DNA from: Pseudomonas sp. IAC-BECa141 | GTDB taxonomy: Bacteria > Pseudomonadota > Gammaproteobacteria > Pseudomonadales > Pseudomonadaceae | Length of the DNA stretch: 64,000 nt | Reading direction: 5' to 3' | NCBI RefSeq assembly: GCF_020544405.1 | Contig: NZ_CP065410.1 | Span: 2,604,001 to 2,668,000, forward strand | In this document: positions 1 through 64,000 of the stretch, one piece after another | How the letters are laid out: the number at the start of each line of letters is the position of its first letter | How positions within the stretch are numbered: the first letter of the stretch is position 1 | Notes under the pieces: generated by a model | What the model was told of the DNA's origin: nothing | Databases searched by the model: none | The model's input: the letters and a program-made list of their open reading frames with translations, nothing else | Made by a program: the position numbers and the translations under genes

Positions 1-1097
1 GATGTGCCGTCGCGCTGCGCTCGTCGCGCCTCTACGTCCAGTGTCACATCGAAGCAGCGTCGATTGGCCAGACCGGTCAGGGCGTCCTTCATCGCCAACA
101 GCTCGAGTTGCCTGTTTGACGAAAGCAACTGCTGCTGAGTGCCCATCAACTCCGCTTCTACCTGGGTTCTGCGTCGAATATCCAGTATCAAAAACCAGCC
201 GATGAGACCCGTAAGCGCCAGCAGGCCCGTCACCACCACGGCCGATAGCAGCGCCTCCGTTCGCCACGCGGCGAGGGCTTCGCGTTTCCCGAGTGCGACG
301 GTTGTGATCAGCGGCAGCCGGTCACTTTTGCGAAAGGCGTAGAGCCTTTCCACACCGTCCAGGCTGGAGGTAAACGAGGCGGTGCCGACAGAGTGATCCA
401 CCAGGTACTTGGCGTAGATCGGTGACTTTGAAAAATTGCGCCCCATATCCTGCTCGCGGAAGGGATAGCGAACCAGCAACGTACCGTCGGTATAGGACAA
501 CCCGATGGCACCTTCCTGGCCGACATCGATCTTTCCAAACAGCCGCAGAAAGTTTTCGATGCCCAAGGTCACCGCGACCACTCCGGCAAACTCACCGCGA
601 GCATCATTGAAACGTCGACTGACAGTAATTACCCATTCCTGATTGGTGCGGCTTTGAATGGGCGGACCGATAAAGGTTTCGGGGGAGGGATCATCGCGGT
701 GATGAATGAAATAGGTGCGATCACTGCTATTGGCCCCGGCCGGAATCGGCCGGTTGGAGGACATCAGCCAGCGTCCCTGATTGTCGTAGATGGTGATGCC
801 GCTGAGCTGTGGCATCAGCGACTCCTGCCGGTCGATCAGCGAACTGATCCGCTGGATCTGAACGGGGCCACTGCCTTCGGTTTCCAGGCGTTCGACGAGC
901 CCGAGCAAAAGCGCCGAACTCTGGCGGACGATGCCTTCGGAATAGGTGACAAGCGCCTGGGTCAGGTTCAACCCGTGAATGTCCACTTCCTCCAGCGCTC
1001 GCTCTCGAGAGGCCAGCACCTTCCAGACAGTCAGTGAGGCCAGGGAGCAGCCGATAACCAACAGCAAAAGCACAACCAGGTGGGTATCTCGCTTCAC
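1..1097 (-). CDS. dCache-type diguanylate cyclase, 3' end beyond the window
   Basis: This is a membrane sensor that should make cyclic di-GMP. Reading from a GTG at 1097, the only start before an in-frame TAA, a short N-tail leads into a membrane segment (VVLLLLVIGCSLASLTVW). About 250 extracytoplasmic residues with dCache/PDC features follow (GITIYDNQGRWLMSS, DRTYFIHHR, GVVAVTLGIENF), then a second membrane segment (VVVTGLLALTGLIGWFLIL). A short coiled linker ends in LAMKDALTGLANRRCFD, the typical opening of a GGDEF domain. The window stops there, so the GGDEF motif and any EAL domain are not visible. The periplasmic ligand is unknown. The family call is firm and the catalytic competence is inferred. 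Confidence 0.85.
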   Translation of the reverse strand, partial: MKRDTHLVVLLLLVIGCSLASLTVWKVLASRERALEEVDIHGLNLTQALVTYSEGIVRQSSALLLGLVERLETEGSGPVQIQRISSLIDRQESLMPQLSGITIYDNQGRWLMSSNRPIPAGANSSDRTYFIHHRDDPSPETFIGPPIQSRTNQEWVITVSRRFNDARGEFAGVVAVTLGIENFLRLFGKIDVGQEGAIGLSYTDGTLLVRYPFREQDMGRNFSKSPIYAKYLVDHSVGTASFTSSLDGVERLYAFRKSDRLPLITTVALGKREALAAWRTEALLSAVVVTGLLALTGLIGWFLILDIRRRTQVEAELMGTQQQLLSSNRQLELLAMKDALTGLANRRCFDVTLDVEARRAQRDGT

Positions 1098-1246
1098 GTC
1101 ACTACCTTATGGAAAGTCCGTTCCAGAGGCTATTGGATCAAGGCAATGACGGCAGTCGCTTGTCCTCATCGCGTGCAAGGATACAAGCAGTCAGGTGTCG
1201 CTGCAGCAATAGATGAATGGGTTACAGCACCGAACCGCGCTGGACC

Positions 1247-1753
1247 TCAACCGCGTTTGGGCAGTTTCCAGTTCGGGCGAATGAAGTGGCAGGTGTAGCC
1301 ATTCGGTATGCGCTCGAGGTAATCCTGATGCTCCGGTTCCGCCTCCCAGAACGGTCCCGCCGGTTCGATTTCGGTGACCACACGACCTGGCCAAAGGCCT
1401 GACGCATCGACATCGGCTGCGGTGTCTTCGGCGATATCGCGTTGTTGCTCGTTCAGGTAATAGATCGCCGAACGATAGCTTGGACCGAGGTCGTTGCCCT
1501 GACGGTTGGGCGTGCTCGGATCGTGGATCTGGAAGAAGAATTCGAGGATCTGCCGATAGCTGATCACAGCCGGATCGAAGAGGATCTCGATGGCTTCGGC
1601 ATGATTGCCATGGTTGCGGTAAGTGGCGTTCGGCACATCGCCGCCGGTGTAGCCGACCCGCGTCTTCAGCACGCCGGGGTAGCGCCGCAACAGGTCCTGC
1701 ATGCCCCAGAAGCAGCCGCCGGCGAGAATGGCGGTTTCGGTTTGAGTGGTCAT
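1247..1753 (-). CDS. msrA: peptide-methionine (S)-S-oxide reductase
   Basis: MsrA reduces the S-epimer of methionine sulfoxide in proteins and free methionine, using thioredoxin. The 168-residue protein carries the family signature GGCFWG with catalytic Cys14, plus the conserved blocks [16 protein letters not shown] and [24 protein letters not shown]. The start at 1753 is preferred over an upstream in-frame ATG at 1795 because an AGGAAGGA-type ribosome site precedes it and the family begins just before the GGCFWG block. It stands alone, on the same strand as the diguanylate cyclase but 149 bp from it, so an operon is doubtful. Confidence 0.95.
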
Positions 1754-2127
1754 GGCTTGTCCTTCCTCTCGAATGGGTCGCAGATGTTCCTTCATATGAG
1801 GGAGTGTGGACCGATTCCAAGGTTGAGCCGGTAAATAAATCGTGAAGCGTCGGCTTACGGCGTTTTCCCACTATCGGCAAGCCAACCATCAGGCTCCAGT
1901 TCTTGGCCACACGTGGCAGTTCCTTTCAAAGAATACCGCTGACTGGCGGAAACGCTGATCGGCAAACCGGGTTCTCCGGCACTCAGTCTGGAAGCAAACA
2001 TTGTGGATTGTCCGCTTTGGGTTGACGGTGAAACGCTTTTCAGACGATTTATCGCTTTCAGGCGAGTCAGTAATCTGTGCCCATCTTGAACGCAAACGCA
2101 CTTCCACAACTAAAAAGGGATTCAAAC
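1754..2127. other. intergenic region between msrA and ycaC
   Basis: This 374-bp divergent interval should hold the promoters of msrA and ycaC. Open frames here are short, overlap one another and have no recognisable product. I see no convincing sigma-70 pair, repeat or RNA gene. Confidence 0.5.
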
Positions 2128-2760
2128 ATGAGCACTCCAACCTACAACCGCCTGAACAAAGACGACGCCGTGGTTCTGCTGGTCGACCACCAGACCGGTC
2201 TGATTTCTCTGGTTCAGGACTTTTCGCCAAACGAGTTCAAGAACAACGTGCTGGCGCTGGCCGATCTGGCCAAATTCTTCGAATTGCCGACCATCCTCAC
2301 CACCAGTTTCGAACAAGGCCCGAACGGCCCGCTGGTGCCGGAACTCAAGGAAATGTTCCCGGACGCGCCGTACATCGCCCGCCCAGGCCAGATCAACGCC
2401 TGGGACAACGAAGACTTCGTCAAGGCAATCAAGGCCACCGGCCGCAAGCAGATCATCATCGCCGGTGTCGTGACCGACGTCTGCGTAGCGTTCCCGACCC
2501 TGTCGGCATTGGCGGAAGGGTTTGACGTGTTCGTGGTGACCGACGCCTCCGGCACCTTCAACACCACCGTGCAACAGGCCGCATGGAACCGCATGACCCA
2601 GGCCGGCGCGCAAATGATGAACTGGTTCTCGGTCGCCTGTGAGCTGCACCGCGACTGGCGCAACGACATCGAAGGCCTGGGCAACCTGCTGTCCCAGCGC
2701 ATCCCGAACTACCGCAACTTGATGAATGGTTATGCAGCGCTGACCGCGCATCAGAAATAA
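2128..2760 (+). CDS. ycaC: YcaC-like isochorismatase-family hydrolase
   Basis: A 210-residue cysteine-hydrolase fold protein, close in length and sequence to E. coli YcaC, whose natural substrate is unknown. The nucleophile region reads GVVTDVCVAFPTL (Cys119), with the conserved Asp20 in LLVDHQTG and the family blocks ARPGQINAWDNEDFV and VTDASGTFN. The ATG at 2128 follows an AAAAGGGA ribosome site, and an upstream in-frame start at 2077 would add 17 non-conserved residues. It is monocistronic and ends just before a 16-bp stem terminator. It probably hydrolyses a small amide or ester, which is an inference from the family. Confidence 0.88.
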   Translation: MSTPTYNRLNKDDAVVLLVDHQTGLISLVQDFSPNEFKNNVLALADLAKFFELPTILTTSFEQGPNGPLVPELKEMFPDAPYIARPGQINAWDNEDFVKAIKATGRKQIIIAGVVTDVCVAFPTLSALAEGFDVFVVTDASGTFNTTVQQAAWNRMTQAGAQMMNWFSVACELHRDWRNDIEGLGNLLSQRIPNYRNLMNGYAALTAHQK

Positions 2761-2774
2761 CCGGATGCCGGATA

Positions 2775-2817
2775 GACGAAAGCCTGCTTTGAAAAAAGCA
2801 GGCTTTCGTCGTTTCTA
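2775..2817. terminator. bidirectional Rho-independent terminator
   Basis: A 16-bp perfect stem (2775-2790 with 2795-2810) closes a GAAA loop and is followed by GTTTCT. It sits between the convergent ycaC and MDR oxidoreductase genes and can serve both. Confidence 0.85.
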
Positions 2818-2847
2818 GCGCAAGCAGGAGAGCAGGGGACTGTCACC

Positions 2848-3837
2848 TCAAACCGTGACGACAATCTTCCCGACCTGCTGATTGGCTTCAAGAAAGCGAT
2901 GCGCCTCCTGAATTTCATCCAGGGCGAATGTCCTGGCAATGATCGGTTGCAGTGCGCCGGACGCCAGCCCATCGCCGATGAAGGTCTTTGCGCGTGCCAG
3001 GGTGGCCGGATCGGAGACGATCTCCGCGTAGAGGTAACCCTTGAGGGTCAGGCATTTGCCGAGCACGGTGAACAGCGGGAACGGCGTCGGCTCCGGGCTC
3101 AGGGCGCCATACTCCAGCAGGATGCCGCCGCGCGCCATGCTTTGGGTCAGCGGTTCGAACGACGGGCCGCCCACCGGATCGAACACCACTCGCGCGCCTT
3201 TGCCGTCGGTCAAGGCCATGACTGCTGCAACCATGTCTTCCTCGTCGCTGACGATCACGTGCGCCGCACCGGCGTCGAGCAAGGCCTGTTTCTTGGCACG
3301 GGTTCGAGTGATGGCAATCGAAGTGGCACCGACCATTTTGGCAATCTGAAAGGCTGCCAGGCCGACGCTGCTGGAGGCGGCGGTGACGATCACGAAGTCG
3401 TCCTTTTGCAGTTTGGCCTGTTCGACCAGCGCACCCCACGCGGTGACGTATTGCATCCAGGACGCCGCCGCTTGTTCAAATGACAGGTTCTGCGGGTGCT
3501 TGACCGTGAGGTGGGCGGGCACATTGGCCAGCTCGCCGTAAGTGCCCCAGCGCGCGATGTCCAGCGGCGGAATCAGGCTGACGGCATCACCGATCTTGAA
3601 TTCGCTGGCGTTGGCGCCGACCGCGACCACCACGCCGGCGGCTTCGTAGCCGAGACGGCTGGGAAACTCGGCTTCCTGCAGATAAGCGTGATTGCGGAAC
3701 ATCACTTCGGCGCGATTCAGGCCAAAGGCTTTGACCTCGATCTGCACTTCGTCCGCCGCCGGTGCCGGGACGTCGACGTTTTCCAGTTTCAGGACGCTCG
3801 CGTCACCGTATTCATGAATCCTGACAATGCGTGCCAT
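2848..3837 (-). CDS. zinc-independent MDR oxidoreductase (quinone oxidoreductase-like)
   Basis: A 329-residue medium-chain dehydrogenase/reductase. It has the N-terminal GroES-like fold (HEYGDASVLKLENVDVPAPAADEV, GLNRAEVMFR, PSRLGYEAAGVV) and a nucleotide-binding half (VTAASSSVGLAAFQIAKMVGA). The Cys/His zinc ligands of alcohol dehydrogenases are missing, which puts it with NADPH:quinone reductases. The start at 3837 has a GAGGAAG site upstream; an in-frame start at 3897 adds 20 unconserved residues. It faces away from a LysR gene 126 bp off, the usual layout for a regulator and its target. The substrate is unknown. Confidence 0.85.
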   Translation of the reverse strand: MARIVRIHEYGDASVLKLENVDVPAPAADEVQIEVKAFGLNRAEVMFRNHAYLQEAEFPSRLGYEAAGVVVAVGANASEFKIGDAVSLIPPLDIARWGTYGELANVPAHLTVKHPQNLSFEQAAASWMQYVTAWGALVEQAKLQKDDFVIVTAASSSVGLAAFQIAKMVGATSIAITRTRAKKQALLDAGAAHVIVSDEEDMVAAVMALTDGKGARVVFDPVGGPSFEPLTQSMARGGILLEYGALSPEPTPFPLFTVLGKCLTLKGYLYAEIVSDPATLARAKTFIGDGLASGALQPIIARTFALDEIQEAHRFLEANQQVGKIVVTV

Positions 3838-3963
3838 CTGTACTTCCTCGGTTATCGATGAAATTGCACCGGCGTAAACCGGTGCCATGGGCGCCAATTT
3901 AGGCTTTGGCCTGTTCCGGATAAAGGCCTAGGATGGCGCAACACTAGAAACAACGAGTTTCCA

Positions 3964-4845
3964 ATGGATCGCCTAACACTCATGGCCACCTTCGTCAAAG
4001 CGGTGGAGCTGGGCTCCTTCAGCGCGGTGGCGGACGAACTCAACCAGTCCCCGCAAATGGTCGGCAAGCAGGTGAAAATGCTCGAGCAACACCTGGGCGT
4101 TTCGCTGCTCAACCGCACCACCCGCAAGCAAAGCCTCACGGATTTCGGCCATACGTTCTATCAGCGGGCGAAACTGATTCTGGCCGACATGGACGCCGCC
4201 GAAGAAATGGCCGCCGTGACTCGAGGCGTGCCCAGCGGCCGGTTGCGGATCAATGCACCCGTCACGTTTGGTGTCAGCACGCTGTCGCCGAAGCTGCTGG
4301 AGTACATGGTTCGTTATCCGCAAGTGTCGGTGGATCTGACGCTGTCGAACGAACTGGTCGACCTGGTGGACGGCGGTTATGACGCAGTGTTTCGCATCGG
4401 CGAACTCGCCGACAGCGGGCTGAAGGCATTGCCGCTGATGCCCTATCACATGGTGCTGTGCGCAGCACCGTCCTACCTCGCACGCCGCCCACCCATCACC
4501 ACGCCCTGGGATCTTCAGGAACATGAATGCCTGGCGTTCGCCTATTCGGCCGGCCGCTCACATCTGCGATTCGAAGGCCCGGAAGGCTGCATCGACGTGC
4601 CGATTAAAAGCCGATTGACGATTAATCAGGGCGACCCGTTGCTGTCCGGAGCAGTGGCAGGGCTGGGGGTGGTGATGCTGCCGCTGGAACTGGTCAAGGA
4701 TTCGCTGAGGAGCGGCACACTGGTGAGTCTGCTGCCGCAGTACAGGGTGCCGGTTTCGCCGATGAATCTGTTGTATGCACCGGATCCGAGGCTGACACCC
4801 AAACTGCGGAGCTTCATTGATTTTGTGCGGGGGGCGTTCGGGTAG
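3964..4845 (+). CDS. LysR-family transcriptional regulator
   Basis: A 293-residue LysR regulator with an N-terminal winged HTH (MATFVKAVELGSFSAVADEL, MVGKQVKMLEQHLGVSLLNR) and a C-terminal LysR-substrate domain of the CrgA/DmlR-like group (RLRINAPVTFGVSTLSPKLLEYM). It is divergent from the MDR oxidoreductase at 2848-3837, its likely target. That is an inference from position only; no effector can be proposed. Confidence 0.9.
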   Translation: MDRLTLMATFVKAVELGSFSAVADELNQSPQMVGKQVKMLEQHLGVSLLNRTTRKQSLTDFGHTFYQRAKLILADMDAAEEMAAVTRGVPSGRLRINAPVTFGVSTLSPKLLEYMVRYPQVSVDLTLSNELVDLVDGGYDAVFRIGELADSGLKALPLMPYHMVLCAAPSYLARRPPITTPWDLQEHECLAFAYSAGRSHLRFEGPEGCIDVPIKSRLTINQGDPLLSGAVAGLGVVMLPLELVKDSLRSGTLVSLLPQYRVPVSPMNLLYAPDPRLTPKLRSFIDFVRGAFG

Positions 4846-4856
4846 TTAAAACCCGC

Positions 4857-5993
4857 TCACCGCCGACCGGTCCGCGTACTCACATCCACCCAGACAGCCA
4901 ACACCAGAATGCTGCCCTTGACGATCATCTGCCAGTAACTGTCGACGTCGAGCATGGACATGCCGTTGTCCAGGCTGGTGATGACCAGCGCGCCGAGAAG
5001 GGCGCCGTAGACTGTGCCGGAACCGCCGCGCATCGAGGTGCCACCGATGAAGCAGGCGGCGATGGCGTCGAGTTCGCCCATGCTGCCGGCCGAGGGTGAG
5101 CCGGCGGCCAGGCGCGCAGTGTTGACCACGCCGGCGAGGGCGCACATTACGCCCATGATCCCGAAAATCCACAGCTTCACGGCCTGCACATTGATACCGG
5201 ACAGGCGCGTCGCTTCCATGTTGCTGCCCACCGAATAGACGCGTCGGCCGAACACGGTCTGGCTGGTCACGTAGCTGAATCCGCCCAGCAGAATCAGCAA
5301 AAGCAGGACCGGCACGGGAATGCCGTCGTAGCTGTTGAGGGTCTGGACGAAACCGGCCAGCACCGCGCCGATCAACAACACGCGTGCCACGTCACGCACT
5401 AATGAGTGTGCCCCGAGGCCGTGAAGGGCGCGATTGCGCCGTTGTTTCCAGGTCAGGAACAATGTCAGTGCGAACAGCAGGACACCCAGACCGGCGCCGA
5501 TCGTATGTGGCAGATAACCCTGGCCAATGTAGACGAGTTCCGGCGACACCGGCGCAATGGTCGTGCCCCCGGTGATCCCCAGCAAGATGCCCCGGAAAGC
5601 CAGCATGCCCCCCAGCCCGACGATGAACGACGGAATGCGCAGGTACGCCGCCATGTAGCCGTTGGCGAGGCCGATCAGCAGCCCGCACACCACCACAAGG
5701 CTCAGGTTCGCCAGCAGCGGTATGTGATAGACAACATCAAGAATGGCTGCCACGCCGCCGAGCAGGCCCAGCAATGAGCCGACCGACAGATCGATCTCGC
5801 CGCTGATGATGACCAGTACCATGCCGCAGGCGAGAATCCCGGTAATCGACATCTGGCGCAGCAGGTTGGAGAGGTTGCGGGGTGTCAGGAATCCGCCCTC
5901 GGTCTGCCAGCTGAAGAACAGCCAGATCAACGCCACGGCAAACACCAGTGCGAGCATCTTGTAGCGGGTGAAGAGTTGTTTGACCTGATTCAT
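4857..5993 (-). CDS. xylH: xylose ABC transporter permease XylH
   Basis: The 378-residue membrane subunit of the D-xylose importer (BPD_transp_2/branched-chain permease type). Many hydrophobic segments are visible, with the family block GMVLVIISGEIDLSVGSLLGL near residue 60 and LSGINVQAVKLWIFGIMGVMCALAG. It is the last gene of xylA-xylF-xylG-xylH. The xylG stop codon abuts this start (TAA then ATG with no gap), so the two are probably translationally coupled. P. fluorescens SBW25 work calls the equivalent genes xut; I keep the general xyl name. Confidence 0.93.
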   Translation of the reverse strand: MNQVKQLFTRYKMLALVFAVALIWLFFSWQTEGGFLTPRNLSNLLRQMSITGILACGMVLVIISGEIDLSVGSLLGLLGGVAAILDVVYHIPLLANLSLVVVCGLLIGLANGYMAAYLRIPSFIVGLGGMLAFRGILLGITGGTTIAPVSPELVYIGQGYLPHTIGAGLGVLLFALTLFLTWKQRRNRALHGLGAHSLVRDVARVLLIGAVLAGFVQTLNSYDGIPVPVLLLLILLGGFSYVTSQTVFGRRVYSVGSNMEATRLSGINVQAVKLWIFGIMGVMCALAGVVNTARLAAGSPSAGSMGELDAIAACFIGGTSMRGGSGTVYGALLGALVITSLDNGMSMLDVDSYWQMIVKGSILVLAVWVDVSTRTGRR

Positions 5994-7550
5994 TTACGCG
6001 GATTTCCGATCTTTATTGTTATGGCTGTCGGGCTGGCTGAGCGCCGCGGCGAGCACCTGTTCCTGAGTGAGTTCATGGTTGATGAAATCGCCCTGCAACC
6101 GGCCTTCGCCGATCACCAGTACGCGGTCGGAAACACCGAGCACTTCGGCCAGCTCCGAAGACACCATGATGATCGACACGCCTTCGGCGGCCAGCATCCC
6201 CATCAACTTGTAGATCTCGTACTTGGCGCCGACATCCACCCCTCGGGTCGGCTCATCGAGGATCAGAACCCTGGGCCGGGTCAGCAGCATCTTCGCCAAC
6301 ACGGCTTTTTGTTGATTGCCCCCGGACAGGCTGGTGATCGGCAGGAACGGGCTCGCGGTCTTGAGGTGCAGGCGCGAAATTTCCCGATCAATGCTGCCCA
6401 GTTCGGCTTCGGCGTCGATGCGGGTCAGTTTCGAAAAACTGTCCAGCACGGCCAGGGTGATGTTCTGGCCAACCCCCAGGTCGGGAATGATCCCCTGACG
6501 CTTGCGGTCTTCGGGCACCAGGCACACGCCGGCGCGGATTGATTTGAGCGGTGTGCGGGTGTCTATGGGTTGACCGTCCAGCCAGACCTCGCCTTCGTGG
6601 CGGCCGGGGTAGGCGCCGAACAGCGCGGTCACAAGCTCCGTGCGACCGGCGCCGACCAGCCCGGCGATGCCGAGGATTTCCCCGCGTTTGAGGCTGAACG
6701 AAATGTCGTCGACCCGTTTGCGTTTGGGGTTGTCGACGTCGTAGCAGGTGATGTGGCGCGCCTCGAAAATCACCTCGCCGATGTCGTGTGGTTCAGTGGG
6801 GTAGAGGTTGCTCATTTCCCGGCCGACCATCTGGGTGATGATCTGGGGAATATCCATGTCTTCCATGGCGGTCGTGGCGATGTGTTTACCGTCGCGGATC
6901 ACCGAAATGGTGTCACACACAGCGGCCACCTCATCGAGCTTGTGGGAGATGTAGACGCAGGCGACGCCCTTGGCCTTGAGGTCGCGGATGATGTCCAGCA
7001 ATACCTCGATTTCCGAACGGGTCAGGGCCGAAGAAGGCTCGTCGAGGATCAGCAGCCGTGCCTGCTTGTTCAGGGCCTTGGCGATTTCCACCAGTTGCTG
7101 ATAACCGCCACCGTACTGCGAAACCGGCAGCGACACGTTCATGTCCGGCACTTTCAGTTCACGCATCAGGGCTTCGGCGCGGTGGATCATCGCCGGGTAA
7201 TTCATCCGCCCACCCGGCAGCGTCAGCTCATGGCCCATGAAAATGTTTTCGGCCACCGAGAGGTCGGGAACCAGCGTCAGTTCCTGGTGAATGATGACGA
7301 TGCCGGCGGCTTCCGTTTCGCTGATCGATTGCGCCTTGAGCGGCTGACCGTCCCACAGGATTTCACCGTCCCAGGTGCCATGGGGATAGACCGCCGACAG
7401 GATTTTCATCAGCGTGGACTTGCCGGCACCGTTCTCGCCGCACAGCCCGACGCATTCACCCGGTCTGACTTTGAGGTCGATGCCGTTGAGCGCTTTGACA
7501 CCGCCGAAGGTTTTGACGATGCCGTTCATTTGCAACAGAAAGTCGGACAT
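5994..7550 (-). CDS. xylG: xylose ABC transporter ATP-binding protein XylG
   Basis: A 518-residue fused double ATPase, the normal length for sugar ABC transporters of the XylG/RbsA/MglA group. The first domain has Walker [10 protein letters not shown] near residue 40 and Walker [12 protein letters not shown]. The second has the degenerate Walker [11 protein letters not shown], signature [13 protein letters not shown] and Walker [13 protein letters not shown]. It energises xylose uptake with XylF and XylH. A hairpin separates it from xylF upstream, which probably keeps its expression below that of the binding protein. Confidence 0.95.
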
Positions 7551-7585
7551 GGCAGAGACTCACAAGCGGCAGATACAGGACTGAA

Positions 7586-7610
7586 CCCGCAGGCGCAGAA
7601 CGCCTGCGGG
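7586..7610 (-). promoter_or_regulatory. intercistronic hairpin between xylF and xylG
   Basis: A perfect 10-bp stem (7586-7595 with 7601-7610) with a CAGAA loop lies directly after the xylF stop codon. It has no T-tract. Such stems often protect the mRNA of a binding protein from 3' exonucleases or cause partial termination, so that the binding protein is made in excess. Confidence 0.6.
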
Positions 7611-7624
7611 GCATTACTCAAATG

Positions 7625-8626
7625 TCACTGTCCGGCGATCTGCGCCTTGGTGTAGAAGCCGTCCTGTTCCAGCAGATCGATGTTGTCCTTGGTCAACGGA
7701 GTCGGGGTGAGCAGGATGGTGTCGACTTTTTTGCTGCCGTTGTCGTATTGCGAGCTGTAGGCGGGTTTCTCGTTGCGCGCCAGTTGCACCGAGAGTTTGG
7801 CGGCTTCGGAGGCAATCAGTTTCAGCGGTTTGTAAACCGTCATGGTTTGGGTGCCGGAGATCACTCGCTTGACCGCTGCCAGGTCCGCGTCCTGCCCGGA
7901 GATCGGCACCTTGCCGGCCAGTTGTTGAGCGGCCAGGGCCTGAATGGCGCCGCCGGCCGTGGCGTCGTTGGAGGCGACGATACCGTCGATTTTGTTGTCG
8001 TTGCGGGTCAGGGCGTTTTCAACAATGCTCAGCGCCTCGGTAGGGTTCCATTCCTTGACCCATTGCTGGCCGACGATTTTGATGTCGCCCTTGTCGATGG
8101 CCGGTTGCAGCACTTTCATCTGACCTTCACGCAGGACTTTCGCGTTGTTGTCGGTGGGCGCACCGCCCAGCAGGAAGTAATTGCCCTTGGGCGCCGCGTG
8201 CAGCACACCGCTGGCCTGCATTTCGCCGACCTTTTCGTTATCGAAGGAGATGTAGGCGTCGATATCGGCGTTGAGTATCAGGCGGTCATAGGACACGACC
8301 TTGATCCCGGCCTTCTTCGCTTCGGCTACCGCATTGGTCAGCACGGTGGCGTTGAACGGCACGATGACGATGACATCGACGCCACGGGAAATGAGGTTTT
8401 CGATTTGCGAAATCTGCTTTTGCTCGTTGGCATCGGCTGACTGCACGAAGACCTTGGCGTCCATTTTCTCCGCTGCCGCAACGAAGTAGTCCCGGTCACG
8501 GGACCAGCGTTCCAGCCGCAGGTCATCGATGGAGAAGCCGATTTTCGGGTGGGCAGCGTCGGCCATAACCGGCAGCGAAAGCAACGCCAGGGCGCCGGCA
8601 AACAGCGTGCGTTTTACGTTCTTCAT
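7625..8626 (-). CDS. xylF: D-xylose-binding periplasmic protein XylF
   Basis: A 333-residue periplasmic binding protein with a Sec signal peptide (MKNVKRTLFAGALALLSLPVMADA). The mature part has the XylF blocks IGFSIDDLRLERWSRDRDYF, VIVIVPFNATVL, VVSYDRLI, GIVASNDATAGGAIQAL and ISGQDADLAAVKR. It captures xylose for XylGH. The start has an AAGGAC site and, directly upstream, an A-rich AAnAAnAA element at 8641-8648 of the Hfq/Crc type. Confidence 0.95.
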   Translation of the reverse strand: MKNVKRTLFAGALALLSLPVMADAAHPKIGFSIDDLRLERWSRDRDYFVAAAEKMDAKVFVQSADANEQKQISQIENLISRGVDVIVIVPFNATVLTNAVAEAKKAGIKVVSYDRLILNADIDAYISFDNEKVGEMQASGVLHAAPKGNYFLLGGAPTDNNAKVLREGQMKVLQPAIDKGDIKIVGQQWVKEWNPTEALSIVENALTRNDNKIDGIVASNDATAGGAIQALAAQQLAGKVPISGQDADLAAVKRVISGTQTMTVYKPLKLIASEAAKLSVQLARNEKPAYSSQYDNGSKKVDTILLTPTPLTKDNIDLLEQDGFYTKAQIAGQ

Positions 8627-8768
8627 GGTGGTGCGTCCTTTTATTTTTGTTTGAAAGACACGGCCTGACGATGAATATCGGGCTGGTGGAACTGTAGAGA
8701 ATCAGCAGACACAACGGACTACAGATTTGTCGCGCAAATGTCACAGCGCCCGTAGTCCTCGTGGGCGA

Positions 8769-10085
8769 TCAGCGATAGATGAAACGATTGACGACGTTTT
8801 CAAGCATTTCCTGCCGACCGCTGACGGCCTGCGGGTTCAGTTCGTTGGCGAAGGCGTGCTCGGCCAGTGACTGGAGATTGAACTCACCCGCCAGCACCGA
8901 CTGGCCGAATGGCTGCTGCCAGCCGGCATAGCGTTGGTCCTTGAGCCGCTGAAGCTGATCGTTCTGGACCATGGCGGCGGCTCGCTCGAGCGACTGGGCG
9001 AGGACGTCCATGGCGCCGACGTGACCGTGAAACAGATCGACTTCGTCGAGGCTCTGGCGGCGCACCTTGGAGTCGAAGTTGAACCCGCCATTGCCGAACC
9101 CGCCGGCCTTGAGGATTTCATAGGTGACCAGGGTCATTTCCTCGACGCTGTTGGGGAATTGATCGGTGTCCCAGCCGTTTTGCGGATCGCCCCGGTTGGC
9201 GTCGATGCTGCCGAAAATCCCCAGCGAGACGGCCGTCGCCACCTCGTGATGAAAACTGTGGCCGGCCAGGGTCGCGTGGTTGGCCTCGATGTTGACCTTG
9301 ATTTCCTTTTCCAGACCGAACTGCTGGAGAAAACCGAACACCGTGGCGCTGTCGTAATCGTACTGGTGCTTGGTCGGCTCCTGCGGTTTGGGTTCGATCA
9401 GCAGGTCGCCTTTGAAGCCGATCTTGTACTTGTGCTCGACCACCATGCGCATGAAGCGACCCAGTTGTTCGCGCTCGCGCTTCAAGTCGGTGTTTAGCAG
9501 GGTTTCATAGCCTTCGCGACCGCCCCACAACACATAGTTGGAGCCCTTGAGGCGTTGAGTCGCGTTCATGGCGCTGAAGACCTGGGCAGCGGCGCAAGCG
9601 AACACTTCAGGATCCGGGTTGCTGGCGGCGCCGGCGGCAAAGCGCGGGTTGCTGAAGCAGTTGGCGGTGCCCCACAGCAGCTTGATTCCGCTTTCTTCCT
9701 GATGGCGTTCCAGGTGATCGACCATTTGGGCGAAGTGGTTGCGGTACTCCTTCAGCGAATTGCCTTCGGGGGCGACATCCGTGTCGTGAAAGCAGTAGTA
9801 ATCGATACCCAGCTTGGTGAAAAACTCGAACGCGGCCTCAGCCTTGCCAATGGCCATTTCCATCGGGTCACCGGCGTGTTGCCACGGGCGCTTGAATGTC
9901 CCGGCACCGAACACGTCGGAGCCCGGCCAGACAAAGGTGTGCCAATAACAGGCAGCCATGCGCAGGTGTTCGCGCATGGGCTTGCCGAGGATGATCTTGT
10001 CGGCGTCGTAGTGACGGAAGGCCAGGGGAGAATCGCTGGCAGGACCTTCGTAGCGAATCCGGTCGACATCGGGGAAGTACGGCAT
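8769..10085 (-). CDS. xylA: xylose isomerase
   Basis: XylA converts D-xylose to D-xylulose. The 438-residue protein has the expected length and the metal-site blocks [18 protein letters not shown] and [17 protein letters not shown], plus FDSKVRRQS near the C-terminus. The start at 10085 is chosen because [15 protein letters not shown] begins the family alignment and an AGGAC site precedes it; the upstream in-frame extension is translated repeat DNA. It leads the xylAFGH set, with 142 bp before xylF. No xylulokinase gene is present in the window. Confidence 0.96.
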
Positions 10086-10098
10086 TGGCAATGTCCTG

Positions 10099-10129
10099 TT
10101 GTTCTTGGTTGTTGTTCTTGGTTGTTGTT
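10099..10129 (-). promoter_or_regulatory. triple Hfq/Crc-type A-rich motif in the xylA leader
   Basis: Read on the minus strand, the leader just upstream of the xylA ribosome site holds a short tandem repeat with three AAnAAnAA elements (AACAACAA at 10122-10129 and 10109-10116, AAGAACAA at 10099-10106). This is the catabolite-activity motif bound by Hfq with Crc in Pseudomonas. Repression of xylA translation in the presence of preferred carbon sources is inferred. Confidence 0.6.
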
Positions 10130-10178
10130 GTGGGGGGGCGTGTCCCGATACTAGCAACGGCCCTGTGCCTGCCGATTA

Positions 10179-10210
10179 CGAAAATCACCAACACCGAGTG
10201 CGATTTTGCG
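10179..10210. promoter_or_regulatory. possible XylR operator in the xylA-xylR divergon
   Basis: CGAAAATC at 10179-10186 and GATTTTGCG at 10202-10210 form an imperfect inverted repeat in the 203-bp region between the divergent xylA and xylR genes. Position and AT-rich half-sites suit an AraC-type activator. This is not verified. Confidence 0.3.
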
Positions 10211-10288
10211 TATTGAGATTCACCTTCGGCGCGCCTAGTCTGTGCAGACCGCCTCAACGGCAAGAGGCCCGGCACAAGCATAAAAACA

Positions 10289-11464
10289 ATGAAAACCGTA
10301 CCGCCCGTTCACCGCATCGCCCTGTTGTTCAACGGAAGCAAGATCTATGACCGCGGCATCATCAGCGGCATCGGCAACTACCTGAGCAGCACGCGCGCGT
10401 CCTGGGATCTGTTCCTGGAAGAGGACTTTCTCTGCCGCTTGAAAGGCATTGAGCGCTGGCAGGGTGACGGGATCATTGCCGACTTCGACGACCCGCTGAT
10501 TGGCGAGGCGCTGGCCGACATCAAGTTGCCCGTGGTGGCGGTGGGCGGTTCTTATCAGGATGAGCGGGCCTATCCCAAAGGGATTCCGTATGTCGCGACC
10601 GACAACAACGCGCTGATCACGCTGGCTTATGAACACCTGATCGAGGCCGGGCTGCAGCGATTCGCTTGCTTCAGCCTGCCTGAGGCGCAGGCCAATCGAT
10701 GGGCCCAGGAGCGCGAAAAGGCTTTTCTACGATTGATGCAGCGGGACGGCTTGCACGCCGAGGTCTATCGCGGCATGGGCACCAGCGCGCCGCTGTGGGA
10801 CAGCGCCGTCGAACAGCTGATCGCCTGGCTGCAAAGCCTGCCCAAACCCATTGGCATCATCGCGGTCAGTGACGCTCGCGCCCGGCAGTTGTTGCAAGCC
10901 TGCCTGACCGCCGGCATCGCCGTTCCGGAGCAGGTGGCGTTGATCGGCATCGACAACGACCCGCTGACCCGCAGCCTGACCCGGGTTCCCCTGAGTTCGG
11001 TGATCCAGGGCACCGAAACCATGGGCCGCACCGCCGCGCAACTGCTGCACCAGATGCTGCACGGCAAGCCGTCAACGGGCGCACATTTCCTGATCCCGCC
11101 TGAAGCGATCAACGTGCAGGTGTCGAGCCTGCATCAACCTTTGGGTAACCCCTACGTGATGCAGGCGCTGCTGTTTATCCGTCAATATGCCTGCCAGGGC
11201 ATCAAGACCGCGCAAGTGGCGGCGTATGTCGGCGTGTCGCGTTCCTCGCTGGAGTCGCACTTTCGCGCGGTGCGCGGTTGCAGCGTGCATGACGAGATTC
11301 TGCGTTTCAAACTGGCGGCGGCCACTCGCGGGCTGGAAAAGTCCGACACGGCAATTGCGGACGTCGCCCGCACGTGCGGTTTCAAATCCGCGCAGTACCT
11401 GCATACGGTGTTTCGCCGAGAGTTCGGTTGTACGCCCCGTGAATATCAGCAGGGCGCCCGATAG
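10289..11464 (+). CDS. xylR: xylose operon activator XylR
   Basis: A 391-residue regulator, matching the length of E. coli XylR (392). It has an N-terminal periplasmic-binding-protein-like sensor (HRIALLFNGSKIYDRGIISGIGNYL, VALIGIDNDPLTRSLTRVPLSS) and a C-terminal AraC HTH pair (VAAYVGVSRSSLESHFR, IADVARTCGFKSAQYLHTVFRREFGCTPREYR-like). It should activate xylAFGH on binding xylose. It is divergent from xylA. An AAnAAnAA motif (10282-10289) overlaps its start codon, so its own synthesis may be under Hfq/Crc control. Confidence 0.94.
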   Translation: MKTVPPVHRIALLFNGSKIYDRGIISGIGNYLSSTRASWDLFLEEDFLCRLKGIERWQGDGIIADFDDPLIGEALADIKLPVVAVGGSYQDERAYPKGIPYVATDNNALITLAYEHLIEAGLQRFACFSLPEAQANRWAQEREKAFLRLMQRDGLHAEVYRGMGTSAPLWDSAVEQLIAWLQSLPKPIGIIAVSDARARQLLQACLTAGIAVPEQVALIGIDNDPLTRSLTRVPLSSVIQGTETMGRTAAQLLHQMLHGKPSTGAHFLIPPEAINVQVSSLHQPLGNPYVMQALLFIRQYACQGIKTAQVAAYVGVSRSSLESHFRAVRGCSVHDEILRFKLAAATRGLEKSDTAIADVARTCGFKSAQYLHTVFRREFGCTPREYQQGAR

Positions 11465-11472
11465 ACGGCCAC

Positions 11473-12735
11473 TCAAAAGCGATCCAGCCGATAGGGCTCG
11501 CTCGACGCAAGAATAGGAGCCGTGTTCTGCGCCGACGGCAAAACCATCCTCCCAACCATTTCCGCCGTCACCGCCGCCTGCGTCAGCCCCAGATGCTGAT
11601 GCCCGAACGCAAGCAACACCCTCCCGTCACACACCCGATCAATTACCGGCAACGAATCAGGCAGCGACGGCCGGAACCCCATCCACGGCGTAGCCGCCTC
11701 GATACTCAATTCCTCACGAAACAAGCCCTTGCTCAACCGATGCAACTGCCAGGCGCGGGCCATGGTCGGCGGGGCTTCGAGGCCGGCAAATTCAACGGTG
11801 CCGGCCAGGCGCAGCCCGTCGGACATCGGGGTCATGATGAACTTGCGTTCGAGCGAGGTGACGGGGAAGGGCAGCCGGTTGTGTTCGTGAGGCAGCATCA
11901 GGTGATAGCCGCGCTCGGTGTCCAACGGGACTTTTTTGCCGGTCAGTGCGGCGGTGAGTCCGGCCGAGTGGGCGCCGCAGGCGATCAGTACCTGGCGAGC
12001 GGACAGCGCGCCGCTTCCGGTCATCAAGTTGACGCCATGCTCGTGCAGTTGCCCGCCCTGAACCGCCTGTTTCACAAACTGCACGCCGAGGGCTTTCGCC
12101 GCCTCGACCAACTCATGAACGACGCGGTAAGGATCGATGAAGTGCCCGGTGTTCGAAAAAAACAGCCCGCCCTGAATCTGTTCGCTGAGTTGCGGCGCGA
12201 TCTCGCGTACCGCACCGGCCTGCCACCAATCGACCGGCACCTGTTGCTGTTGCATGCGGCGCTGCAATGCTTCGAGGGCCGGACGTGAGTCGGGGCGTTC
12301 GAACACCAGCAGCGAACCTTCCATCTTCAACAGCCCGGGACGCTGGATGTCATTGAGCAAGCGCTGCCAGGCGTCGAGCGAACTTTCATTGAGCGCGCGC
12401 AACCCCGCAACGGTGCGCTGGAACGGCGCCGAGCGCAGGTTCAGCAGCAGCCGCGCAAACCAGGGCAGGGCGCGGGGCAGGTATTTCCAGTCCAGGCGCA
12501 GTGGCCCCATCGGGTCCATGAGCATGGCCGGCAGGCGTTTGAGAATCGAACTGTCGGCAATCGGAAACACTTGCTCGGTCGCCAGGTGCCCGGCGTTGCC
12601 GAACGAGGCGCCGTGGCCGGGATCCTGCGGGTCGATCACCACCACCCGCAAGCCCTGACGAGCCAGGCGCAGGGCGCTGGCGACGCCGATGATGCCGGCG
12701 CCGACCACGGCGATGTCGTGCGGGTTATTCGGCAT
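11473..12735 (-). CDS. FAD-dependent D-hydroxyproline oxidoreductase
   Basis: A 420-residue DAO-family flavoprotein with an N-terminal FAD motif ([19 protein letters not shown]) and a C-terminal [15 protein letters not shown] / [12 protein letters not shown] block. In trans-4-hydroxyproline pathways a protein of this type oxidises cis-4-hydroxy-D-proline to pyrroline-4-hydroxy-2-carboxylate. Epimerase, deaminase and semialdehyde dehydrogenase genes stand in the same operon, so that is the likely role. The start at 12735 overlaps the aldehyde dehydrogenase end by 11 bp. It is single-subunit, unlike the LhpBEF type. A general D-amino acid dehydrogenase is the alternative. Confidence 0.85.
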
Positions 12736-14317
12736 TTTTCGCGGTTTCCCTTTGGCCATCGAGCAAACGGCGCAGCGACAGTGGATTGGCGTGTTTGAGC
12801 GCGGTCGGCAGCAGGCTGTCGGGGAAATCCTGATAACAGACCGGGCGCAGGAAACGCAGGATCGCGGCGGTGCCCACCGATGTGGTACGCGAATCGGAGG
12901 TCGCCGGGAATGGCCCGCCATGCACCATCGCATCGCAGACTTCGACCCCGGTCGGCCAGCCGTTGACCAGCAGCCGTCCGGCCTTGCGCTCCAGGATTGG
13001 CAGCAATGTGCGGGCCTGTTCAAGATCTTCGTGATCCAGGTGCAGCGTGGCGGTTAGCTGACCTTCGAGCTGTTCGAGTAACTGACGGATTTCAGCGTCG
13101 CTGGCGCATTGCACGATCAACGAAGCGGCGCCAAAGGCTTCGGCCTGCAACGAATGATCGGCGAGGAAGTCGGCGGCATCGGTGACGAACACATGGGCCT
13201 GGCCCTGATTCGGATCGGTGGCTCGCTGGCCGACCGCGGCAATGCGCGCCCGGGCATTTTCCGCGAAGGCATTCACACTGGATTCGTAGGCATTGAAGAT
13301 CCCCGGCGTCAGCATGGTCTGCGCGGGGCTGCGCTGGATCAGTTCGGCGGTGGCGCCAATGAAGGCGTCCAGCGCCGGCCCCTGGCGGGCGATGACCAGA
13401 CCGGGATTGGTGCAGAACTGACCGGCACCCAAGGTCAGCGATGCAACAAAACCCTGGGCCAAGGCTGCGGCGCGATTCTGCAGCGCTGCCGGAAACAGCA
13501 ACACCGGATTGATCGAACTCATTTCCGCATACACCGGAATCGGCTCGGGCCGGGCTTGAGCCGCTTTGATCAGCGCGAGGCCGCCACTGCGCGAACCGGT
13601 GAAGCCGACCGCCTTGATCCGTGGATCGCTGACCAGTGCAATCCCGACTTCACGGCCCGAGCCGTACAGCAACGAGAACACACCTTCCGGCAAACCACAG
13701 GCCTTGACTGCCCGTGCTACGGCGCGGCCGACCAGTTCGCTGGTGCCGGGATGGGCGCCGTGGGCCTTGACGATCACCGGGCAGCCAGCAGCCAGCGCCG
13801 AAGCGGTATCGCCACCGGCCACGGAAAACGCCAGTGGAAAGTTGCTCGCGCCAAACACCGCCACCGGGCCCAAGGGAATCTGCCGCTGACGCAGATCCGA
13901 ACGCGGCATCGGCTGGCGCTCCGGTTGCGCGTTGTCGACTCGCACATCCAGCCATTCACCGGCCCGCACGGTGCGGGCAAACAGCCGCAGTTGCTGGCAG
14001 GTGCGGCCCCGTTCGCCCAGCAGGCGCGGTCGCGGCAGGCCGGTTTCGGCCATGGCGCGGTCGATCAGTTCGTCGCCCAGGGCTTCGATTTCGCTCGCGA
14101 TGGATTCAATGAATTCGGCCCGTGCCTCGAGCGTTGTCTCGCGATAACGGTCGAGCGCCGCCCAGGCCAGTGCGCAGGCCTGCTCGACATGTTCGGCAGA
14201 GCCGCCGGCGTAGGCCGGCTCCAAAGGCGAGTTGGTGGCGGGGTTTATCCCGTGGATGACGTCGCGGTCGCCGGTGAGGGTTTGCTGACCGATCAGTAGT
14301 TGGCCCGTCAGGGTCAT
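12725..14317 (-). CDS. 2-oxoglutarate semialdehyde dehydrogenase
   Basis: A 530-residue aldehyde dehydrogenase (NADP+ type) with the cofactor and active-site blocks [46 protein letters not shown] and GQFCTNPG (catalytic Cys). It should oxidise 2,5-dioxopentanoate to 2-oxoglutarate, the last step of hydroxyproline catabolism. The start at 14317 begins the family-like [10 protein letters not shown]. An upstream in-frame start at 14347 adds ten residues. It lies between the deaminase gene and the D-hydroxyproline oxidoreductase. Confidence 0.9.
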
Positions 14318-14355
14318 GGCGCATTCCTTATCAATAGAGCAGGTCACGAATAAGG

Positions 14356-14381
14356 CCCGCCGCCGTGGTTGGCGGCGGGCT
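14356..14381 (-). promoter_or_regulatory. intercistronic hairpin in the hydroxyproline operon
   Basis: A 10-bp GC-only stem (14356-14365 with 14372-14381, loop GTGGTT) lies between the deaminase stop and the dehydrogenase start. With only two T's after it, it may attenuate or stabilise the mRNA rather than terminate. Confidence 0.5.
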
Positions 14382-14397
14382 TGAGCGCAGCGGCAGG

Positions 14398-15345
14398 TCA
14401 GGCGAAGTTCTGTTCCGCCGACCAGTTTTCGTACCAGTGACGGAACAGCGTGTACTGGGCTTCTGCGTAACGACGCTGCGAATCGCTGAGCGCATCGGTT
14501 TCATTGAAATGCAGGGTGTATTCCTTGTCGCCGTTGAGCACCATCAGGTGTTTGTAATACAGCACCAGATCCGTGCCTTCGTCGAAGGACGACAGCACCG
14601 CCAGCGCCGATTCCAGCTCGCGCGCCTGGCGTCGGGCCTTGGCTTCACCCTTGGCCGCCTGCTTGCTCAGGGCCACCAGTTGCAGCACTTCGCGGGGCAG
14701 GGCATTGCCGATGCCGGTGATGGCGCCGGTGGCGTTGCAGTTGACGAAACCGTGCACGACCTGAGTATCGACACCGACCATCAGGGTCACGTCATCGTCC
14801 TTGGAAGTGATGTTTTCAGCGGCGTAGCGCAGGTCGGCGCCACCGCCGAATTCCTTGAAGCCAATCAGGTTCGGGTATTCACGGCGCAGTTCGAAGAACA
14901 GATCGGCGCGGGTGGCGAAACCGTAGTAAGGGCTGTTGTAGATCACTGCCGGCAGGTTCGGTGCGGCTTGCAGAATCGCCGCGAAGTGGGCTTTTTGCGC
15001 TGCCGCCGAAGCGCCGCGGGACAGCACTCGAGGAATCACCATCAAACCCTGTGCGCCGACTTTCGCCGCATGGGCGGCGTGGGACACCGCTTCACGGGTG
15101 TTGACCGCGCCGGTGCCGACGATGGTCGGAATGCCGGCGGCCACCAGTCGCGCTACGCCTTCCTGACGCTCGGCTTCGGTGAGCAGCGGCCAGTCGCCCA
15201 TGGAGCCGCAATACACGACCGCGCTCATACCGATGTCGATCAGCTCGCGACCCTTGGCCACCAAGGCATCGAAGTCCGGTTTGCGCGCGGCGGTGCACGG
15301 GGTCATCAGGGCGGGCATGCAGCCGGTGAAGATGTTGTCGCTCAT
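14398..15345 (-). CDS. lhpC: pyrroline-4-hydroxy-2-carboxylate deaminase (DapA family)
   Basis: A 315-residue DHDPS/NAL-family TIM-barrel enzyme. The Schiff-base lysine is in LIGFKEFGG (Lys164), the conserved tyrosine in YNSPYYG, and the phosphate-type loop in [14 protein letters not shown]. In hydroxyproline pathways this enzyme deaminates pyrroline-4-hydroxy-2-carboxylate to 2,5-dioxopentanoate. The neighbours on both sides encode the preceding and following steps. The start at 15345 follows AAGGAG; an AACAATAA element (15345-15352) lies between that site and the start codon, a candidate Hfq/Crc site. Confidence 0.88.
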
Positions 15346-15400
15346 TATTGTTCTCCTTGGAACGGTCATTCGGATGGGTTTGAAACAACAGCGCAGCGGC

Positions 15401-16327
15401 TCAGATGCCCCACGCAAACGGATCGGTTTCGTCGATCAGCAATGTGCTGTCGGCGGTCATGTGGGCGCGGCCGGTGATGTAGGGGCGGATGCGCTCGCCT
15501 TCCCATTCAAAGCGGCCTTCGAACTGGCTGCCGGTGATGCTCGCTTGCACCCAGCGCTCTCCCGGCGCGAGTTTTTCGTCGGCGGCCAGACACGCCAGTT
15601 TGGCGCTGGTGCCGGTGCCGCAAGGAGAGCGGTCGTAGGCTTTGCCGGGGCACATGACGAAGTTGCGGCTGTCGGCCTCGGCGTCATCGGCGAACAGTTC
15701 GATGTGATCGATGAGCGCGCCGTCCTCGCCATGGATGCCTTGGTCTTCCAGGGCCTTGAGCATTTTCCAGGTGAGGTCGGTGAGGGTTTCGACGTTGTCC
15801 ATCGTCAGCGTCTGGCCGTGTTCGGAGACCAGGAAAAACCAGTTGCCGCCGTAGGCCACATCACCGAGGAAGCGGCCGTATCCCGGCACTTCCACCGCCA
15901 CCTGTTTTTGCGAGCGATAGGCGGGCACGTTGCCGAGCGTCACTGCGCCGTCTTCATGCAACGTGGCACTGACCGGGCCGACCGGGGTGTCGATCTTGTG
16001 CACGCCCGGCGCGATCAGCCCCAGATGTTGCAGCGATGCAACGAGGCCGATGGTGCCGTGGCCGCACATGCCGAGGTAACCGGCGTTGTTGAAGAAGATC
16101 ACCCCGCAGGTGGCGTCCGGCGACACCGGCTCGCAATACAGCGCGCCCACCAGCACATCGTTGCCGCGCGGTTCCAGCAGGCAGGCGCGGCGCCACTGGT
16201 CATGCTGGTTGCGCAGGGCGTCGCGCTTCTCGGCCATGGTGCGGCCGGACAGCTCGGGAAAACCCTTCATCACCAGGCGCGTGGGTTCGCCGCCGGTGTG
16301 GGAATCAATGACATGTACTCGTTTCAT
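15401..16327 (-). CDS. lhpA: 4-hydroxyproline 2-epimerase (proline racemase family)
   Basis: A 308-residue proline-racemase-fold enzyme that should interconvert trans-4-hydroxy-L-proline and cis-4-hydroxy-D-proline. Both catalytic cysteines are present: Cys88 in MCGHGTIGL and Cys236 in SPCGTGTSA. These two residues mark true epimerases and racemases and exclude the Ser/Thr-substituted dehydratases. [13 protein letters not shown] at the N-terminus is the family signature. It is the second gene after the permease, 22 bp downstream. Confidence 0.94.
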
Positions 16328-16349
16328 GGGCAGGTCCCGTTGAGTGATT

Positions 16350-17981
16350 TCAGTAAGCGCCGGCAGTGCGCGGGTTGGTGGCGGAGGCTGAGGACGTCGA
16401 AGCGACTTCGCTCTCATCCTCTTCGGACTCCAGACGCAGCAGGTGTGCCGGTACGCCGGTGGCGGCGCCCCAGTAATAGATGCCCATCGCACAGGCCGCG
16501 ACGACCAGGGTGTCGAACGGATGGGTGAGGATGCCCAGGCCGCCGAAGGTGCCGAGTTTCGACAGGACGATGGTCACGGCGTAGAAGGCGATCAGCCACG
16601 CGGACGAGCGCACTTGTCGGGACAGGCTGAGGTGAGCGGTCGGTACGAAGCGGCCGCAGAGCAGGTAGACGACGAACATCAGAATTTGCAGGCCAAGCAG
16701 CCAGGACACAGTGTTCCAGCCCGACCAGTAAACGATCAGCGCAGCGATGATGAACGACACCGGCCCCAGCAAGCCCATGCTCTTGACCCGGAACGGGCGC
16801 GGCATATCAGGCGCATTGCGACGCAACGCAGCCACGGACACCGGCGCCACGGCGTAGCTGAGCACCAGCGCGGCGGACACCACGTTGATCAGCGCTTCCC
16901 AGGACGGGAACGGCAGGGTCCAGAACACCGACAGGGCGAAGGTCAGCCACAGCGCCGGACGCGGGATGCCGGACTTCGCGTCGATGTGGGTGAACACCTT
17001 GAAGAACGTGCCGGTCTGCGCCCAGCCGTAGATCACCCGAGGCGTGGCGTTCATGTAAATGTTGCCGCAGCCGCTGGGGGAGATCACTGCGTCGGCGACC
17101 ACCAGATACGCCAGCCAGCCCACGCCCAGCGCCAGGGCGATGTCGCGGTACGGCAGGGCAAATTCCTTGGAAACCCCGGCCCAGCCATTGGCGAGCAGCT
17201 CGGTCGGGATGCCGCCGAGAAAGGCGGTTTGCAGCAACACGTAGATCGCGGTGGAGAGCAGCACCGACAGGATCAGCGCAATCGGAATGGTGCGCTGGGG
17301 ATTCTTCACTTCGCTGGCCACCGAGATGATCGGGGTCAGGCCGAGGTAGGCGAAGATCACGCCGCCAGCGGAGACGGCCATCTCGATGCCCGAGAGCCCG
17401 AAAGGGGCGAAACCTTGAACCTGAAAATTCTCCGGTTTGAAGAAGGTGAACAGCACGCCGATCACCAGCAGCGGCACGATGAACTTGAACACGCTGACCA
17501 GATTGTTGGCCTTGGCAAAGGTTTTTACGCTGCGGTAGTTGAGCAGGAAGAACACGCAGAGCAGGCCGAACTGCACCAGCCAGCCGGGCAGGGTCGGATC
17601 ACCGCTGCCGGCCTTGGTCAGGCCGGGAAACCACGCCGCCGCATATTGGCGCGAAGCAACCACCTCGATCGCCACCAGACTGGAAAACGCGATCAGCGTA
17701 ATAAAACCCATCAGGTAACCGAGCAACGGCCCGTGGCTGTAAACCGGGTAACGCACCACACCGCCGGCCCGGGGCAGCGCAGCGCCCAGTTCGCAGTAGA
17801 CGATGCCCAGCAGCAACACGGCAAACCCGCCCAGCAACCAGGAAAAAATCCCCGCCGGCCCGGCAATCGCCGACACGTGACTGGCCGCGAACAACCAGCC
17901 GGAACCGAAGATCGCCCCCAGCCCGATAAAGGTGAGGTCGATCAATGAAAGTTGTTTTTTGAACTTGCCTTGGCCTGACAT
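16350..17981 (-). CDS. APC-family amino acid permease
   Basis: A 543-residue APC-superfamily transporter with about twelve hydrophobic segments and the N-terminal signature [26 protein letters not shown]. It leads the hydroxyproline operon, 22 bp before the epimerase gene, so it probably imports hydroxyproline or a related amino acid by proton symport. The C-terminal tail is Ser/Glu-rich and soluble. Substrate assignment rests on context. Confidence 0.88.
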
Positions 17982-18205
17982 GGCATCGCCTTCTTGTGAG
18001 TTATTGGATAGGCAGGTGTGAAGTCACTGGAACGGCTAAACAGTGAACTCATCAGGCGTCGGGCGATTGATGTTTTGCGCAGCTGCGGATGACGAAATCG
18101 GCACAGTTGCGAAGAAAGTCCGCGGCGCTCGACACGCCTGAAACGTTGCTGCAATCTGCACGCGAACACCTCAGCCCGATCCACTCACCGGGGAAAACCG
18201 TCACC

Positions 18206-18976
18206 ATGCAGAACGCATTTGCGATCCTGTGCCAGGGCGATGAACACAATCGTCCGCACACCCTCGAGGCACTGCTGGCGGGGGTGGCACCGCTGTTGCC
18301 GATGCTCGACGTGATCCCCAACGCGGCGATCTTCATCAAGGATGTGCAGGCGCGTTACGTCCTGGCCAACCGCACACTGGTGCAGCGCTGCGGGCTGAAA
18401 GACCTGAAACCCTTGCTCGGCAAAACCAGCGCGCAGGTATTTCCGGCGCAATTGGGGCCGGGTTACACCGAGCAGGATCGGCGGGTGCTGGAGGAGGGAT
18501 TCGTGCTGGAGGATCAGCTGGAACTGCACCTGTACGGCAGTCGCGAACCGGGCTGGTGCCTGACGCACAAGCGTCCGCTGTACAACCGTGACGGCGAGAT
18601 CATCGGTCTGGCGGGGATTTCGGTGGATCTGCAATCGGCCAGCGAAACCCACCCGGCGTTTCAGCGTCTGGCGGCGGTCGACGAACACATCCGCGCGCAT
18701 TTCAATCGGCGTGTCACTTTGGGCGAACTGACCCGGATCGCCGGTATTTCGGTGGCGCAACTGGAGCGTTACTGCAAACGGGTGTTCCACCTGACGCCTC
18801 GGCAGATGATCCAGAAAGTGCGGCTGGAACAGGCCCATCGGTTGTTGCACACCGACCTGCCGATCACCGAGGTGGCGCTGCAATGCGGTTACACCGATCA
18901 CAGCGCCTTCACTCGCCAATTCAAGGCTTCGACCGGGTTCACACCGCGTCAGTATCGACAGGCGACCGCCCAGTGA
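18206..18976 (+). CDS. PAS-AraC regulator of the hydroxyproline operon
   Basis: A 256-residue protein with a PAS-like sensor (LDVIPNAAIFIKDVQARYVLANRTLV, GEIIGLAGISVDLQ) followed by an AraC HTH domain (LTRIAGISVAQLERYCKRVF, ITEVALQCGYTDHSAFTRQFKASTGFTPRQYR). It is divergent from the hydroxyproline permease operon and is the likely activator. I use the ATG at 18206, which follows GGGGAAAA. An in-frame ATG at 18089 would add 39 residues and has no visible ribosome site, but it remains possible. Confidence 0.85.
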   Translation: MQNAFAILCQGDEHNRPHTLEALLAGVAPLLPMLDVIPNAAIFIKDVQARYVLANRTLVQRCGLKDLKPLLGKTSAQVFPAQLGPGYTEQDRRVLEEGFVLEDQLELHLYGSREPGWCLTHKRPLYNRDGEIIGLAGISVDLQSASETHPAFQRLAAVDEHIRAHFNRRVTLGELTRIAGISVAQLERYCKRVFHLTPRQMIQKVRLEQAHRLLHTDLPITEVALQCGYTDHSAFTRQFKASTGFTPRQYRQATAQ

Positions 18977-19034
18977 ATACGGACGCAGCGACTAGACTCA
19001 ACGGATCGCGGTCGTCTTTCGAGGGGGAAACGGG

Positions 19035-19316
19035 ATGAGCAGAACATTCGCGCTTCACTGCTCGTCGTGGCTCTTGATCGCCTTCAGCGTGATGCTGGCT
19101 TCGGGATGCTCGAACAGAACGCACTATCCGCCATCAGGTGTTGGCGACAGCTGTTACGCCAAGGCGTTGCCGACGGTCGGGGAGGGTGGTCTAGCCTGGG
19201 GCTCCAGCCTGAACATGGCCCGGCAAAAATCCATGGCCAACTGCATGCGTTACGCCGGACGTTCCGGGGGAACGCCGGACACCTGTCAGGTGGTGTTGGC
19301 CAAGTGCAGGAATTGA
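19035..19316 (+). CDS. small putative lipoprotein
   Basis: A 93-residue protein with a hydrophobic signal and lipobox (LLIAFSVMLASGC, cleavage before Cys25). The mature part has four further cysteines in an otherwise Gly/Ala-rich chain, so disulfides are likely. I do not recognise the family. It follows the AraC gene by 58 bp on the same strand. Function unknown. Confidence 0.7.
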   Translation: MSRTFALHCSSWLLIAFSVMLASGCSNRTHYPPSGVGDSCYAKALPTVGEGGLAWGSSLNMARQKSMANCMRYAGRSGGTPDTCQVVLAKCRN

Positions 19317-19458
19317 CGGGGGGCGGGTTTCACGAAGCTCCAATGGGCAGTTCAGCGGCCTGAGCACCTGACAAAAAACCAAATCGCCATGTGTTTCCTT
19401 CGTTCTTTCATACGTCGCAGTTGTCACTGTCCGTTCCCGCCTGTCTGGAGTTCACCCG

Positions 19459-21585
19459 ATGCCTTCGCTCAAAACCCTGCCCGCTGCCTTGCTGGGGCTG
19501 GCCCTTGTCTGTCCGGTCAAGGCGCAATCCCAGGGACTGGAGCTGGGGCAAGTGCTGATCGGGGCCGAGGATCAGAGCGGTGAGGATGCGTCGGTGGAGG
19601 AGGCGAAGGCTCGTCTGGCCCAGGTGCCGGGTGGCAGCAACGTGGTCGATATGCGCCAGCCATTGCAGGGCCGGGTTGCCAGCAATCAGGACGTGCTGGC
19701 GTACCAGCCGGGTGTCTATGCCCAGTCGGCGGGCAACGAAGGGACGAAGATTTCGATCCGTGGTTCGGGCATCAACCGCGCTCCCGGTGCTCACGCTTCA
19801 GGGCTGTACACGATGCTCGACGGCCTGCCGCTTACCGGTCCCGGCGGCACGCCTTACGAATTGCTGGAGCCGCTGTGGCTCGACCATGTAGAAGTGCTGC
19901 GCGGCGCCAACGGCTTTGATCGCGGTGCGCTGGCGCTCGGCGGCGCCGTCGATTACGTCAGCCACACCGGCTATAACGCGCCGCTGCTGAATGTGCGCTA
20001 CGTCATGGGCAGCCACGGTTATGCCCAGCGACAAGTCAGCTCCGGTCAGGTGCTGGGCGATTTCGATTACTACCTGTCGATGACCGACGCGCATTCCGAC
20101 GGTTATCAGGATCACACCGCGAGCAAGAGCCAGGGCGTGATCGCCAACTTCGGTTATCGCTTCAATCCGAATCTGGAAACCCGCTTCTACATCCGTCACC
20201 GCGAGACCGACAACGACCTCGCCGGCCGGGTGACCAAACATTCCATCGAACATGATCCGCGTGCGGCCAACCCGGCCTACGTGACGCGCAACGACAGCCG
20301 CGATCAGCCCGGAAGCACCTTCATCGGCAACAAGACCACGTACTACATCGATGACGATTCGAGTATCCAGACCGGTCTGGTTTATCACGATTACCCGATG
20401 GACCTGCGCGAAGGCCCGAACCGCTTGAAGGTCGCGTACACCGATGTCAGCGGCACGTTCGACTACAAGCGCCGCGACACGCTCTGGGGCATGGAGAGCA
20501 ACAGCACCGTGGGCCTGCGGGTGACCAAACACCTGCCCAACGACGGTGCCAGCGAACGGGTGCGAATTCCCACCGGCAACACCGCCAGCTATGCGCCGGG
20601 CACTCACATGCGCAACTTCACTTATCAGGGTTCGGATTCTGTCCTGCACGTGGGCAACGACCTGGAAATCGCCGACGACCTTTGGCTGACCACCGGCCTC
20701 GCCGCGATCTACACCTGCCGCGAAAGCGCCGTGACCTATCCCGAAGGTGGCGGCAAGACCAGCCTCGGTGACTGGGACTACGCGCCCCGTCTGGGCCTGC
20801 GCTATCAGGTGACGCCGGATCTGCAACTGTTCGGCAACCTCAGCCGCTCGGTCGAAGCGCCGCATCCGTGGTCGCTGATCTACAGCTCCAACGTGCGGTT
20901 CCCGGCCGGCAGCGGTGCCGCCACCGGCACCCAACGCGACCCCATCAAACTGCAGAACCAGACCGCGACCACTCTGGAACTCGGCGGCCGTGGCGACAGC
21001 GCGCTCGGCGAATGGAGCCTGGCGTGGTACTACGCCCAGGTGCGCCACGAATTGCTTTCGGTGTTGCCGGACGCCAACGCCACCACGCCTTACGAACTCA
21101 ACGCCACCCCGACCGTGCACCAAGGTATTGAAGCCAGCCTCAACAGCAATCTGTGGACATCGAACGATGGCGGCAAGTTGAGCCTGCGCCAGGCCTACAC
21201 CTTCAGCGACTTCCACTACCGCGACGACGATCGCTTCGGTGACAACCGCCTGCCGGGCCTGCCGATGCATTACTACCAGGGCGAACTGCGCTACGACTTC
21301 CCGCAGGGCTTCTTCGCGGCGGTCAACACGCAACTGGTCTCGAAAACCGCAGTGGATTACGCCAACAGTTACTACGCCGATCCTTACGCCACCTTCGGCG
21401 CGACGCTCGGCTACAACGCACCCAAAGGCGACTGGCAGACCTGGATGGACATGCGCAACCTGACCGACAAGCACTACGCCGCAACCGTTACGCCGGGCTA
21501 TGACGATAAAGGACTGGACGCCGCACGCTCCACGCCGGGCGAGGGCATGGCGATGTATGTCGGGGTGTCGTGGAGTCTGCTTTGA
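19459..21585 (+). CDS. TonB-dependent outer-membrane receptor
   Basis: A 708-residue receptor with a signal peptide (LPAALLGLALVCPVKAQ), a plug domain (QDVLAYQPGVYAQSAGNEGTKISIRGSG, GLYTMLDGLPLTGP, VEVLRGANGFDRGALALGGAVDYVS) and a 22-strand-type barrel ending in a TonB_dep_Rec block (DMRNLTDKHYAATV) and terminal SLL. It takes up an iron chelate or another large ligand with TonB-ExbBD. No anti-sigma or regulator pair lies beside it. The ligand is unknown; FecA-like siderophore uptake is only one option. Confidence 0.9.
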   Translation: MPSLKTLPAALLGLALVCPVKAQSQGLELGQVLIGAEDQSGEDASVEEAKARLAQVPGGSNVVDMRQPLQGRVASNQDVLAYQPGVYAQSAGNEGTKISIRGSGINRAPGAHASGLYTMLDGLPLTGPGGTPYELLEPLWLDHVEVLRGANGFDRGALALGGAVDYVSHTGYNAPLLNVRYVMGSHGYAQRQVSSGQVLGDFDYYLSMTDAHSDGYQDHTASKSQGVIANFGYRFNPNLETRFYIRHRETDNDLAGRVTKHSIEHDPRAANPAYVTRNDSRDQPGSTFIGNKTTYYIDDDSSIQTGLVYHDYPMDLREGPNRLKVAYTDVSGTFDYKRRDTLWGMESNSTVGLRVTKHLPNDGASERVRIPTGNTASYAPGTHMRNFTYQGSDSVLHVGNDLEIADDLWLTTGLAAIYTCRESAVTYPEGGGKTSLGDWDYAPRLGLRYQVTPDLQLFGNLSRSVEAPHPWSLIYSSNVRFPAGSGAATGTQRDPIKLQNQTATTLELGGRGDSALGEWSLAWYYAQVRHELLSVLPDANATTPYELNATPTVHQGIEASLNSNLWTSNDGGKLSLRQAYTFSDFHYRDDDRFGDNRLPGLPMHYYQGELRYDFPQGFFAAVNTQLVSKTAVDYANSYYADPYATFGATLGYNAPKGDWQTWMDMRNLTDKHYAATVTPGYDDKGLDAARSTPGEGMAMYVGVSWSLL

Positions 21586-21733
21586 TCCGACGAAAGCACG
21601 GTGATTGAAACCGTTCGATCACCGGACAGCCAAACCTTCGTCCAATTGCCCGATCCGGCACGCCGGCGTACTGTGACCGGTGATGGCGCAAACCGTGACC
21701 ATCACCATAACGACAAGATCGAGTGCCTTGCCC

Positions 21734-22690
21734 ATGGACAGCCGCCTGCTGAGCGACCGCAGCAGCGTGTTTCGCCACGCTGACCCGTATGCCGTCTCCG
21801 ACTATGTGAACCAGCACGTCGGCCAGCATTTCATCGGCCTGTCCAAAACCACCCACCCGCAAGCCAGCCTCAACCACCGCAAACTCGCCGACCTCGATCT
21901 GTGCCGCATCAGCTATGGCGGCAGTGTTCGCGTCACGTCGCTCGCACTGGAAACGGTCTATCACCTGCAAGTCCTGCTGCAAGGCAACTGCCTGTGGCGC
22001 GGGCACCAGCGTGAGCATCATCTGGTGCCGGGCGAATTGCTGTTGATCAACCCGGACGATCCGGTCGACCTGACTTATTCCGACGATTGCGAGAAATTCA
22101 TCCTCAAGGTGCCGGTCAGCGTGCTGGAGTCGGTGTGCGACGAGCAGCGCTGGCTGCATCCTGCCGGCGGCATCCGGTTTCTGCGCAATCATTACCGGCT
22201 CGACGAGCTGGAAGGGTTTACCCACCTGTTGGGCATGATCTGCCAGGAAGCCGAAGCCAGCGACCCGTTGCTGCGGGTGCAGGAGCATTACGCGCAGATC
22301 GTCGGCAGCAAACTGATTTCGCTGATGAACACCAACGTCAGCCGTGAATGCCTGAGTTCGCCGAGCGTCAGTTTCGAGCGGATCCTCGACTACATCGAAC
22401 GCAACCTGAAGCGGGATCTGCCCGCTGAACACCTGGCGGCCCAGGCGAACATGAGCCCGCGTTCCCTGTACGCGCTGTTCGAACGCCAGCTCGGCGTGAC
22501 CCCGATGCAATACATCCGCCAGCGCAAGCTGGAACGCATTCATGCCTGCCTCAGCGACCCGAGCTGTCCGGTGCGCAACCTCACCGAACTGGCGCTGGAC
22601 TATGGCTTCCTGCACCTCGGCCGGTTCTCCGAAAGCTATCGCCAACAGTTCGGCGAATTGCCGTCCGTAACCTTCAAACGCCGTCACTGA
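21734..22690 (+). CDS. benR: benzoate operon activator BenR (AraC/XylS family)
   Basis: BenR activates benABCD in response to benzoate. The 318-residue protein has the AraC-binding-like N-terminal domain (SYGGSVRVTSLALETVYHLQVLLQG) and a C-terminal double HTH (LAAQANMSPRSLYALFERQLGVTPMQYIRQRKLERI, LTELALDYGFLHLGRFSESYRQQFGELP). The ATG at 21734 gives the usual BenR length; an upstream GTG/ATG pair at 21680 would add 18 residues. It lies 141 bp before benA in the same direction. Two matching operators stand in that gap. Confidence 0.93.
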   Translation: MDSRLLSDRSSVFRHADPYAVSDYVNQHVGQHFIGLSKTTHPQASLNHRKLADLDLCRISYGGSVRVTSLALETVYHLQVLLQGNCLWRGHQREHHLVPGELLLINPDDPVDLTYSDDCEKFILKVPVSVLESVCDEQRWLHPAGGIRFLRNHYRLDELEGFTHLLGMICQEAEASDPLLRVQEHYAQIVGSKLISLMNTNVSRECLSSPSVSFERILDYIERNLKRDLPAEHLAAQANMSPRSLYALFERQLGVTPMQYIRQRKLERIHACLSDPSCPVRNLTELALDYGFLHLGRFSESYRQQFGELPSVTFKRRH

Positions 22691-22732
22691 ATCCACGCCC
22701 CGAAACAATCTGAAGCACCTGGCGCGCCGTCC

Positions 22733-22768
22733 TGCACAAAACGGATAGCACTCTGCAGGATTCGGATA
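22733..22768 (+). promoter_or_regulatory. tandem BenR/XylS operator of benA
   Basis: Two direct copies of TGCA-N6-GGATA lie at 22733-22747 and 22754-22768, spaced 21 bp. This matches the XylS/BenR consensus TGCA-N6-GGnTA and the spacing known from the TOL Pm promoter. The proximal site would overlap the -35 region. Confidence 0.9.
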
Positions 22769-22789
22769 TTGCCGCCCGCGTTGCCTCCC

Positions 22790-22803
22790 TAATCTGGCCT
22801 GGC
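22790..22803 (+). promoter_or_regulatory. predicted benA -10 element and start point
   Basis: TAATCT at 22790-22795 sits where a -10 box should fall if the proximal BenR site covers -49 to -35 as in Pm. That places the start of transcription at about 22803. No good -35 hexamer is present, as expected for an activator-dependent promoter. Confidence 0.6.
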
Positions 22804-22806
22804 CTG

Positions 22807-22817
22807 AACAATAACAA
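22807..22817 (+). promoter_or_regulatory. Hfq/Crc-type motif at the benA ribosome site
   Basis: AACAATAACAA, an AAnAAnAAnAA element, ends two bases before the GGAGG of benA. Catabolite repression of benzoate genes by Crc/Hfq is known in P. putida. Its use here is inferred. Confidence 0.6.
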
Positions 22818-22831
22818 TGGAGGCCCCGGCC

Positions 22832-24185
22832 ATGTCCCTGGGAATCGACTACCTCAATGCCATGCTTGAAGAGGACCCCGAGAAGGGCCTACCGCTGCAA
22901 GCGGGAAATGTTCACCGACCCGCGGCTGTTTGAACTGGAGATGGCGCACATCTTCGAAGGCAACTGGATCTACCTCGCCCACGAAAGCCAGATCCCCAAC
23001 GCCAACGATTTTCTGACCACCACCATGGGTCGCCAACCCGTGTTCATCGCCCGCAACAAGGCCGGTGAGCTGAATGCCTTTCTCAATGCGTGCAGCCATC
23101 GCGGCGCTATGTTGTGCCGGCACAAGTCCGGCAACCGTTCCAGCTATACCTGCCCGTTCCACGGCTGGACGTTCAACAACAGCGGCAAACTGCTCAAGGT
23201 CAAGGACCCAAGCGAAGCCGGCTATCCCGAAGGCTTCAACTGCGAAGGCTCTCACGACCTGACCAAAGTCGCGCGTTTCGAATCCTATCGCGGCTTTCTG
23301 TTCGGCAGCCTGAATGCCAATGTGAAGTCGCTTGCCGAGCATCTGGGCGAGTCGGCCAAGATCATCGACATGATCGTCGATCAGTCCCCCGAGGGCCTGG
23401 AAGTGCTGCGCGGTTCCAGTTCCTACATCTACGAAGGCAACTGGAAACTCACCGCCGAAAATGGTGCCGATGGCTATCACGTCAGCTCCGTGCACTGGAA
23501 CTACGCCGCTACTCAGAATCAGCGTCAGCAGCGCGACGCCGGAGAAGAAATCAAGACCATGAGCGCCGGCAGCTGGGCGAAAAAGGGCGGTGGTTTCTAC
23601 TCGTTCGACCACGGCCATCTGCTGCTCTGGACCCGCTGGGCCAACCCCGAAGACCGTCCGGCCTACGAGCGCCGTGATGAGCTGGCGCGGGACTTCGGCC
23701 AGGCCCGTGCCGACTGGATGATCGAGAACTCGCGCAACCTGTGCCTGTACCCCAACGTGTACCTGATGGATCAGTTCAGCTCGCAGATCCGCATCGCCCG
23801 GCCGATCTCTGTCGACAAGACCGAGATCACCATCTACTGCATCGCCCCCAAAGGCGAAAGCGCGGAGGCCCGGGCCAAACGCATTCGCCAGTACGAAGAC
23901 TTCTTCAACGTCAGCGGCATGGCCACCCCGGATGACCTCGAAGAGTTCCGCTCGTGTCAGACCGGCTACGGCGCCGGGCGCGGCTGGAACGATATGTCCC
24001 GTGGCGCGACGCATTGGGTCGAAGGCGCGGACGCGGCGGCCGAGGAAATCGACCTCAAGCCCTTGCTGTCCGGCATGCGCACCGAGGACGAAGGCCTGTT
24101 CGTGCTGCAACACAAGTACTGGCAGGAAACCATGCTCAAGGCTGCTTCCACCGAGCCGGATCTGATTCCCGTGGAGGCTGTGTGA
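22832..24185 (+). CDS. benA: benzoate 1,2-dioxygenase large subunit, apparent frameshift near codon 19
   Basis: BenA is the Rieske/non-haem iron oxygenase subunit that turns benzoate into its cis-1,2-dihydrodiol. The natural start (22832, after GGAGG) reads [19 protein letters not shown], then runs into a TGA at 22931-22933. The rest of the protein, from [14 protein letters not shown] to the stop at 24185, lies in another frame. A two-base loss (or one-base gain) near 22888-22891 explains this. The Rieske ligands are intact (CSHRGAML to CPFHGW), as is the catalytic region ([13 protein letters not shown]). The downstream frame has an ATG at 22857 but no ribosome site there. It is either a sequencing error or a recent inactivating mutation. 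Confidence 0.88.
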
Positions 24186-24673
24186 TGAGCAATCTCTACG
24201 ACACCGTGCGCAATTTCCTCTACCGCGAGGCGCGCTATCTGGACGACGGCCAGTGGGACCAGTGGCTGGAACTCTACGCCGCCGACGCCAGTTTCTGGAT
24301 GCCGGCCTGGGACGACCACGACACCCTGACCGAAGACCCGCAAAGCGAAATCTCGCTGATCTGGTACGGCAACCGTGGCGGCCTCGAAGACCGGGTATTC
24401 CGGATCAAGACCGAGCGCTCCAGCGCAACGATTCCCGACACCCGCACCTCGCACAACCTCAGCAACATCGAGATCGTCGAGCAGGGCGAAGGCCAATGTC
24501 AGGTGCGCTTCAACTGGCACACCCTGAGCTTTCGTTATCAGGTCACCGACAGTTACTTCGGCACCAGCTTCTACACCCTCGATCTGCGCGGCGAACAGCC
24601 GTTGATCAAGGCCAAGAAAGTCGTGCTGAAGAACGATTACGTCCGTCAGGTCATCGACATCTATCACATCTGA
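24185..24673 (+). CDS. benB: benzoate 1,2-dioxygenase small subunit
   Basis: A 162-residue ring-hydroxylating dioxygenase beta subunit (SnoaL-like fold). It has the typical N-terminal NFLYREARYLDDGQWDQWLELYAADASFWMP and the C-terminal VLKNDYVRQVIDIYHI. It forms the hexamer with BenA. The ATG shares one base with the benA stop codon, so translation is coupled; premature termination in benA could therefore also reduce BenB. Confidence 0.95.
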   Translation: MSNLYDTVRNFLYREARYLDDGQWDQWLELYAADASFWMPAWDDHDTLTEDPQSEISLIWYGNRGGLEDRVFRIKTERSSATIPDTRTSHNLSNIEIVEQGEGQCQVRFNWHTLSFRYQVTDSYFGTSFYTLDLRGEQPLIKAKKVVLKNDYVRQVIDIYHI

Positions 24674-24718
24674 TCGAGCGGCGGCGAGCCGGGCTCGACG
24701 CTGTGAGCGAGGTGCACC

Positions 24719-25726
24719 ATGAGTTTCCAGATCGCACTGAATTTCGAAGACGGGGTCACCCGTTTCATCGAGGCCTCGGGCCACGAAACCGTTGCCGACG
24801 CGGCCTACCGCCAGGGCATCAACATTCCGCTGGATTGCCGCGACGGCGCCTGCGGTACCTGCAAGTGTTTCGCCGAGGCCGGGCGATACGACATGGGCGA
24901 CAACTTCATCGAAGACGCCTTGAGTGAAGACGAACTGGCCCAGGGTTACGTCCTGACTTGCCAGATGCGCGCCGAAAGCGATTGCGTGGTACGGGTGCCG
25001 GTGGGCTCGCAGGTCTGCAAGACCGGGCAGGCGAGTTATCAGGCGGCGATCAGCGATGTTCGTCAGCTCTCCGAAAGCACCATCGCGCTGTCGCTCAAGG
25101 GTGAGTCCCTGAGCAAACTGGCATTCCTGCCGGGGCAATACGTCAACCTGCAAGTGCCGGGCAGCGAGCAATCGCGCGCCTATTCCTTCAGCTCGTTGCA
25201 GAAGAACGGCGAGGTCAGTTTCCTGATCCGCAATGTCCCCGGCGGCTTGATGAGCAGTTTCCTGACCGGGCTGGCCAAGGCTGGCGACAGCCTGAATCTG
25301 GCCGGGCCGCTGGGCAGTTTCTACTTGCGCGAGATCAAGCGGCCGCTGTTGCTGTTGGCCGGCGGTACCGGGCTGGCGCCATTCACGGCGATGTTGGAGA
25401 AGATCGCCGAGCAAGGCAGCGAGCACCCGGTTCACCTGATCTACGGCGTGACCAACGATTTCGATCTGGTGGAACTCGACCGCCTCGAAGCCTTCGCCGC
25501 GCGGATTCCGAATTTCAGCTTCAGCGCCTGCGTGGCCAATCCGCAGAGCCAGCACCCGCTCAAGGGCTACGTCACCCAGCACATCGAGCCGCGCCACCTC
25601 AACGAAGGCGACGTCGACGTGTACCTGTGCGGCCCGCCGCCGATGGTCGAGGCGGTCAGCCAGTACATCCGCGAACAGGGCATCACGCCGGCGAACTTCT
25701 ACTACGAGAAATTCGCGGCGGCCTGA
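24719..25726 (+). CDS. benC: benzoate dioxygenase electron-transfer component
   Basis: A 335-residue NADH:acceptor reductase. It has an N-terminal plant-type [2Fe-2S] ferredoxin domain (CRDGACGTCKCF, with a fourth Cys in YVLTCQM), an FAD-binding barrel (RAYSFSS) and a C-terminal NAD domain (LLLAGGTGLAPFTAML, YLCGPPPMVEAV). It passes electrons from NADH to BenAB. The gene lies 45 bp after benB. Confidence 0.95.
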   Translation: MSFQIALNFEDGVTRFIEASGHETVADAAYRQGINIPLDCRDGACGTCKCFAEAGRYDMGDNFIEDALSEDELAQGYVLTCQMRAESDCVVRVPVGSQVCKTGQASYQAAISDVRQLSESTIALSLKGESLSKLAFLPGQYVNLQVPGSEQSRAYSFSSLQKNGEVSFLIRNVPGGLMSSFLTGLAKAGDSLNLAGPLGSFYLREIKRPLLLLAGGTGLAPFTAMLEKIAEQGSEHPVHLIYGVTNDFDLVELDRLEAFAARIPNFSFSACVANPQSQHPLKGYVTQHIEPRHLNEGDVDVYLCGPPPMVEAVSQYIREQGITPANFYYEKFAAA

Positions 25727-25753
25727 GTCTTCTTTCTGAATTGCGAGGTTGTC

Positions 25754-26515
25754 ATGAACAACAGATTCGCCAACAAGGTCGCGCTGGTCACCGGCGCGGC
25801 GCAGGGCATCGGTCGCCGGGTGTGCGAGCGCTTGCTGAAGGAGGGCGCGCAGGTCATCGCCGTCGACCGCTCCGGGCTGGTTCACGAACTGCAGGGCGAG
25901 AGCGTGCTGTCGCTGACCGCCGACCTTGAGCAATACGCCGATTGCGCCCGGGTGATGAACGCCGCCATCGATGCGTTCGGGCGTCTGGATGTGCTGGTCA
26001 ATAACGTCGGCGGCACCATTTGGGCCAAGCCGTTCGAGCATTACGAAGTCGAGCAGATCGAGGCCGAAGTGCGCCGCTCGTTGTTCCCGACGCTGTGGTG
26101 CTGCCACGCCGCGTTGCCATACATGCTCAAGCAGGGATGCGGCGCGATCGTCAATGTGTCGTCGATCGCGACCCGCAGCCTGAACCGCGTCCCCTACGGC
26201 GCGGCGAAGGGCGGAATCAATGCGCTCACAGCCTGCCTGGCCTTCGAGAATGCCGAGCGCGGGATCCGGGTCAACGCCACCGCGCCCGGCGGCACCGAAG
26301 CGCCGCCCCGGCGCATCCCGCGCAACACCGCCGAACAGTCCGCGCAGGAACAGGCCTGGTACCAGGAAATCGTCGCGCAAACCCTCGATAGCAGCCTGAT
26401 GAAACGCTACGGAACCATTGATGAACAGGTCGGCGCGATCCTGTTTCTCGCCTCGGACGACGCCTCCTACATCACCGGCGTGACCCTGCCGGTCGGCGGC
26501 GGTGACCTTGGTTGA
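25754..26515 (+). CDS. benD: benzoate cis-diol dehydrogenase
   Basis: A 253-residue short-chain dehydrogenase with the NAD motif TGAAQGIGRRV and catalytic residues in NVSSIATRS and PYGAAKGG. It re-aromatises the benzoate cis-1,2-dihydrodiol with decarboxylation, giving catechol and NADH. It follows benC by 27 bp and precedes catB by 22 bp. Confidence 0.95.
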   Translation: MNNRFANKVALVTGAAQGIGRRVCERLLKEGAQVIAVDRSGLVHELQGESVLSLTADLEQYADCARVMNAAIDAFGRLDVLVNNVGGTIWAKPFEHYEVEQIEAEVRRSLFPTLWCCHAALPYMLKQGCGAIVNVSSIATRSLNRVPYGAAKGGINALTACLAFENAERGIRVNATAPGGTEAPPRRIPRNTAEQSAQEQAWYQEIVAQTLDSSLMKRYGTIDEQVGAILFLASDDASYITGVTLPVGGGDLG

Positions 26516-26537
26516 TCACGCTTGAATGGACACTGAA

Positions 26538-27659
26538 ATGAACCGGATCCTGATTGAAAACCTGTCGGCGATCATTGTCGACCTGCCGACCATCCGCCCG
26601 CACAAACTGGCGATGCACACGATGCAGAACCAGACGCTGGTGATCCTGCGCCTGCGTTGCAGCGACGGTATCGAAGGCATCGGCGAAGCCACCACCATCG
26701 GCGGCCTGGCCTACGGCTACGAAAGCCCGGAAAGCATCAAGGCCAACATCGACGCGCACCTGGCGCCGGCGCTGATCGGCATGGACGCAGACAACATCAA
26801 CGCCGCGATGCAGAAACTCGACAAGATCGCCAAGGGCAACACCTTCGCCAAGTCCGGCATCGAGAGCGCTTTGCTCGACGCCCAAGGCAAACGCCTCGGC
26901 CTGCCCGTAAGCGAACTGCTCGGTGGCCGGGTCCGCGACAGCCTCGAAGTGGCCTGGACCCTGGCCAGCGGCGACACCGTCCGCGATATCGCCGAAGCCG
27001 AACAAATGCTGGAAGCGCGGCGGCACCGGATCTTCAAGTTGAAGATCGGCGCCAACCCGCTGGAGCAGGATCTCAAACACGTCGTGGCGATCAAAAAAGC
27101 CCTGGGCGAACGCGCCAGTGTGCGGGTCGACGTCAACCAGTACTGGGACGAGTCGCAGGCGATTCGTGGCTGTCAGATGCTCGGCGACAACGGCATCGAC
27201 CTGATCGAACAGCCGATCTCGCGGGTCAACCGCTCCGGGCAGATTCGCCTGAACCAGCGCAGCCCGGCGCCGATCATGGCCGACGAATCGATTGAAAGCG
27301 TCGAGGACGCGTTCAGCCTCGCCGCCGACGGCGCCGCCAGCGTATTCGCCCTGAAAATTGCCAAGAACGGTGACCCGCGCGCCGTGTTGCGCACCGCGCA
27401 AATCGCCGAAGCCGCCGGCATCGCTTTGTACGGCGGCACGATGCTTGAGGGTTCCGTCGGCACTTTGGCCTCGGCCCACGCTTTCCTCACCCTCAGGCAA
27501 CTGACCTGGGACACCGAGCTGTTCGGCCCGCTGTTGCTGACCGAAGACATCGTCACCGAGCGCCCGCAATACCGCGACTTCCACCTGCACATTCCACGCA
27601 CCCCGGGCCTGGGCCTCGCGCTGGATGAAGAGCGTCTGGCGCGTTTTCGCCGGCATTGA
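26538..27659 (+). CDS. catB: muconate cycloisomerase
   Basis: CatB converts cis,cis-muconate to muconolactone. The 373-residue enolase-superfamily protein has the catalytic KLKIGAN lysine pair, metal ligands in RVDVNQYWD, DLIEQPI and IMADES, and the late lysine in VFALKIAKNG. I use the ATG at 26538 by comparison with CatB lengths; an ATG at 26526 adds four residues. It lies directly behind benD, with no catR gene between them. Confidence 0.95.
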   Translation: MNRILIENLSAIIVDLPTIRPHKLAMHTMQNQTLVILRLRCSDGIEGIGEATTIGGLAYGYESPESIKANIDAHLAPALIGMDADNINAAMQKLDKIAKGNTFAKSGIESALLDAQGKRLGLPVSELLGGRVRDSLEVAWTLASGDTVRDIAEAEQMLEARRHRIFKLKIGANPLEQDLKHVVAIKKALGERASVRVDVNQYWDESQAIRGCQMLGDNGIDLIEQPISRVNRSGQIRLNQRSPAPIMADESIESVEDAFSLAADGAASVFALKIAKNGDPRAVLRTAQIAEAAGIALYGGTMLEGSVGTLASAHAFLTLRQLTWDTELFGPLLLTEDIVTERPQYRDFHLHIPRTPGLGLALDEERLARFRRH

Positions 27660-27677
27660 TTCCCCAAGGAGAACGCC

Positions 27678-27968
27678 ATGCTGTTCCACGTAAAAATGAC
27701 CGTGAAGTTGCCCGCCGACATGGACCCGGCCGTTGCCACCCGGCTCAAGGCCGACGAGAAGGAACTCGCCCAGCGCCTGCAACGCGAAGGCCAGTGGCGC
27801 CACCTCTGGCGCATCGCCGGGCACTACGCCAATTACAGCGTGTTCGACGTTCCGAGCGTCGAAGCCTTGCACAACACCCTGATGCTGCTGCCGCTGTTTC
27901 CCTACATGGAAATCGAAATCGACGGCCTCTGCCGCCATCCCTCGTCGATCCACGCCGACGACCGCTGA
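27678..27968 (+). CDS. catC: muconolactone delta-isomerase
   Basis: A 96-residue MIase with the N-terminal MLFHVKMTVKLPADMDP and the blocks GQWRHLWRIAGHYANYSVFD and LPLFPYMEIEIDGLCRHPS. It isomerises muconolactone to 3-oxoadipate enol-lactone. AAGGAG precedes the start, 18 bp after catB. Confidence 0.95.
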   Translation: MLFHVKMTVKLPADMDPAVATRLKADEKELAQRLQREGQWRHLWRIAGHYANYSVFDVPSVEALHNTLMLLPLFPYMEIEIDGLCRHPSSIHADDR

Positions 27969-28028
27969 GCCCAAAAAATGAATCCACCGCTGAAACCTGT
28001 GGTTGATCCGAGAGAGCTGAGTAAACAC

Positions 28029-28036
28029 AACAACAA
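28029..28036 (+). promoter_or_regulatory. Hfq/Crc-type motif before catA
   Basis: AACAACAA lies just upstream of the GATGAGGTG ribosome site of catA. It fits the AAnAAnAA consensus, so catA translation may be catabolite-repressed separately from catBC. Confidence 0.55.
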
Positions 28037-28051
28037 GATGAGGTGAACACC

Positions 28052-28966
28052 ATGACCGTGAAGATTGCCCACACTGCCGAACTGCAAAAGTTCTTCGAAC
28101 AAGCCGCCGGTTTTGCCAACGATGGCGGCAGCTCACGCTTGAAAACCATCGTCCTGCGGGTGTTGCAGGACACCGCCCGGATCATCGAAGACCTCGAGAT
28201 CAACGAAGACGAATTCTGGAAAGCCGTCGACTACCTCAACCGTCTGGGTGGCCGCTCGGAGGCCGGGCTGCTGGTGGCCGGCCTCGGTCTGGAGCATTTC
28301 CTCGACCTGCTGCAGGACGCCAAGGATGCGCAGATCGGCTTGACCGGCGGCACGCCGCGCACCATCGAAGGCCCGTTGTACGTGGCCGGCGCGCCACTCT
28401 ACGAAGGTGAATGCCGGATGGACGACGGCCGCGAAGAGGGCGTCGCCACGCTGATGTTGCTCGAAGGCCAGGTGTTCAACCCGCAGGGTCAGCCGCTCGT
28501 CGGCGCCACGGTCGACCTGTGGCACGCCAACACCAGGGGCACCTATTCGTTCTTCGATCAGAGCCAGTCCGAGTACAACCTGCGTCGGCGGATCATCACC
28601 GACGCCGAAGGCCGCTATCGCGCCCGCAGCATCGTGCCATCCGGTTACGGCTGCGACCCGCAAGGCCCGACCCAGGAATGCCTGAACCTGCTCGGCCGCC
28701 ACGGCCAGCGCCCGGCTCACATTCACTTCTTCATTTCTGCACCGGGGCATCGACACCTGACGACGCAGATCAATCTGTCGGGGGACAAATACCTGTGGGA
28801 TGACTTCGCGTACGCGACCCGGGAAGGGTTGGTCGGGGAGGTCGAGTTTCTGGAGGATGCAGCGGGACGCCGAGCCGAACTGAAATTCGACTTCCAGTTG
28901 CAGCAGGCGCCTGATGCGCTGGCTGAACAGCGCAGCCAGCGCCCGAGGGCATTGCAGGACGTCTGA
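28052..28966 (+). CDS. catA: catechol 1,2-dioxygenase
   Basis: CatA opens catechol between the hydroxyls to cis,cis-muconate. The 304-residue intradiol dioxygenase has all four iron ligands: Tyr165 (GTYSFFD), Tyr199 (SGYG), His223 and His225 (PAHIHFF). The N-terminal helical linker domain is normal. The start at 28052 follows GATGAGGTG; a GTG at 28043 would add three residues. It closes the benABCD-catBCA array. The 3-oxoadipate pathway steps that follow (pca genes) are elsewhere. Confidence 0.96.
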   Translation: MTVKIAHTAELQKFFEQAAGFANDGGSSRLKTIVLRVLQDTARIIEDLEINEDEFWKAVDYLNRLGGRSEAGLLVAGLGLEHFLDLLQDAKDAQIGLTGGTPRTIEGPLYVAGAPLYEGECRMDDGREEGVATLMLLEGQVFNPQGQPLVGATVDLWHANTRGTYSFFDQSQSEYNLRRRIITDAEGRYRARSIVPSGYGCDPQGPTQECLNLLGRHGQRPAHIHFFISAPGHRHLTTQINLSGDKYLWDDFAYATREGLVGEVEFLEDAAGRRAELKFDFQLQQAPDALAEQRSQRPRALQDV

Positions 28967-28976
28967 AGGCAGGAAA

Positions 28977-28996
28977 GGGAGCCCATGGCTCCCTCT
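28977..28996 (+). terminator. weak hairpin after catA
   Basis: A 7-bp stem (28977-28983 with 28987-28993) starts 10 bp after the catA stop codon and is followed by a mixed TCTCTT run. It is a possible terminator of the ben-cat transcript. Confidence 0.45.
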
Positions 28997-29090
28997 CTTC
29001 TGAAAAACGTAATGCTAAATCGGCAGGTGCTGCGCTTATGGAATAAGTTCGAAAGCTCAGATCTGCACGGGCTTGAAGGTGTTTCTCAGG

Positions 29091-29127
29091 CAAAAAAGGC
29101 GCGTGAGTTTTTGGCTCACGCGCCTTT
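29091..29127 (-). terminator. Rho-independent terminator of the alcohol dehydrogenase
   Basis: A 13-bp stem (29095-29107 with 29115-29127) is followed on the minus strand by a run of T's. It starts directly after the adh stop codon at 29132. It may also stop read-through from catA. Confidence 0.88.
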
Positions 29128-29131
29128 GGGT

Positions 29132-30163
29132 TCATTTGCTGGCGTTCAACACAATCCGGTATCGCGCCTTGCCGCTGCGCAGATGGTCAACAGCTTCATT
29201 GACCTTGCTCATCGGAAATTCCTCGACCTGCGGCAGGATCTGATGCCGCGCGCAGAACTCAAGCATGGTCGCTGCGGTGGCGGGCGAACCGACCGGGGAG
29301 GCTGACAGGGATTTCTGTTGAGGGATGAGGTTGAACACATGCACAGGAATCGCGTCGGGCACGATGCCGACGAAGTGCAGCCGCCCCTTGCCGCGCAGGG
29401 TGGCGAGCATGGCCGTCCAGTCAAGGTTGGCGTTGGCGGTGATCAGCAGAAAGTCCAGGGTGCCGGCAATCGCTTTCAGCGCCTCGCTGTCGGTGGAAGC
29501 GACGACCTTGTGGGCGCCGAGGCGTTTGGCTTCGTCCTGTTTGCTCAGGGAAGAGGTGAACGCGGTGACATCGCAACCCCAGGCATTGAGAAATCGCAGT
29601 GCCAGATGGCCGAGGCCGCCGATGCCCACCACGCCGACCCGGTCGGTCGGCTTGATGTCGAATTCCACCAGCGGATTGAAGACCGTGGAGCCGGCGCAGA
29701 ACAGCGGACCGGCGAGTGCCGGGTCGAGGTTGTCCGGCAGTTTCAGCGCCCAGGCCCAATGCGTGCGCAGCCGATCGGCGAAACCGCCGTGGCTGCCGAT
29801 AATCGTCGGTTTTGCGGTGGCGCACAGGTGATGGGAACCACCGATGCAGGACGAGCAATGCATGCAGCTGCCCTTGTACCAGCCGATTCCCACGCGCTGA
29901 CCGATTTCCAGACCGCGCACCTGCGGGCCGGTGCGCACGATGCGGCCGACCACTTCATGGCCGGGAATGAAGGGGTATTGGCTGATGCCCCAGTCGTTGT
30001 CGATCAGCGACTGGTCGGAATGGCAGACGCCGCAATATTCCACGGCGACTTCGACTTCTTCGTCCCCCAGCGGGCCGGGGTCGTAACTGAAGCGCTCCAG
30101 CGGCGCGCCGGCCGAGGTGGCGGCCCAGCCGGTGAATGTCGTGGGTTCGGTGTTATTGCTCAT
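29132..30163 (-). CDS. zinc-dependent NAD(P) alcohol dehydrogenase
   Basis: A 343-residue MDR enzyme of the cinnamyl alcohol dehydrogenase/YahK group. It has the catalytic zinc ligands (CGVCHSD, GHEVVG), four structural-zinc cysteines (SCMHCSSCIGGSHHLC) and the cofactor motif GIGGLGHLAL. It reduces aldehydes or oxidises primary alcohols; a role in detoxifying aromatic aldehydes would fit the neighbourhood but is not shown. It appears monocistronic. Confidence 0.9.
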   Translation of the reverse strand: MSNNTEPTTFTGWAATSAGAPLERFSYDPGPLGDEEVEVAVEYCGVCHSDQSLIDNDWGISQYPFIPGHEVVGRIVRTGPQVRGLEIGQRVGIGWYKGSCMHCSSCIGGSHHLCATAKPTIIGSHGGFADRLRTHWAWALKLPDNLDPALAGPLFCAGSTVFNPLVEFDIKPTDRVGVVGIGGLGHLALRFLNAWGCDVTAFTSSLSKQDEAKRLGAHKVVASTDSEALKAIAGTLDFLLITANANLDWTAMLATLRGKGRLHFVGIVPDAIPVHVFNLIPQQKSLSASPVGSPATAATMLEFCARHQILPQVEEFPMSKVNEAVDHLRSGKARYRIVLNASK

Positions 30164-30214
30164 GGGACACCTCCAGGTCTGGCGCTGCGGGCGCAGCCTG
30201 AAGAGTCTAGCGTG

Positions 30215-30460
30215 TCATCGAGCGGGCGCTAGCCAGGTGTTCAGCACGCGCCGGTCCAGCTCTTCCCAGTCCGCCATGCCCAGCACTCGGGTGGTATTGA
30301 GGCCGCGCAGATAACCGCGCAACTGATTGGCCACGGCTTGTACCGACTCTGAATTGTCCGCTGACTGGCTCAGTACGGTTTCGTATTCGACCAGGTATTC
30401 GGCAACCCGGTCGCGGAACTCGGGCAGGACGGCATCGCGGATCAGGTCAAAGGTTCGCAC
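30215..30460 (-). CDS. small conserved hypothetical protein
   Basis: An 81-residue soluble, acidic, helix-rich protein starting at a GTG with GAGGAT upstream. No signal peptide, metal motif or recognised domain is visible (DLIRDAVLPEFRDRVAEYLVEYET, WEELDRRVLNTWLAP). It is divergent from the secreted protein at 30625. Function unknown. Confidence 0.6.
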   Translation of the reverse strand: MRTFDLIRDAVLPEFRDRVAEYLVEYETVLSQSADNSESVQAVANQLRGYLRGLNTTRVLGMADWEELDRRVLNTWLAPAR

Positions 30461-30624
30461 GGGTAATCCTCATCTGTTTTCGTTGTGATTGAGTGTGGCG
30501 CAGTCTGCATGGGGTTCAACTATTGCTTCAAGTAATAGTGACCATCAAGAAACGCAAGTTCTGCTTTGGCGCCGATGGGCGGAAAATCGCCTCCATCGAA
30601 CACGCCGCTGAAGGAATTTGCGCG

Positions 30625-31272
30625 ATGAAGACTTTGACCCGACTGGCTGTAGTCGCCCTGCTGATGGGCGGGGTGGCCGCTACCGTAGCCCCGGCTTATG
30701 CAGATGATGCCCAGTCGTGCCATTTTCTGCCCGTCGCCGCCAGCAGCGCCGCGCTGCAGCACTCGCAAACCGTCGGTGTGCTGTACAGCGAAAACACTCT
30801 GGACAACCTGCAATACCTCGAGCGTTACCACGATGTGGCGGTGAACGGCGCCAAGGATGCGCTCGATGCGCGGATTCGTGACGCCTTCGTCGACAGCTCC
30901 GATCCGGAGCTGGCCATCGACTGGCTGATGAGTTCGCTGCAACAGCAATTTCTCTCGGTAACCGTCTATGACAGCCTCGATGCGCTGGTGCAGGCCCATC
31001 CGGACGTTGTGGTGATGCTCGACACTCACAACCGTTTGCTGACCCAACGCAACAGTCAGGTCGAAGCGCGGTTCGCCGCACGCTTCTATGACGCCAACCT
31101 GCAATACATCGGCAAGGCTGAAGGCGCGGTGGAGAAGCAACTGCCGTCGGTGTGGGTACACAACAAGGCAGCGCCTGAAATCGCTGCCGGGATCGAACAG
31201 CAGCGCGACCTGCAACTGAGTGCCCTGAAACAGTTCGATGACTCGCTCAAGGCCCTGGTGAGTGCAGGCTGA
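30625..31272 (+). CDS. secreted hypothetical protein
   Basis: A 215-residue protein with a clear Sec signal peptide (MKTLTRLAVVALLMGGVAATVAPAYA). The mature part is helical and contains SQTVGVLYSENTLDNLQYLERYHDVAVNG and LVQAHPDVVVMLDTHN. One cysteine is seen in the mature part. I do not recognise the family. The in-frame start at 30493 would place the signal peptide 44 residues inside, so 30625 is used. The next gene, 86 bp on, encodes a lipoprotein, so both may act at the cell envelope. Confidence 0.72.
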   Translation: MKTLTRLAVVALLMGGVAATVAPAYADDAQSCHFLPVAASSAALQHSQTVGVLYSENTLDNLQYLERYHDVAVNGAKDALDARIRDAFVDSSDPELAIDWLMSSLQQQFLSVTVYDSLDALVQAHPDVVVMLDTHNRLLTQRNSQVEARFAARFYDANLQYIGKAEGAVEKQLPSVWVHNKAAPEIAAGIEQQRDLQLSALKQFDDSLKALVSAG

Positions 31273-31358
31273 GCCCCTTGATCAAAAACGGCAACGGCAG
31301 TGCCCGTGACACTGAACGTTGCCGAAGAACCGAACCTTTTATTTTCAGGATTTTTTCC

Positions 31359-31700
31359 ATGCGTACCTTTGTTATCCCTGTCATGGCCTGCGCCACTTTG
31401 TTGCTGACCGCTTGCGCCTCCGCGCCGAACGACCCGACGTTGACCCTGCAGACGCACAAGACGCCTGCCCAGTACGCCGAATGCGTGGTGCCGAAACTGC
31501 AGGGCAGCGCGCTGAACCCGACGGTTTCGCAGACCCAGCGCAGCTACCGGATCGTGGTGCCGAGCAAGGTGGCGGCGGACAACGTGCTGGAAGCCTACAA
31601 GGCACAGGACGGCGGCAAAGTGTTTTTGTATGAGCGCCACTTGCTGGCGTCGAGTTTCCTGCCGTCGAGTTTTGAACGGGCTGCCCAGGAGTGCCTGTAA
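31359..31700 (+). CDS. putative lipoprotein
   Basis: A 113-residue protein with a lipobox (VMACATLLLTAC, Cys19). The mature part has two further cysteines and the block QRSYRIVVPSKVAADNVLEAYKAQDGGKVFLYER, which suggests a small alpha-beta fold. The start at 31359 lies close behind TTCAGGA. It shares direction with the secreted protein upstream and is followed by a good terminator. Function unknown. Confidence 0.7.
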   Translation: MRTFVIPVMACATLLLTACASAPNDPTLTLQTHKTPAQYAECVVPKLQGSALNPTVSQTQRSYRIVVPSKVAADNVLEAYKAQDGGKVFLYERHLLASSFLPSSFERAAQECL

Positions 31701-31760
31701 CGCCTGTCGGTTAACGCTTTTGAAGATGCTCCTTTGGTTGGCCGCAACCAACCAATTCTT

Positions 31761-31789
31761 TGCCCCGCACCTTGCGGGGCATTTTTTTT
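31761..31789 (+). terminator. Rho-independent terminator of the lipoprotein gene
   Basis: TGCCCCGC pairs with GCGGGGCA around a short ACCTT loop and a run of eight T's follows. It ends transcription from 31359-31700. Confidence 0.88.
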
Positions 31790-31791
31790 GC

Positions 31792-31858
31792 CCAAAAAAA
31801 ATCGCCGCTTTCATCAGCTCTGCAAACGAAACGCGAGGGCTGATGAAAGCGGCGATTT
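31792..31858 (-). terminator. long-stem terminator downstream of tRNA-Gln
   Basis: A perfect 20-bp inverted repeat (31799-31818 with 31839-31858, 20-nt loop) is followed on the minus strand by seven T's. It lies 107 bp past the tRNA-Gln 3' end and abuts the plus-strand terminator next to it. Confidence 0.8.
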
Positions 31859-31964
31859 ATTGATTGTTCGGGCGTGAAGAAATACGCCAGGTGCACATGC
31901 AAACAGGAAAGGATCGATAACGAAAAAACGAGAGGGAACTGGAGAGGGTGAAACGAGGAAAAAA

Positions 31965-32039
31965 TGGCAGGGGCGGCTGGATTCGAACCAACGCATGGCA
32001 GGATCAAAACCTGCTGCCTTACCGCTTGGCGACGCCCCT
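31965..32039 (-). tRNA. tRNA-Gln (anticodon UUG)
   Basis: A 75-nt cloverleaf on the minus strand. The acceptor arm AGGGGCG pairs with CGCCCCT, followed by discriminator G and an encoded CCA. The D arm reads GCCAAGCGGTAAGGC, the anticodon loop TTTTGAT (anticodon TTG) and the T arm GTTGG-TTCGAAT-CCAGC. It is single-copy here. Confidence 0.95.
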
Positions 32040-32268
32040 GTAGCTATTGGTTTCAGTCCCGGGAGGACCTCTGCAACAGTGGGCGGCACTTTACCAGCGC
32101 TCTTTCGATCTGTGAACCCCTGAAACAGATAAATTTCATGGAAAACAGCTACTTATTTCCCGGACGGCATCGCCGGTCAGGTTTTTCGGGCTTTTCAGCG
32201 AGCGCCATCAAAACTGGCGCGAGCGCTGTAGCCCGAAAACCTGGCGAAAACCTGCCTCGACGAACCGA

Positions 32269-32475
32269 TCAGTTGCCGTCCGCAACCTTGCGTTCGATTT
32301 CGTCGACCTTGCGTTGCAACTCCTCCGCGTCCTGCTCCTTGGTGCGGGTCGATGAGGGCGTGATGACCTCATCCACGCCGCGGGTGGCGTCGTCCCGATC
32401 CTCAAGATCGCGTTTCACCACATTGACCGGTTTGCCGGACGTATCAGTAGGTGGGGCTTTGCTGTCGTTGTTCAT
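32269..32475 (-). CDS. small hydrophilic hypothetical protein
   Basis: A 68-residue, highly charged protein with a disordered N-half (PPTDTSGKPVNVVKRDLEDRDDATRG) and a short C-terminal heptad-like helix (QDAEELQRKVDEIERKV). The start at 32475 has a GGAGG ribosome site; the in-frame start at 32517 lacks one. It shares the strand of the radical SAM operon, 97 bp downstream, and could be its last gene, though nothing in it suggests a shared role. Confidence 0.65.
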   Translation of the reverse strand: MNNDSKAPPTDTSGKPVNVVKRDLEDRDDATRGVDEVITPSSTRTKEQDAEELQRKVDEIERKVADGN

Positions 32476-32571
32476 GGTGCTGACCTCCGTTGGCTTAAAC
32501 GTTGGATACAGCGCCACCGGGCGAGTTCGAGATTTTTAGCGGCAACCGGGCGAACGGCAGCCGCTGCCGTC

Positions 32572-34035
32572 TCAGCTCACCGAACTCGGCATTCCCGCCA
32601 GCAAACCGGTCAGCGTCTTCATGATCGCCTGCTGACGCGCCCGGTCGGTCAGGTGCCGGGCCTCGGCGGCGGCGACATCGGCGTGGCAGTGCGGGCAGAT
32701 CGATTCGTGCGGGTGGATGTATTGCAGGCAGTCGCGGCACAGGGCCAGTTGCGTCGGCAGGCGTCCTTCCTCGGGGGAGGACTGGCCCTGATTGATCCAG
32801 GCGAGCTTGATCACTTGCCCGCTGTCGCTGACGCTGCTGACTTTTTCGCCGGTGTCGATGCGTTCGGTGATCAGGTCAAAACGTCCGACCGCAAACGAGC
32901 GCTGGGCGGCGTCTTCGACTTTGACGATGCGCTCGCGCAAACCCTGTTTTTGCAGTTCCAGGGTTCGGTAATGGCAGTAAGGATTGTTGCCGGGTTTGCC
33001 CAGCAGCGAATGCGACGTCCAGGTGCAGCCGCCCCGGCAGACGTCGTTGTAATAGCAGCTTCGGCAGTAACCCCACAGGTCATCGACCGAACGCAGGCGG
33101 CCGAAGTGCATGCCTTCGCTGTAGTGCCAGATGTCGTGCAGGCTCATGTTGCGCACGTTGCCGCCGGAAAACCCGACGGTCGCCAGTGACGGGCAACCTT
33201 TAACCGTGCCGTCCGCTTCCAGCGCCAGCACGGTCTGGCCGGCCGCGCAGCCGCTCCAGTGCACGCGTTCGTCGCCGAAGCCGCGCCACAGATGTTCGTA
33301 AGGGCCGTAATAACCGATGTTGTTGCCGACGTTCATCAGCAGGCCGCGATCCAGTCCTTCGCGGTACAACCGGGCGAGTAGCGGCATCACTTCCAGCAGC
33401 TTGTACGGCTGGAGCAACAGCTCAGGATGGTCGACGGCGTTGCCCATGGCCACCGTGATCTGGATCTGCCAATGGGTGGCGCCGAGCTCGATGATGGTGT
33501 CCATCAGTTCTGGCAGATCCGGCAACGTGGCCGCGCCGATCTGGGTGTTGACGCTGACGGCCAGCCCTGACGCCTTGGCCCGGCGCAGGGTATCGACAGC
33601 CTTGTCGAACGAGCCGGGTACGTTGCGCACCTTGTCGTGCAGCGGCGCGAGTCCGTCCAGGGAAATGCCGACCCCGTTGAGCCCCGCTTCGACTGCTGCC
33701 TGCATCTTCGCTGGCGTCAGATTGCGCCCGCCGGTCTGGATCGCACAGTACATGCCGTGGTCGTGGATGGCGCGGATCAGTTGCGTCCAGTCCTTGCGCA
33801 GATAGGCTTCGCCGCCGATCAGGGTGATCTCGCGGGTGCCCAGGGCGGCGAGGGAATCGATCACGTCGAGGCATTCGCGGGTGTTGAGTTCATCGGGGCG
33901 CCGATGCCCCGCGCGGGAGCCGCAATGCAGACACTTGAGGTCGCAGGCGAGGGTGATTTCCCAGACCACGTGCACCGGCACGTAGCGTTTGAGATCGGTG
34001 TCGCTGAGGTAGCGGGCAGGGCGGTTGTCTGTCAT
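32572..34035 (-). CDS. radical SAM/SPASM maturase of a GDL-motif peptide system
   Basis: A 487-residue radical SAM enzyme. The SAM-cluster motif is CDLKCLHC (Cys31, Cys35, Cys38). A SPASM-type C-terminal region holds further cysteines (WSGCAAG, KGCPSLA, YCRSCYYNDVCRGGCTW, PYCHYR) for two auxiliary Fe-S clusters. A last C-x2-C / C-x2-C pair (CRDCLQ, CPHCHAD) resembles a zinc ribbon. Enzymes of this kind modify ribosomal peptides. The three upstream genes on the same strand encode proteins that share a GDL motif, the likely substrates. The start at 34035 is chosen from the conserved N-terminus and a GGGAGAT-like site. The chemistry carried out is unknown. Confidence 0.88.
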   Translation of the reverse strand: MTDNRPARYLSDTDLKRYVPVHVVWEITLACDLKCLHCGSRAGHRRPDELNTRECLDVIDSLAALGTREITLIGGEAYLRKDWTQLIRAIHDHGMYCAIQTGGRNLTPAKMQAAVEAGLNGVGISLDGLAPLHDKVRNVPGSFDKAVDTLRRAKASGLAVSVNTQIGAATLPDLPELMDTIIELGATHWQIQITVAMGNAVDHPELLLQPYKLLEVMPLLARLYREGLDRGLLMNVGNNIGYYGPYEHLWRGFGDERVHWSGCAAGQTVLALEADGTVKGCPSLATVGFSGGNVRNMSLHDIWHYSEGMHFGRLRSVDDLWGYCRSCYYNDVCRGGCTWTSHSLLGKPGNNPYCHYRTLELQKQGLRERIVKVEDAAQRSFAVGRFDLITERIDTGEKVSSVSDSGQVIKLAWINQGQSSPEEGRLPTQLALCRDCLQYIHPHESICPHCHADVAAAEARHLTDRARQQAIMKTLTGLLAGMPSSVS

Positions 34036-34099
34036 GGGAGATCCTTGCGCACGGGCCTGTGCGCGGCACGATTGGACTGACCTCGATTGGCTGGAAGAC

Positions 34100-34127
34100 C
34101 GGGGGCGGTCACCCGTGACCGCCCCCG
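34100..34127 (-). promoter_or_regulatory. strong GC hairpin before the maturase gene
   Basis: A 13-bp perfect stem (34100-34112 with 34115-34127) lies between the last substrate-like gene and the maturase. With no T-tract, it probably lowers or stabilises rather than ends the transcript, giving more substrate than enzyme. Confidence 0.6.
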
Positions 34128-34138
34128 GGCCGTACGAC

Positions 34139-34716
34139 TTAGCGCGCTTCCAGTCGCGCGATTTCCGCATTCAGCTGTTCAAGGGCACTGCGCAAGGCAC
34201 CCTCGTGGGCCAGCTGTTGTTCGCCTTGCTGCACCGCGACTTTCAACTGCGCCAGATCACCGCTTTCCTTCGCCGTTTGCACGGCCACGGCGTACAGCGG
34301 CTGGACATGATGCTCGGGCGGAAGAGGCTCGACGCTCGGTGCCTGATGCACGGCGACGTGCCGCACGTCCTGCCACTGGCCGCCGTCGTTGTAGCGGTAA
34401 TCGATAAAACCGCTGGTCCAGTCGTTCAGGATGCCCTTGAGGTGGAAGGTCTGGGCAATCTGACTCAGCGGGCCGCTCGGGCTGCCATCAAGTGTGAGAA
34501 TGATGTAGGTCTCGGTGGATGGCGTCAGCCTGGCCTCGGAGTAGTCGCCCCAGACCCGGGCATGGAAATTCACCGGTGGCCAGGTGCTCTGGAACACGCT
34601 CGCGGTTCCGCTGACTTTTTGCGGACGGTATCGACCACGATATCGAGGGTCAGAACCGGTGCGCCCAGCAGTGAGTTACTGGCGATGAGGCGGGTGTGAA
34701 AAAGTCCGATCGACAT
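34139..34716 (-). CDS. DUF1842/DUF1843-like GDL-motif protein, frameshifted
   Basis: Third candidate substrate of the radical SAM system. The ATG at 34716 (after AAGGAG) begins MSIGLFHTRLIASN, matching the N-terminus of the paralogue at 34756. This frame stops at 34570. From the AAAAAG run (34615-34620) the neighbouring frame continues the homology (VSGTASVFQSTWPPVNFHARVWGDY) to the end. One extra A, or a -1 slip on AAA-AAG, joins them into about 191 residues. The C-terminus has the motif LYAVAVQTAKESGDLAQLK. It may be a real mutation, a sequencing error or recoding. Confidence 0.72.
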
Positions 34717-34755
34717 GATGCTGCTCCTTGTGAAAGTAATGGTTCCATTAGCCGA

Positions 34756-35382
34756 TCAGCGACTTTGCACGCGGCTGATTTCTTTGTTGGCGTCGTCCAC
34801 CGCTTTGCGCAACAGCGGCAGTTGCTCCAGCTGCTGCCTGGCCTGCGCGGACAGGCTTTTCATCTGCGCCAGGTCTCCGCTGGCGATGGCGCCCTGAATC
34901 GGCGCGGCATACAGCGGCAGAACCGGTTTGTGCGGCTCGATCACCGGGCCGGGATTGAACGGCTGAAGCACTTTCGAAGGCACCTCCACCAGATGCGCCG
35001 GCACGTTGTTCAGTTCGTGCCAGCGCTGGCCGTCGAAGTACTCATAGTTGGCCACGCCTTCGCGCCAGTCGGTGCCAACCACCAGGTGGATCTTGAAGTT
35101 GATGATCGAGTTGGAGCCAGGTCCGCCATGGTTGCCCTGGGCGGTGATCAGGATCTTGCTGACACCGGGCTTCATCACCGTCATGTAGGTGTATTCGCCC
35201 CAGACGTCCGAGTCGATGTCGAGCGGCGGATTGGTCGCCTGAGTCACGGCGGCGTTGCCGGTGACATGCTGCTGCGGCGTGGACACCAGCAGGTTCAGCG
35301 CAAGGCTCTGCGCCCCTGGCTGACCCGTACCGATCCGGTAGCTCACCGGGAACAAGCCGACATTTTGCTGAGTAGCTGACAT
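34756..35382 (-). CDS. DUF1842/DUF1843-like GDL-motif protein
   Basis: A 208-residue protein with no signal peptide. Residues ~8-130 form a beta-rich DUF1842-like domain (VGLFPVSYRIGTG, VWGEYTYMTVMKPGVSKILITAQGNHGGPGS, IINFKIHLVVG). The C-terminal ~50 residues are a DUF1843-like helix pair carrying LYAAPIQGAIASGDLAQMK. The same C-terminal motif recurs in the two flanking genes. The start at 35382 follows GGAGG. It is probably a substrate or scaffold for the radical SAM maturase downstream. No enzyme function is visible. Confidence 0.82.
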   Translation of the reverse strand: MSATQQNVGLFPVSYRIGTGQPGAQSLALNLLVSTPQQHVTGNAAVTQATNPPLDIDSDVWGEYTYMTVMKPGVSKILITAQGNHGGPGSNSIINFKIHLVVGTDWREGVANYEYFDGQRWHELNNVPAHLVEVPSKVLQPFNPGPVIEPHKPVLPLYAAPIQGAIASGDLAQMKSLSAQARQQLEQLPLLRKAVDDANKEISRVQSR

Positions 35383-35416
35383 GTTGATTGCCTCCATTGC
35401 AATGTGGGAAATGGCC

Positions 35417-35602
35417 TCAGGGTTTTTCCAGTCTGGAAACTTCTTTGGCCAGGTTTTCGTACGCGGTTTGTAGCTCCTTCGCTTCCGGCTTCGTTGAATC
35501 GCGCTGCTTCAACAAAGTCTTCATCTTCTGCAGATCGCCGCCGGTGATCGCGTTCTGGATGGCGACGCCGTAGGGCGGGATGTTGTGATTTGAACCAGTC
35601 AT
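35417..35602 (-). CDS. 61-residue DUF1843-like GDL-motif peptide
   Basis: A 61-residue protein that is essentially the C-terminal domain of its neighbours standing alone: PPYGVAIQNAITGGDLQKMK, then a charged helix ending in EVSRLEKP. A GAGGAAGG site precedes the ATG. As the shortest member, first in the operon and lacking a leader-like signal, it is the best candidate precursor for the radical SAM enzyme. Cysteine is absent, so a thioether (sactipeptide) product from this chain is unlikely. Confidence 0.8.
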   Translation of the reverse strand: MTGSNHNIPPYGVAIQNAITGGDLQKMKTLLKQRDSTKPEAKELQTAYENLAKEVSRLEKP

Positions 35603-36293
35603 ATCGAGGCCTTCCTCGTGGGTGTTTGCCGCTCGACCCCTTGCGCAGAAGGGGCGCCTTTCCTGACAGGCAGGCGAACGACATCGGCCGCAATCACCGG
35701 CAACCGGGATTCTCGGGGACGTGACAGCCTGATCCGTCGGGATCTGATCAATCCGTAAACAGGGTTCGCGCAGGGACGGCGCCGCAACGCCGGCTCAGAT
35801 CGTCAGCCAAAACCGTCAGGCCTGGCTTCGGGCGTCAATGAAGGGGGTTGCCGGTGGGGCAATCGGGGGAATCTCGCCTGTACGTTGGTCATCTTTCTGT
35901 CCTTGATAGAAAGCAACGAAACACAGGGATAGGTCGTTCACTCTTCAAGAGTGCAATACCCGCGCAAGCACAAAAACCATCCCTGATTTTTCTTCCAGTG
36001 CTGCTGATGGCACTCGTCGAGCGACGTTTGCCAAATGGCCAGCATTTTGCCAGCCACGCAACCCTAGACCCGTTTTTGCAGGGCTGCCAGAAAAAGCGCC
36101 GAACGGTCATTTCTGTTCAACGCAGGAATTCTGGCGCAGGCTCGGTCGGCCTTTCGGCGGCGCTTTCAAGCGATTGAAACAAGATCGACATGGGCGCTGA
36201 AGCGCGTTCGGAAATGAAAAATGTACGCCGATGTACATTGCGTGTACGGCGCGTGTAAAGTCCGGTCAAAGTCTCAAAGACAGGTGCATTGCA
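35603..36293. other. intergenic region upstream of the GDL operon and the TetR gene
   Basis: About 690 bp without a convincing gene. Two open frames (35848-36177 plus, 35889-36110 minus) have no ribosome site and overlap each other. The region should hold the promoter of the GDL operon (left end) and that of the TetR gene (right end, with TGTAC repeats from 36222). Confidence 0.55.
36222..36247 (+). promoter_or_regulatory. phased TGTAC repeats before the TetR gene
   Basis: TGTAC occurs at 36222, 36232 and 36243, spaced 10 and 11 bp, so on one face of the helix. The middle copy is the full palindrome TGTACA. The same hexamer flanks the operator-like palindrome at 39909-39946, which suggests one regulator for both sites. 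Confidence 0.5.
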
Positions 36294-37001
36294 ATGACGC
36301 AGGCAGGACGGACAAAAAACAAGGCTCAGGATTCAGGATGGCGCGGTTCCGTGGACGTCTGGCTGGACGCCGCGTATGAGGCTTTGAAGGAATCCGGAGT
36401 CGACGCAGTCAGGGTGATGCCGCTGGCCAAGCGCCTGAACCTGTCGCGCACCAGCTTCTACTGGTTCTACGAAGATCGAGAGCAACTGCTCGCGGCGCTG
36501 CTGGCCCGTTGGCGGGACAAGAACACGGGTGGGCTGGTGGGGCAGTGCGAGCGTTATGCCGAAAGCGTGTCCGAGGCGATCCTCAATGTTTTCGAGTGCT
36601 GGCTGAACCCCGCGTTGTTCGATTCGCAGTTTGAATTCGCAGTGCGCAGCTGGGCGTTGCAATCGGATGAAGTCGCCGCGCAAATCGCGCTGGCCGACGA
36701 CGCACGAATCAATGCGCTGGCCGCGATGTTTCGCCGTTTCGGTTACGAGCCGGGGGCGGCCGATGCCCGCGCCCGGACGATCTATCTGACGCAGATCGGC
36801 TACATCTCGATGAAAACCACCGAAGACGTGATCGTGCGATTCCGGCGAATCCCGCAGTACGTCACCGTGTTCACCGGAAAGTCCCCAAAACGACGCGAAC
36901 TGGATCGGTTTTTCGGTCAGTTCGGCTATGCCGAGACGGAGCCGGGGGTGTTTGTCCCTCTGGTGGAAACCTTCGAAGAGGCGCTGCCCGATGACCAATA
37001 G
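36294..37001 (+). CDS. TetR-family transcriptional regulator
   Basis: A 235-residue regulator with an N-terminal TetR HTH (WLDAAYEALKESGVDAVRVMPLAKRLNLSRTSFYWFYEDREQLL) and a helical ligand domain. The start at 36294 is preferred to 36231 because the extension would run through the TGTAC repeats. It overlaps the ProC-like gene by 11 bp, so the two are co-translated. Shared TGTACA sites suggest that it controls its own operon and the flavoprotein/binding-protein pair beyond. Confidence 0.87.
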   Translation: MTQAGRTKNKAQDSGWRGSVDVWLDAAYEALKESGVDAVRVMPLAKRLNLSRTSFYWFYEDREQLLAALLARWRDKNTGGLVGQCERYAESVSEAILNVFECWLNPALFDSQFEFAVRSWALQSDEVAAQIALADDARINALAAMFRRFGYEPGAADARARTIYLTQIGYISMKTTEDVIVRFRRIPQYVTVFTGKSPKRRELDRFFGQFGYAETEPGVFVPLVETFEEALPDDQ

Positions 37002-37767
37002 AACGCTGGGAATCATCGGCGGCACGGGCTGGCTGGGAAAGGCGATTGCCGAGTCGTTGCTGGCTCCGGGGTTCATCAGGCCGAGCGAGCTGCTGATCTC
37101 GAACCGCTCGGGCAGTGCTGATGTTGCACCGGGAGTGCGGGTGTTGAGTGACAACCAGTCACTGGTCGACCGCAGCGATATCGTCATGCTGTCTGTGCGG
37201 CCCGAGCAGTTTCGCGAGTTGCAGATCGATGCGCGGGGCAAACCGATGGTATCGCTGATGGCTGGCATTTCAGCGTCCGCCCTCAGCGCCGCGACAGGCG
37301 CGCGAGTGGTGGTGCGGGCCATGCCGAACGCGGCGGTGGATATCCGCCAATCCTATACACCGTGGTTCGTGGCCGGCTCCCTGGCCGATGAGGAGCGCGA
37401 CTGGCTGCAGCGATTGTTCGAGTGCGTGGGCACGGCGGACGAGGTACCCGATGAAGACTGCATCGATTATCTGAGCGCGTTGTCCGGCACCGGGCCGGCG
37501 TTTCCGGCGCTGCTGTGCGCTGCACTCGCCAGTCAGGCCGAAGCGGCCGGCATTCCCGCACGGATTGCGCAGCGGGCGGCACGGGCGGTGGTGGTGGGCG
37601 GCGGTCAACTGCTGGCCGAGCGGGAGCCGCAAGCTCTGCTGGATGCCTTGATGGCTTATCGCGGCGTCACGGCGGCAGCGTTGCAGTCGATGACCGGTCA
37701 GAACATCGAAGACATTGTGGGACGAGCCATACAGGCCGGCGCCCAGGTTGCCCGGCGCGGCCTGTAG
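36991..37767 (+). CDS. pyrroline-5-carboxylate reductase family protein
   Basis: A 258-residue ProC-fold NAD(P)H reductase with the dinucleotide motif GIIGGTGWLGKAIAESLL, the family block VVRAMPNAAVDIRQSY and the dimer-domain signature ALSGTGPAFPALLCAAL. Typical ProC has GSGPAY at this site. It is somewhat divergent and probably not the housekeeping proC. Coupled to the TetR gene and next to a demethylating flavoprotein, it may reduce a cyclic imine released from an N-methylated substrate. That role is inferred. Confidence 0.82.
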   Translation: MTNRTLGIIGGTGWLGKAIAESLLAPGFIRPSELLISNRSGSADVAPGVRVLSDNQSLVDRSDIVMLSVRPEQFRELQIDARGKPMVSLMAGISASALSAATGARVVVRAMPNAAVDIRQSYTPWFVAGSLADEERDWLQRLFECVGTADEVPDEDCIDYLSALSGTGPAFPALLCAALASQAEAAGIPARIAQRAARAVVVGGGQLLAEREPQALLDALMAYRGVTAAALQSMTGQNIEDIVGRAIQAGAQVARRGL

Positions 37768-37784
37768 TTGGTCGATACGGCAAT

Positions 37785-37807
37785 TTCCCTCCCGCAACAG
37801 GAGGGAA
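37785..37807. terminator. possible bidirectional terminator
   Basis: TTCCCTCC (37785-37792) pairs with GGAGGGAA (37800-37807) between the convergent ProC-like and flavoprotein genes. The stem is short and no strong T-run follows. Confidence 0.5.
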
Positions 37808-37815
37808 GGCCGGTT

Positions 37816-39852
37816 TCAGAGGTCTTTCATCAGCCGTAACGCGTCGTAAATTGCCGCATGGGTGTTGCGGGCGGCCACGGCGTCGCCAATCCTGAACAGC
37901 TGAAAACGTCCCTGCGGGTGAGTGACGATGTCCTGAGCCTTGCCGGCAATCAGGTTGTGTTGTTCCACCGCGCCGCCGTTGCTCGAATGCGCGCGCAGGT
38001 CGAAATACAGATCATCCAGCGGAATCGTGCCGTGATTGACCACTACCTGATCCACCACCCGCTGCTTGTGCACCGTACCGTAATCACTGCCGAGCGTTGC
38101 CACCAGGCGCCCGTCGCGGCGCTCGACCGAATCGACGCGATAAGTGACGGTAAAGGTGACATCCAGATCCTGCAGGCTGCGCATGTAAGGCACCAGATTC
38201 ATCGCCATGACTTCCGGAGCAAAACTGCGATCGGGGGTGACGATTTCGACACTCGCACCGCTGGCGGCGATGACTTCGGCAGCCTGTAGCGCAGCGTGGT
38301 CGCCGGCATCGTCATAGATCAAGACATGCCGGCCCGGTTTGATGTCACCGGCGATGATGTCCCAGGTTGAAACCACCAGGTCGTTGCCGGCACTCAGCAC
38401 GTCCGTGTGGGGCAGGCCGCCGGTGGCGACAATCACCAGATCCGGTTCATGCTGCAGCACCGTGTCGGCTTCGGCCCAGGTGTTGAAGTGAAACTTCACG
38501 CCCAGACGTTCGCACTGCGCCATGCGCCAGTCGATGATGCTGATCATCTCCCGCCGCCGTTCGCTGAGGGCGGACAGACGGATCTGCCCGCCGGGGCGAT
38601 CCGCCGCTTCCAGCACCGTAACGTCATGACCGCGTTCACCCGCGACCCGCGCGGCTTCAAGTCCCGCAGGGCCGGTGCCGATCACCAGCACTTTGCGTTT
38701 GCGTGCGGCCTTGGGAATTTCGTGGGGCATGGTGGTTTCCCGGCCGGTCGCCGGGTTGTGGATGCAGTAAGCGGCGCCGCCCTGGTAGATGCGGTCCAGG
38801 CAATAGTTGGCGCCGACGCAGGGACGGATATCGTCCTCACGTTTTTCGATGATCTTGCGCACGATATGCGGATCGGTCATGTGCGCCCGGGTCATGCCGA
38901 CCATATCGACCTTGCCTGAGGCGATGGCATGGCGAGCGGTGGCGACGTCAGGGATTTTCGCCGCATGGAAGGTCGGGAAACCGGTGGCCGCGCGGATTTC
39001 ACCGGCAAAATCCAGGTGCGGCGAATTGCGCATGCCCTGGATCGGAATGACATCGGTCAGGCCCGCATCGGTGTCGATGTGGCCGCGTACGACATTGAGA
39101 AAATCCACGAGTCCGCTGTCTTTCAGCAGGTGGGAAATCTGCAAGCCTTCGCGGGCATCGAAGCCACCGGGCAAGCCTTCATCGCCGGTGTAGCGCACGC
39201 CCAGCAGGAAGTCCTCGCCGACCCGCTGACGAATCCCGCGCAGAATATCGAAGGTGAAGCGCATGCGGTTTTCCAGCGAGCCGCCGTACGGCCCGTCGAG
39301 TTCGTTGGTCAAGGGTGACCAGAACTGGTCCATCAGATGCCCGTAGGCTTGCAACTCCAGACCGTCCATGCCGGCAGCATGCATCCGCTCGGCGGCGTCC
39401 ACATAGTCCTTGATGATGCGTTGGATATCCCAGTCTTCCATTTTCTTCGGGAAGGAACGGTGCGCCGCTTCGCGATGGTGCGACGGCGAAACCACTGGCA
39501 ACCAGTCGGCCTTGTCCCAGCGGGTGCGGCGGCCCAGATGCGTCAACTGGATCATCACCGCCGCGCCATGCTCGTGGCATTCGTCGGTCAGGTCTTTGAG
39601 CCACTTCACCACCTCATCCTGGTAGGCGAGCACGTTATTGAACACCGGCGGGCTGTCCCTGGAAACGGCGGCGGAACCGGCCGTCATGGTCAGCGCGACA
39701 CCAGCCTTGGCACGTTCGACGTGGTAGGCGCGATACAAATCCTTGGGCATGCCGTCTACCGGGTAGGCCGGTTCGTGAGCGGTGGTAATGATCCGGTTTC
39801 TGAGCGTCAGGTTCTTGATTTTGTAAGGCTGCAACAGGGGATCGCTGGACAT
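37816..39852 (-). CDS. NADH:flavin oxidoreductase, TMADH/N-methylproline demethylase-like
   Basis: A 678-residue enzyme of the trimethylamine dehydrogenase/2,4-dienoyl-CoA reductase group. Residues ~1-340 form the old-yellow-enzyme barrel (NRIITTAHEPAY, NELDGPYGGSLENRMRF). A [4Fe-4S] loop follows, then a C-terminal FAD/NAD domain (VLVIGTGPAGLEAARVAGERG). In the cluster loop Cys345, Cys351 and Cys363 are present, but the second Cys of the usual motif is Ala348. Relatives demethylate N-methylated amino acids such as N-methylproline or dimethylglycine. It is divergent from an orphan betaine-type binding protein, which supports such a role. Confidence 0.82.
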   Translation of the reverse strand: MSSDPLLQPYKIKNLTLRNRIITTAHEPAYPVDGMPKDLYRAYHVERAKAGVALTMTAGSAAVSRDSPPVFNNVLAYQDEVVKWLKDLTDECHEHGAAVMIQLTHLGRRTRWDKADWLPVVSPSHHREAAHRSFPKKMEDWDIQRIIKDYVDAAERMHAAGMDGLELQAYGHLMDQFWSPLTNELDGPYGGSLENRMRFTFDILRGIRQRVGEDFLLGVRYTGDEGLPGGFDAREGLQISHLLKDSGLVDFLNVVRGHIDTDAGLTDVIPIQGMRNSPHLDFAGEIRAATGFPTFHAAKIPDVATARHAIASGKVDMVGMTRAHMTDPHIVRKIIEKREDDIRPCVGANYCLDRIYQGGAAYCIHNPATGRETTMPHEIPKAARKRKVLVIGTGPAGLEAARVAGERGHDVTVLEAADRPGGQIRLSALSERRREMISIIDWRMAQCERLGVKFHFNTWAEADTVLQHEPDLVIVATGGLPHTDVLSAGNDLVVSTWDIIAGDIKPGRHVLIYDDAGDHAALQAAEVIAASGASVEIVTPDRSFAPEVMAMNLVPYMRSLQDLDVTFTVTYRVDSVERRDGRLVATLGSDYGTVHKQRVVDQVVVNHGTIPLDDLYFDLRAHSSNGGAVEQHNLIAGKAQDIVTHPQGRFQLFRIGDAVAARNTHAAIYDALRLMKDL

Positions 39853-39908
39853 GGTAATGCGCTCCGGGGTGGGCTTGATCAGGCTCGGCGACTTGAAATT
39901 AGGTCAAC

Positions 39909-39946
39909 TGTACAGGCGTGTCAATCATGGTTGACACATGTGTACA
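39909..39946. promoter_or_regulatory. nested palindromic operator in the flavoprotein/binding-protein divergon
   Basis: TGTACA (39909-39914), TGTCAA (39919-39924), TTGACA (39931-39936) and TGTACA (39941-39946) form a fully symmetric nested palindrome with equal 4-bp gaps and a 6-bp centre. It lies 57 bp upstream of the flavoprotein start and 113 bp upstream of the binding-protein start. Confidence 0.7.
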
Positions 39947-40058
39947 TTTTGCTTGCGCGGTGCTTCGGCCAGGCATAGGATTGCGCCAGACGCCTCAACC
40001 GCAAGGCCGTCCAGATTGAGACATACCTGCCGATCCCACCTCCAAAGGAAGACGCTTG

Positions 40059-40955
40059 ATGAACGCTCATTCGCCTTATCGAAATACGCTTTTCGCCCTG
40101 ATTCTGGCCACGTTCGCTGCACAGGCCCAGGCCGCCGAACCTGCACCCGTGCGCATTGGCTGGGTCAACTGGTCGGACACCGAAATCACCGTCAAACTCG
40201 CCAGCGCCGCGCTTCAGGATCACCTCAAACAACCGGTGAAACTGGTGATGGCCGATATCGGTATTCAGTTTCAGGCCCTGGCCAACGGCAATATCGACCT
40301 GATCCCGATGGTCTGGTTGCCAAGTACCCACAAGGCGTTCTACGACAAATACAAAGATCGCCTCGAAGACCTCGGCGTGCTGTATGAAGGGCGGATCGGC
40401 ATGGCCGTCCCGACCTCGGTGCCGATCAGTGAAGTGGCCAGTGTCGAGGATCTGAACAAGCCGCAAGTAAAGGAAAAACTCGAAGGCAAGATCCTCACCT
40501 CGGAGGTGGGCAACGGCCAGTACAAGCTCACGGTCAAGGCGATCGAGGAGTACAAGCTTGATGGCTACAAACTGGTGGCGTCTTCGGAAAGCGGCATGCT
40601 CAATGAGCTGGATCGCAACCTGAAGCGGGACAAATGGTCACTGGTCAATGCCTGGAGCCCGCACTGGATGTTCTCCAAATGGTCGTTGCGCTACCTGGAT
40701 GATCCGAAGCAGATTTTCGGTGGTGCCGAGCAGATCCATGCGATGGCGCGCAAGGGGTTCAGCCAGGAATATCCGCAGGTGGCGTACTTTTTCGCTCACT
40801 ACTCGATCCCGCAGGCAGATCTGGAAACCTTGATGATGCAGGCACGCCAGACCTCATCGGACCAGGCGGTCGCGGCCTATTACGCGGCCAACAAATCGCG
40901 GTTCGAAGCAATGTTCGAGCCGGGCACGCAAACCGCCAGTACTCGACAACCCTGA
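40059..40955 (+). CDS. orphan glycine betaine/choline-type ABC substrate-binding protein
   Basis: A 298-residue OpuAC-family periplasmic binding protein with a signal peptide (LFALILATFAAQAQA). The mature part has VRIGWVNWSDTEITVKLAS, LIPMVWLPSTHKAFYD and SPHWMFSKWSLRYLDDP, whose Trp residues suit a quaternary-ammonium cage. No permease or ATPase gene adjoins. In Pseudomonas such orphan proteins (CaiX, BetX) serve a shared CbcWV transporter, so the same is likely. The start at 40059 follows AAAGGAAG. The substrate may be proline betaine, carnitine or a similar compound. Confidence 0.87.
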   Translation: MNAHSPYRNTLFALILATFAAQAQAAEPAPVRIGWVNWSDTEITVKLASAALQDHLKQPVKLVMADIGIQFQALANGNIDLIPMVWLPSTHKAFYDKYKDRLEDLGVLYEGRIGMAVPTSVPISEVASVEDLNKPQVKEKLEGKILTSEVGNGQYKLTVKAIEEYKLDGYKLVASSESGMLNELDRNLKRDKWSLVNAWSPHWMFSKWSLRYLDDPKQIFGGAEQIHAMARKGFSQEYPQVAYFFAHYSIPQADLETLMMQARQTSSDQAVAAYYAANKSRFEAMFEPGTQTASTRQP

Positions 40956-40962
40956 TCACGGC

Positions 40963-40992
40963 GCCGGGGCTCAGCCCACGCCGGGCCCCGGC
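40963..40992 (+). terminator. possible GC hairpin after the binding-protein gene
   Basis: GCCGGGGC (40963-40970) pairs with GCCCCGGC (40985-40992) just past the stop codon. No T-run follows. Confidence 0.4.
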
Positions 40993-41058
40993 TGGCGAGG
41001 CGTTGATTCGATGTTATCCTTCGCAAAATGTGTGACAAACAGCGAGGGCGACCGGCCT

Positions 41059-41976
41059 GTGAACACGAATCGTGACCAGTTTCCCCTGCCCGAAGACCTC
41101 AGGGTCTTCCTTACCGTCATCCGCAAGAACGGCTTTGCCAGCGCCGCCGATGAGTTGGGCTTCTCACCGGCCTATGTCAGCAAACGCATCTCGGTGCTGG
41201 AAACCACGCTGGCGAGCAAACTGCTGCACCGCACCACCCGGCGCATCGCGCTGACCGACGACGGTGAGCGGGTGCGGATTTGGGCCGAGAAACTGCTGGG
41301 AGATTTCGATCAGTTCCTCGGCGAGATTTCCCAGGCCCGGCATCAACCGGCGGGGTCACTGCACATTTGCAGCAGCTTCGGTTTCGGCCGTAATCATGTG
41401 GCGCCCGCGATCAGCCAGTTGTCTCGAACGTGCCCGAAACTCGATATCCGGCTGGACGTATTCGACCGCGTGGTCGATCTGGTGGGCGAGGGCTTTGATC
41501 TGGAAATCCTCGTCGGGGACGACGTGCCGGGTCAGCACATCGCACGCAAACTGGTCAGTAACCGGCGCGTGCTGTGCGCCACGCCCGAATACCTTGAACG
41601 CCGGGGCACGCCGCAATCCCTTGAAGACCTGAAAGACCACGATTGTCTGGTACTCAAGGAACGCAACAACGCGTTCGGTATCTGGGCCCTGAGCAAGGAC
41701 GGGCAAGAGGAGACGGTGCGCGTCAATGGCCCGCTGTCCTCCAACAGTGGCGAAATCGTGCTGGAGTGGGCTTTGAGCGGCGGCGGGATTCTGTTGCGCT
41801 CGATGTGGGACGTCAAACCGATGCTCGAGCAAGGGCGGCTGGTGCAGGTGCTGGAGGAGTACACCCAAAGCGCCAACGTCTGGGCGGTCTATCCGGTGCG
41901 GCTCAGTGAGTCGGCGAAATTGCGGGTGTGCGTGGAATTTCTGGAAGAGTACTTCCGCGATTTGTCTGTGGAATGA
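41059..41976 (+). CDS. LysR-family transcriptional regulator
   Basis: A 305-residue LysR regulator with the HTH LRVFLTVIRKNGFASAADELGFSPAYVSKRISVLE and a C-terminal substrate-binding domain. I use the GTG at 41059, which puts the HTH ten residues from the N-terminus; an ATG at 41011 adds 16 residues and is possible. It converges on the leuC/leuD-like pair rather than diverging from it, so its target is not certain. Similar regulators control dehydratase and tartrate/malate genes. Confidence 0.87.
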   Translation: MNTNRDQFPLPEDLRVFLTVIRKNGFASAADELGFSPAYVSKRISVLETTLASKLLHRTTRRIALTDDGERVRIWAEKLLGDFDQFLGEISQARHQPAGSLHICSSFGFGRNHVAPAISQLSRTCPKLDIRLDVFDRVVDLVGEGFDLEILVGDDVPGQHIARKLVSNRRVLCATPEYLERRGTPQSLEDLKDHDCLVLKERNNAFGIWALSKDGQEETVRVNGPLSSNSGEIVLEWALSGGGILLRSMWDVKPMLEQGRLVQVLEEYTQSANVWAVYPVRLSESAKLRVCVEFLEEYFRDLSVE

Positions 41977-42010
41977 AAACGGGCGACTCAAGTGAGTCGC
42001 CCGTTTTTTG
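41976..42010. terminator. bidirectional Rho-independent terminator
   Basis: A 15-bp stem (41976-41990 with 41993-42007) followed by T's lies between the convergent LysR and leuD-like genes. The T/A tracts on both sides suit both directions. Confidence 0.9.
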
Positions 42011-42013
42011 TGT

Positions 42014-42622
42014 TCAGCGCAGCCAGGGACTGTTCGCCAGATGCCGCGCTTCAAAGGCGCGGATCTGCTCGGTGCGTTGCAGCGTGGTGCCAATGGCATC
42101 CAGTCCCAGCAGCAGCGATTGTTTGCGCAACTGATCGATCTCGAATTCGATCAGCGTGCCGCCAGCCAGCTCGATGGTCTGCTGCGCCAGGTTCACGCTG
42201 ATCCGCGCGGTCTCCGGGACGGTGATCGCCTCGGCTACGCGCCTGAACGGCGCGTCGTCAAGCTGAATCGCCAACACGCCATTACGCTGGCAGTTGTCAT
42301 AGAAAATCCCGGCAAACGTGGTGCCGATCAAGGCCCGGATGCCGACTTGCTTCAAGCCCCACACCGCGTGTTCGCGGCTGGAGCCGCAGCCGAAGTTGGG
42401 GCCGGTCACAAGAAACGCCGCGTCCTGCCAGGCCGGCTGGTTGAGCACGAATTCAGGGTTGGGTTCGCCGGAGGCGAGAAAGCGCTGATCGAAGAACAAC
42501 CCGCGATCCAGCCCCCGACGATCGATGCCCTTGAGAAACTGCTTGGGCATGATCACGTCGGTGTCGATGTTGGACGCAAGAAACGGCGCGGCGCTGCCGC
42601 TGACAGTGTCGAAAGGTTGCAT
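42014..42622 (-). CDS. LeuD-like small subunit of an isopropylmalate-type dehydratase
   Basis: A 202-residue small aconitase-swivel subunit (SNIDTDVIMPKQFLK, LVTGPNFGCGSSREHAVWGLKQVGIRALIGTTFAGIFYDNCQRNG). It pairs with the large subunit three bases upstream. No leuA, leuB or other leucine gene is near, so this is probably a second copy that acts on another 2- or 3-hydroxy diacid, such as citramalate or a substituted malate. Confidence 0.86.
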   Translation of the reverse strand: MQPFDTVSGSAAPFLASNIDTDVIMPKQFLKGIDRRGLDRGLFFDQRFLASGEPNPEFVLNQPAWQDAAFLVTGPNFGCGSSREHAVWGLKQVGIRALIGTTFAGIFYDNCQRNGVLAIQLDDAPFRRVAEAITVPETARISVNLAQQTIELAGGTLIEFEIDQLRKQSLLLGLDAIGTTLQRTEQIRAFEARHLANSPWLR

Positions 42623-42625
42623 GGT

Positions 42626-44047
42626 TCAAGCCTCCAGCGCGACGCTGCGTACGTCAGTCAAATGACCGGTGATGGCCGCCGCTGCGACCATTGCCGGGCT
42701 CATCAGGTGGGTGCGCGCACCGGCGCCCTGACGGCCTTCGAAGTTGCGATTGGTGCTCGACGCACAGCGATCACCCGGCGCGAGCACGTCATCGTTCATC
42801 GCCAGGCACATCGAGCAGCCTGATTGCCGCCATTCGAAACCGGCGTCGAGAAAGATCTGCGCCAGGCCTTCGTCCTCGGCCTGATTGCGCACCAGCGTCG
42901 AGCCGGGAACGATCATCGCCCGCACGTGGGACGCCACACGCTTGCCGCGCACCACGCGGGCAACGTCACGCAAGTCTTCGATCCGCGCATTGGTGCAGGA
43001 GCCGATGAAGGCATGGCTGATCGTCACTTCGTTCAACGGCATGCCGGGTTTCAGTCCCATGTAGTCGAGGGCGCGCTGCAGGCCCTGACGCAGGATCGGA
43101 TCGGGCTGCGAGGCCGGGTCCGGCACGTGTCCGCTGACCGGTGAGGCCTGATCGGGGCTGGTGCCCCAGGTCACCATCGGCTCCAGCGCGGCGACGTCGA
43201 GGCTGACTTCACGATCAAACACCGCGCCATGATCGCTGTGCAGGGTTTTCCAGCGCTCGACGGCCTGTTCCCAGATCTTGCCCTTGGGCGCACGCGGCTT
43301 CAGTTGCAGATACGCGAACACCTTGTCGTCGGGCGCCATGAACGCACCACGGGCGCCGGCTTCGACGGCCATGTTGCAGATGGTCATGCGCGCCTCGACG
43401 CTGAGGGCGCTGATGGTCGGGCCGGCGAATTCGATGGCGTAACCGGTGGCGCCGGACGCGCCGATCTTTTCGATCAGCGCCATGATGATGTCCTTGGACG
43501 TGACGCCTTCGGCCAGCTCACCGTTGACCATCACCCGCAGGGTTTTCAGGCGTTTGTAAACCAGAGTCTGTGTCGCCAGCAGGTGCTCGATTTCCGAAGT
43601 ACCGATACCAAAACCGAACGCGCCCAGTGCGCCGTAAGTGGTGGTGTGGCTGTCACCGGCCGCGACCACCATGCCCGGCAAAATGAAGCCTTGTTCCGGC
43701 GCCACCACGTGTTCGATGCCCTGGCGTTTGTCCAGTACATCGAACAGTTCGATGCCGAAGTCGCGGCAGTTTTCTTCGAAGTACGACACCTGCCGCGCGC
43801 CCCCGGCGTCAGGCATGGTCGCGATGCGTTTCGGTGCGGTGGGATTCACATGATCGACCACCGCCAGTGTCGCAGCAGGTCGCCAGACATCGCGCCCGGA
43901 CTCGCGCAATCCGCTGAAGGCTTGCGGGCTGGTGTATTCGTTGGCGACCTGGCGGTCGATGTAAAGCAGCACGTGGCCCTGATCGTCGAGGGTGCAGACG
44001 GTGTGACTGTCGATGTGCTTCTGATACAGGGTTCTGGGGCTGGGCAT
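42626..44047 (-). CDS. LeuC-like large subunit of an isopropylmalate-type dehydratase
   Basis: A 473-residue aconitase-fold protein with the [4Fe-4S] cysteines in GSCTNARIEDL and SGCSMCLAMN, and the signatures VVAAGDSHTTTYGALGAFGFGIGTSE and GDRCASSTNRNFEGRQGAGA. The stop is separated from the leuD-like ATG by three bases, so the subunits are coupled. The true LeuC substrate is isopropylmalate, but context points to a catabolic paralogue. Confidence 0.86.
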   Translation of the reverse strand: MPSPRTLYQKHIDSHTVCTLDDQGHVLLYIDRQVANEYTSPQAFSGLRESGRDVWRPAATLAVVDHVNPTAPKRIATMPDAGGARQVSYFEENCRDFGIELFDVLDKRQGIEHVVAPEQGFILPGMVVAAGDSHTTTYGALGAFGFGIGTSEIEHLLATQTLVYKRLKTLRVMVNGELAEGVTSKDIIMALIEKIGASGATGYAIEFAGPTISALSVEARMTICNMAVEAGARGAFMAPDDKVFAYLQLKPRAPKGKIWEQAVERWKTLHSDHGAVFDREVSLDVAALEPMVTWGTSPDQASPVSGHVPDPASQPDPILRQGLQRALDYMGLKPGMPLNEVTISHAFIGSCTNARIEDLRDVARVVRGKRVASHVRAMIVPGSTLVRNQAEDEGLAQIFLDAGFEWRQSGCSMCLAMNDDVLAPGDRCASSTNRNFEGRQGAGARTHLMSPAMVAAAAITGHLTDVRSVALEA

Positions 44048-44175
44048 GGCGTTGGCTCTTTTCTGTCAGTGCAAAAACAACGTACGGACAGAGTCATTGA
44101 TCGCCGAAACGGCATCAAGAGCGCTTTGGTGAAGCCATAGACCACGAAATGTGAGCAATAAAAAGCAATGGGGCG

Positions 44176-45243
44176 CTACTCGGTAGCCTCGAACGCCTCG
44201 TGATATTTCACCACGCCCACCGGCAACTCCCCGCCAAACGCCAACGCCTGAAAGTACTCCGGCGGAATCCCCGGCAACTCCAGACCGGCATGGGCCTTGA
44301 AGCCAAAACGTCCGTAATAGCCCGGATCACCCAGTACCACGCAGCCAACGCCGCCAATACGCTGCAACTCCGCCAGCGAAGCTTTCATCAGCGCCGAACC
44401 GATGCCTTGCTGCTGGCGGGTCGGGCACACGGAGATTGGGCCCAGGCCATACCAGCCTTGAGTGCCGGAGGAAATCGTCACCGGTGAAATGGCCACATGG
44501 CCGACCACCGTGTCGTTCTCCACTGCCACCAGCGAAACGCTGAGCTGGCCGGCGTGGCGCAAGGCGTTGACGATGAATTGTTCGGTGTGGCTGGAGTGTT
44601 CTTCGTGCTGGAACGCGGCCTCGGTGATTCGGGCGATGGCGTCGATGTCTTCGGGGCGTTCGTTGCGGATTGTGATGTTTGTGTTCATGCGCTCTCGGGT
44701 ATCGCGGTCGATCAGGGTTCGAAGGGTTTCGAACAGCGGATCGGCATTGGTGTATTGCTTGCCGTAGGCCAGGTTGAAGCCATAGTCGAAGTCTGGCGGA
44801 TTCTTCCCTTGCGTGTGTTGTAAAAGTGTTTCCAGCTTGTCGAGGGCCTTCACGGCTTTGGCTTCGGGAGAACGGGCGTTTTCGTAGTCGTCCCAGAGCG
44901 CGAGGATTTCGTTTCTCAACGCGTCGTCCAGGGAGCGGGTGAGCAGCAGCAAGTCGTTGCGCTCCTGTTCGCCCTTGTCGGGAAAACCGGCTTGATCGAC
45001 CGCCGGAATGTCACCGTTGATGGCTTCGCCGAGGTCGTGGATGACGCACATTTTCAGGACTTTCAGCACATCGAGCCCGGCCAGGTCGTCGGCGAACACG
45101 ATCGCCATCAGGCACAGGCGCCAGCTGTGTTCGGCGGTGCTTTCGCTGCGCCCGGAGGAAGTGTGCGCGCTTCTGAGGACGTCCTTGAGCCGTTCTGCTT
45201 CGCGCAGGAAGTCGAGGCGTCCCTTGATTTTTTCGAGGTTCAT
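44176..45243 (-). CDS. HD-domain hydrolase fused to a GNAT acetyltransferase
   Basis: A 355-residue two-domain protein. Residues 1-~180 are an HD-domain hydrolase of the YfbR/HDDC2 type, with the metal ligands His39, His69-Asp70, Glu73 and Asp135 (AEHSWRLCLMAIVFADD, VIHDLGEAINGDIP). Such enzymes are often 5'-deoxynucleotidases. From Met186 an independent GNAT domain of the YhbS type follows (ITIRNERPEDIDAIARITEAAF, ISVCPTRQQQGIGSALM). The reading frame is open through the joint. Why the two activities are joined is not known. Confidence 0.88.
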   Translation of the reverse strand: MNLEKIKGRLDFLREAERLKDVLRSAHTSSGRSESTAEHSWRLCLMAIVFADDLAGLDVLKVLKMCVIHDLGEAINGDIPAVDQAGFPDKGEQERNDLLLLTRSLDDALRNEILALWDDYENARSPEAKAVKALDKLETLLQHTQGKNPPDFDYGFNLAYGKQYTNADPLFETLRTLIDRDTRERMNTNITIRNERPEDIDAIARITEAAFQHEEHSSHTEQFIVNALRHAGQLSVSLVAVENDTVVGHVAISPVTISSGTQGWYGLGPISVCPTRQQQGIGSALMKASLAELQRIGGVGCVVLGDPGYYGRFGFKAHAGLELPGIPPEYFQALAFGGELPVGVVKYHEAFEATE

Positions 45244-45328
45244 ACGGTGGCCGGGATAAAGAGAGCAGGGCTCAAAGCCTAGGCCCGGCCTCGATCATCG
45301 TCCACGCATAAAATATGCGGCGGATGGC

Positions 45329-45886
45329 CTACAGCGTTTCCACCAGCCGTGCGGCGGTGCCGTCGGAGAGGGCGATCCGCGTCCAGCGGCAGAGGCCCGG
45401 CTGGATCGGCACGAGGGCGGAGTCATTGCTGCCCGTCAGAAATTCCAGAGCCGGCGGCGCCTGGACTTCTCGCCAACCGGCGTCATCCAGCAAGGATTTC
45501 TTGTGCCGGATTTCCACTGTCGCAAAACGCCACAGCGACTGCCCCAGCAGATCGCTCAGCGGGCTGGCGAACTGTGCGGCGCGAGCCGGCGAACAGGCCA
45601 GCAGGCGATGGGTCAGGTCGCAGACGAGGTGAACCGGGCGCGCGCTGTCCGTGACCAGTCGCGCGAGGGCCTGATCGGCGGCGCTGTCGAGTCGCGCCGC
45701 GAGCAGCCTTTCGAGCTGAAGATGGGCGTCCGGGTCCATCGCCTGCACGCCGCTTTCCCAGCGGGAAATGGTCGACTGAGTGACCTTGAACAACTCGGCG
45801 GCATGGCCCTGCTTGACGCGGTGCAGCACGCGCCAGCGGCGTAGGGCAATGCCGGGCAGACTGGGCTTCAACAAGATGTCGGGCAT
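45329..45886 (-). CDS. XRE-family regulator with a C-terminal sensor-like region
   Basis: A 185-residue protein with an N-terminal helix-turn-helix (LRRWRVLHRVKQGHAAELFKVTQSTISRWESG) and a ~100-residue C-terminal part that I cannot assign (PVHLVCDLTHRLLACSPARAAQF). It lies downstream of a RidA gene on the same strand, with a 14-bp hairpin between them. Confidence 0.82.
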   Translation of the reverse strand: MPDILLKPSLPGIALRRWRVLHRVKQGHAAELFKVTQSTISRWESGVQAMDPDAHLQLERLLAARLDSAADQALARLVTDSARPVHLVCDLTHRLLACSPARAAQFASPLSDLLGQSLWRFATVEIRHKKSLLDDAGWREVQAPPALEFLTGSNDSALVPIQPGLCRWTRIALSDGTAARLVETL

Positions 45887-45909
45887 GGCGATGGATCGCA
45901 GAAGGAATG

Positions 45910-45939
45910 CGGGCCGACAGTCTGAAGACTGTCGGCCCG
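45910..45939 (-). terminator. 14-bp hairpin between the RidA and XRE genes
   Basis: A perfect inverted repeat (45910-45923 with 45926-45939, GA at the tip) lies between the RidA stop and the XRE start. It may terminate the RidA transcript or act as an operator. Confidence 0.55.
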
Positions 45940-45964
45940 TGCTGCAAATCGATGCGATGTCAGG

Positions 45965-46369
45965 TCATTCCGGCAGTTTGGCAATCACCTTGATCTCGAA
46001 TTGAAACCCGTATAGCCACGTCACGCCGACCGCTGTGATGGTCGGATGCGGCGCTTCACCCCAGAACTCCGGCACCACCTCCCAGATGGTTTCAAACGTG
46101 GATTGCGGGTCGACCATGAACACCGTCACGTCCACCACGTCGTCGAAACTGCCGCCAGCCGCGCCCAGAATGGCGTTGAGGTTGGTGAAGGCCAGTCGCA
46201 CCTGTTGCTTGAGATCAGGTTCCGGCGAACCGTCCTCAAGGCTGCCGACCTGGCCGGAAACGAACAGAAATCCGTTGGAACGAACCGCCGGCGAATAGCG
46301 ATTGCGTTCGTACAGGGCATGGCGTCCAGGTGGGAAAACCACGTCGCGTTTTGGTTGGGCACGGGTCAT
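45965..46369 (-). CDS. RidA/YjgF-family protein
   Basis: A 134-residue Rid-superfamily protein (SNGFLFVSGQVGSLEDGSPEPDLKQQVRLAFTNLNAILGAAGGSFDDVVDVTVFMVDP). The C-terminal block differs from archetypal RidA: it lacks the RxxV arginine and has TITAVGVTWLYGFQFEIKVIAKLP. It may not be an enamine/imine deaminase in the strict sense. It is divergent from a LysR gene 134 bp away. Confidence 0.85.
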   Translation of the reverse strand: MTRAQPKRDVVFPPGRHALYERNRYSPAVRSNGFLFVSGQVGSLEDGSPEPDLKQQVRLAFTNLNAILGAAGGSFDDVVDVTVFMVDPQSTFETIWEVVPEFWGEAPHPTITAVGVTWLYGFQFEIKVIAKLPE

Positions 46370-46460
46370 GAGGTGTCTCCTTCAATGGTTTGAAAACCTG
46401 CGATGGAGAAACTTTAGGGGCTTGCGCTGACACGATAAACGCGCAACCTTGGCGTTCACT

Positions 46461-46477
46461 GTTTGGGATAGCCAAAC
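46461..46477. promoter_or_regulatory. palindrome in the RidA/LysR divergon
   Basis: GTTTGG-N5-CCAAAC at 46461-46477 is a perfect palindrome 27 bp before the LysR start codon. It is a likely autoregulatory LysR site. Confidence 0.5.
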
Positions 46478-46503
46478 AATCGAGCCGCCATTAGAGGTTG
46501 GAT

Positions 46504-47421
46504 ATGGACCGTTTTGACGCGATGCAGGCCTTCGCCCGGGTGGTGGAGGCGGGCAGCTTCACCAAGGCCGCCGAAACCCTGCACATGAGCAAGACCACCG
46601 TGACCCATCTGGTGCAGCAACTGGAGGCGCGCCTGCGGGTCAAGTTGCTCAACCGCACCACGCGCAAGGTCAACGCCACGGCGGACGGCGCGGCCTATTA
46701 CGAGCGTGTGATCAAGTTGCTGGCGGACATGGACGATGCCGAAACCAGCCTGCCTGGCGCGGCAGCGCAGCCCAAGGGGCGCTTGCGGGTCGATGTGCCA
46801 AGCCCTCTGGCCAATCTGATTCTGGTGCCGGCGCTGCCCGAGTTTTATGAGCGCTATCCGGAGATCCAGATCGACATGGGTGTCAGCGACCGGATCGTTG
46901 ACATCATCGATGAAAACGTCGATTGCGTGGTGCGCGGGGGCGAGTTGCGGGATCAGTCGCTCATGGCCCGGCGGGTCGCCGATCTGCAACTGGGCGTGTA
47001 TGCCGCGCCGAGTTATCTGGCCCGTGTCGGCACCCCGACGCATCCCCGAGAACTGGAAGACTCTCATCACCGGGTGGTCGGTTTCCTCTGGGCACGCACC
47101 GGCAAACCCGTGCCTTACGCCCTGCACAACGAACACGAAAACTTGCAGATCAAGGGGCGCCACGTGCTGGCGGTCGATGACGGCAATGCTTATTTGTCGG
47201 CGGGGCTCGCGGGGCTGGGTGTGTTGTGGTTGCCCAAGTACATGTCCAAGGCACATGAGGCAAGCGGCGCGCTGATCCCACTGTTCGAAGACTGGCAGCT
47301 CGATCCGATGCCGCTTTACGTCGCGTATCCGCCGAACCGCCACATCAGCCGTAAGTTGCGGGTGTTCATCGACTGGATCGCCGAGGTGATGGCCCGCCAT
47401 GCACCGGTCATGGATCGCTGA
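46504..47421 (+). CDS. LysR-family transcriptional regulator
   Basis: A 305-residue regulator with the HTH FARVVEAGSFTKAAETLHMSKTTVTHLVQQLE and a CrgA-like substrate domain (RLRVDVPSPLANLILVPALPEFY). The ATG at 46504 follows AGAGG; a TTG at 46498 would add two residues. It is divergent from the RidA gene, its likely target. Its 3' end overlaps the next LysR gene tail-to-tail by 14 bp. Confidence 0.88.
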   Translation: MDRFDAMQAFARVVEAGSFTKAAETLHMSKTTVTHLVQQLEARLRVKLLNRTTRKVNATADGAAYYERVIKLLADMDDAETSLPGAAAQPKGRLRVDVPSPLANLILVPALPEFYERYPEIQIDMGVSDRIVDIIDENVDCVVRGGELRDQSLMARRVADLQLGVYAAPSYLARVGTPTHPRELEDSHHRVVGFLWARTGKPVPYALHNEHENLQIKGRHVLAVDDGNAYLSAGLAGLGVLWLPKYMSKAHEASGALIPLFEDWQLDPMPLYVAYPPNRHISRKLRVFIDWIAEVMARHAPVMDR

Positions 47422-48268
47422 GGTTCGCCAGCAACCACTCGGTGAAACATCGCGCCATCGGGTCATTCTCGCTGTCGCGATGGGTCAGCATCGCCCAGTT
47501 CGGGCCGCGAATGGTGTCGTCCACCAAGGGCTGCAACAGCCCGTCGGCCCGGGCCTTACGGCTGAGTAACTGACTGACCAGCGCAATCCCCAGACCTGAG
47601 CAAGCCGCATCCAGCAACAGGCCCGGATCAGAGAAATTCAAACCCTGATCCTGCTGGCCGACATCGATTCCCGATTCCACCGCCCAATGGCTCCAGTCCA
47701 TTTCCCGCTCGCCGTGCAGCGTTGTCCGCTGCGCGCCCGGTACGCCCAGCAGGCTCGGATGACACGCCGGATAGAGCCGATCAGCGTGCAGCACCTTGAA
47801 GCTGCATTCAGCCTGGGAACTGATGTCGTCGCGCACGGCGATGTCGATGGTTTGTGTCGCCATGTCCGGCACTTCGTCGGTGCTGAAGATCCATAGATCG
47901 ACCTGCGGGTGCTGTTGTCGGAAATCCGCCAGACGCGGCAGCAACCAGTGCCGGGCAAACGCCGGCGTGGTGTTGAGCACCAGTTGATTGGGCTTCTGGT
48001 ATTGCCCCAGTCGCCGAATGCCCACCGACAGCTGCTGCAGCATGGCCTGAGTCGTGCTGAGCAGGTCGTGGCCGGCGTCGGTCAGGGCGACGCTGCGCCC
48101 GCGGCGGAAAAACAGTGGCTGTTCCAGATACGCCTCAAGGCTGCGGATCTGCTGGCTGATGGCCGACTGCGTGAGGCTCAGTTCCTCGGCGGCCTTGTGA
48201 AAGCTGCCCAATCTTGCAGCGGCTTCGAAGCCGCGCAATGAACTGAGGGGTGGCCAGTGTTTCAGCAT
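47408..48268 (-). CDS. LysR-family regulator divergent from the agmatine operon
   Basis: A 286-residue GcvA-like LysR regulator (LSSLRGFEAAARLGSFHKAAEELSLTQSAISQQIRSLEAYLEQPLFFR). It is divergent from aguA with 137 bp between, so it is the likely regulator of the agmatine genes. P. aeruginosa uses the TetR-type AguR for its main agu operon, so regulation here would differ. Confidence 0.88.
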   Translation of the reverse strand: MLKHWPPLSSLRGFEAAARLGSFHKAAEELSLTQSAISQQIRSLEAYLEQPLFFRRGRSVALTDAGHDLLSTTQAMLQQLSVGIRRLGQYQKPNQLVLNTTPAFARHWLLPRLADFRQQHPQVDLWIFSTDEVPDMATQTIDIAVRDDISSQAECSFKVLHADRLYPACHPSLLGVPGAQRTTLHGEREMDWSHWAVESGIDVGQQDQGLNFSDPGLLLDAACSGLGIALVSQLLSRKARADGLLQPLVDDTIRGPNWAMLTHRDSENDPMARCFTEWLLANLSDP

Positions 48269-48405
48269 GATCGATAAGTTCCTCTAATCAGTTTTCCGCT
48301 AAATCCATCGTTTGTTTGCCCTTCAGGCCGCCATTAGCATGCACGTCAACGCCGCCAAGGCTGTTTTCATTGAACACAATGGCTTAACTCAAAGGGCTTT
48401 TTACC

Positions 48406-49458
48406 ATGCAGCAGACCAAAAACAACAATAGCGGTTGGATGATGCCGGCAGAGTGGGTGACGCACGCCGCGACCTGGATGGTCTGGCCCCACAACAAGGC
48501 CCTGTGGGAGTCGGGCTGGCGCGTGACCCTGCCGTTGGTGCAGGAAGATTTCGCCCGCGTTGCCAATGCCATCGCCCGGTTCGAACCGGTAAAAATGGTC
48601 GTCGATCCGTCGGCCATCGCCAGCGCCAGAGCCTTGTGCGGGCCGAACATCGAACTGATCCCGCTGGCGGTCAACGACAGCTGGTGCCGCGACTCCGGTC
48701 CGAGCTTCGTCGTTCATCCTGAGCAAGGTCTGGCCGGGGTGAGCTGGCGCTTCAACGCCTGGGGTGGCAAGTCGGCCCACGAGCTGGACGAAAGTCTGGC
48801 CCGTCGCGTGCTCAATCACCTGGGCGGCGAGTGCTTCGGTACGGCGCTGAGCAACGAGGGCGGCGCGATCCACGTGGACGGCGAGGGCACCTTGATCACC
48901 ACCGAATCGGTGCTGCTCAATCCCAACCGCAACCCCGGCGTGAGCAAGGCCGAGATGGAGGAAATCTTCAGCCGCCTGCTTGGTGTGAAGAAAACCATCT
49001 GGCTGCCGGGCGATCCGGATTACGTCACCGGCGACATGACCGACGGCCACGTCGATGGCGTCTGCGCCTTCGCCCGTCCCGGTGTGTTGCTGGTGGACGC
49101 GACTCACGATCGCAGCTCGGTGTATGCCGAAGTCGTGCGGGAAAACCGCCGTGCACTGGAACTGGCGACCGACGCTCAGGGCCGCCAATTCGAGTTGATC
49201 GAGCTGTACGAAGCCACCGACGCGGTGGATACCGAAGCCGAAGTGTTCTGCGCCTCGTACACCAATTTCTACATTGCCAACGGCGCGATCATCATGCCGG
49301 CGTACGGCATCGAGGCCGACCATGTCGCGGCAGAAACCCTGGCCAAGGCGTTCCCTGGCCGCGAAGTGGTGCCGGTGCAGATCAATCACCTGGCCCATGG
49401 CGGCGGCGGTGTGCACTGCATCACCCAGCAACAGCCAGCCTGGCCGGTGGAGGGGTGA
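48406..49458 (+). CDS. aguA: agmatine deiminase
   Basis: AguA hydrolyses agmatine to N-carbamoylputrescine and ammonia. The 350-residue protein of the PAD fold has WCRDSGPSFVV, EGGAIHVDGEGT and DGHVDGVCAFARPG, and the catalytic cysteine in GGGGVHCITQQQP (Cys338). An AACAACAA element at 48421-48428 lies within codons 6-8, a candidate Hfq/Crc site. It opens a four-gene operon. Confidence 0.95.
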   Translation: MQQTKNNNSGWMMPAEWVTHAATWMVWPHNKALWESGWRVTLPLVQEDFARVANAIARFEPVKMVVDPSAIASARALCGPNIELIPLAVNDSWCRDSGPSFVVHPEQGLAGVSWRFNAWGGKSAHELDESLARRVLNHLGGECFGTALSNEGGAIHVDGEGTLITTESVLLNPNRNPGVSKAEMEEIFSRLLGVKKTIWLPGDPDYVTGDMTDGHVDGVCAFARPGVLLVDATHDRSSVYAEVVRENRRALELATDAQGRQFELIELYEATDAVDTEAEVFCASYTNFYIANGAIIMPAYGIEADHVAAETLAKAFPGREVVPVQINHLAHGGGGVHCITQQQPAWPVEG

Positions 49459-49461
49459 TCG

Positions 49462-50370
<909 letters not shown>

Positions 50371-50371
50371 T

Positions 50372-51475
50372 ATGCACACCTCACACAAGTGGTTGCTGGG
50401 CGCACTGGGCCTCGCGCTGGCCGGTTTGATGCCGGCCGTGCACGCCGAAGACAAGACATTGCGCCTGTACAACTGGGCGGATTATTTCGCCGAAGACACG
50501 CTGACAAAGTTCACCGCCGAAACCGGGATCAAGGTGATCTACGACGTGATGGACGGCAGCGAAACCCTGGAAGCCAAGATGCTCTCCGGTGGCAGCGGCT
50601 ACGACCTGATCTTCCCCGGTGACACCGTGGCTGAACGCCTGATGCGCGCCGGCAGCCTGTTACCGCTGGATCCTTCGAAAGTCGCGGCGATCAACGACAT
50701 CGAACCGGGCCTGCAAAAACTGCGCAGCCATTACGAGCATTCGAACAAGGCTACGGTGCCCTACACCTGGGGCACCATCGGCCTGACCTACAACGCCGAG
50801 CAGATCAAGCAGCGCATGGCCGATGCGCCGGTCAACAGCCTCGACATGCTGTTCAAACCGGAGTTGGCGGCCAGGTTCGCCGATTGCGGAATCTCGATGA
50901 TCGACTCGCCGGACGAAGTGCTGGCCGTGGTGCTCAATTATCTGGGGCGCGATCCGCGCAGCGCCAAGCCGGCGGATCTGGCAGCGGCCAGTGACTTGCT
51001 GATGAAGCTAAGGCCGTACATTCGCAAGTTCCAGTCGCAACCGGTGACCGATCTGGTCAACGGCAACCTGTGCCTGTCCCTCGGCTACAGCGGCGACATG
51101 ACCCAGGCCCAGCGTACCTCGGACAGCGCCGGCAAGCAGACCCGCTTCCAGTACCGCGTTCCCCGCGAAGGCACCACGGTGTGGATGGACACCATGGCCA
51201 TTCCGGTCGATGCCAGACATCCGGAATACGCCTACGCGTTCATCAACTTCGTGATGCGCCCGGAGAACATGGCTGCGATCAGCAATTCCACCGGTTACCC
51301 GACCTCCAACGCCAAGGCCCGGCCAAGCGTGGATGAGGCGATGCGCAACAACCCGGACATCTACCTCGACGATGCGACCTATGCTCGTCTGATACCGGGC
51401 AAGGATATTCCCCAGGCTGACATGCGCGCCCGCATGCGCACCTGGACCAAGTTCAAGACCGCCACTGCCAAGTGA
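50372..51475 (+). CDS. polyamine/agmatine-type ABC substrate-binding protein
   Basis: A 367-residue PotF/SpuD-like periplasmic binding protein with a signal peptide (WLLGALGLALAGLMPAVHA). The mature part has LRLYNWADYFAEDTLTKFTAETGIKVIYDVMDGSETLEAKML and GAVDTV-like ligand-loop features (FPGDTVAERLM). It lies one base after aguB. No permease or ATPase follows, so it must use a transporter encoded elsewhere or act as a sensor. A similar gene (agu2C) occurs in the agu2 operon of some P. aeruginosa strains. Confidence 0.9.
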   Translation: MHTSHKWLLGALGLALAGLMPAVHAEDKTLRLYNWADYFAEDTLTKFTAETGIKVIYDVMDGSETLEAKMLSGGSGYDLIFPGDTVAERLMRAGSLLPLDPSKVAAINDIEPGLQKLRSHYEHSNKATVPYTWGTIGLTYNAEQIKQRMADAPVNSLDMLFKPELAARFADCGISMIDSPDEVLAVVLNYLGRDPRSAKPADLAAASDLLMKLRPYIRKFQSQPVTDLVNGNLCLSLGYSGDMTQAQRTSDSAGKQTRFQYRVPREGTTVWMDTMAIPVDARHPEYAYAFINFVMRPENMAAISNSTGYPTSNAKARPSVDEAMRNNPDIYLDDATYARLIPGKDIPQADMRARMRTWTKFKTATAK

Positions 51476-51523
51476 TTTTTCCGGGCCGCTTCGGTGGCCC
51501 CCTTACACATCAGGAACGTACAC

Positions 51524-52642
51524 ATGCCGACTCGTCGCGAGTTCATCAAACAGGTTTCAGTCGCCGCCGGCGTAGGCGCTGCCGTCATGGGCCTCGGCCT
51601 GTCACCGGCACGCGTGCTGGCGGCCAGCGAAGGTCGCTGGTTCATGCCCGACGAGGGCGACAAGCACGAACGCGCCTACATGGCCTTCGGCGCGCAGTAC
51701 GCAATCTGGGAAGACTTCACCGAAGACGTCCAGGAAGCGCTGGGCCGGATCGCCCGTGCCATCGCTCGTTACGAACCGCTGACCATCTACTGCCGCAGCA
51801 GCGAACGCAGCCTGGCGGAAGAGATTTGCGGCACGTCCAACATCACCTACCAGTTCGCCAACCTCGACGACATCTGGATGCGCGACATCAGCGCCAATTT
51901 TGTCATCGACGACAAGAACGGCCTGGGCGCAGTGGACTTCAACTTCAGCGGCTGGGGCAACAAGCAGCAGCACTCGAAGGACGCGAAGATCGCCAAACGT
52001 GTAGCGCAAGACGCGCAAGCAACCTACATCCGCAGCGAACTGGTGGGCGAGGGCGGCGGCATTGAAGTCGACGGCCACGGCACCGCGATCATGACCGAAA
52101 GCTGCTGGGTCAACGAAAACCGCAACCCCGGCTGGAGCAAGGCTGATGTCGAGGCGGAACTGAAAGCGCGCCTCGGTTTGCGCAAGATCATCTGGCTGCC
52201 GGGCATCAAGGGCAAGGACATCACCGATGCCCACGTCGATTTCTACGCGCGCTTCGTCACGCCCGGCGTGGTGATCGCCAACCTCGACACTGACCCGCGT
52301 TCCTACGACAACAAGGTCACGCTGGCTCACCTGGAAATCCTGAAAAAGGCCACCGACGCTGACGGTCGCCCGTTGCAGATCCACACCGTATCGCCACCGC
52401 TGAAACCGCGCAGCACCAAATTCAACAAGGACAACGACGACTTCGCGGCCGGTTACATCAACTACTTCGTGATCAACGGCGCGGTGATCGCCCCGGAGTT
52501 TGGCGACAAGGACGCCGACAAGAAAGCCTTCGACCTGCTGAAAAAACTCTACCCGAACCGCGACGTGGTGCTGATCAACATCGACGCGATCGCGGCCGGC
52601 GGTGGCGGGATTCACTGCGTGACCAGTCACCAGCCGGCGTGA
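51524..52642 (+). CDS. Tat-exported agmatine deiminase paralogue
   Basis: A 372-residue agmatine-deiminase-family protein with a Tat-type signal (TRREFIKQVSVAAGVGAAVMGLGLSPARVLA), so it acts in the periplasm or is secreted. The catalytic elements are kept: IWMRDISANFVI, GEGGGIEVDGHGT, DAHVDFYARFV and the cysteine in GGGGIHCVTSHQP (Cys365). The start at 51524 puts the twin arginine at residues 4-5. It is the fourth gene of the operon. It corresponds to agu2A' of P. aeruginosa agu2, from memory of that operon. Confidence 0.9.
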   Translation: MPTRREFIKQVSVAAGVGAAVMGLGLSPARVLAASEGRWFMPDEGDKHERAYMAFGAQYAIWEDFTEDVQEALGRIARAIARYEPLTIYCRSSERSLAEEICGTSNITYQFANLDDIWMRDISANFVIDDKNGLGAVDFNFSGWGNKQQHSKDAKIAKRVAQDAQATYIRSELVGEGGGIEVDGHGTAIMTESCWVNENRNPGWSKADVEAELKARLGLRKIIWLPGIKGKDITDAHVDFYARFVTPGVVIANLDTDPRSYDNKVTLAHLEILKKATDADGRPLQIHTVSPPLKPRSTKFNKDNDDFAAGYINYFVINGAVIAPEFGDKDADKKAFDLLKKLYPNRDVVLINIDAIAAGGGGIHCVTSHQPA

Positions 52643-52651
52643 GGCCGTTCC

Positions 52652-53314
52652 TCAGCGAAACCGTTGGGGAAGCGCTTCAGCAAAGGGATAGAAGTCAAAC
52701 CAGGGTCTGGCTTCGTCGATCACCTGGCTGAAAGACGGGCGCTGTACCAGTCGCTCGAAATAGGCGCCGAGGCGAGGGCGGTCGGCGCCAAACGGCACCA
52801 GCGTAATGGCGTAGAACAGCGCCGGGCTGGCCGAGCAATCGGCCATGCTGTAGTCCGGGCTGGCGATCCATTGATGGGTCGCCAACTGGTTTTCCAGCAT
52901 GTCGTAGGCGGTGTTCAGCAAGGTGCGCTGGCTGCTCAGGTCGGCGTTTCTGCTGTGGATGCGGTCGGCGACGATCTGCGACATCGGCGTCATCACGTAG
53001 TTGTCGAAGAAACGGTCCCAGAGTCGAACCTGCAGCGCGGTGTCCCAAACGTCGGGGATCAAGCGGCCTGCTCCGGCGTGATAGCGGTCCACGTATTCGA
53101 TGATCACGCTCGACTCCGGCACGTTGCGCTGGCGGGCGCGGTCCTGCAGCACCGGGAACTTGACCAATGGCCACAGCGCCCGCAACTCGGCCCGCTCGGC
53201 TTCGCTGGACAGGTCGATCAGGCGTTTTTCGAAGGCGATGCCGTGTTCGTACAGGGCAATCAGGGCTTTGTGGCAGTAGGACGACAACGGATGGTAGTAG
53301 AGGGTCAAGTCCAT
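52652..53314 (-). CDS. glutathione S-transferase family protein
   Basis: A 220-residue GST. It has an N-terminal thioredoxin-like domain (LTLYYHPLSSYCHKALIALYEHGIAFEKRLIDLS, VKFPVLQD, PESSVIIEYVDRY) and an all-helical C-terminal domain. It is the last gene of a three-gene operon with a thioesterase and a RidA protein. The substrate is unknown. Confidence 0.9.
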   Translation of the reverse strand: MDLTLYYHPLSSYCHKALIALYEHGIAFEKRLIDLSSEAERAELRALWPLVKFPVLQDRARQRNVPESSVIIEYVDRYHAGAGRLIPDVWDTALQVRLWDRFFDNYVMTPMSQIVADRIHSRNADLSSQRTLLNTAYDMLENQLATHQWIASPDYSMADCSASPALFYAITLVPFGADRPRLGAYFERLVQRPSFSQVIDEARPWFDFYPFAEALPQRFR

Positions 53315-53346
53315 GGTTCAACGCCTCGCGGAGATAGTGAAAAACA

Positions 53347-53754
53347 CTACACAGGTATAGCCCGCCTGCGCACTGCCACACATTTGATTTCCACCAGCAG
53401 CCCCGGATGGGCCAGTTCGCTGACGCCGATGCAGGTCCAGGCGCAGAAGCCTTTGGGGAACACGCGGTTCTTCACTTCACGAAACACCGGCATGTGCAGG
53501 CCCATATCCACGTGATAAGTGGTCATCTCCACCACGTCTTCGAAGGTGCAACCGCCGGCCTTCAACACTTCATCGAGGTTTTCCCAGGCGCGAACGAATT
53601 GCTGCTCGGGGTCTTCGATGACTTTCAGATCTGCCGTGCGGCCTACCTGACCGGCGCAGTAAAGCGTATCGCCGACCAGCACCGCCGGGGCGTAACCGGC
53701 GCGTTCGACGATGGGTTTCATGGATTCGGGGATGATGATTTTGCGATCGGGCAT
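53347..53754 (-). CDS. RidA-family protein
   Basis: A 135-residue Rid protein (AGYAPAVLVGDTLYCAGQVGRTADLKVIEDPEQQFVRAWENLDEVLKAGGCTFEDVVEMTTYHVDM). The C-terminal block CAWTCIGVSELAHPGLLVEIKCVAVRR lacks the classic deaminase arginine, so the activity may differ. It lies between the thioesterase (24 bp) and GST (32 bp) genes. Confidence 0.87.
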   Translation of the reverse strand: MPDRKIIIPESMKPIVERAGYAPAVLVGDTLYCAGQVGRTADLKVIEDPEQQFVRAWENLDEVLKAGGCTFEDVVEMTTYHVDMGLHMPVFREVKNRVFPKGFCAWTCIGVSELAHPGLLVEIKCVAVRRRAIPV

Positions 53755-53778
53755 GCTGTTCTCCTTCAGTGACAGATC

Positions 53779-54273
53779 TCAGCGACCATGGGCGGCCGCT
53801 GCCAACTGCTCGGTATCGACCCGAACAAACACCGAATCACCCACCGCCGTCAGCACATCCCCGGCGTAGACCTCGCAGATCACCCGGCTCTTGCGCCCGA
53901 CTTCACCGTCGACTCGGGCTTTCAGCGTCAGCGGTACGCCCATGGGCGTCGGCTTGATGAATTTGATGCCAAGGTTGCCGGTGACGCAGTTGATGCGCGG
54001 CAGGCTTTCGGCTTCACGGCCTTCGGCGCGGTAGTGGTAAGCCATCGCGGTCCAGTTGGAATGGCAGTCCACCAGCATCGCGATCAAACCGCCGTAGACC
54101 AGCTCCGGCCAGCCGCAGTATTTGGCCTCGGGCACGTGCTCGGCCATGACGTGCACGCCATCCTCGTGCCAGAAACTCTTGATGTGCAAGCCGTGCGGGT
54201 TGCTGCTGCCGCAGCCGAAACAGACGCCGTCGGGGGCGGCGGTGTCTTGCAGGGAGGTGTCGATGGAGGACAT
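53779..54273 (-). CDS. PaaI-family (hotdog) thioesterase
   Basis: A 164-residue hotdog-fold protein with HGLHIKSFWHEDGVHVMAEHV, YGGLIAMLVDCHSNWTAMAYHY and LTLKARVDGEVGRKSRVICEVYAG. An N-terminal CFGCGSSNPHGL cysteine pair is typical of this subgroup. It probably hydrolyses an acyl-CoA. It is the first gene of the thioesterase/RidA/GST operon. Confidence 0.88.
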   Translation of the reverse strand: MSSIDTSLQDTAAPDGVCFGCGSSNPHGLHIKSFWHEDGVHVMAEHVPEAKYCGWPELVYGGLIAMLVDCHSNWTAMAYHYRAEGREAESLPRINCVTGNLGIKFIKPTPMGVPLTLKARVDGEVGRKSRVICEVYAGDVLTAVGDSVFVRVDTEQLAAAAHGR

Positions 54274-54334
54274 GCCGGGATCATCCTTAAACTGGTTAGC
54301 CGAACCCGGGGGATTCTAAACCTGAATCAAGAAC

Positions 54335-54359
54335 AAGGCGTTGTCTCAAATGACGCCTT
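54335..54359 (-). terminator. possible terminator of the DUF4880 gene
   Basis: AAGGCGT (54335-54341) pairs with ACGCCTT (54353-54359). On the minus strand a T-rich run follows. Confidence 0.5.
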
Positions 54360-54388
54360 CTGCTGTTGGCGTCGATCCTCGCACGATG

Positions 54389-54673
54389 CTAATTGCGCTG
54401 CGCCAGGTTGCGTTGAAATTCTTCGAAGCTGCAAGGCAGGCTCGTGGCTTTGCGTTTTTTCGACTTGTCGTGCTCGTCTGGCAATTGATCGCTCAACTCC
54501 CAGACCTCAAGCATTTTCGCGTACTCGAGGGCGTGGCGCGGACTGCTCTGAATCCAGTGCTGGAAGGCCTGGCGTTCGTCAGGTGTGCAGGTTTCGTCTT
54601 GCAGACGCAGGCACCAGTGCGCTGCCTGATTGAGGATTTCATCGTCGGCGTCTTGAGGGCTTTGGAGGTTCAT
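54389..54673 (-). CDS. stand-alone DUF4880 (FecR N-terminal-like) protein
   Basis: A 94-residue cytoplasmic protein that consists almost only of the DUF4880 domain found at the N-terminus of FecR anti-sigma factors (ILNQAAHWCLRLQDETCTPDERQAFQHWIQSSPRHALEYAKMLEVWE). It has no membrane segment and no FecR periplasmic part, and no ECF sigma gene adjoins. The start at 54673 agrees with the domain; an upstream in-frame start at 54802 is less likely. It may be a remnant or a free sigma-binding module. Confidence 0.78.
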   Translation of the reverse strand: MNLQSPQDADDEILNQAAHWCLRLQDETCTPDERQAFQHWIQSSPRHALEYAKMLEVWELSDQLPDEHDKSKKRKATSLPCSFEEFQRNLAQRN

Positions 54674-54887
54674 TGACTGCTTCCAGGATGGCCGGAGAGG
54701 GCACTTTACCCTGCCTCTTGCAAAAAAAACGTCAAAGTTCGACAGGGATTTAGCCTGCCTGACGGACAAAATGCGCGTCCGCCGGACAGATCGCGCCGGC
54801 ATTTACGCTTTTCGAGGTTTTGCCATATTCAGTCACATCTCATTGTAGATAGTGGGCAGCCCAACCGGTTTCCAATGAGGCTGCATC

Positions 54888-56798
54888 GTGTTTCCACGTC
54901 TTCTGTGTTCGCTGTCCGTGTTGAGTCTGTCCATTGCCGCCGCCCACGCGGCCACCCTTGATACCCCGCGCCTGCAGGGCATCGACAACTTCCGCGATGT
55001 CGCCGGTATCACCACGGCCTACTCCACGACCCATGACGGCACGATGCGCGCCGGTGTGTTCTACCGCTCCAACGCGCTGACGCCGACGGCCTCGGATCTG
55101 ACAGCCCTCAACGGTCTGGGGATCAAGGCCGTTTATGACCTGCGTACGCCCAGCGAAATCGCCGGTACGCCGGACACCGTGATCAGCGGCGCGACTTACC
55201 AGAACATCGACATCATCGGCGCCACCACCTCGGGCGCGAACATCACCACGGTCTCGTTCAAGAGCGCAGCCGATGCGATAGCGATGATGCAGGAGACCAA
55301 CCGCGCCTTTGTCAGCGACGCCGGCATGCGCGGTCAGTTGGGCGTGCTGTTCAACGAACTGGCCAGCGCCGACGGTGCCGCGCTGTTCCATTGCACCGCC
55401 GGCAAGGACCGCACCGGCTGGACGGCCGCCGTGTTGCAAAGCATCGCCGGAGTGGACAACGCGACGATCATGAGCAACTACCTGGCGACCAACGACTACA
55501 CCGCCGCCCGCGTGGCCAAGACCCTGGCGATGATGCCGCCGAGCATGGCCGCGATCTACGCGCCGCTGCTGGGCGTGGAAGCCAGTTATCTGCAAGCGGG
55601 CCTGGATCAGGTGGCCGCGCAATACGGCAGCATGGACAACTACCTCAAGCAGGGCCTGGGTCTGTCCCAGGAAACCATTTACGTGCTGCGCGGCAAAATG
55701 GTCGAGTACAACAGCCTGCCGGGTCAGGCCGGCCTGATCGGCAACGCCGCTGCCGGCGCGCAACTGTTGCAGGAGTTGCAGAACAGCAAACTGTCGGGCA
55801 CCTACAGCGCCTACAACTACTACCTGCAATCGGCTATCGACGCAGGCACGCTTGGCGGTGTCGAGTCCACGGTCGGCGGTCAGGTACACGCCGATGCGGC
55901 GAGTTACCTGTTGCGTCAGAACGCGATGATCGAGCAGGCCGCCGCGCCATTCGCCAGCGGTACCGACCTCAAGACCGGCCAATACCGTTTGTGGAGCACC
56001 GCGCTCGCCGGTTATCTGGGCACCGACGGCTCGGCCCATGCGCAAAGCAGCAACGAACACAGTCAGGGCCTGATGGTTGGCGTTACTCAGCGCTTCTCCG
56101 AACAGCTCAGCGCGCGCGGCGGGATCGGTTACAGCAAAGGTTCGGTGGGTGGCGCAGGTGGCGAGGCCGATACCGATTTCACTTTCCTCGACATCGGTGC
56201 GCGTTATGGCTTCACCAGCCTTGAACGTGGCCTGTTTGCCGATGCCAACCTCAGCGCCGGTTACATCGATTACGACAGCAAGCGCGACCTCGGCGGCGGT
56301 CTCGGCTCGGCGAAGGGCGACACTCACGGCAACCTCAGCGGCGCCACGCTGGCGCTGGGTTATCGCCTGCCGATGAACGATGTGGTTCTGGAGCCGAGCC
56401 TCGGCGTGCGGGTCAGCCGTCTGGACCTGTCGGGCTTCCGGGAGACGGGCAGCGAACTGGTCCTCGACGTTGACAGTCTCCAGCAAACCCGCCGCAGCGC
56501 AATGGCCAATCTCGACGTCTCGTTCGCCCCGATGCCGATGGGCGCGTGGCAACTGGTGCCGGGCATGCGGGTCGGTTACGAGCATGTGCTGGGCGATCAT
56601 CAGGTCGGCAGCGAAGGCCATTTGTTGGGGCTGGATATCGAACAGCGCGCGGCGTTCGAAAACCGCGATCAGTTCAGCGGCGGCGTCAACCTGATGGCCA
56701 ACCTCGGAGCCCTGAGCCTGGGTGCCGAAATCGGCGCCAGTGGTGGAGGCGACAGCCACGGTTTCAGCGGCGGGCTCAAGGCCAGCTATCAGTTCTGA
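54888..56798 (+). CDS. autotransporter with a tyrosine phosphatase passenger
   Basis: A 636-residue protein with a signal peptide (LLCSLSVLSLSIAAAHA). Residues ~25-280 form a DSP/PTP-like phosphatase of the Y_phosphatase3 type: NFRDVAG near residue 34, VYDLRTPSE, and the P-loop HCTAGKDRTG with Cys169 and Arg175. Residues ~365-636 form an autotransporter beta-barrel ending in YQF. The phosphatase should therefore be shown on the cell surface or released. The physiological substrate is unknown. It stands alone, with 214 bp to the DUF4880 gene. Confidence 0.88.
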   Translation: MFPRLLCSLSVLSLSIAAAHAATLDTPRLQGIDNFRDVAGITTAYSTTHDGTMRAGVFYRSNALTPTASDLTALNGLGIKAVYDLRTPSEIAGTPDTVISGATYQNIDIIGATTSGANITTVSFKSAADAIAMMQETNRAFVSDAGMRGQLGVLFNELASADGAALFHCTAGKDRTGWTAAVLQSIAGVDNATIMSNYLATNDYTAARVAKTLAMMPPSMAAIYAPLLGVEASYLQAGLDQVAAQYGSMDNYLKQGLGLSQETIYVLRGKMVEYNSLPGQAGLIGNAAAGAQLLQELQNSKLSGTYSAYNYYLQSAIDAGTLGGVESTVGGQVHADAASYLLRQNAMIEQAAAPFASGTDLKTGQYRLWSTALAGYLGTDGSAHAQSSNEHSQGLMVGVTQRFSEQLSARGGIGYSKGSVGGAGGEADTDFTFLDIGARYGFTSLERGLFADANLSAGYIDYDSKRDLGGGLGSAKGDTHGNLSGATLALGYRLPMNDVVLEPSLGVRVSRLDLSGFRETGSELVLDVDSLQQTRRSAMANLDVSFAPMPMGAWQLVPGMRVGYEHVLGDHQVGSEGHLLGLDIEQRAAFENRDQFSGGVNLMANLGALSLGAEIGASGGGDSHGFSGGLKASYQF

Positions 56799-56826
56799 TC
56801 AACCACAGGTGAAGAAAAGGACTGCC

Positions 56827-57813
56827 TCAGCGCAGTCCTTTTCGCATTTCTACGGGGCTCACACCGTAGGCATCCTGAAAGTACTGGCAGAACCGGCCGA
56901 CGTTGCTGAATCCGTATTGCAGGGCCACGTCGGTTACGGATGACGATTGGTCTTGCTTCAACATTTCGCAGGCACGCTCCAGCCTGACCTGGCGCTGGTA
57001 AGCGACAATCGAGGTGCCGACAAAACGCCGGAAACCTTCCTGCAACGCCCGCAGGCTGACGTTCACCAGCCCCGCCAGATCCGTCCCGCTGAGCAATTGT
57101 TCGGGATGCGCCTGAATGTACTCGATGGCTTGCTTCACATGCCGTGGCGCAATCGATGCTTCGGGGCGGCGCAAGGCTTCGCTGAAATTGTGCGGCCAGG
57201 CTTCCAGCACGGCGTCCACCAGCATTTCCCGCAGGCGCGACGGCATCAGCGAACCGGCGTTCAACAACAGGTCGAATTCAGTGCCGGTGGCCAGGTCGAT
57301 CAATGCGCGAATGCCCTGAAACGCCGGGCTGTTCAGATCCACCCTCGGCTCGAAATGCAGCTTGTGCACGATCGGCCGTCCTAGCAGCGACGACAGGCGT
57401 CCGGTGAGCGCGGCGCGGCTGATCGACATGCCGTGCTGGGCATGATTGTCGACGAAGCGCATCGAGCGCAGATCCGCCTTGTCGATGGCCAGCCCGATGT
57501 GCGGCAGGCCCAGGGATTCGGCGGAGTCGTTGAAGATGATCCGGCCGGCGGTGGGAATCACGAAGGTGATTTCGTCGTAGGGCTCGGGGAACGCCACCGT
57601 GAAATCGCCCCGGTAATGCATGCGCCGGAAACTGACCCCGTCGTGCCGCCCGTACACGCCACCGATGATGATGTCCTTGGGCGGTGGCGGTGTGTCGCCG
57701 TAACGATTGCCGAACATACGGGAGAACAACGTGCCGAAGTCGTCGCAGGACATATCGGCGGATCTGAGGATGATGGTCTGGCGCGTCGGGCTTGAGGACA
57801 CCGGGAAGGTCAC
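56827..57813 (-). CDS. AraC-family transcriptional regulator
   Basis: A 328-residue AraC protein with an AraC_binding_2-like N-terminal domain (DFTVAFPEPYDEITFVIPTAGRIIFNDSAESL) and a C-terminal HTH pair (LAGLVNVSLRALQEGFRRFVGTSIVAYQRQVRLERACEML, VTDVALQYGFSNVGRFCQYFQDAYGVSPVEMR). I use the GTG at 57813. An ATG at 57753 is the safer but shorter choice, and a TTG at 57876 is unlikely. It lies upstream of an MHS transporter on the other side of a hairpin and may regulate a catabolic set elsewhere. Confidence 0.84.
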   Translation of the reverse strand: MTFPVSSSPTRQTIILRSADMSCDDFGTLFSRMFGNRYGDTPPPPKDIIIGGVYGRHDGVSFRRMHYRGDFTVAFPEPYDEITFVIPTAGRIIFNDSAESLGLPHIGLAIDKADLRSMRFVDNHAQHGMSISRAALTGRLSSLLGRPIVHKLHFEPRVDLNSPAFQGIRALIDLATGTEFDLLLNAGSLMPSRLREMLVDAVLEAWPHNFSEALRRPEASIAPRHVKQAIEYIQAHPEQLLSGTDLAGLVNVSLRALQEGFRRFVGTSIVAYQRQVRLERACEMLKQDQSSSVTDVALQYGFSNVGRFCQYFQDAYGVSPVEMRKGLR

Positions 57814-57877
57814 CTTGGCAGTCGGAGCAAAGAGGCGCGAGGACGTTAGCAACCAACAATGACGCCGATGTGACAAC

Positions 57878-57915
57878 GCTCGATGCTGTGCGTGGCGCTA
57901 TGCACAGCATCGAGC
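57878..57915 (-). terminator. 14-bp inverted repeat between the MHS transporter and AraC genes
   Basis: GCTCGATGCTGTGC (57878-57891) pairs perfectly with 57902-57915 around a 10-nt loop. It lies ten bases past the MHS transporter stop and is probably its terminator, though no T-tract follows. Confidence 0.6.
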
Positions 57916-57924
57916 GGAGTCGGG

Positions 57925-59601
57925 TCAGGTGTGATGAATCTCCCGATCCTTGGTCTCCGGCAAGAAGAAGATGCCGAGAATCGCCGTCATCACCGCGATG
58001 ACAATCGGGTACCACAAGCCGTAGTAGATATCCCCGGTGGCCGCGACCATCGCGAACGCCACGGTCGGCAGGAACCCGCCAAACCAGCCGTTGCCGATGT
58101 GGTAGGGCAGCGACATCGAGGTGTAGCGGATGCGCGCCGGGAACAGCTCGACCAGCCAGGCCGCAATCGGGCCGTAGACCATGGTCACGTAGATCACGAG
58201 GATGGTCAGCAGGAGCAAGACCATCGGGTAATTGGTCTTGGCCGGATCAGCCTTTTCCGGATACCCGGCTTCTTTCAGCGCGGTGCCGAGGCTGGCGGTG
58301 AAGGCATCGTTGCGGGTCTTGAAGTCGGCGGCCGGCAGGGCCGTGCCTTCGAAACTTTCGATGACTTTATCGCCGATGCGCACCTGAGCCACGGTACCCG
58401 GTTCCGCCACTACGTTTTCGTAAGGGATCGCCCGTTTGGCCAGGATGGTCTTGGCCAGATCGCAGGAACTGGTGAATTTGGCCTTGCCCACCGGATCGAA
58501 CTGGAACGAGCACTGGTCAGGGTTGGCGATCACTTTGACCGGGTTCTTCTCCTGGGCGACGAACACGTCGGGGTTACCGTACTGGGTCAGCGCGTGGAAG
58601 ATCGGGAAGTAGGTCACCGCCGCCAGAATGCACCCGGCCATGATGATGCCCTTGCGCCCGATGCGGTCGGACAGGCTGCCGAAAATCACGAAGAACGGCG
58701 TGCCGATTAACAGCGAGCCGGCAATCAGCAGGTTGGCGGTCTGCGGGTCGATCTTCAGGGTTTGCAGCAGGAAAAACAGCGCGTAGAACTGCCCGGTGTA
58801 CCAGACGACCGCTTGGCCGGCGGTACCGCCGAGCAGGGCCATGATCACGATTTTCAGGTTGTCCCAACGGGCGAAAGATTCGGTCAGCGGCGCCTTGGAG
58901 TGTTTACCTTCTTCCTTCATTTTCTTGAACACCGGTGATTCGTTCAGCTGCAAACGGATGTACACCGACACTGCCAGCAGCAGGATCGACAGCAGGAACG
59001 GAATCCGCCAGCCCCAAGCCTCGAATGCCTCGGTGCCCAGCGCAGTGCGGCAGGCCAGAATCACCAGCAGCGAGAGAAACAGCCCCAGCGTCGCGGTGGT
59101 CTGAATCCACGACGTGAAATACCCGCGTTTGCCCTTCGGTGCATGCTCGGCCACATAAGTCGCCGCACCGCCGTATTCACCGCCCAGCGCCAGACCTTGC
59201 AGCAGCCGCAGGGTAATCAGAATGATCGGCGCCGCGACCCCGATGGTCGCGTAACCCGGCAGGAAACCCACAATCGCCGTCGACACGCCCATGATCACAA
59301 TCGTGATCAGAAACGTGTGCTTGCGCCCGATCATGTCCCCCAATCGCCCGAACACCACCGCACCAAACGGCCGCACTGCAAAACCGGCGGCGAAGGCGAG
59401 CAGGGCGAAGATGAACGCCGTGGTCTCGTTGACCCCGGCGAAGAAGTGCTTGGCGATGATCGCGGCGAGCGAGCCGTAGAGATAGAAGTCGTACCACTCG
59501 AATACGGTGCCTAAGGATGAAGCGAAGATGACCTTGCGTTCCTCTCGGCTGACGCTGTGGTGCGGGGCACTGCCGGTGGACATGCTGTCGAGTACGGCCA
59601 T
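57925..59601 (-). CDS. MHS-family MFS transporter
   Basis: A 558-residue major facilitator of the metabolite:H+ symporter group. It has the family signature blocks GTVFEWYDFYLYGSLA, FGRLGDMIGRKHTFL, LRLLQGLALGGEYGGAATYVAEHAP and GSLSDRIGRKGII. About 115 hydrophilic residues are inserted between late membrane segments (~355-470), with two cysteines. The normal MHS length is about 430. The substrate is probably an organic acid but cannot be told. The start at 59601 begins the family N-terminus; the ORF extends 49 further codons upstream without a ribosome site. Confidence 0.88.
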   Translation of the reverse strand: MAVLDSMSTGSAPHHSVSREERKVIFASSLGTVFEWYDFYLYGSLAAIIAKHFFAGVNETTAFIFALLAFAAGFAVRPFGAVVFGRLGDMIGRKHTFLITIVIMGVSTAIVGFLPGYATIGVAAPIILITLRLLQGLALGGEYGGAATYVAEHAPKGKRGYFTSWIQTTATLGLFLSLLVILACRTALGTEAFEAWGWRIPFLLSILLLAVSVYIRLQLNESPVFKKMKEEGKHSKAPLTESFARWDNLKIVIMALLGGTAGQAVVWYTGQFYALFFLLQTLKIDPQTANLLIAGSLLIGTPFFVIFGSLSDRIGRKGIIMAGCILAAVTYFPIFHALTQYGNPDVFVAQEKNPVKVIANPDQCSFQFDPVGKAKFTSSCDLAKTILAKRAIPYENVVAEPGTVAQVRIGDKVIESFEGTALPAADFKTRNDAFTASLGTALKEAGYPEKADPAKTNYPMVLLLLTILVIYVTMVYGPIAAWLVELFPARIRYTSMSLPYHIGNGWFGGFLPTVAFAMVAATGDIYYGLWYPIVIAVMTAILGIFFLPETKDREIHHT

Positions 59602-59996
59602 GGGGGTTCTCCGTCGTGCTTGTTTTTGTAGGCCGGAGCACTTCATCAACGTCGCGTACCCGAGGCCTGTGGCGGATGCCGGATCAGGTGTTTCGTGGAG
59701 CGTGCACAGAATCACCACCCCGCGGGAGGGCGGGGTTTCTTTGAGCATAATTGGGATTGTGGGGATATCCAGTGGGGGCGGTGGATGGAGAGGGGGGACG
59801 GTTTAGTGGCGGAATGAGCTTGATGAATTTGCATTCTTGTTTTCTTATGTTTTTTCATGACTTCGATTGTTCCGAATTGGTATTAAAAACTGTTATTTCT
59901 GTCAGGTGTTGTGGCGGCTATTGTTGGAGATACTTTGTTTGCCGGGGGGCAGAAAATTGTCCCTTTTGTTTCTGTTAAAAATGGAGGTGCAAAATT
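59602..59996. other. AT-rich intergenic region with the first repeat copy
   Basis: About 395 bp. The left part is the upstream region of the MHS transporter. From about 59868 to 59967 lies the first copy of a ~95-bp repeat that recurs twice further on. GC content falls sharply from about 59815. Confidence 0.6.
59868..59967. repeat. ~95-bp repeat, copy 1
   Basis: It contains TATTAAAAACTGTTATTTCT, then GTCAGGTG, GATACTTTG, GGGGGCAGAAAA and TTGTCCCTTTT. Copies 2 and 3 lie at 60335-60415 and 60765-60864. Its right edge is a degenerate form of the TCTGTCCCCTTT end motif. Confidence 0.8.
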
Positions 59997-60242
59997 TTGC
60001 AAAAAACTAATATAGATTCGTCTCCCGATATACCGGGAAAATTGCAGGATTTAGGAGGTAAAAAATATCTAACTGTATATGGTGTGGATGGACAGGTTTA
60101 TGAAGGTAATAGTCCATCACTGGATTGGCGGTCTAATCACATGACAGGGAGTTTCGTTCTTACAATTAACCTGTTGTCTGGAGGTGTTAAGGTTTTTAAT
60201 GATGCAGTAGCTGAGGTTCAAGCTATTACCAGGCATACTTGA
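59997..60242 (+). CDS. small AT-rich hypothetical protein
   Basis: An 81-residue protein from a TTG start with GGAGG nine bases upstream. The sequence (KLQDLGGKKYLTVYGVDGQVYEGNSPSLDWRSNHMTGSFVLTINLLSGGVKVFNDAVAEVQAI) suggests a small beta-rich fold. GC content is far below that of the core genes, so transfer is likely. It lies between repeat copy 1 and the ATCAAAGGGGAC repeats. I do not recognise a family. Confidence 0.55.
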   Translation: MQKTNIDSSPDIPGKLQDLGGKKYLTVYGVDGQVYEGNSPSLDWRSNHMTGSFVLTINLLSGGVKVFNDAVAEVQAITRHT

Positions 60243-60252
60243 TTCAATTTTA

Positions 60253-60322
60253 ATCAAAGGGGACAAATCAAAGGGGACAGATTTATTTTAGGTCAAATCA
60301 AAGGGGACCAATCAAAGGGGAC
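60253..60322. repeat. four direct ATCAAAGGGGAC repeats
   Basis: Copies at 60253, 60267, 60297 and 60311; the second and fourth continue as AGATTTATTTTAGGT. Inverse copies (GTCCCCTTTGAT) lie at 60407 and 60423. The block separates the small AT-rich gene from the transposase remnant. Confidence 0.9.
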
Positions 60323-60334
60323 AGATTTATTTTA

Positions 60335-60415
60335 GGTTATTTCTATCAGGTGAGATTGCGGCTATTTGTGTTGATGCTTTGCTTGTGGGGGCGCAGAAAT
60401 AAATCTGTCCCCTTT
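60335..60415. repeat. ~95-bp repeat, copy 2 (shortened)
   Basis: GTTATTTCTATCAGGTGAG, GGCTATTTGTGTTGATGCTTTG, GCGCAGAAATAAATCTGTCCCC. It lacks the TATTAAAAAC left part of copies 1 and 3, as if cut off by the repeat block to its left. Confidence 0.75.
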
Positions 60416-60437
60416 GATTTTCGTCCCCTTTGATTTT

Positions 60438-60605
60438 CAGGCAGTAGGCATAAACTTTTATACCCAAGGCTTCCTTGAGCTCACGCAGGTCAGAAAGATA
60501 GCGTTCGTAATCGGCCGGTTCGGCGAACACAACCTGCCTGTTGTGGCCGCGCTGCACGATGTGGTGTGGGTAGTGGGGTAGCACGATGCGTCCCGTTCTG
60601 GGCAT
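60438..60605 (-). pseudogene. REP-associated tyrosine transposase (RAYT) remnant
   Basis: About 56 codons from an ATG at 60605 read MPRTGRIVLPHYPHHIVQRG, then HNRQVVFAEPADYERYLSDLRE and KVYAYCL, the N-terminus of the TnpA-REP/IS200-like family with its HIVQRG block. Homology stops before the HuH motif and runs into the GTCCCCTTTGAT repeats. The catalytic HuH and tyrosine are gone, so it cannot transpose. The frame itself stays open to 60327. Confidence 0.85.
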
Positions 60606-60764
60606 GAGTCTTCCTACGTCCTTGTTTTGACGGATGAAGTTTAGAAGGTGGCGAGGCTGAGGCAGGTTGGATGTGTCAGAGAATGTATCTGCCGAAGCTA
60701 AGCGAATGAATTAAATAAGCCAGAATTCGCGGCCTCTTATAATCGCTCAGGGTTTTGGTTGTTC

Positions 60765-60864
60765 TGAATCAGTATTAAAAACTGTTATTTCTATCAGGTG
60801 TGTTTGTGGGTTTTCGTGTTGATACTTTGATTGTGGGTGCGCAGAAAATAAATCTGTCCCCTTT
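60765..60864. repeat. ~95-bp repeat, copy 3
   Basis: GTATTAAAAACTGTTATTTC, TATCAGGTGTG, GTGTTGATACTTTGATTGTG, GCGCAGAAAATAAATCTGTC, CCCTTT. It ends 34 bp before the delta-60 gene start and is the best match to copy 1. Confidence 0.8.
60846..60864. repeat. left 19-bp inverted repeat of the delta-60 cassette
   Basis: AAATAAATCTGTCCCCTTT, an exact reverse complement of 62310-62328 on the far side of the gene. Confidence 0.9.
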
Positions 60865-60898
60865 AATGCATTAATGGATGACTTGATGGAGCAAGATA

Positions 60899-62257
60899 AT
60901 GGGACAACAACAAGGAATCACCAGTCCAGGCACTCTGGATCCAGCTTTCAATAAAACCGGCATTCTTGAATTTCCTATTCCTGAAATTTCTGGTATCGAA
61001 CCGAGCGCTGTATTGGCTCTGCCTCAAGGGAAACTGCTCACTGTCATCCCGTTGAGTGGAATCAATGCTGGCTACGCGGTGGCGCGTCTGAACGCGGACG
61101 GATCGCTGGATAAGGAGTTTGGTGCAAATAAACACGGTTTTGTGCTTGTGCCGCTCGATACCGTTCAGGATCTGAGCGTTTTCGGTATCAGCCCGGCGGT
61201 CAATGGCGGATGCCTGATTGTTGGTCAAGCTATCACAGACACCTCAGGCGGCCTGTTGATCATGCGCCATCTCCCGGATGGTCGATTGGACACGTCCTTG
61301 AATGAAACCGGCATTCTCTACATTCCCTACGAGGATTTCGGCAGCTCCGGGTACAAAGGAGTAATGGCGAAGGGGACTCCTCGCGATAATAAAGAGGCAG
61401 ATGATGCCGAGCAGTCTTCTTTTGCCAGTTCAACTTCAGCGAGCGTACAGGCTGATGGCAAGATCCTGCTGCTCGGCAATGCCATAGATGAATTCGGAAT
61501 ACCGAAAGGCATCGTTCTGCGGCGTCACCCGGACGGCTCTCCCGATGAGACGTTCAACGGCACAGGCGCTGCGCTCATTGAACTTGAAGGCTTTGCATTC
61601 GAGTATAGTTCTAGCGATGGCATCGAATTACAGGCGGACGGGCGGATACTGGTTTGTGGGAGTTTCTATTCCAATGACGGTCAAACTGCCTATGTGACCC
61701 GTCTCACTGCCACTGGCAGGGTCGATCCCGACTTTAATGGGGGGCTTGCTGTCACCGTTTTCAGTCCGTCTTTGATTAGGTTGAGGGCTATGACGGTCCG
61801 GGAAAGTGATGGCAGAGTTATTGCGGTAGGCTCAGCAAAAATGGCGAGAGGTGAGCCTTGGAAAGGCCTGATAGTCGCTCTGAACTCTACGGGGTCCTAC
61901 AACCTCCCATTTAATAACGGAAAGCCGCTATTTGCCGATTTTGTATCGGCGGGGCTCAGTTGGGAGCATTGCGTGACACAGGCCAATGGATCAATCGTCG
62001 TCTCCGGCTTTACCGGCAACGGTTTTGTCACAAAAGAGTTAAGTATCCTAACCGCGCGTTATCTTTCTGACGGTTCTCCGGATACTACGTTCAACGGTAC
62101 AGGTTTTGCCGTGTTTGATGACGATTTGTTCATAGAATCTATCAGCGGCATGTCGATGAAAGGAACAGATCGTATTTTTGTGTGCGGTGCATTGTGGACG
62201 GACGCCGAATCTTGGCCATACATCAGTGGTGGTGTGCTGTTGTGTTACCGCGCCTGA
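60899..62257 (+). CDS. delta-60 repeat beta-propeller-like protein
   Basis: A 452-residue protein built from delta-60 repeats of about 50-60 residues. Each contains a phrase such as PDETFNGTG, PDTTFNGTGFAVF, VDPDFNGGLAV, LDPAFNKTGILEF or LDTSLNETGIL, with a preceding LQADGRILVCG-type strand. No signal peptide, membrane segment or enzyme motif is visible. GC content is lower than that of the core genes. It is flanked by exact 19-bp inverted repeats, so it may have arrived as a cassette. Function unknown. Confidence 0.82.
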   Translation: MGQQQGITSPGTLDPAFNKTGILEFPIPEISGIEPSAVLALPQGKLLTVIPLSGINAGYAVARLNADGSLDKEFGANKHGFVLVPLDTVQDLSVFGISPAVNGGCLIVGQAITDTSGGLLIMRHLPDGRLDTSLNETGILYIPYEDFGSSGYKGVMAKGTPRDNKEADDAEQSSFASSTSASVQADGKILLLGNAIDEFGIPKGIVLRRHPDGSPDETFNGTGAALIELEGFAFEYSSSDGIELQADGRILVCGSFYSNDGQTAYVTRLTATGRVDPDFNGGLAVTVFSPSLIRLRAMTVRESDGRVIAVGSAKMARGEPWKGLIVALNSTGSYNLPFNNGKPLFADFVSAGLSWEHCVTQANGSIVVSGFTGNGFVTKELSILTARYLSDGSPDTTFNGTGFAVFDDDLFIESISGMSMKGTDRIFVCGALWTDAESWPYISGGVLLCYRA

Positions 62258-62305
62258 CGCCTTGAAGTGAATCCCGCCGTCGTTTTGCCTGAAGGCTGAA
62301 GTTGA

Positions 62306-62345
62306 ATCAAAAGGGGACAGATTTATTTAATCGTCCCCTTTTGAT
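62306..62345. repeat. right inverted repeat and palindrome of the delta-60 cassette
   Basis: The exact 19-bp copy AAAGGGGACAGATTTATTT lies at 62310-62328. The wider region is a palindrome (62306-62318 with 62333-62345) and could also act as a terminator for the gene before it. Confidence 0.85.
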
Positions 62346-62382
62346 GTTGTGTGATAGCAAAGAGCATCTTCGCCGCTGCGAC

Positions 62383-62766
62383 TTACTCCGTTGGCACAAC
62401 GTTATCCAACACCTGATTCACCGCCAGTTCCGCAAGCATCACGATCTGCGCGATGCCCTGTGCGGTCTTGCGGTGGGGGCCTTCGAGGAGGTCGACGAAG
62501 TTGTTGAGCATGACGTTGGCCGAACCCAGCGTTTCGACGGCGTCGGCGAGCAGGGATTCGTTGTTGCTGGCCGGGTTGGCCTGGTAGAGGCGGTTGGGGT
62601 AGTAGGGCGCGGCCATCATTTGGGCTGATATCGGGCCTAGGTGATAGTCGAGGGCGCGGTTGGCGGCTTCGTTGAATTTCTTGGAGTCAGGGCATTCGTA
62701 GGGGGAAGTCGGGTCGGTGATGCTGGCCGGTTCGGTGACCGGAGGATTTGGCGTTACTTTAAACAT
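62383..62766 (-). CDS. DUF6124-family protein
   Basis: A 127-residue protein (MFKVTPNPP at the start; later CPDSKKFNEAANRALDYHLGP, ESLLADAVETLGSANVMLNNFVDLLEG, RKTAQGIAQIVMLAELAVNQVLD). The pattern is that of the DUF6124 proteins often found in several copies in Pseudomonas. It is helical and without a signal peptide. The start at 62766 follows GAGG. A long structured leader precedes it. Function unknown. Confidence 0.8.
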   Translation of the reverse strand: MFKVTPNPPVTEPASITDPTSPYECPDSKKFNEAANRALDYHLGPISAQMMAAPYYPNRLYQANPASNNESLLADAVETLGSANVMLNNFVDLLEGPHRKTAQGIAQIVMLAELAVNQVLDNVVPTE

Positions 62767-62781
62767 GGTGATGTGCCTCAT

Positions 62782-63261
62782 TGAGGATGCAACCGTCTCG
62801 CTGCTAAACGGAAGGTGGCAGCTGTGCGCAAGTTAGCAGACCGGTCATCACCAAACCCGGCGCACCCGAAGGTGCCATGCGCACAGCCACCGCAAAATGC
62901 AGGCGAAAACCTGACAAGGTGAGATGTGCAACCGTGGTAGATGAGCCGGGCTGCTAAACCCGATCACTGCGAATCAGTGACCCGATCCAAGTTACCGGCC
63001 GACCCCAAGGCGCACAAGCCGGCGGATTCTGGCGTAGCCGTAGGCTCTGGCGCAAGGATTTGTGGGCAATTGCGCGTAACTCCAGGTGTCTTTAAACACA
63101 CGCATCGAAACGTGTTTGGCGGCCCACAAAACACACTGAAACATCCGTCAGAACCCACCCCGAAAACCGCCATGGCTTCAAACCCGCCGCCGTGTCTGTA
63201 AACTGGCCGCCCGAAACGGCGCGCGATGGCGCCGCCCTCACTGCCAGCGAAGGACTTTCCC
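62782..63261. other. 480-bp leader/intergenic region with RNA-like structure
   Basis: No convincing gene. The part nearest the DUF6124 gene has nested complementary segments: GCTGTGCGC (62821-62829) with GCGCACAGC (62879-62887), enclosing a GCACC-CGAA-GGTGC hairpin (62862-62875), and a separate TCACTG/CAGTGA hairpin (62964-62980). CTGCTAAAC occurs twice (62801, 62951). The right part should hold the RidA promoter. Confidence 0.55.
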
Positions 63262-63642
63262 ATGGCCAACCAAGACATCACCTACACCCCGGACCCGGAT
63301 GCAGACTCGATCTCTTCGGACGTGACCGAATTCAACGGCATCCTGATGTCGACCCAGATTCCGACCCGCGCCGACGGCAGCCTGGAACTGGGCGACGTCA
63401 CCGCGCAGAGCGAATGCACGTTGCAGGCGCTGAAAGTCGCACTGGAAAAGGCCGGGAGTTCGATGGACCGCGTGCTGCACCTGACCATTTACCTGACCGA
63501 CATGGCCGATCGCGCTGCGTTCAACGAGGTGTACAAGCGCTACTTCGCCAAGCCTTGGCCGGTGCGAGCGGCGGTTGGCGTGGCGGCGCTGGCGGTTGAA
63601 GGGATGAAGGTGGAAGTGACTGCGACGGCTGCGAAGGCTTGA
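63262..63642 (+). CDS. RidA-family protein
   Basis: A 126-residue Rid protein (NGILMSTQIPTRADGSLELGDVTAQSECTLQALKVALEKAGSSMDRVLHLTIYLTDMADRAAFNEVYKRYF). The C-terminal block PVRAAVGVAALAVEGMKVEVTATA keeps the RxxVxVxxL layout of active deaminases, with Arg before the AAVGVAAL strand. So this is the copy in the window most likely to remove reactive enamines. The start at 63262 follows GAAGGA. Confidence 0.88.
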   Translation: MANQDITYTPDPDADSISSDVTEFNGILMSTQIPTRADGSLELGDVTAQSECTLQALKVALEKAGSSMDRVLHLTIYLTDMADRAAFNEVYKRYFAKPWPVRAAVGVAALAVEGMKVEVTATAAKA

Positions 63643-63651
63643 CCCCGTAAT

Positions 63652-63870
63652 GATCGTTCCCACGCTCCGCGTGGGAATGCCTCAAGGGACGCTCCGCGTT
63701 CCAGCTCTGGAAGGGACGCGGAGCGTCCCGGGCTGCATTCCCACGCAGAGCGTGGGAACGATCTGTGACGCCGGGCGTGGGAATGCCTCAACGGACGCTC
63801 CGCGTTCGGCTCTGGAAGGGACGCGGAGCGTCCCGGGCTGCATTCCCACGCGGAGCGTGGGAACGATCGG
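63652..63870. repeat. tandem palindromic repeat of the GTTCCCACGC type
   Basis: GATCGTTCCCACGCTCCGCG opens an imperfect palindrome that closes at GCGTGGGAACGATC (63750-63763). A second, left-truncated copy runs from about 63773 to 63870. Each holds an inner GGACGCTCCGCGT / ACGCGGAGCGTCC stem. This is a dispersed Pseudomonas intergenic repeat, here downstream of ridA. Confidence 0.85.
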
Positions 63871-64000
63871 TGACAGTCCGCGTGGGAGCGATCTGATCGT
63901 GACGGGTTGAAAACAGCCACCCGGCAGCACAGGCGTGCCGGCCACGCGTTTCGCGGCTACAATGCGCGCCTCGACCGTGACAGCCTGACTAAAAACTATA
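63871..64000. other. intergenic end of the window
   Basis: 130 bp after the palindromic repeat. GCTACAATGCGCGC near 63956 could be the -10 region of a promoter reading out of the window (TACAAT). No gene begins before the end. Confidence 0.4.

Follow-up and report, generated by a model that had tools for sequence, protein, structure and literature searches.

A radical SAM/SPASM maturase and three DUF1843 proteins of Pseudomonas as a candidate splicease-like unit acting on an invariant tyrosine

Tyramine-excision splicing is a chemistry known from other bacteria, and TIGR04103 is presumably the family of PlpX, the tyramine-excising splicease. PlpX acts at XYG sites, naturally MYG and LYG (PMC10533398; PMC11002830), and PlpXY turns the X of XYG into a ketoamide with a loss of 135.0757 Da (PMC10533398). 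Spliceases are counted at 27 characterised and 939 predicted (PMC10533398), and PlpX is listed in a review as IPR026482 (PMC11002830). PlpX is accompanied by the small protein PlpY, and likewise a small LPRS-W protein adjoined the enzyme in nine of the ten TIGR04103 loci (eight found by expression, L097 by model; none found in L100). Beside the TIGR04103 enzymes, the expression used recovered 10 precursors in 8/10 loci, with nif11-type leaders and YG cores that read mostly P-[L/M]-Y-G-[V/I].

The window analysed here, a stretch of 64,000 nucleotides from the soil bacterium Pseudomonas sp. IAC-BECa141, encodes a member of a second family, TIGR03913, named 'GDL motif peptide-associated' (in an older form 'Y-X(10)_GDL-associated'; short name rad_SAM_trio); since the family already bears the name of the motif, the motif as such is not new. 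A sequence-only reading of the locus had described three adjoining proteins with a common tail on the strand of a radical SAM/SPASM enzyme, one a 61-residue peptide of little but the motif and two DUF1842-like proteins tailed by it. It had also stated that databases name such enzymes as GDL-motif-associated maturases. All of this was borne out: the four genes lie where that reading placed them, the enzyme belongs to TIGR03913, its CxxxCxxC site and SPASM region could be located, and the Pfam families DUF1843 (44.5, 49.8, and 62.5 bits, against a cut-off of 23.3 bits) and DUF1842 (above the gathering score) were recognised in three and two of the proteins, respectively. The features are as follows.

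35417..35602, minus strand: candidate substrate 1, stand-alone DUF1843 protein of 61 aa; predicted target Pro10-Tyr11-Gly12, Tyr codon 35570-35572
34756..35397, minus strand: candidate substrate 2, DUF1842 beta-barrel, linker, and DUF1843, 213 aa; predicted target Leu162-Tyr163-Ala164, Tyr codon 34909-34911
34139..34716, minus strand: candidate substrate 3, DUF1842 and DUF1843, with the frame broken around 34615; a GTG at 34597 starts the open C-terminal part, in which Leu-Tyr-Ala is the predicted target, Tyr codon 34292-34294
32572..34035, minus strand: radical SAM/SPASM enzyme, TIGR03913, 487 aa, 1062-bit family match
33922..33945, minus strand: CxxxCxxC radical SAM cluster site of the maturase (C31, C35, C38), invariant in 56 rows
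33052..33249, minus strand: SPASM Fe-S region of the maturase (residues 263-328)
32686..32739, minus strand: C-terminal four-Cys, zinc-ribbon-like element of the maturase (C433, C436, C447, C450), invariant in 56 rows

In the order of transcription, the 61-mer is followed by the 213-aa protein, the second DUF1842-DUF1843 protein (ATG at 34716), and the maturase, for which a 532-aa ORF reaching to 34170 represents a longer choice of start. The spacing from Tyr to the Gly of GDL is 11 in all three window proteins, and the only DUF1843 matches across the organism's own genome (6.22 Mb, one contig) are the three at this locus. The 34 N-terminal residues of the third protein (34615-34716) do not share the reading frame of the remainder, and the corresponding gene is a single open frame in all 41 Pseudomonas relatives examined (L004-L044). 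The earlier count of three GDL proteins is correct in that the third possesses both DUF1842 and DUF1843, but its gene is not intact in this genome; the cause would be either loss of the intact third substrate in this strain or an assembly error.

Co-occurrence of the maturase and DUF1843 across genomes had been set beforehand as a refutation test for the proposed association. Among 199 Pseudomonas genomes, TIGR03913 was above its cut-off in 15, and DUF1843 was present in the same 15, in three adjacent copies each (Fisher p = 7e-23, uncorrected for relatedness); one weak DUF1843 match, under the cut-off, was seen in each of G008 and G064. Both families were likewise found in the same 4/150 genomes from the family of a Burkholderia relative (three with three DUF1843 copies, one with one), and across 274 Gammaproteobacteria both were above cut-off in G000 alone. 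For a comparison of loci, the best 80 of 228 stretches encoding relatives of the maturase were retained (43 of the 80 from Pseudomonas), and DUF1843-like domains within 6 kb of the maturase were detected with a model that was refined from DUF1843 hits over successive rounds. Every one of these best 80 of 228 loci contained at least one such domain, with 229 domains overall, all on the maturase strand. A stand-alone PYG protein followed by two DUF1842-fused LY[A/G] proteins was present in 53 of the same 80 (PYG > LYA > LYA, n = 41; PYG > LYG > LYA, n = 8; PYG > LYG > LYG, n = 4), and no other gene was widely recurrent nearby. Because of the co-occurrence and the 80/80 loci within this best-80 set, the view that the maturase and the DUF1843 proteins form one unit is supported by sequence comparison, and the trio are likely to be substrates of the maturase.

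An alignment of 208 distinct DUF1843 domains (forming 39 clusters under 62% identity and including the three of the window) revealed an invariant Tyr (208/208), preceded by Leu (n = 130), Pro (n = 70), or Met (n = 8), followed by Gly (n = 105), Ala (n = 101), or Met (n = 2), and always with I, V, L, or M at +4. The GDL residues were less constant (G 198, D 160, and L 167 of 208). GDL had earlier been taken as the defining motif of the tail; the common tail itself is genuine, being Pfam DUF1843, but its sole invariant residue is the Tyr. In the best 80 of 228 loci, every one of the 229 domains detected had [L/P/M]-Tyr-[G/A/M], and Pro before Tyr was always paired with Gly after it (PYG 73, PYA 0, of 229). 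As the DUF1843 search model rewards Tyr and would miss tails without it, a model-independent test was also run, in which 117/117 DUF1842 domains from the best 80 of 228 loci had a [L/P/M]-Y-[G/A/M] tail, with G[D/N] at +11 in 105 of them; a relaxed DUF1843 search added five hits, every one with Tyr. Some Chromobacterium proteins from genomes with the maturase have kept the Tyr, with GD worn away. Cys of any kind occurred in 7/208 aligned domains, in agreement with the earlier argument that a Cys thioether is improbable.

Genomes devoid of the enzyme provided a natural control. DUF1842 was matched in 27/199 Pseudomonas genomes, comprising 15 with the maturase, 10 with a DUF1842 pair only, and two with weak matches (G066 and G192, one each, 21-22 bits). 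The control set consisted of all ten genomes with the pair and without TIGR03913 or DUF1843 above cut-offs; no matching radical SAM ORF was found around the DUF1842 pairs in stretches from these ten. Both DUF1842 paralogues were without the Tyr in 10/10 cases: the tail of the first aligned residue by residue with DUF1843, with Leu-His replacing Leu-Tyr and with GD (nine genomes) or QD (one genome) at the place of GDL, and the second had lost the Tyr segment in all ten. Applied to the 59 rows of a DUF1842 tree, the motif expression recovered Tyr from 35 of the 39 rows linked to a maturase; of the 20 other rows, 10 had His. The four rows missed are from Chromobacterium, in which the Tyr is present and GD fails the expression. 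The ten genomes represent at most two lineages, so that the loss of Tyr amounts to one or two events instead of ten. The double dissociation of Tyr and maturase is our strongest evidence, and it suggests that the enzyme needs the Tyr, not GDL; the likely target is thus the Tyr located 11 residues upstream of GDL.

The same data bear on two other explanations. The sequence-only reading had placed the modification at or around GDL, which is indeed common, gave the family its name, and is reflected in the frequent G[D/N] of the DUF1842 tails; however, GDL is more variable than Tyr, is eroded in Chromobacterium proteins that retain Tyr, and mostly keeps its GD in maturase-less genomes from which Tyr is gone, so that this proposal is now scarcely credible. 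DUF1843 could alternatively be an assembly or docking domain, with the enzyme modifying something else. Self-assembly was suggested by the presence of paralogues within one operon (PMC10994174), but the same study, on BPSS0212 (DUF1842; PDB 8t0b/8t1m/8t1n) made in E. coli, described the protein as probably monomeric, with no higher assembly seen, and the available part of its text mentions no maturase (PMC10994174); the BPSS0212 tail was unresolved in that work, perhaps having been proteolysed at its start (PMC10994174). With the tail's key residue following the presence of the enzyme, we find a purely docking function very improbable.

If the Tyr is the target, kinship of the enzyme becomes informative as to the type of reaction. 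The window enzyme is a plain member of TIGR03913 (1062.2 bits, cut-off 591.75, full length at 1-477 of 477) with three adjacent motif proteins, showing no difference that we could find from the family, and is close to the maturases of P. sputi and P. koreensis. The next families to match it were TIGR04103 at 431 bits, which is under the curated cut-off of 725 bits and makes it the nearest other family rather than one to which the enzyme belongs, and then one at 160. Reciprocally, two cyanobacterial TIGR04103 enzymes scored 414 and 424 bits on TIGR03913, and ≤164 elsewhere. By these profile scores, each family is by a wide margin the nearest to the other. Identity of the window enzyme was 40-44% to ten enzymes from a cyanobacterial TIGR04103 search (nine above the 725-bit cut-off, the tenth at 721 bits) and 37% to the gammaproteobacterial L112 (703 bits on TIGR04103), but only 24-28% to six other radical SAM rows. 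The two families have 114 near-invariant columns in common, 45 of which are absent from the six outgroup rows. In the enzyme tree, all TIGR03913 and TIGR04103 rows fall on one side of a branch separating them from the outgroup (support 100/99); as drawn, the tree nests TIGR04103 inside TIGR03913 rows, a placement that is unreliable, as is the root, because the outgroup is saturated (branches of length 10). The earlier statement that no product had been described agrees, for TIGR03913, with the literature searched, but TIGR04103, its nearest family, has published chemistry.

We then compared the sites themselves. A flank-only model (positions -3 to -1 and +2 to +4) was built from 18 distinct TIGR04103 cores, which come from related cyanobacteria. 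It separated 118 distinct DUF1843 windows from 429 further Tyr located in the same ORFs with an AUC of 0.962, from 333 Tyr of the enzymes with an AUC of 0.953, and from 71 Y-[G/A] controls with an AUC of 0.948. The DUF1843 Tyr was the top-scoring Tyr in 190/199 ORFs, many of them close relatives, and DUF1843 windows had much lower scores than the cores (median 1.1 vs 17.6). Conversely, a model derived from DUF1843 picked a YG core in 10/10 TIGR04103 precursors. At the analysed locus, PYG occurs once and LYA twice, with flanks that match TIGR04103 cores; one of the three proteins has a strict XYG, and Ala stands at +1 in about half of sites across the family. A Burkholderia DUF1843 domain reads RPLYGAPI, and the corresponding published splice tag is RPLYGLPI. 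This LYG tag was listed as not accepted at the two FtsZ sites tried, and two longer or moved GYG tag forms were accepted (PMC10533398); the rejection implies that context matters and that a short motif alone is insufficient. The same Tyr might instead undergo another radical SAM reaction, such as cross-linking to a neighbour, epimerisation, or oxidation, with a small mass change; given the match of DUF1843 flanks to TIGR04103 precursor cores and the 40-44% identity of the enzymes, we regard this as unlikely.

The two systems, although alike in having nearest-kin enzymes and a Tyr-centred site with similar flanks, differ in several respects. Substrates of PlpXY/TIGR04103 are peptides with nif11-type leaders, whereas those of TIGR03913 would be DUF1842/DUF1843 proteins; no nif11/nitrile hydratase-like leader was detected in the trio by a Pfam scan, in which only DUF1842 and DUF1843 were above cut-off. 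TIGR03913 sites allow Ala at +1, and the TIGR03913 enzymes add the four-Cys element, which sits in a C-terminal extension, is absent from the ten TIGR04103 C-termini compared, and gives a zf-ChsH2 match below cut-off (16.6 vs 23.2 bits). No PlpY-like protein was found in the best 80 of 228 maturase loci when they were searched with a model built from 8 PlpY-like ORFs (best E-value 0.084, on the other strand). As a control, this model found the untrained L097 protein at 2.4e-16 and none in L100 or L112, so a divergent PlpY partner could be missed.

Taken as a whole, the locus would be a three-substrate protein-modifying unit. It is probable, by analogy with PlpX and from comparison of sites and enzymes, that the enzyme acts like a splicease and removes tyramine (loss of C8H9NO, -135.08 Da) at Pro-Tyr in the first protein and Leu-Tyr in the second and third, leaving a ketoamide that is perhaps reactive towards proteases. 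The unmodified 61-mer, counted with its Met, has a calculated average mass of 6753.6 Da. The enzyme would thus cut one Tyr out of each backbone, rejoin the ends, and leave a reactive group behind. The Y-x10-GDL stretch may serve as a helix and turn for recognition and folding, with GDL itself unmodified, and the DUF1842 barrel may act as a carrier. In a structure model of the 213-aa protein, the linker has a pLDDT of ~51-57 and Tyr163 lies directly before a helix at 164-173; DUF1843 helices were modelled at pLDDT 57-73.

Expression data from relatives offer a hint as to function. The homologous operon of C. subtsugae was strongly induced at high density (trio log2 4.9, 5.1, and 5.3; PMC12114271), and in stationary B. 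thailandensis BTH_II2182-2184 (DUF1842/DUF1842/DUF1843) ranked among the most strongly raised transcripts listed (8.0, 7.7, and 7.5; PMC12322963). Spliceotides are cited as protease inhibitors (PMC11117315). Because of this induction and this precedent, an inhibitor role for the trio is a fair guess by analogy. A more specific version, which we hold tentatively and think rather doubtful, is that the trio are protein-borne, reversible covalent protease inhibitors made at high density with two P1 specificities, and that the four-Cys tail stands in for PlpY. The ketoamide would then sit where linker and helix meet, at an exposed position that a protease would cleave; P1 would be Pro in the small protein and Leu or Met in the barrel-carried ones, and a single enzyme alone would splice folded proteins.

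No literature link of TIGR03913 to splicing, and no product for it, was found in a search that covered the primary splicease literature in part; we think it likelier than not that the family is already counted among the characterised or predicted spliceases mentioned above. As far as we checked, the Tyr/maturase double dissociation, the PYG/LY order of the trio, the lack of a PlpY hit alongside a four-Cys tail that is invariant, and this strain's disrupted third gene are new.

If the proposed chemistry is true, a family known by its motif name alone gains precise predictions of site, product, and mass, and backbone editing would extend to proteins with a stable fold, both in widespread soil bacteria and in relatives of these. 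An enzyme without need for a partner or leader would, in that case, be handy for labelling proteins. The proteins of maturase-less Pseudomonas, in turn, may serve as a built-in natural control for the purpose of the modification.

In the window, two reading frames share the third DUF1842/DUF1843 gene, which forms a single open frame in all 41 of the Pseudomonas relatives examined. A tRNA gene adjoins the locus; among the 13 loci scanned, it is common to the window and its closest relative only.

34597-34716 of the window, minus strand: frame-split part of the third DUF1842/DUF1843 gene, with the change of frame near 34615
31965-32039 of the window, minus strand: tRNA-Gln (ttg)

Tandem DUF1843 units were seen in loci from Undibacterium and a Burkholderiales MAG (L080, L082 and L083), with a single protein carrying three of them upstream of the enzyme and more units downstream, for five DUF1843 domains per locus. 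Two systems occur together in one Calothrix assembly (loci L077 and L084): a TIGR03913-type enzyme accompanied by a DUF1843 protein, and a canonical TIGR04103 enzyme accompanied by nif11-type precursors.

A gammaproteobacterial locus, L112, encodes an enzyme scoring 703 bits against TIGR04103, slightly below the curated cut-off (725 bits). The adjoining protein contains four QPVYG repeats and has no obvious nif11 leader.

4057-5986 of L112: TIGR04103-like enzyme and adjoining 160-aa protein

In Chromobacterium (L050, L051 and L053; P0191), the DUF1842 protein combines an N-terminal PPYG site with a C-terminal LYA/MYA, an arrangement that resembles a fusion with the small substrate.
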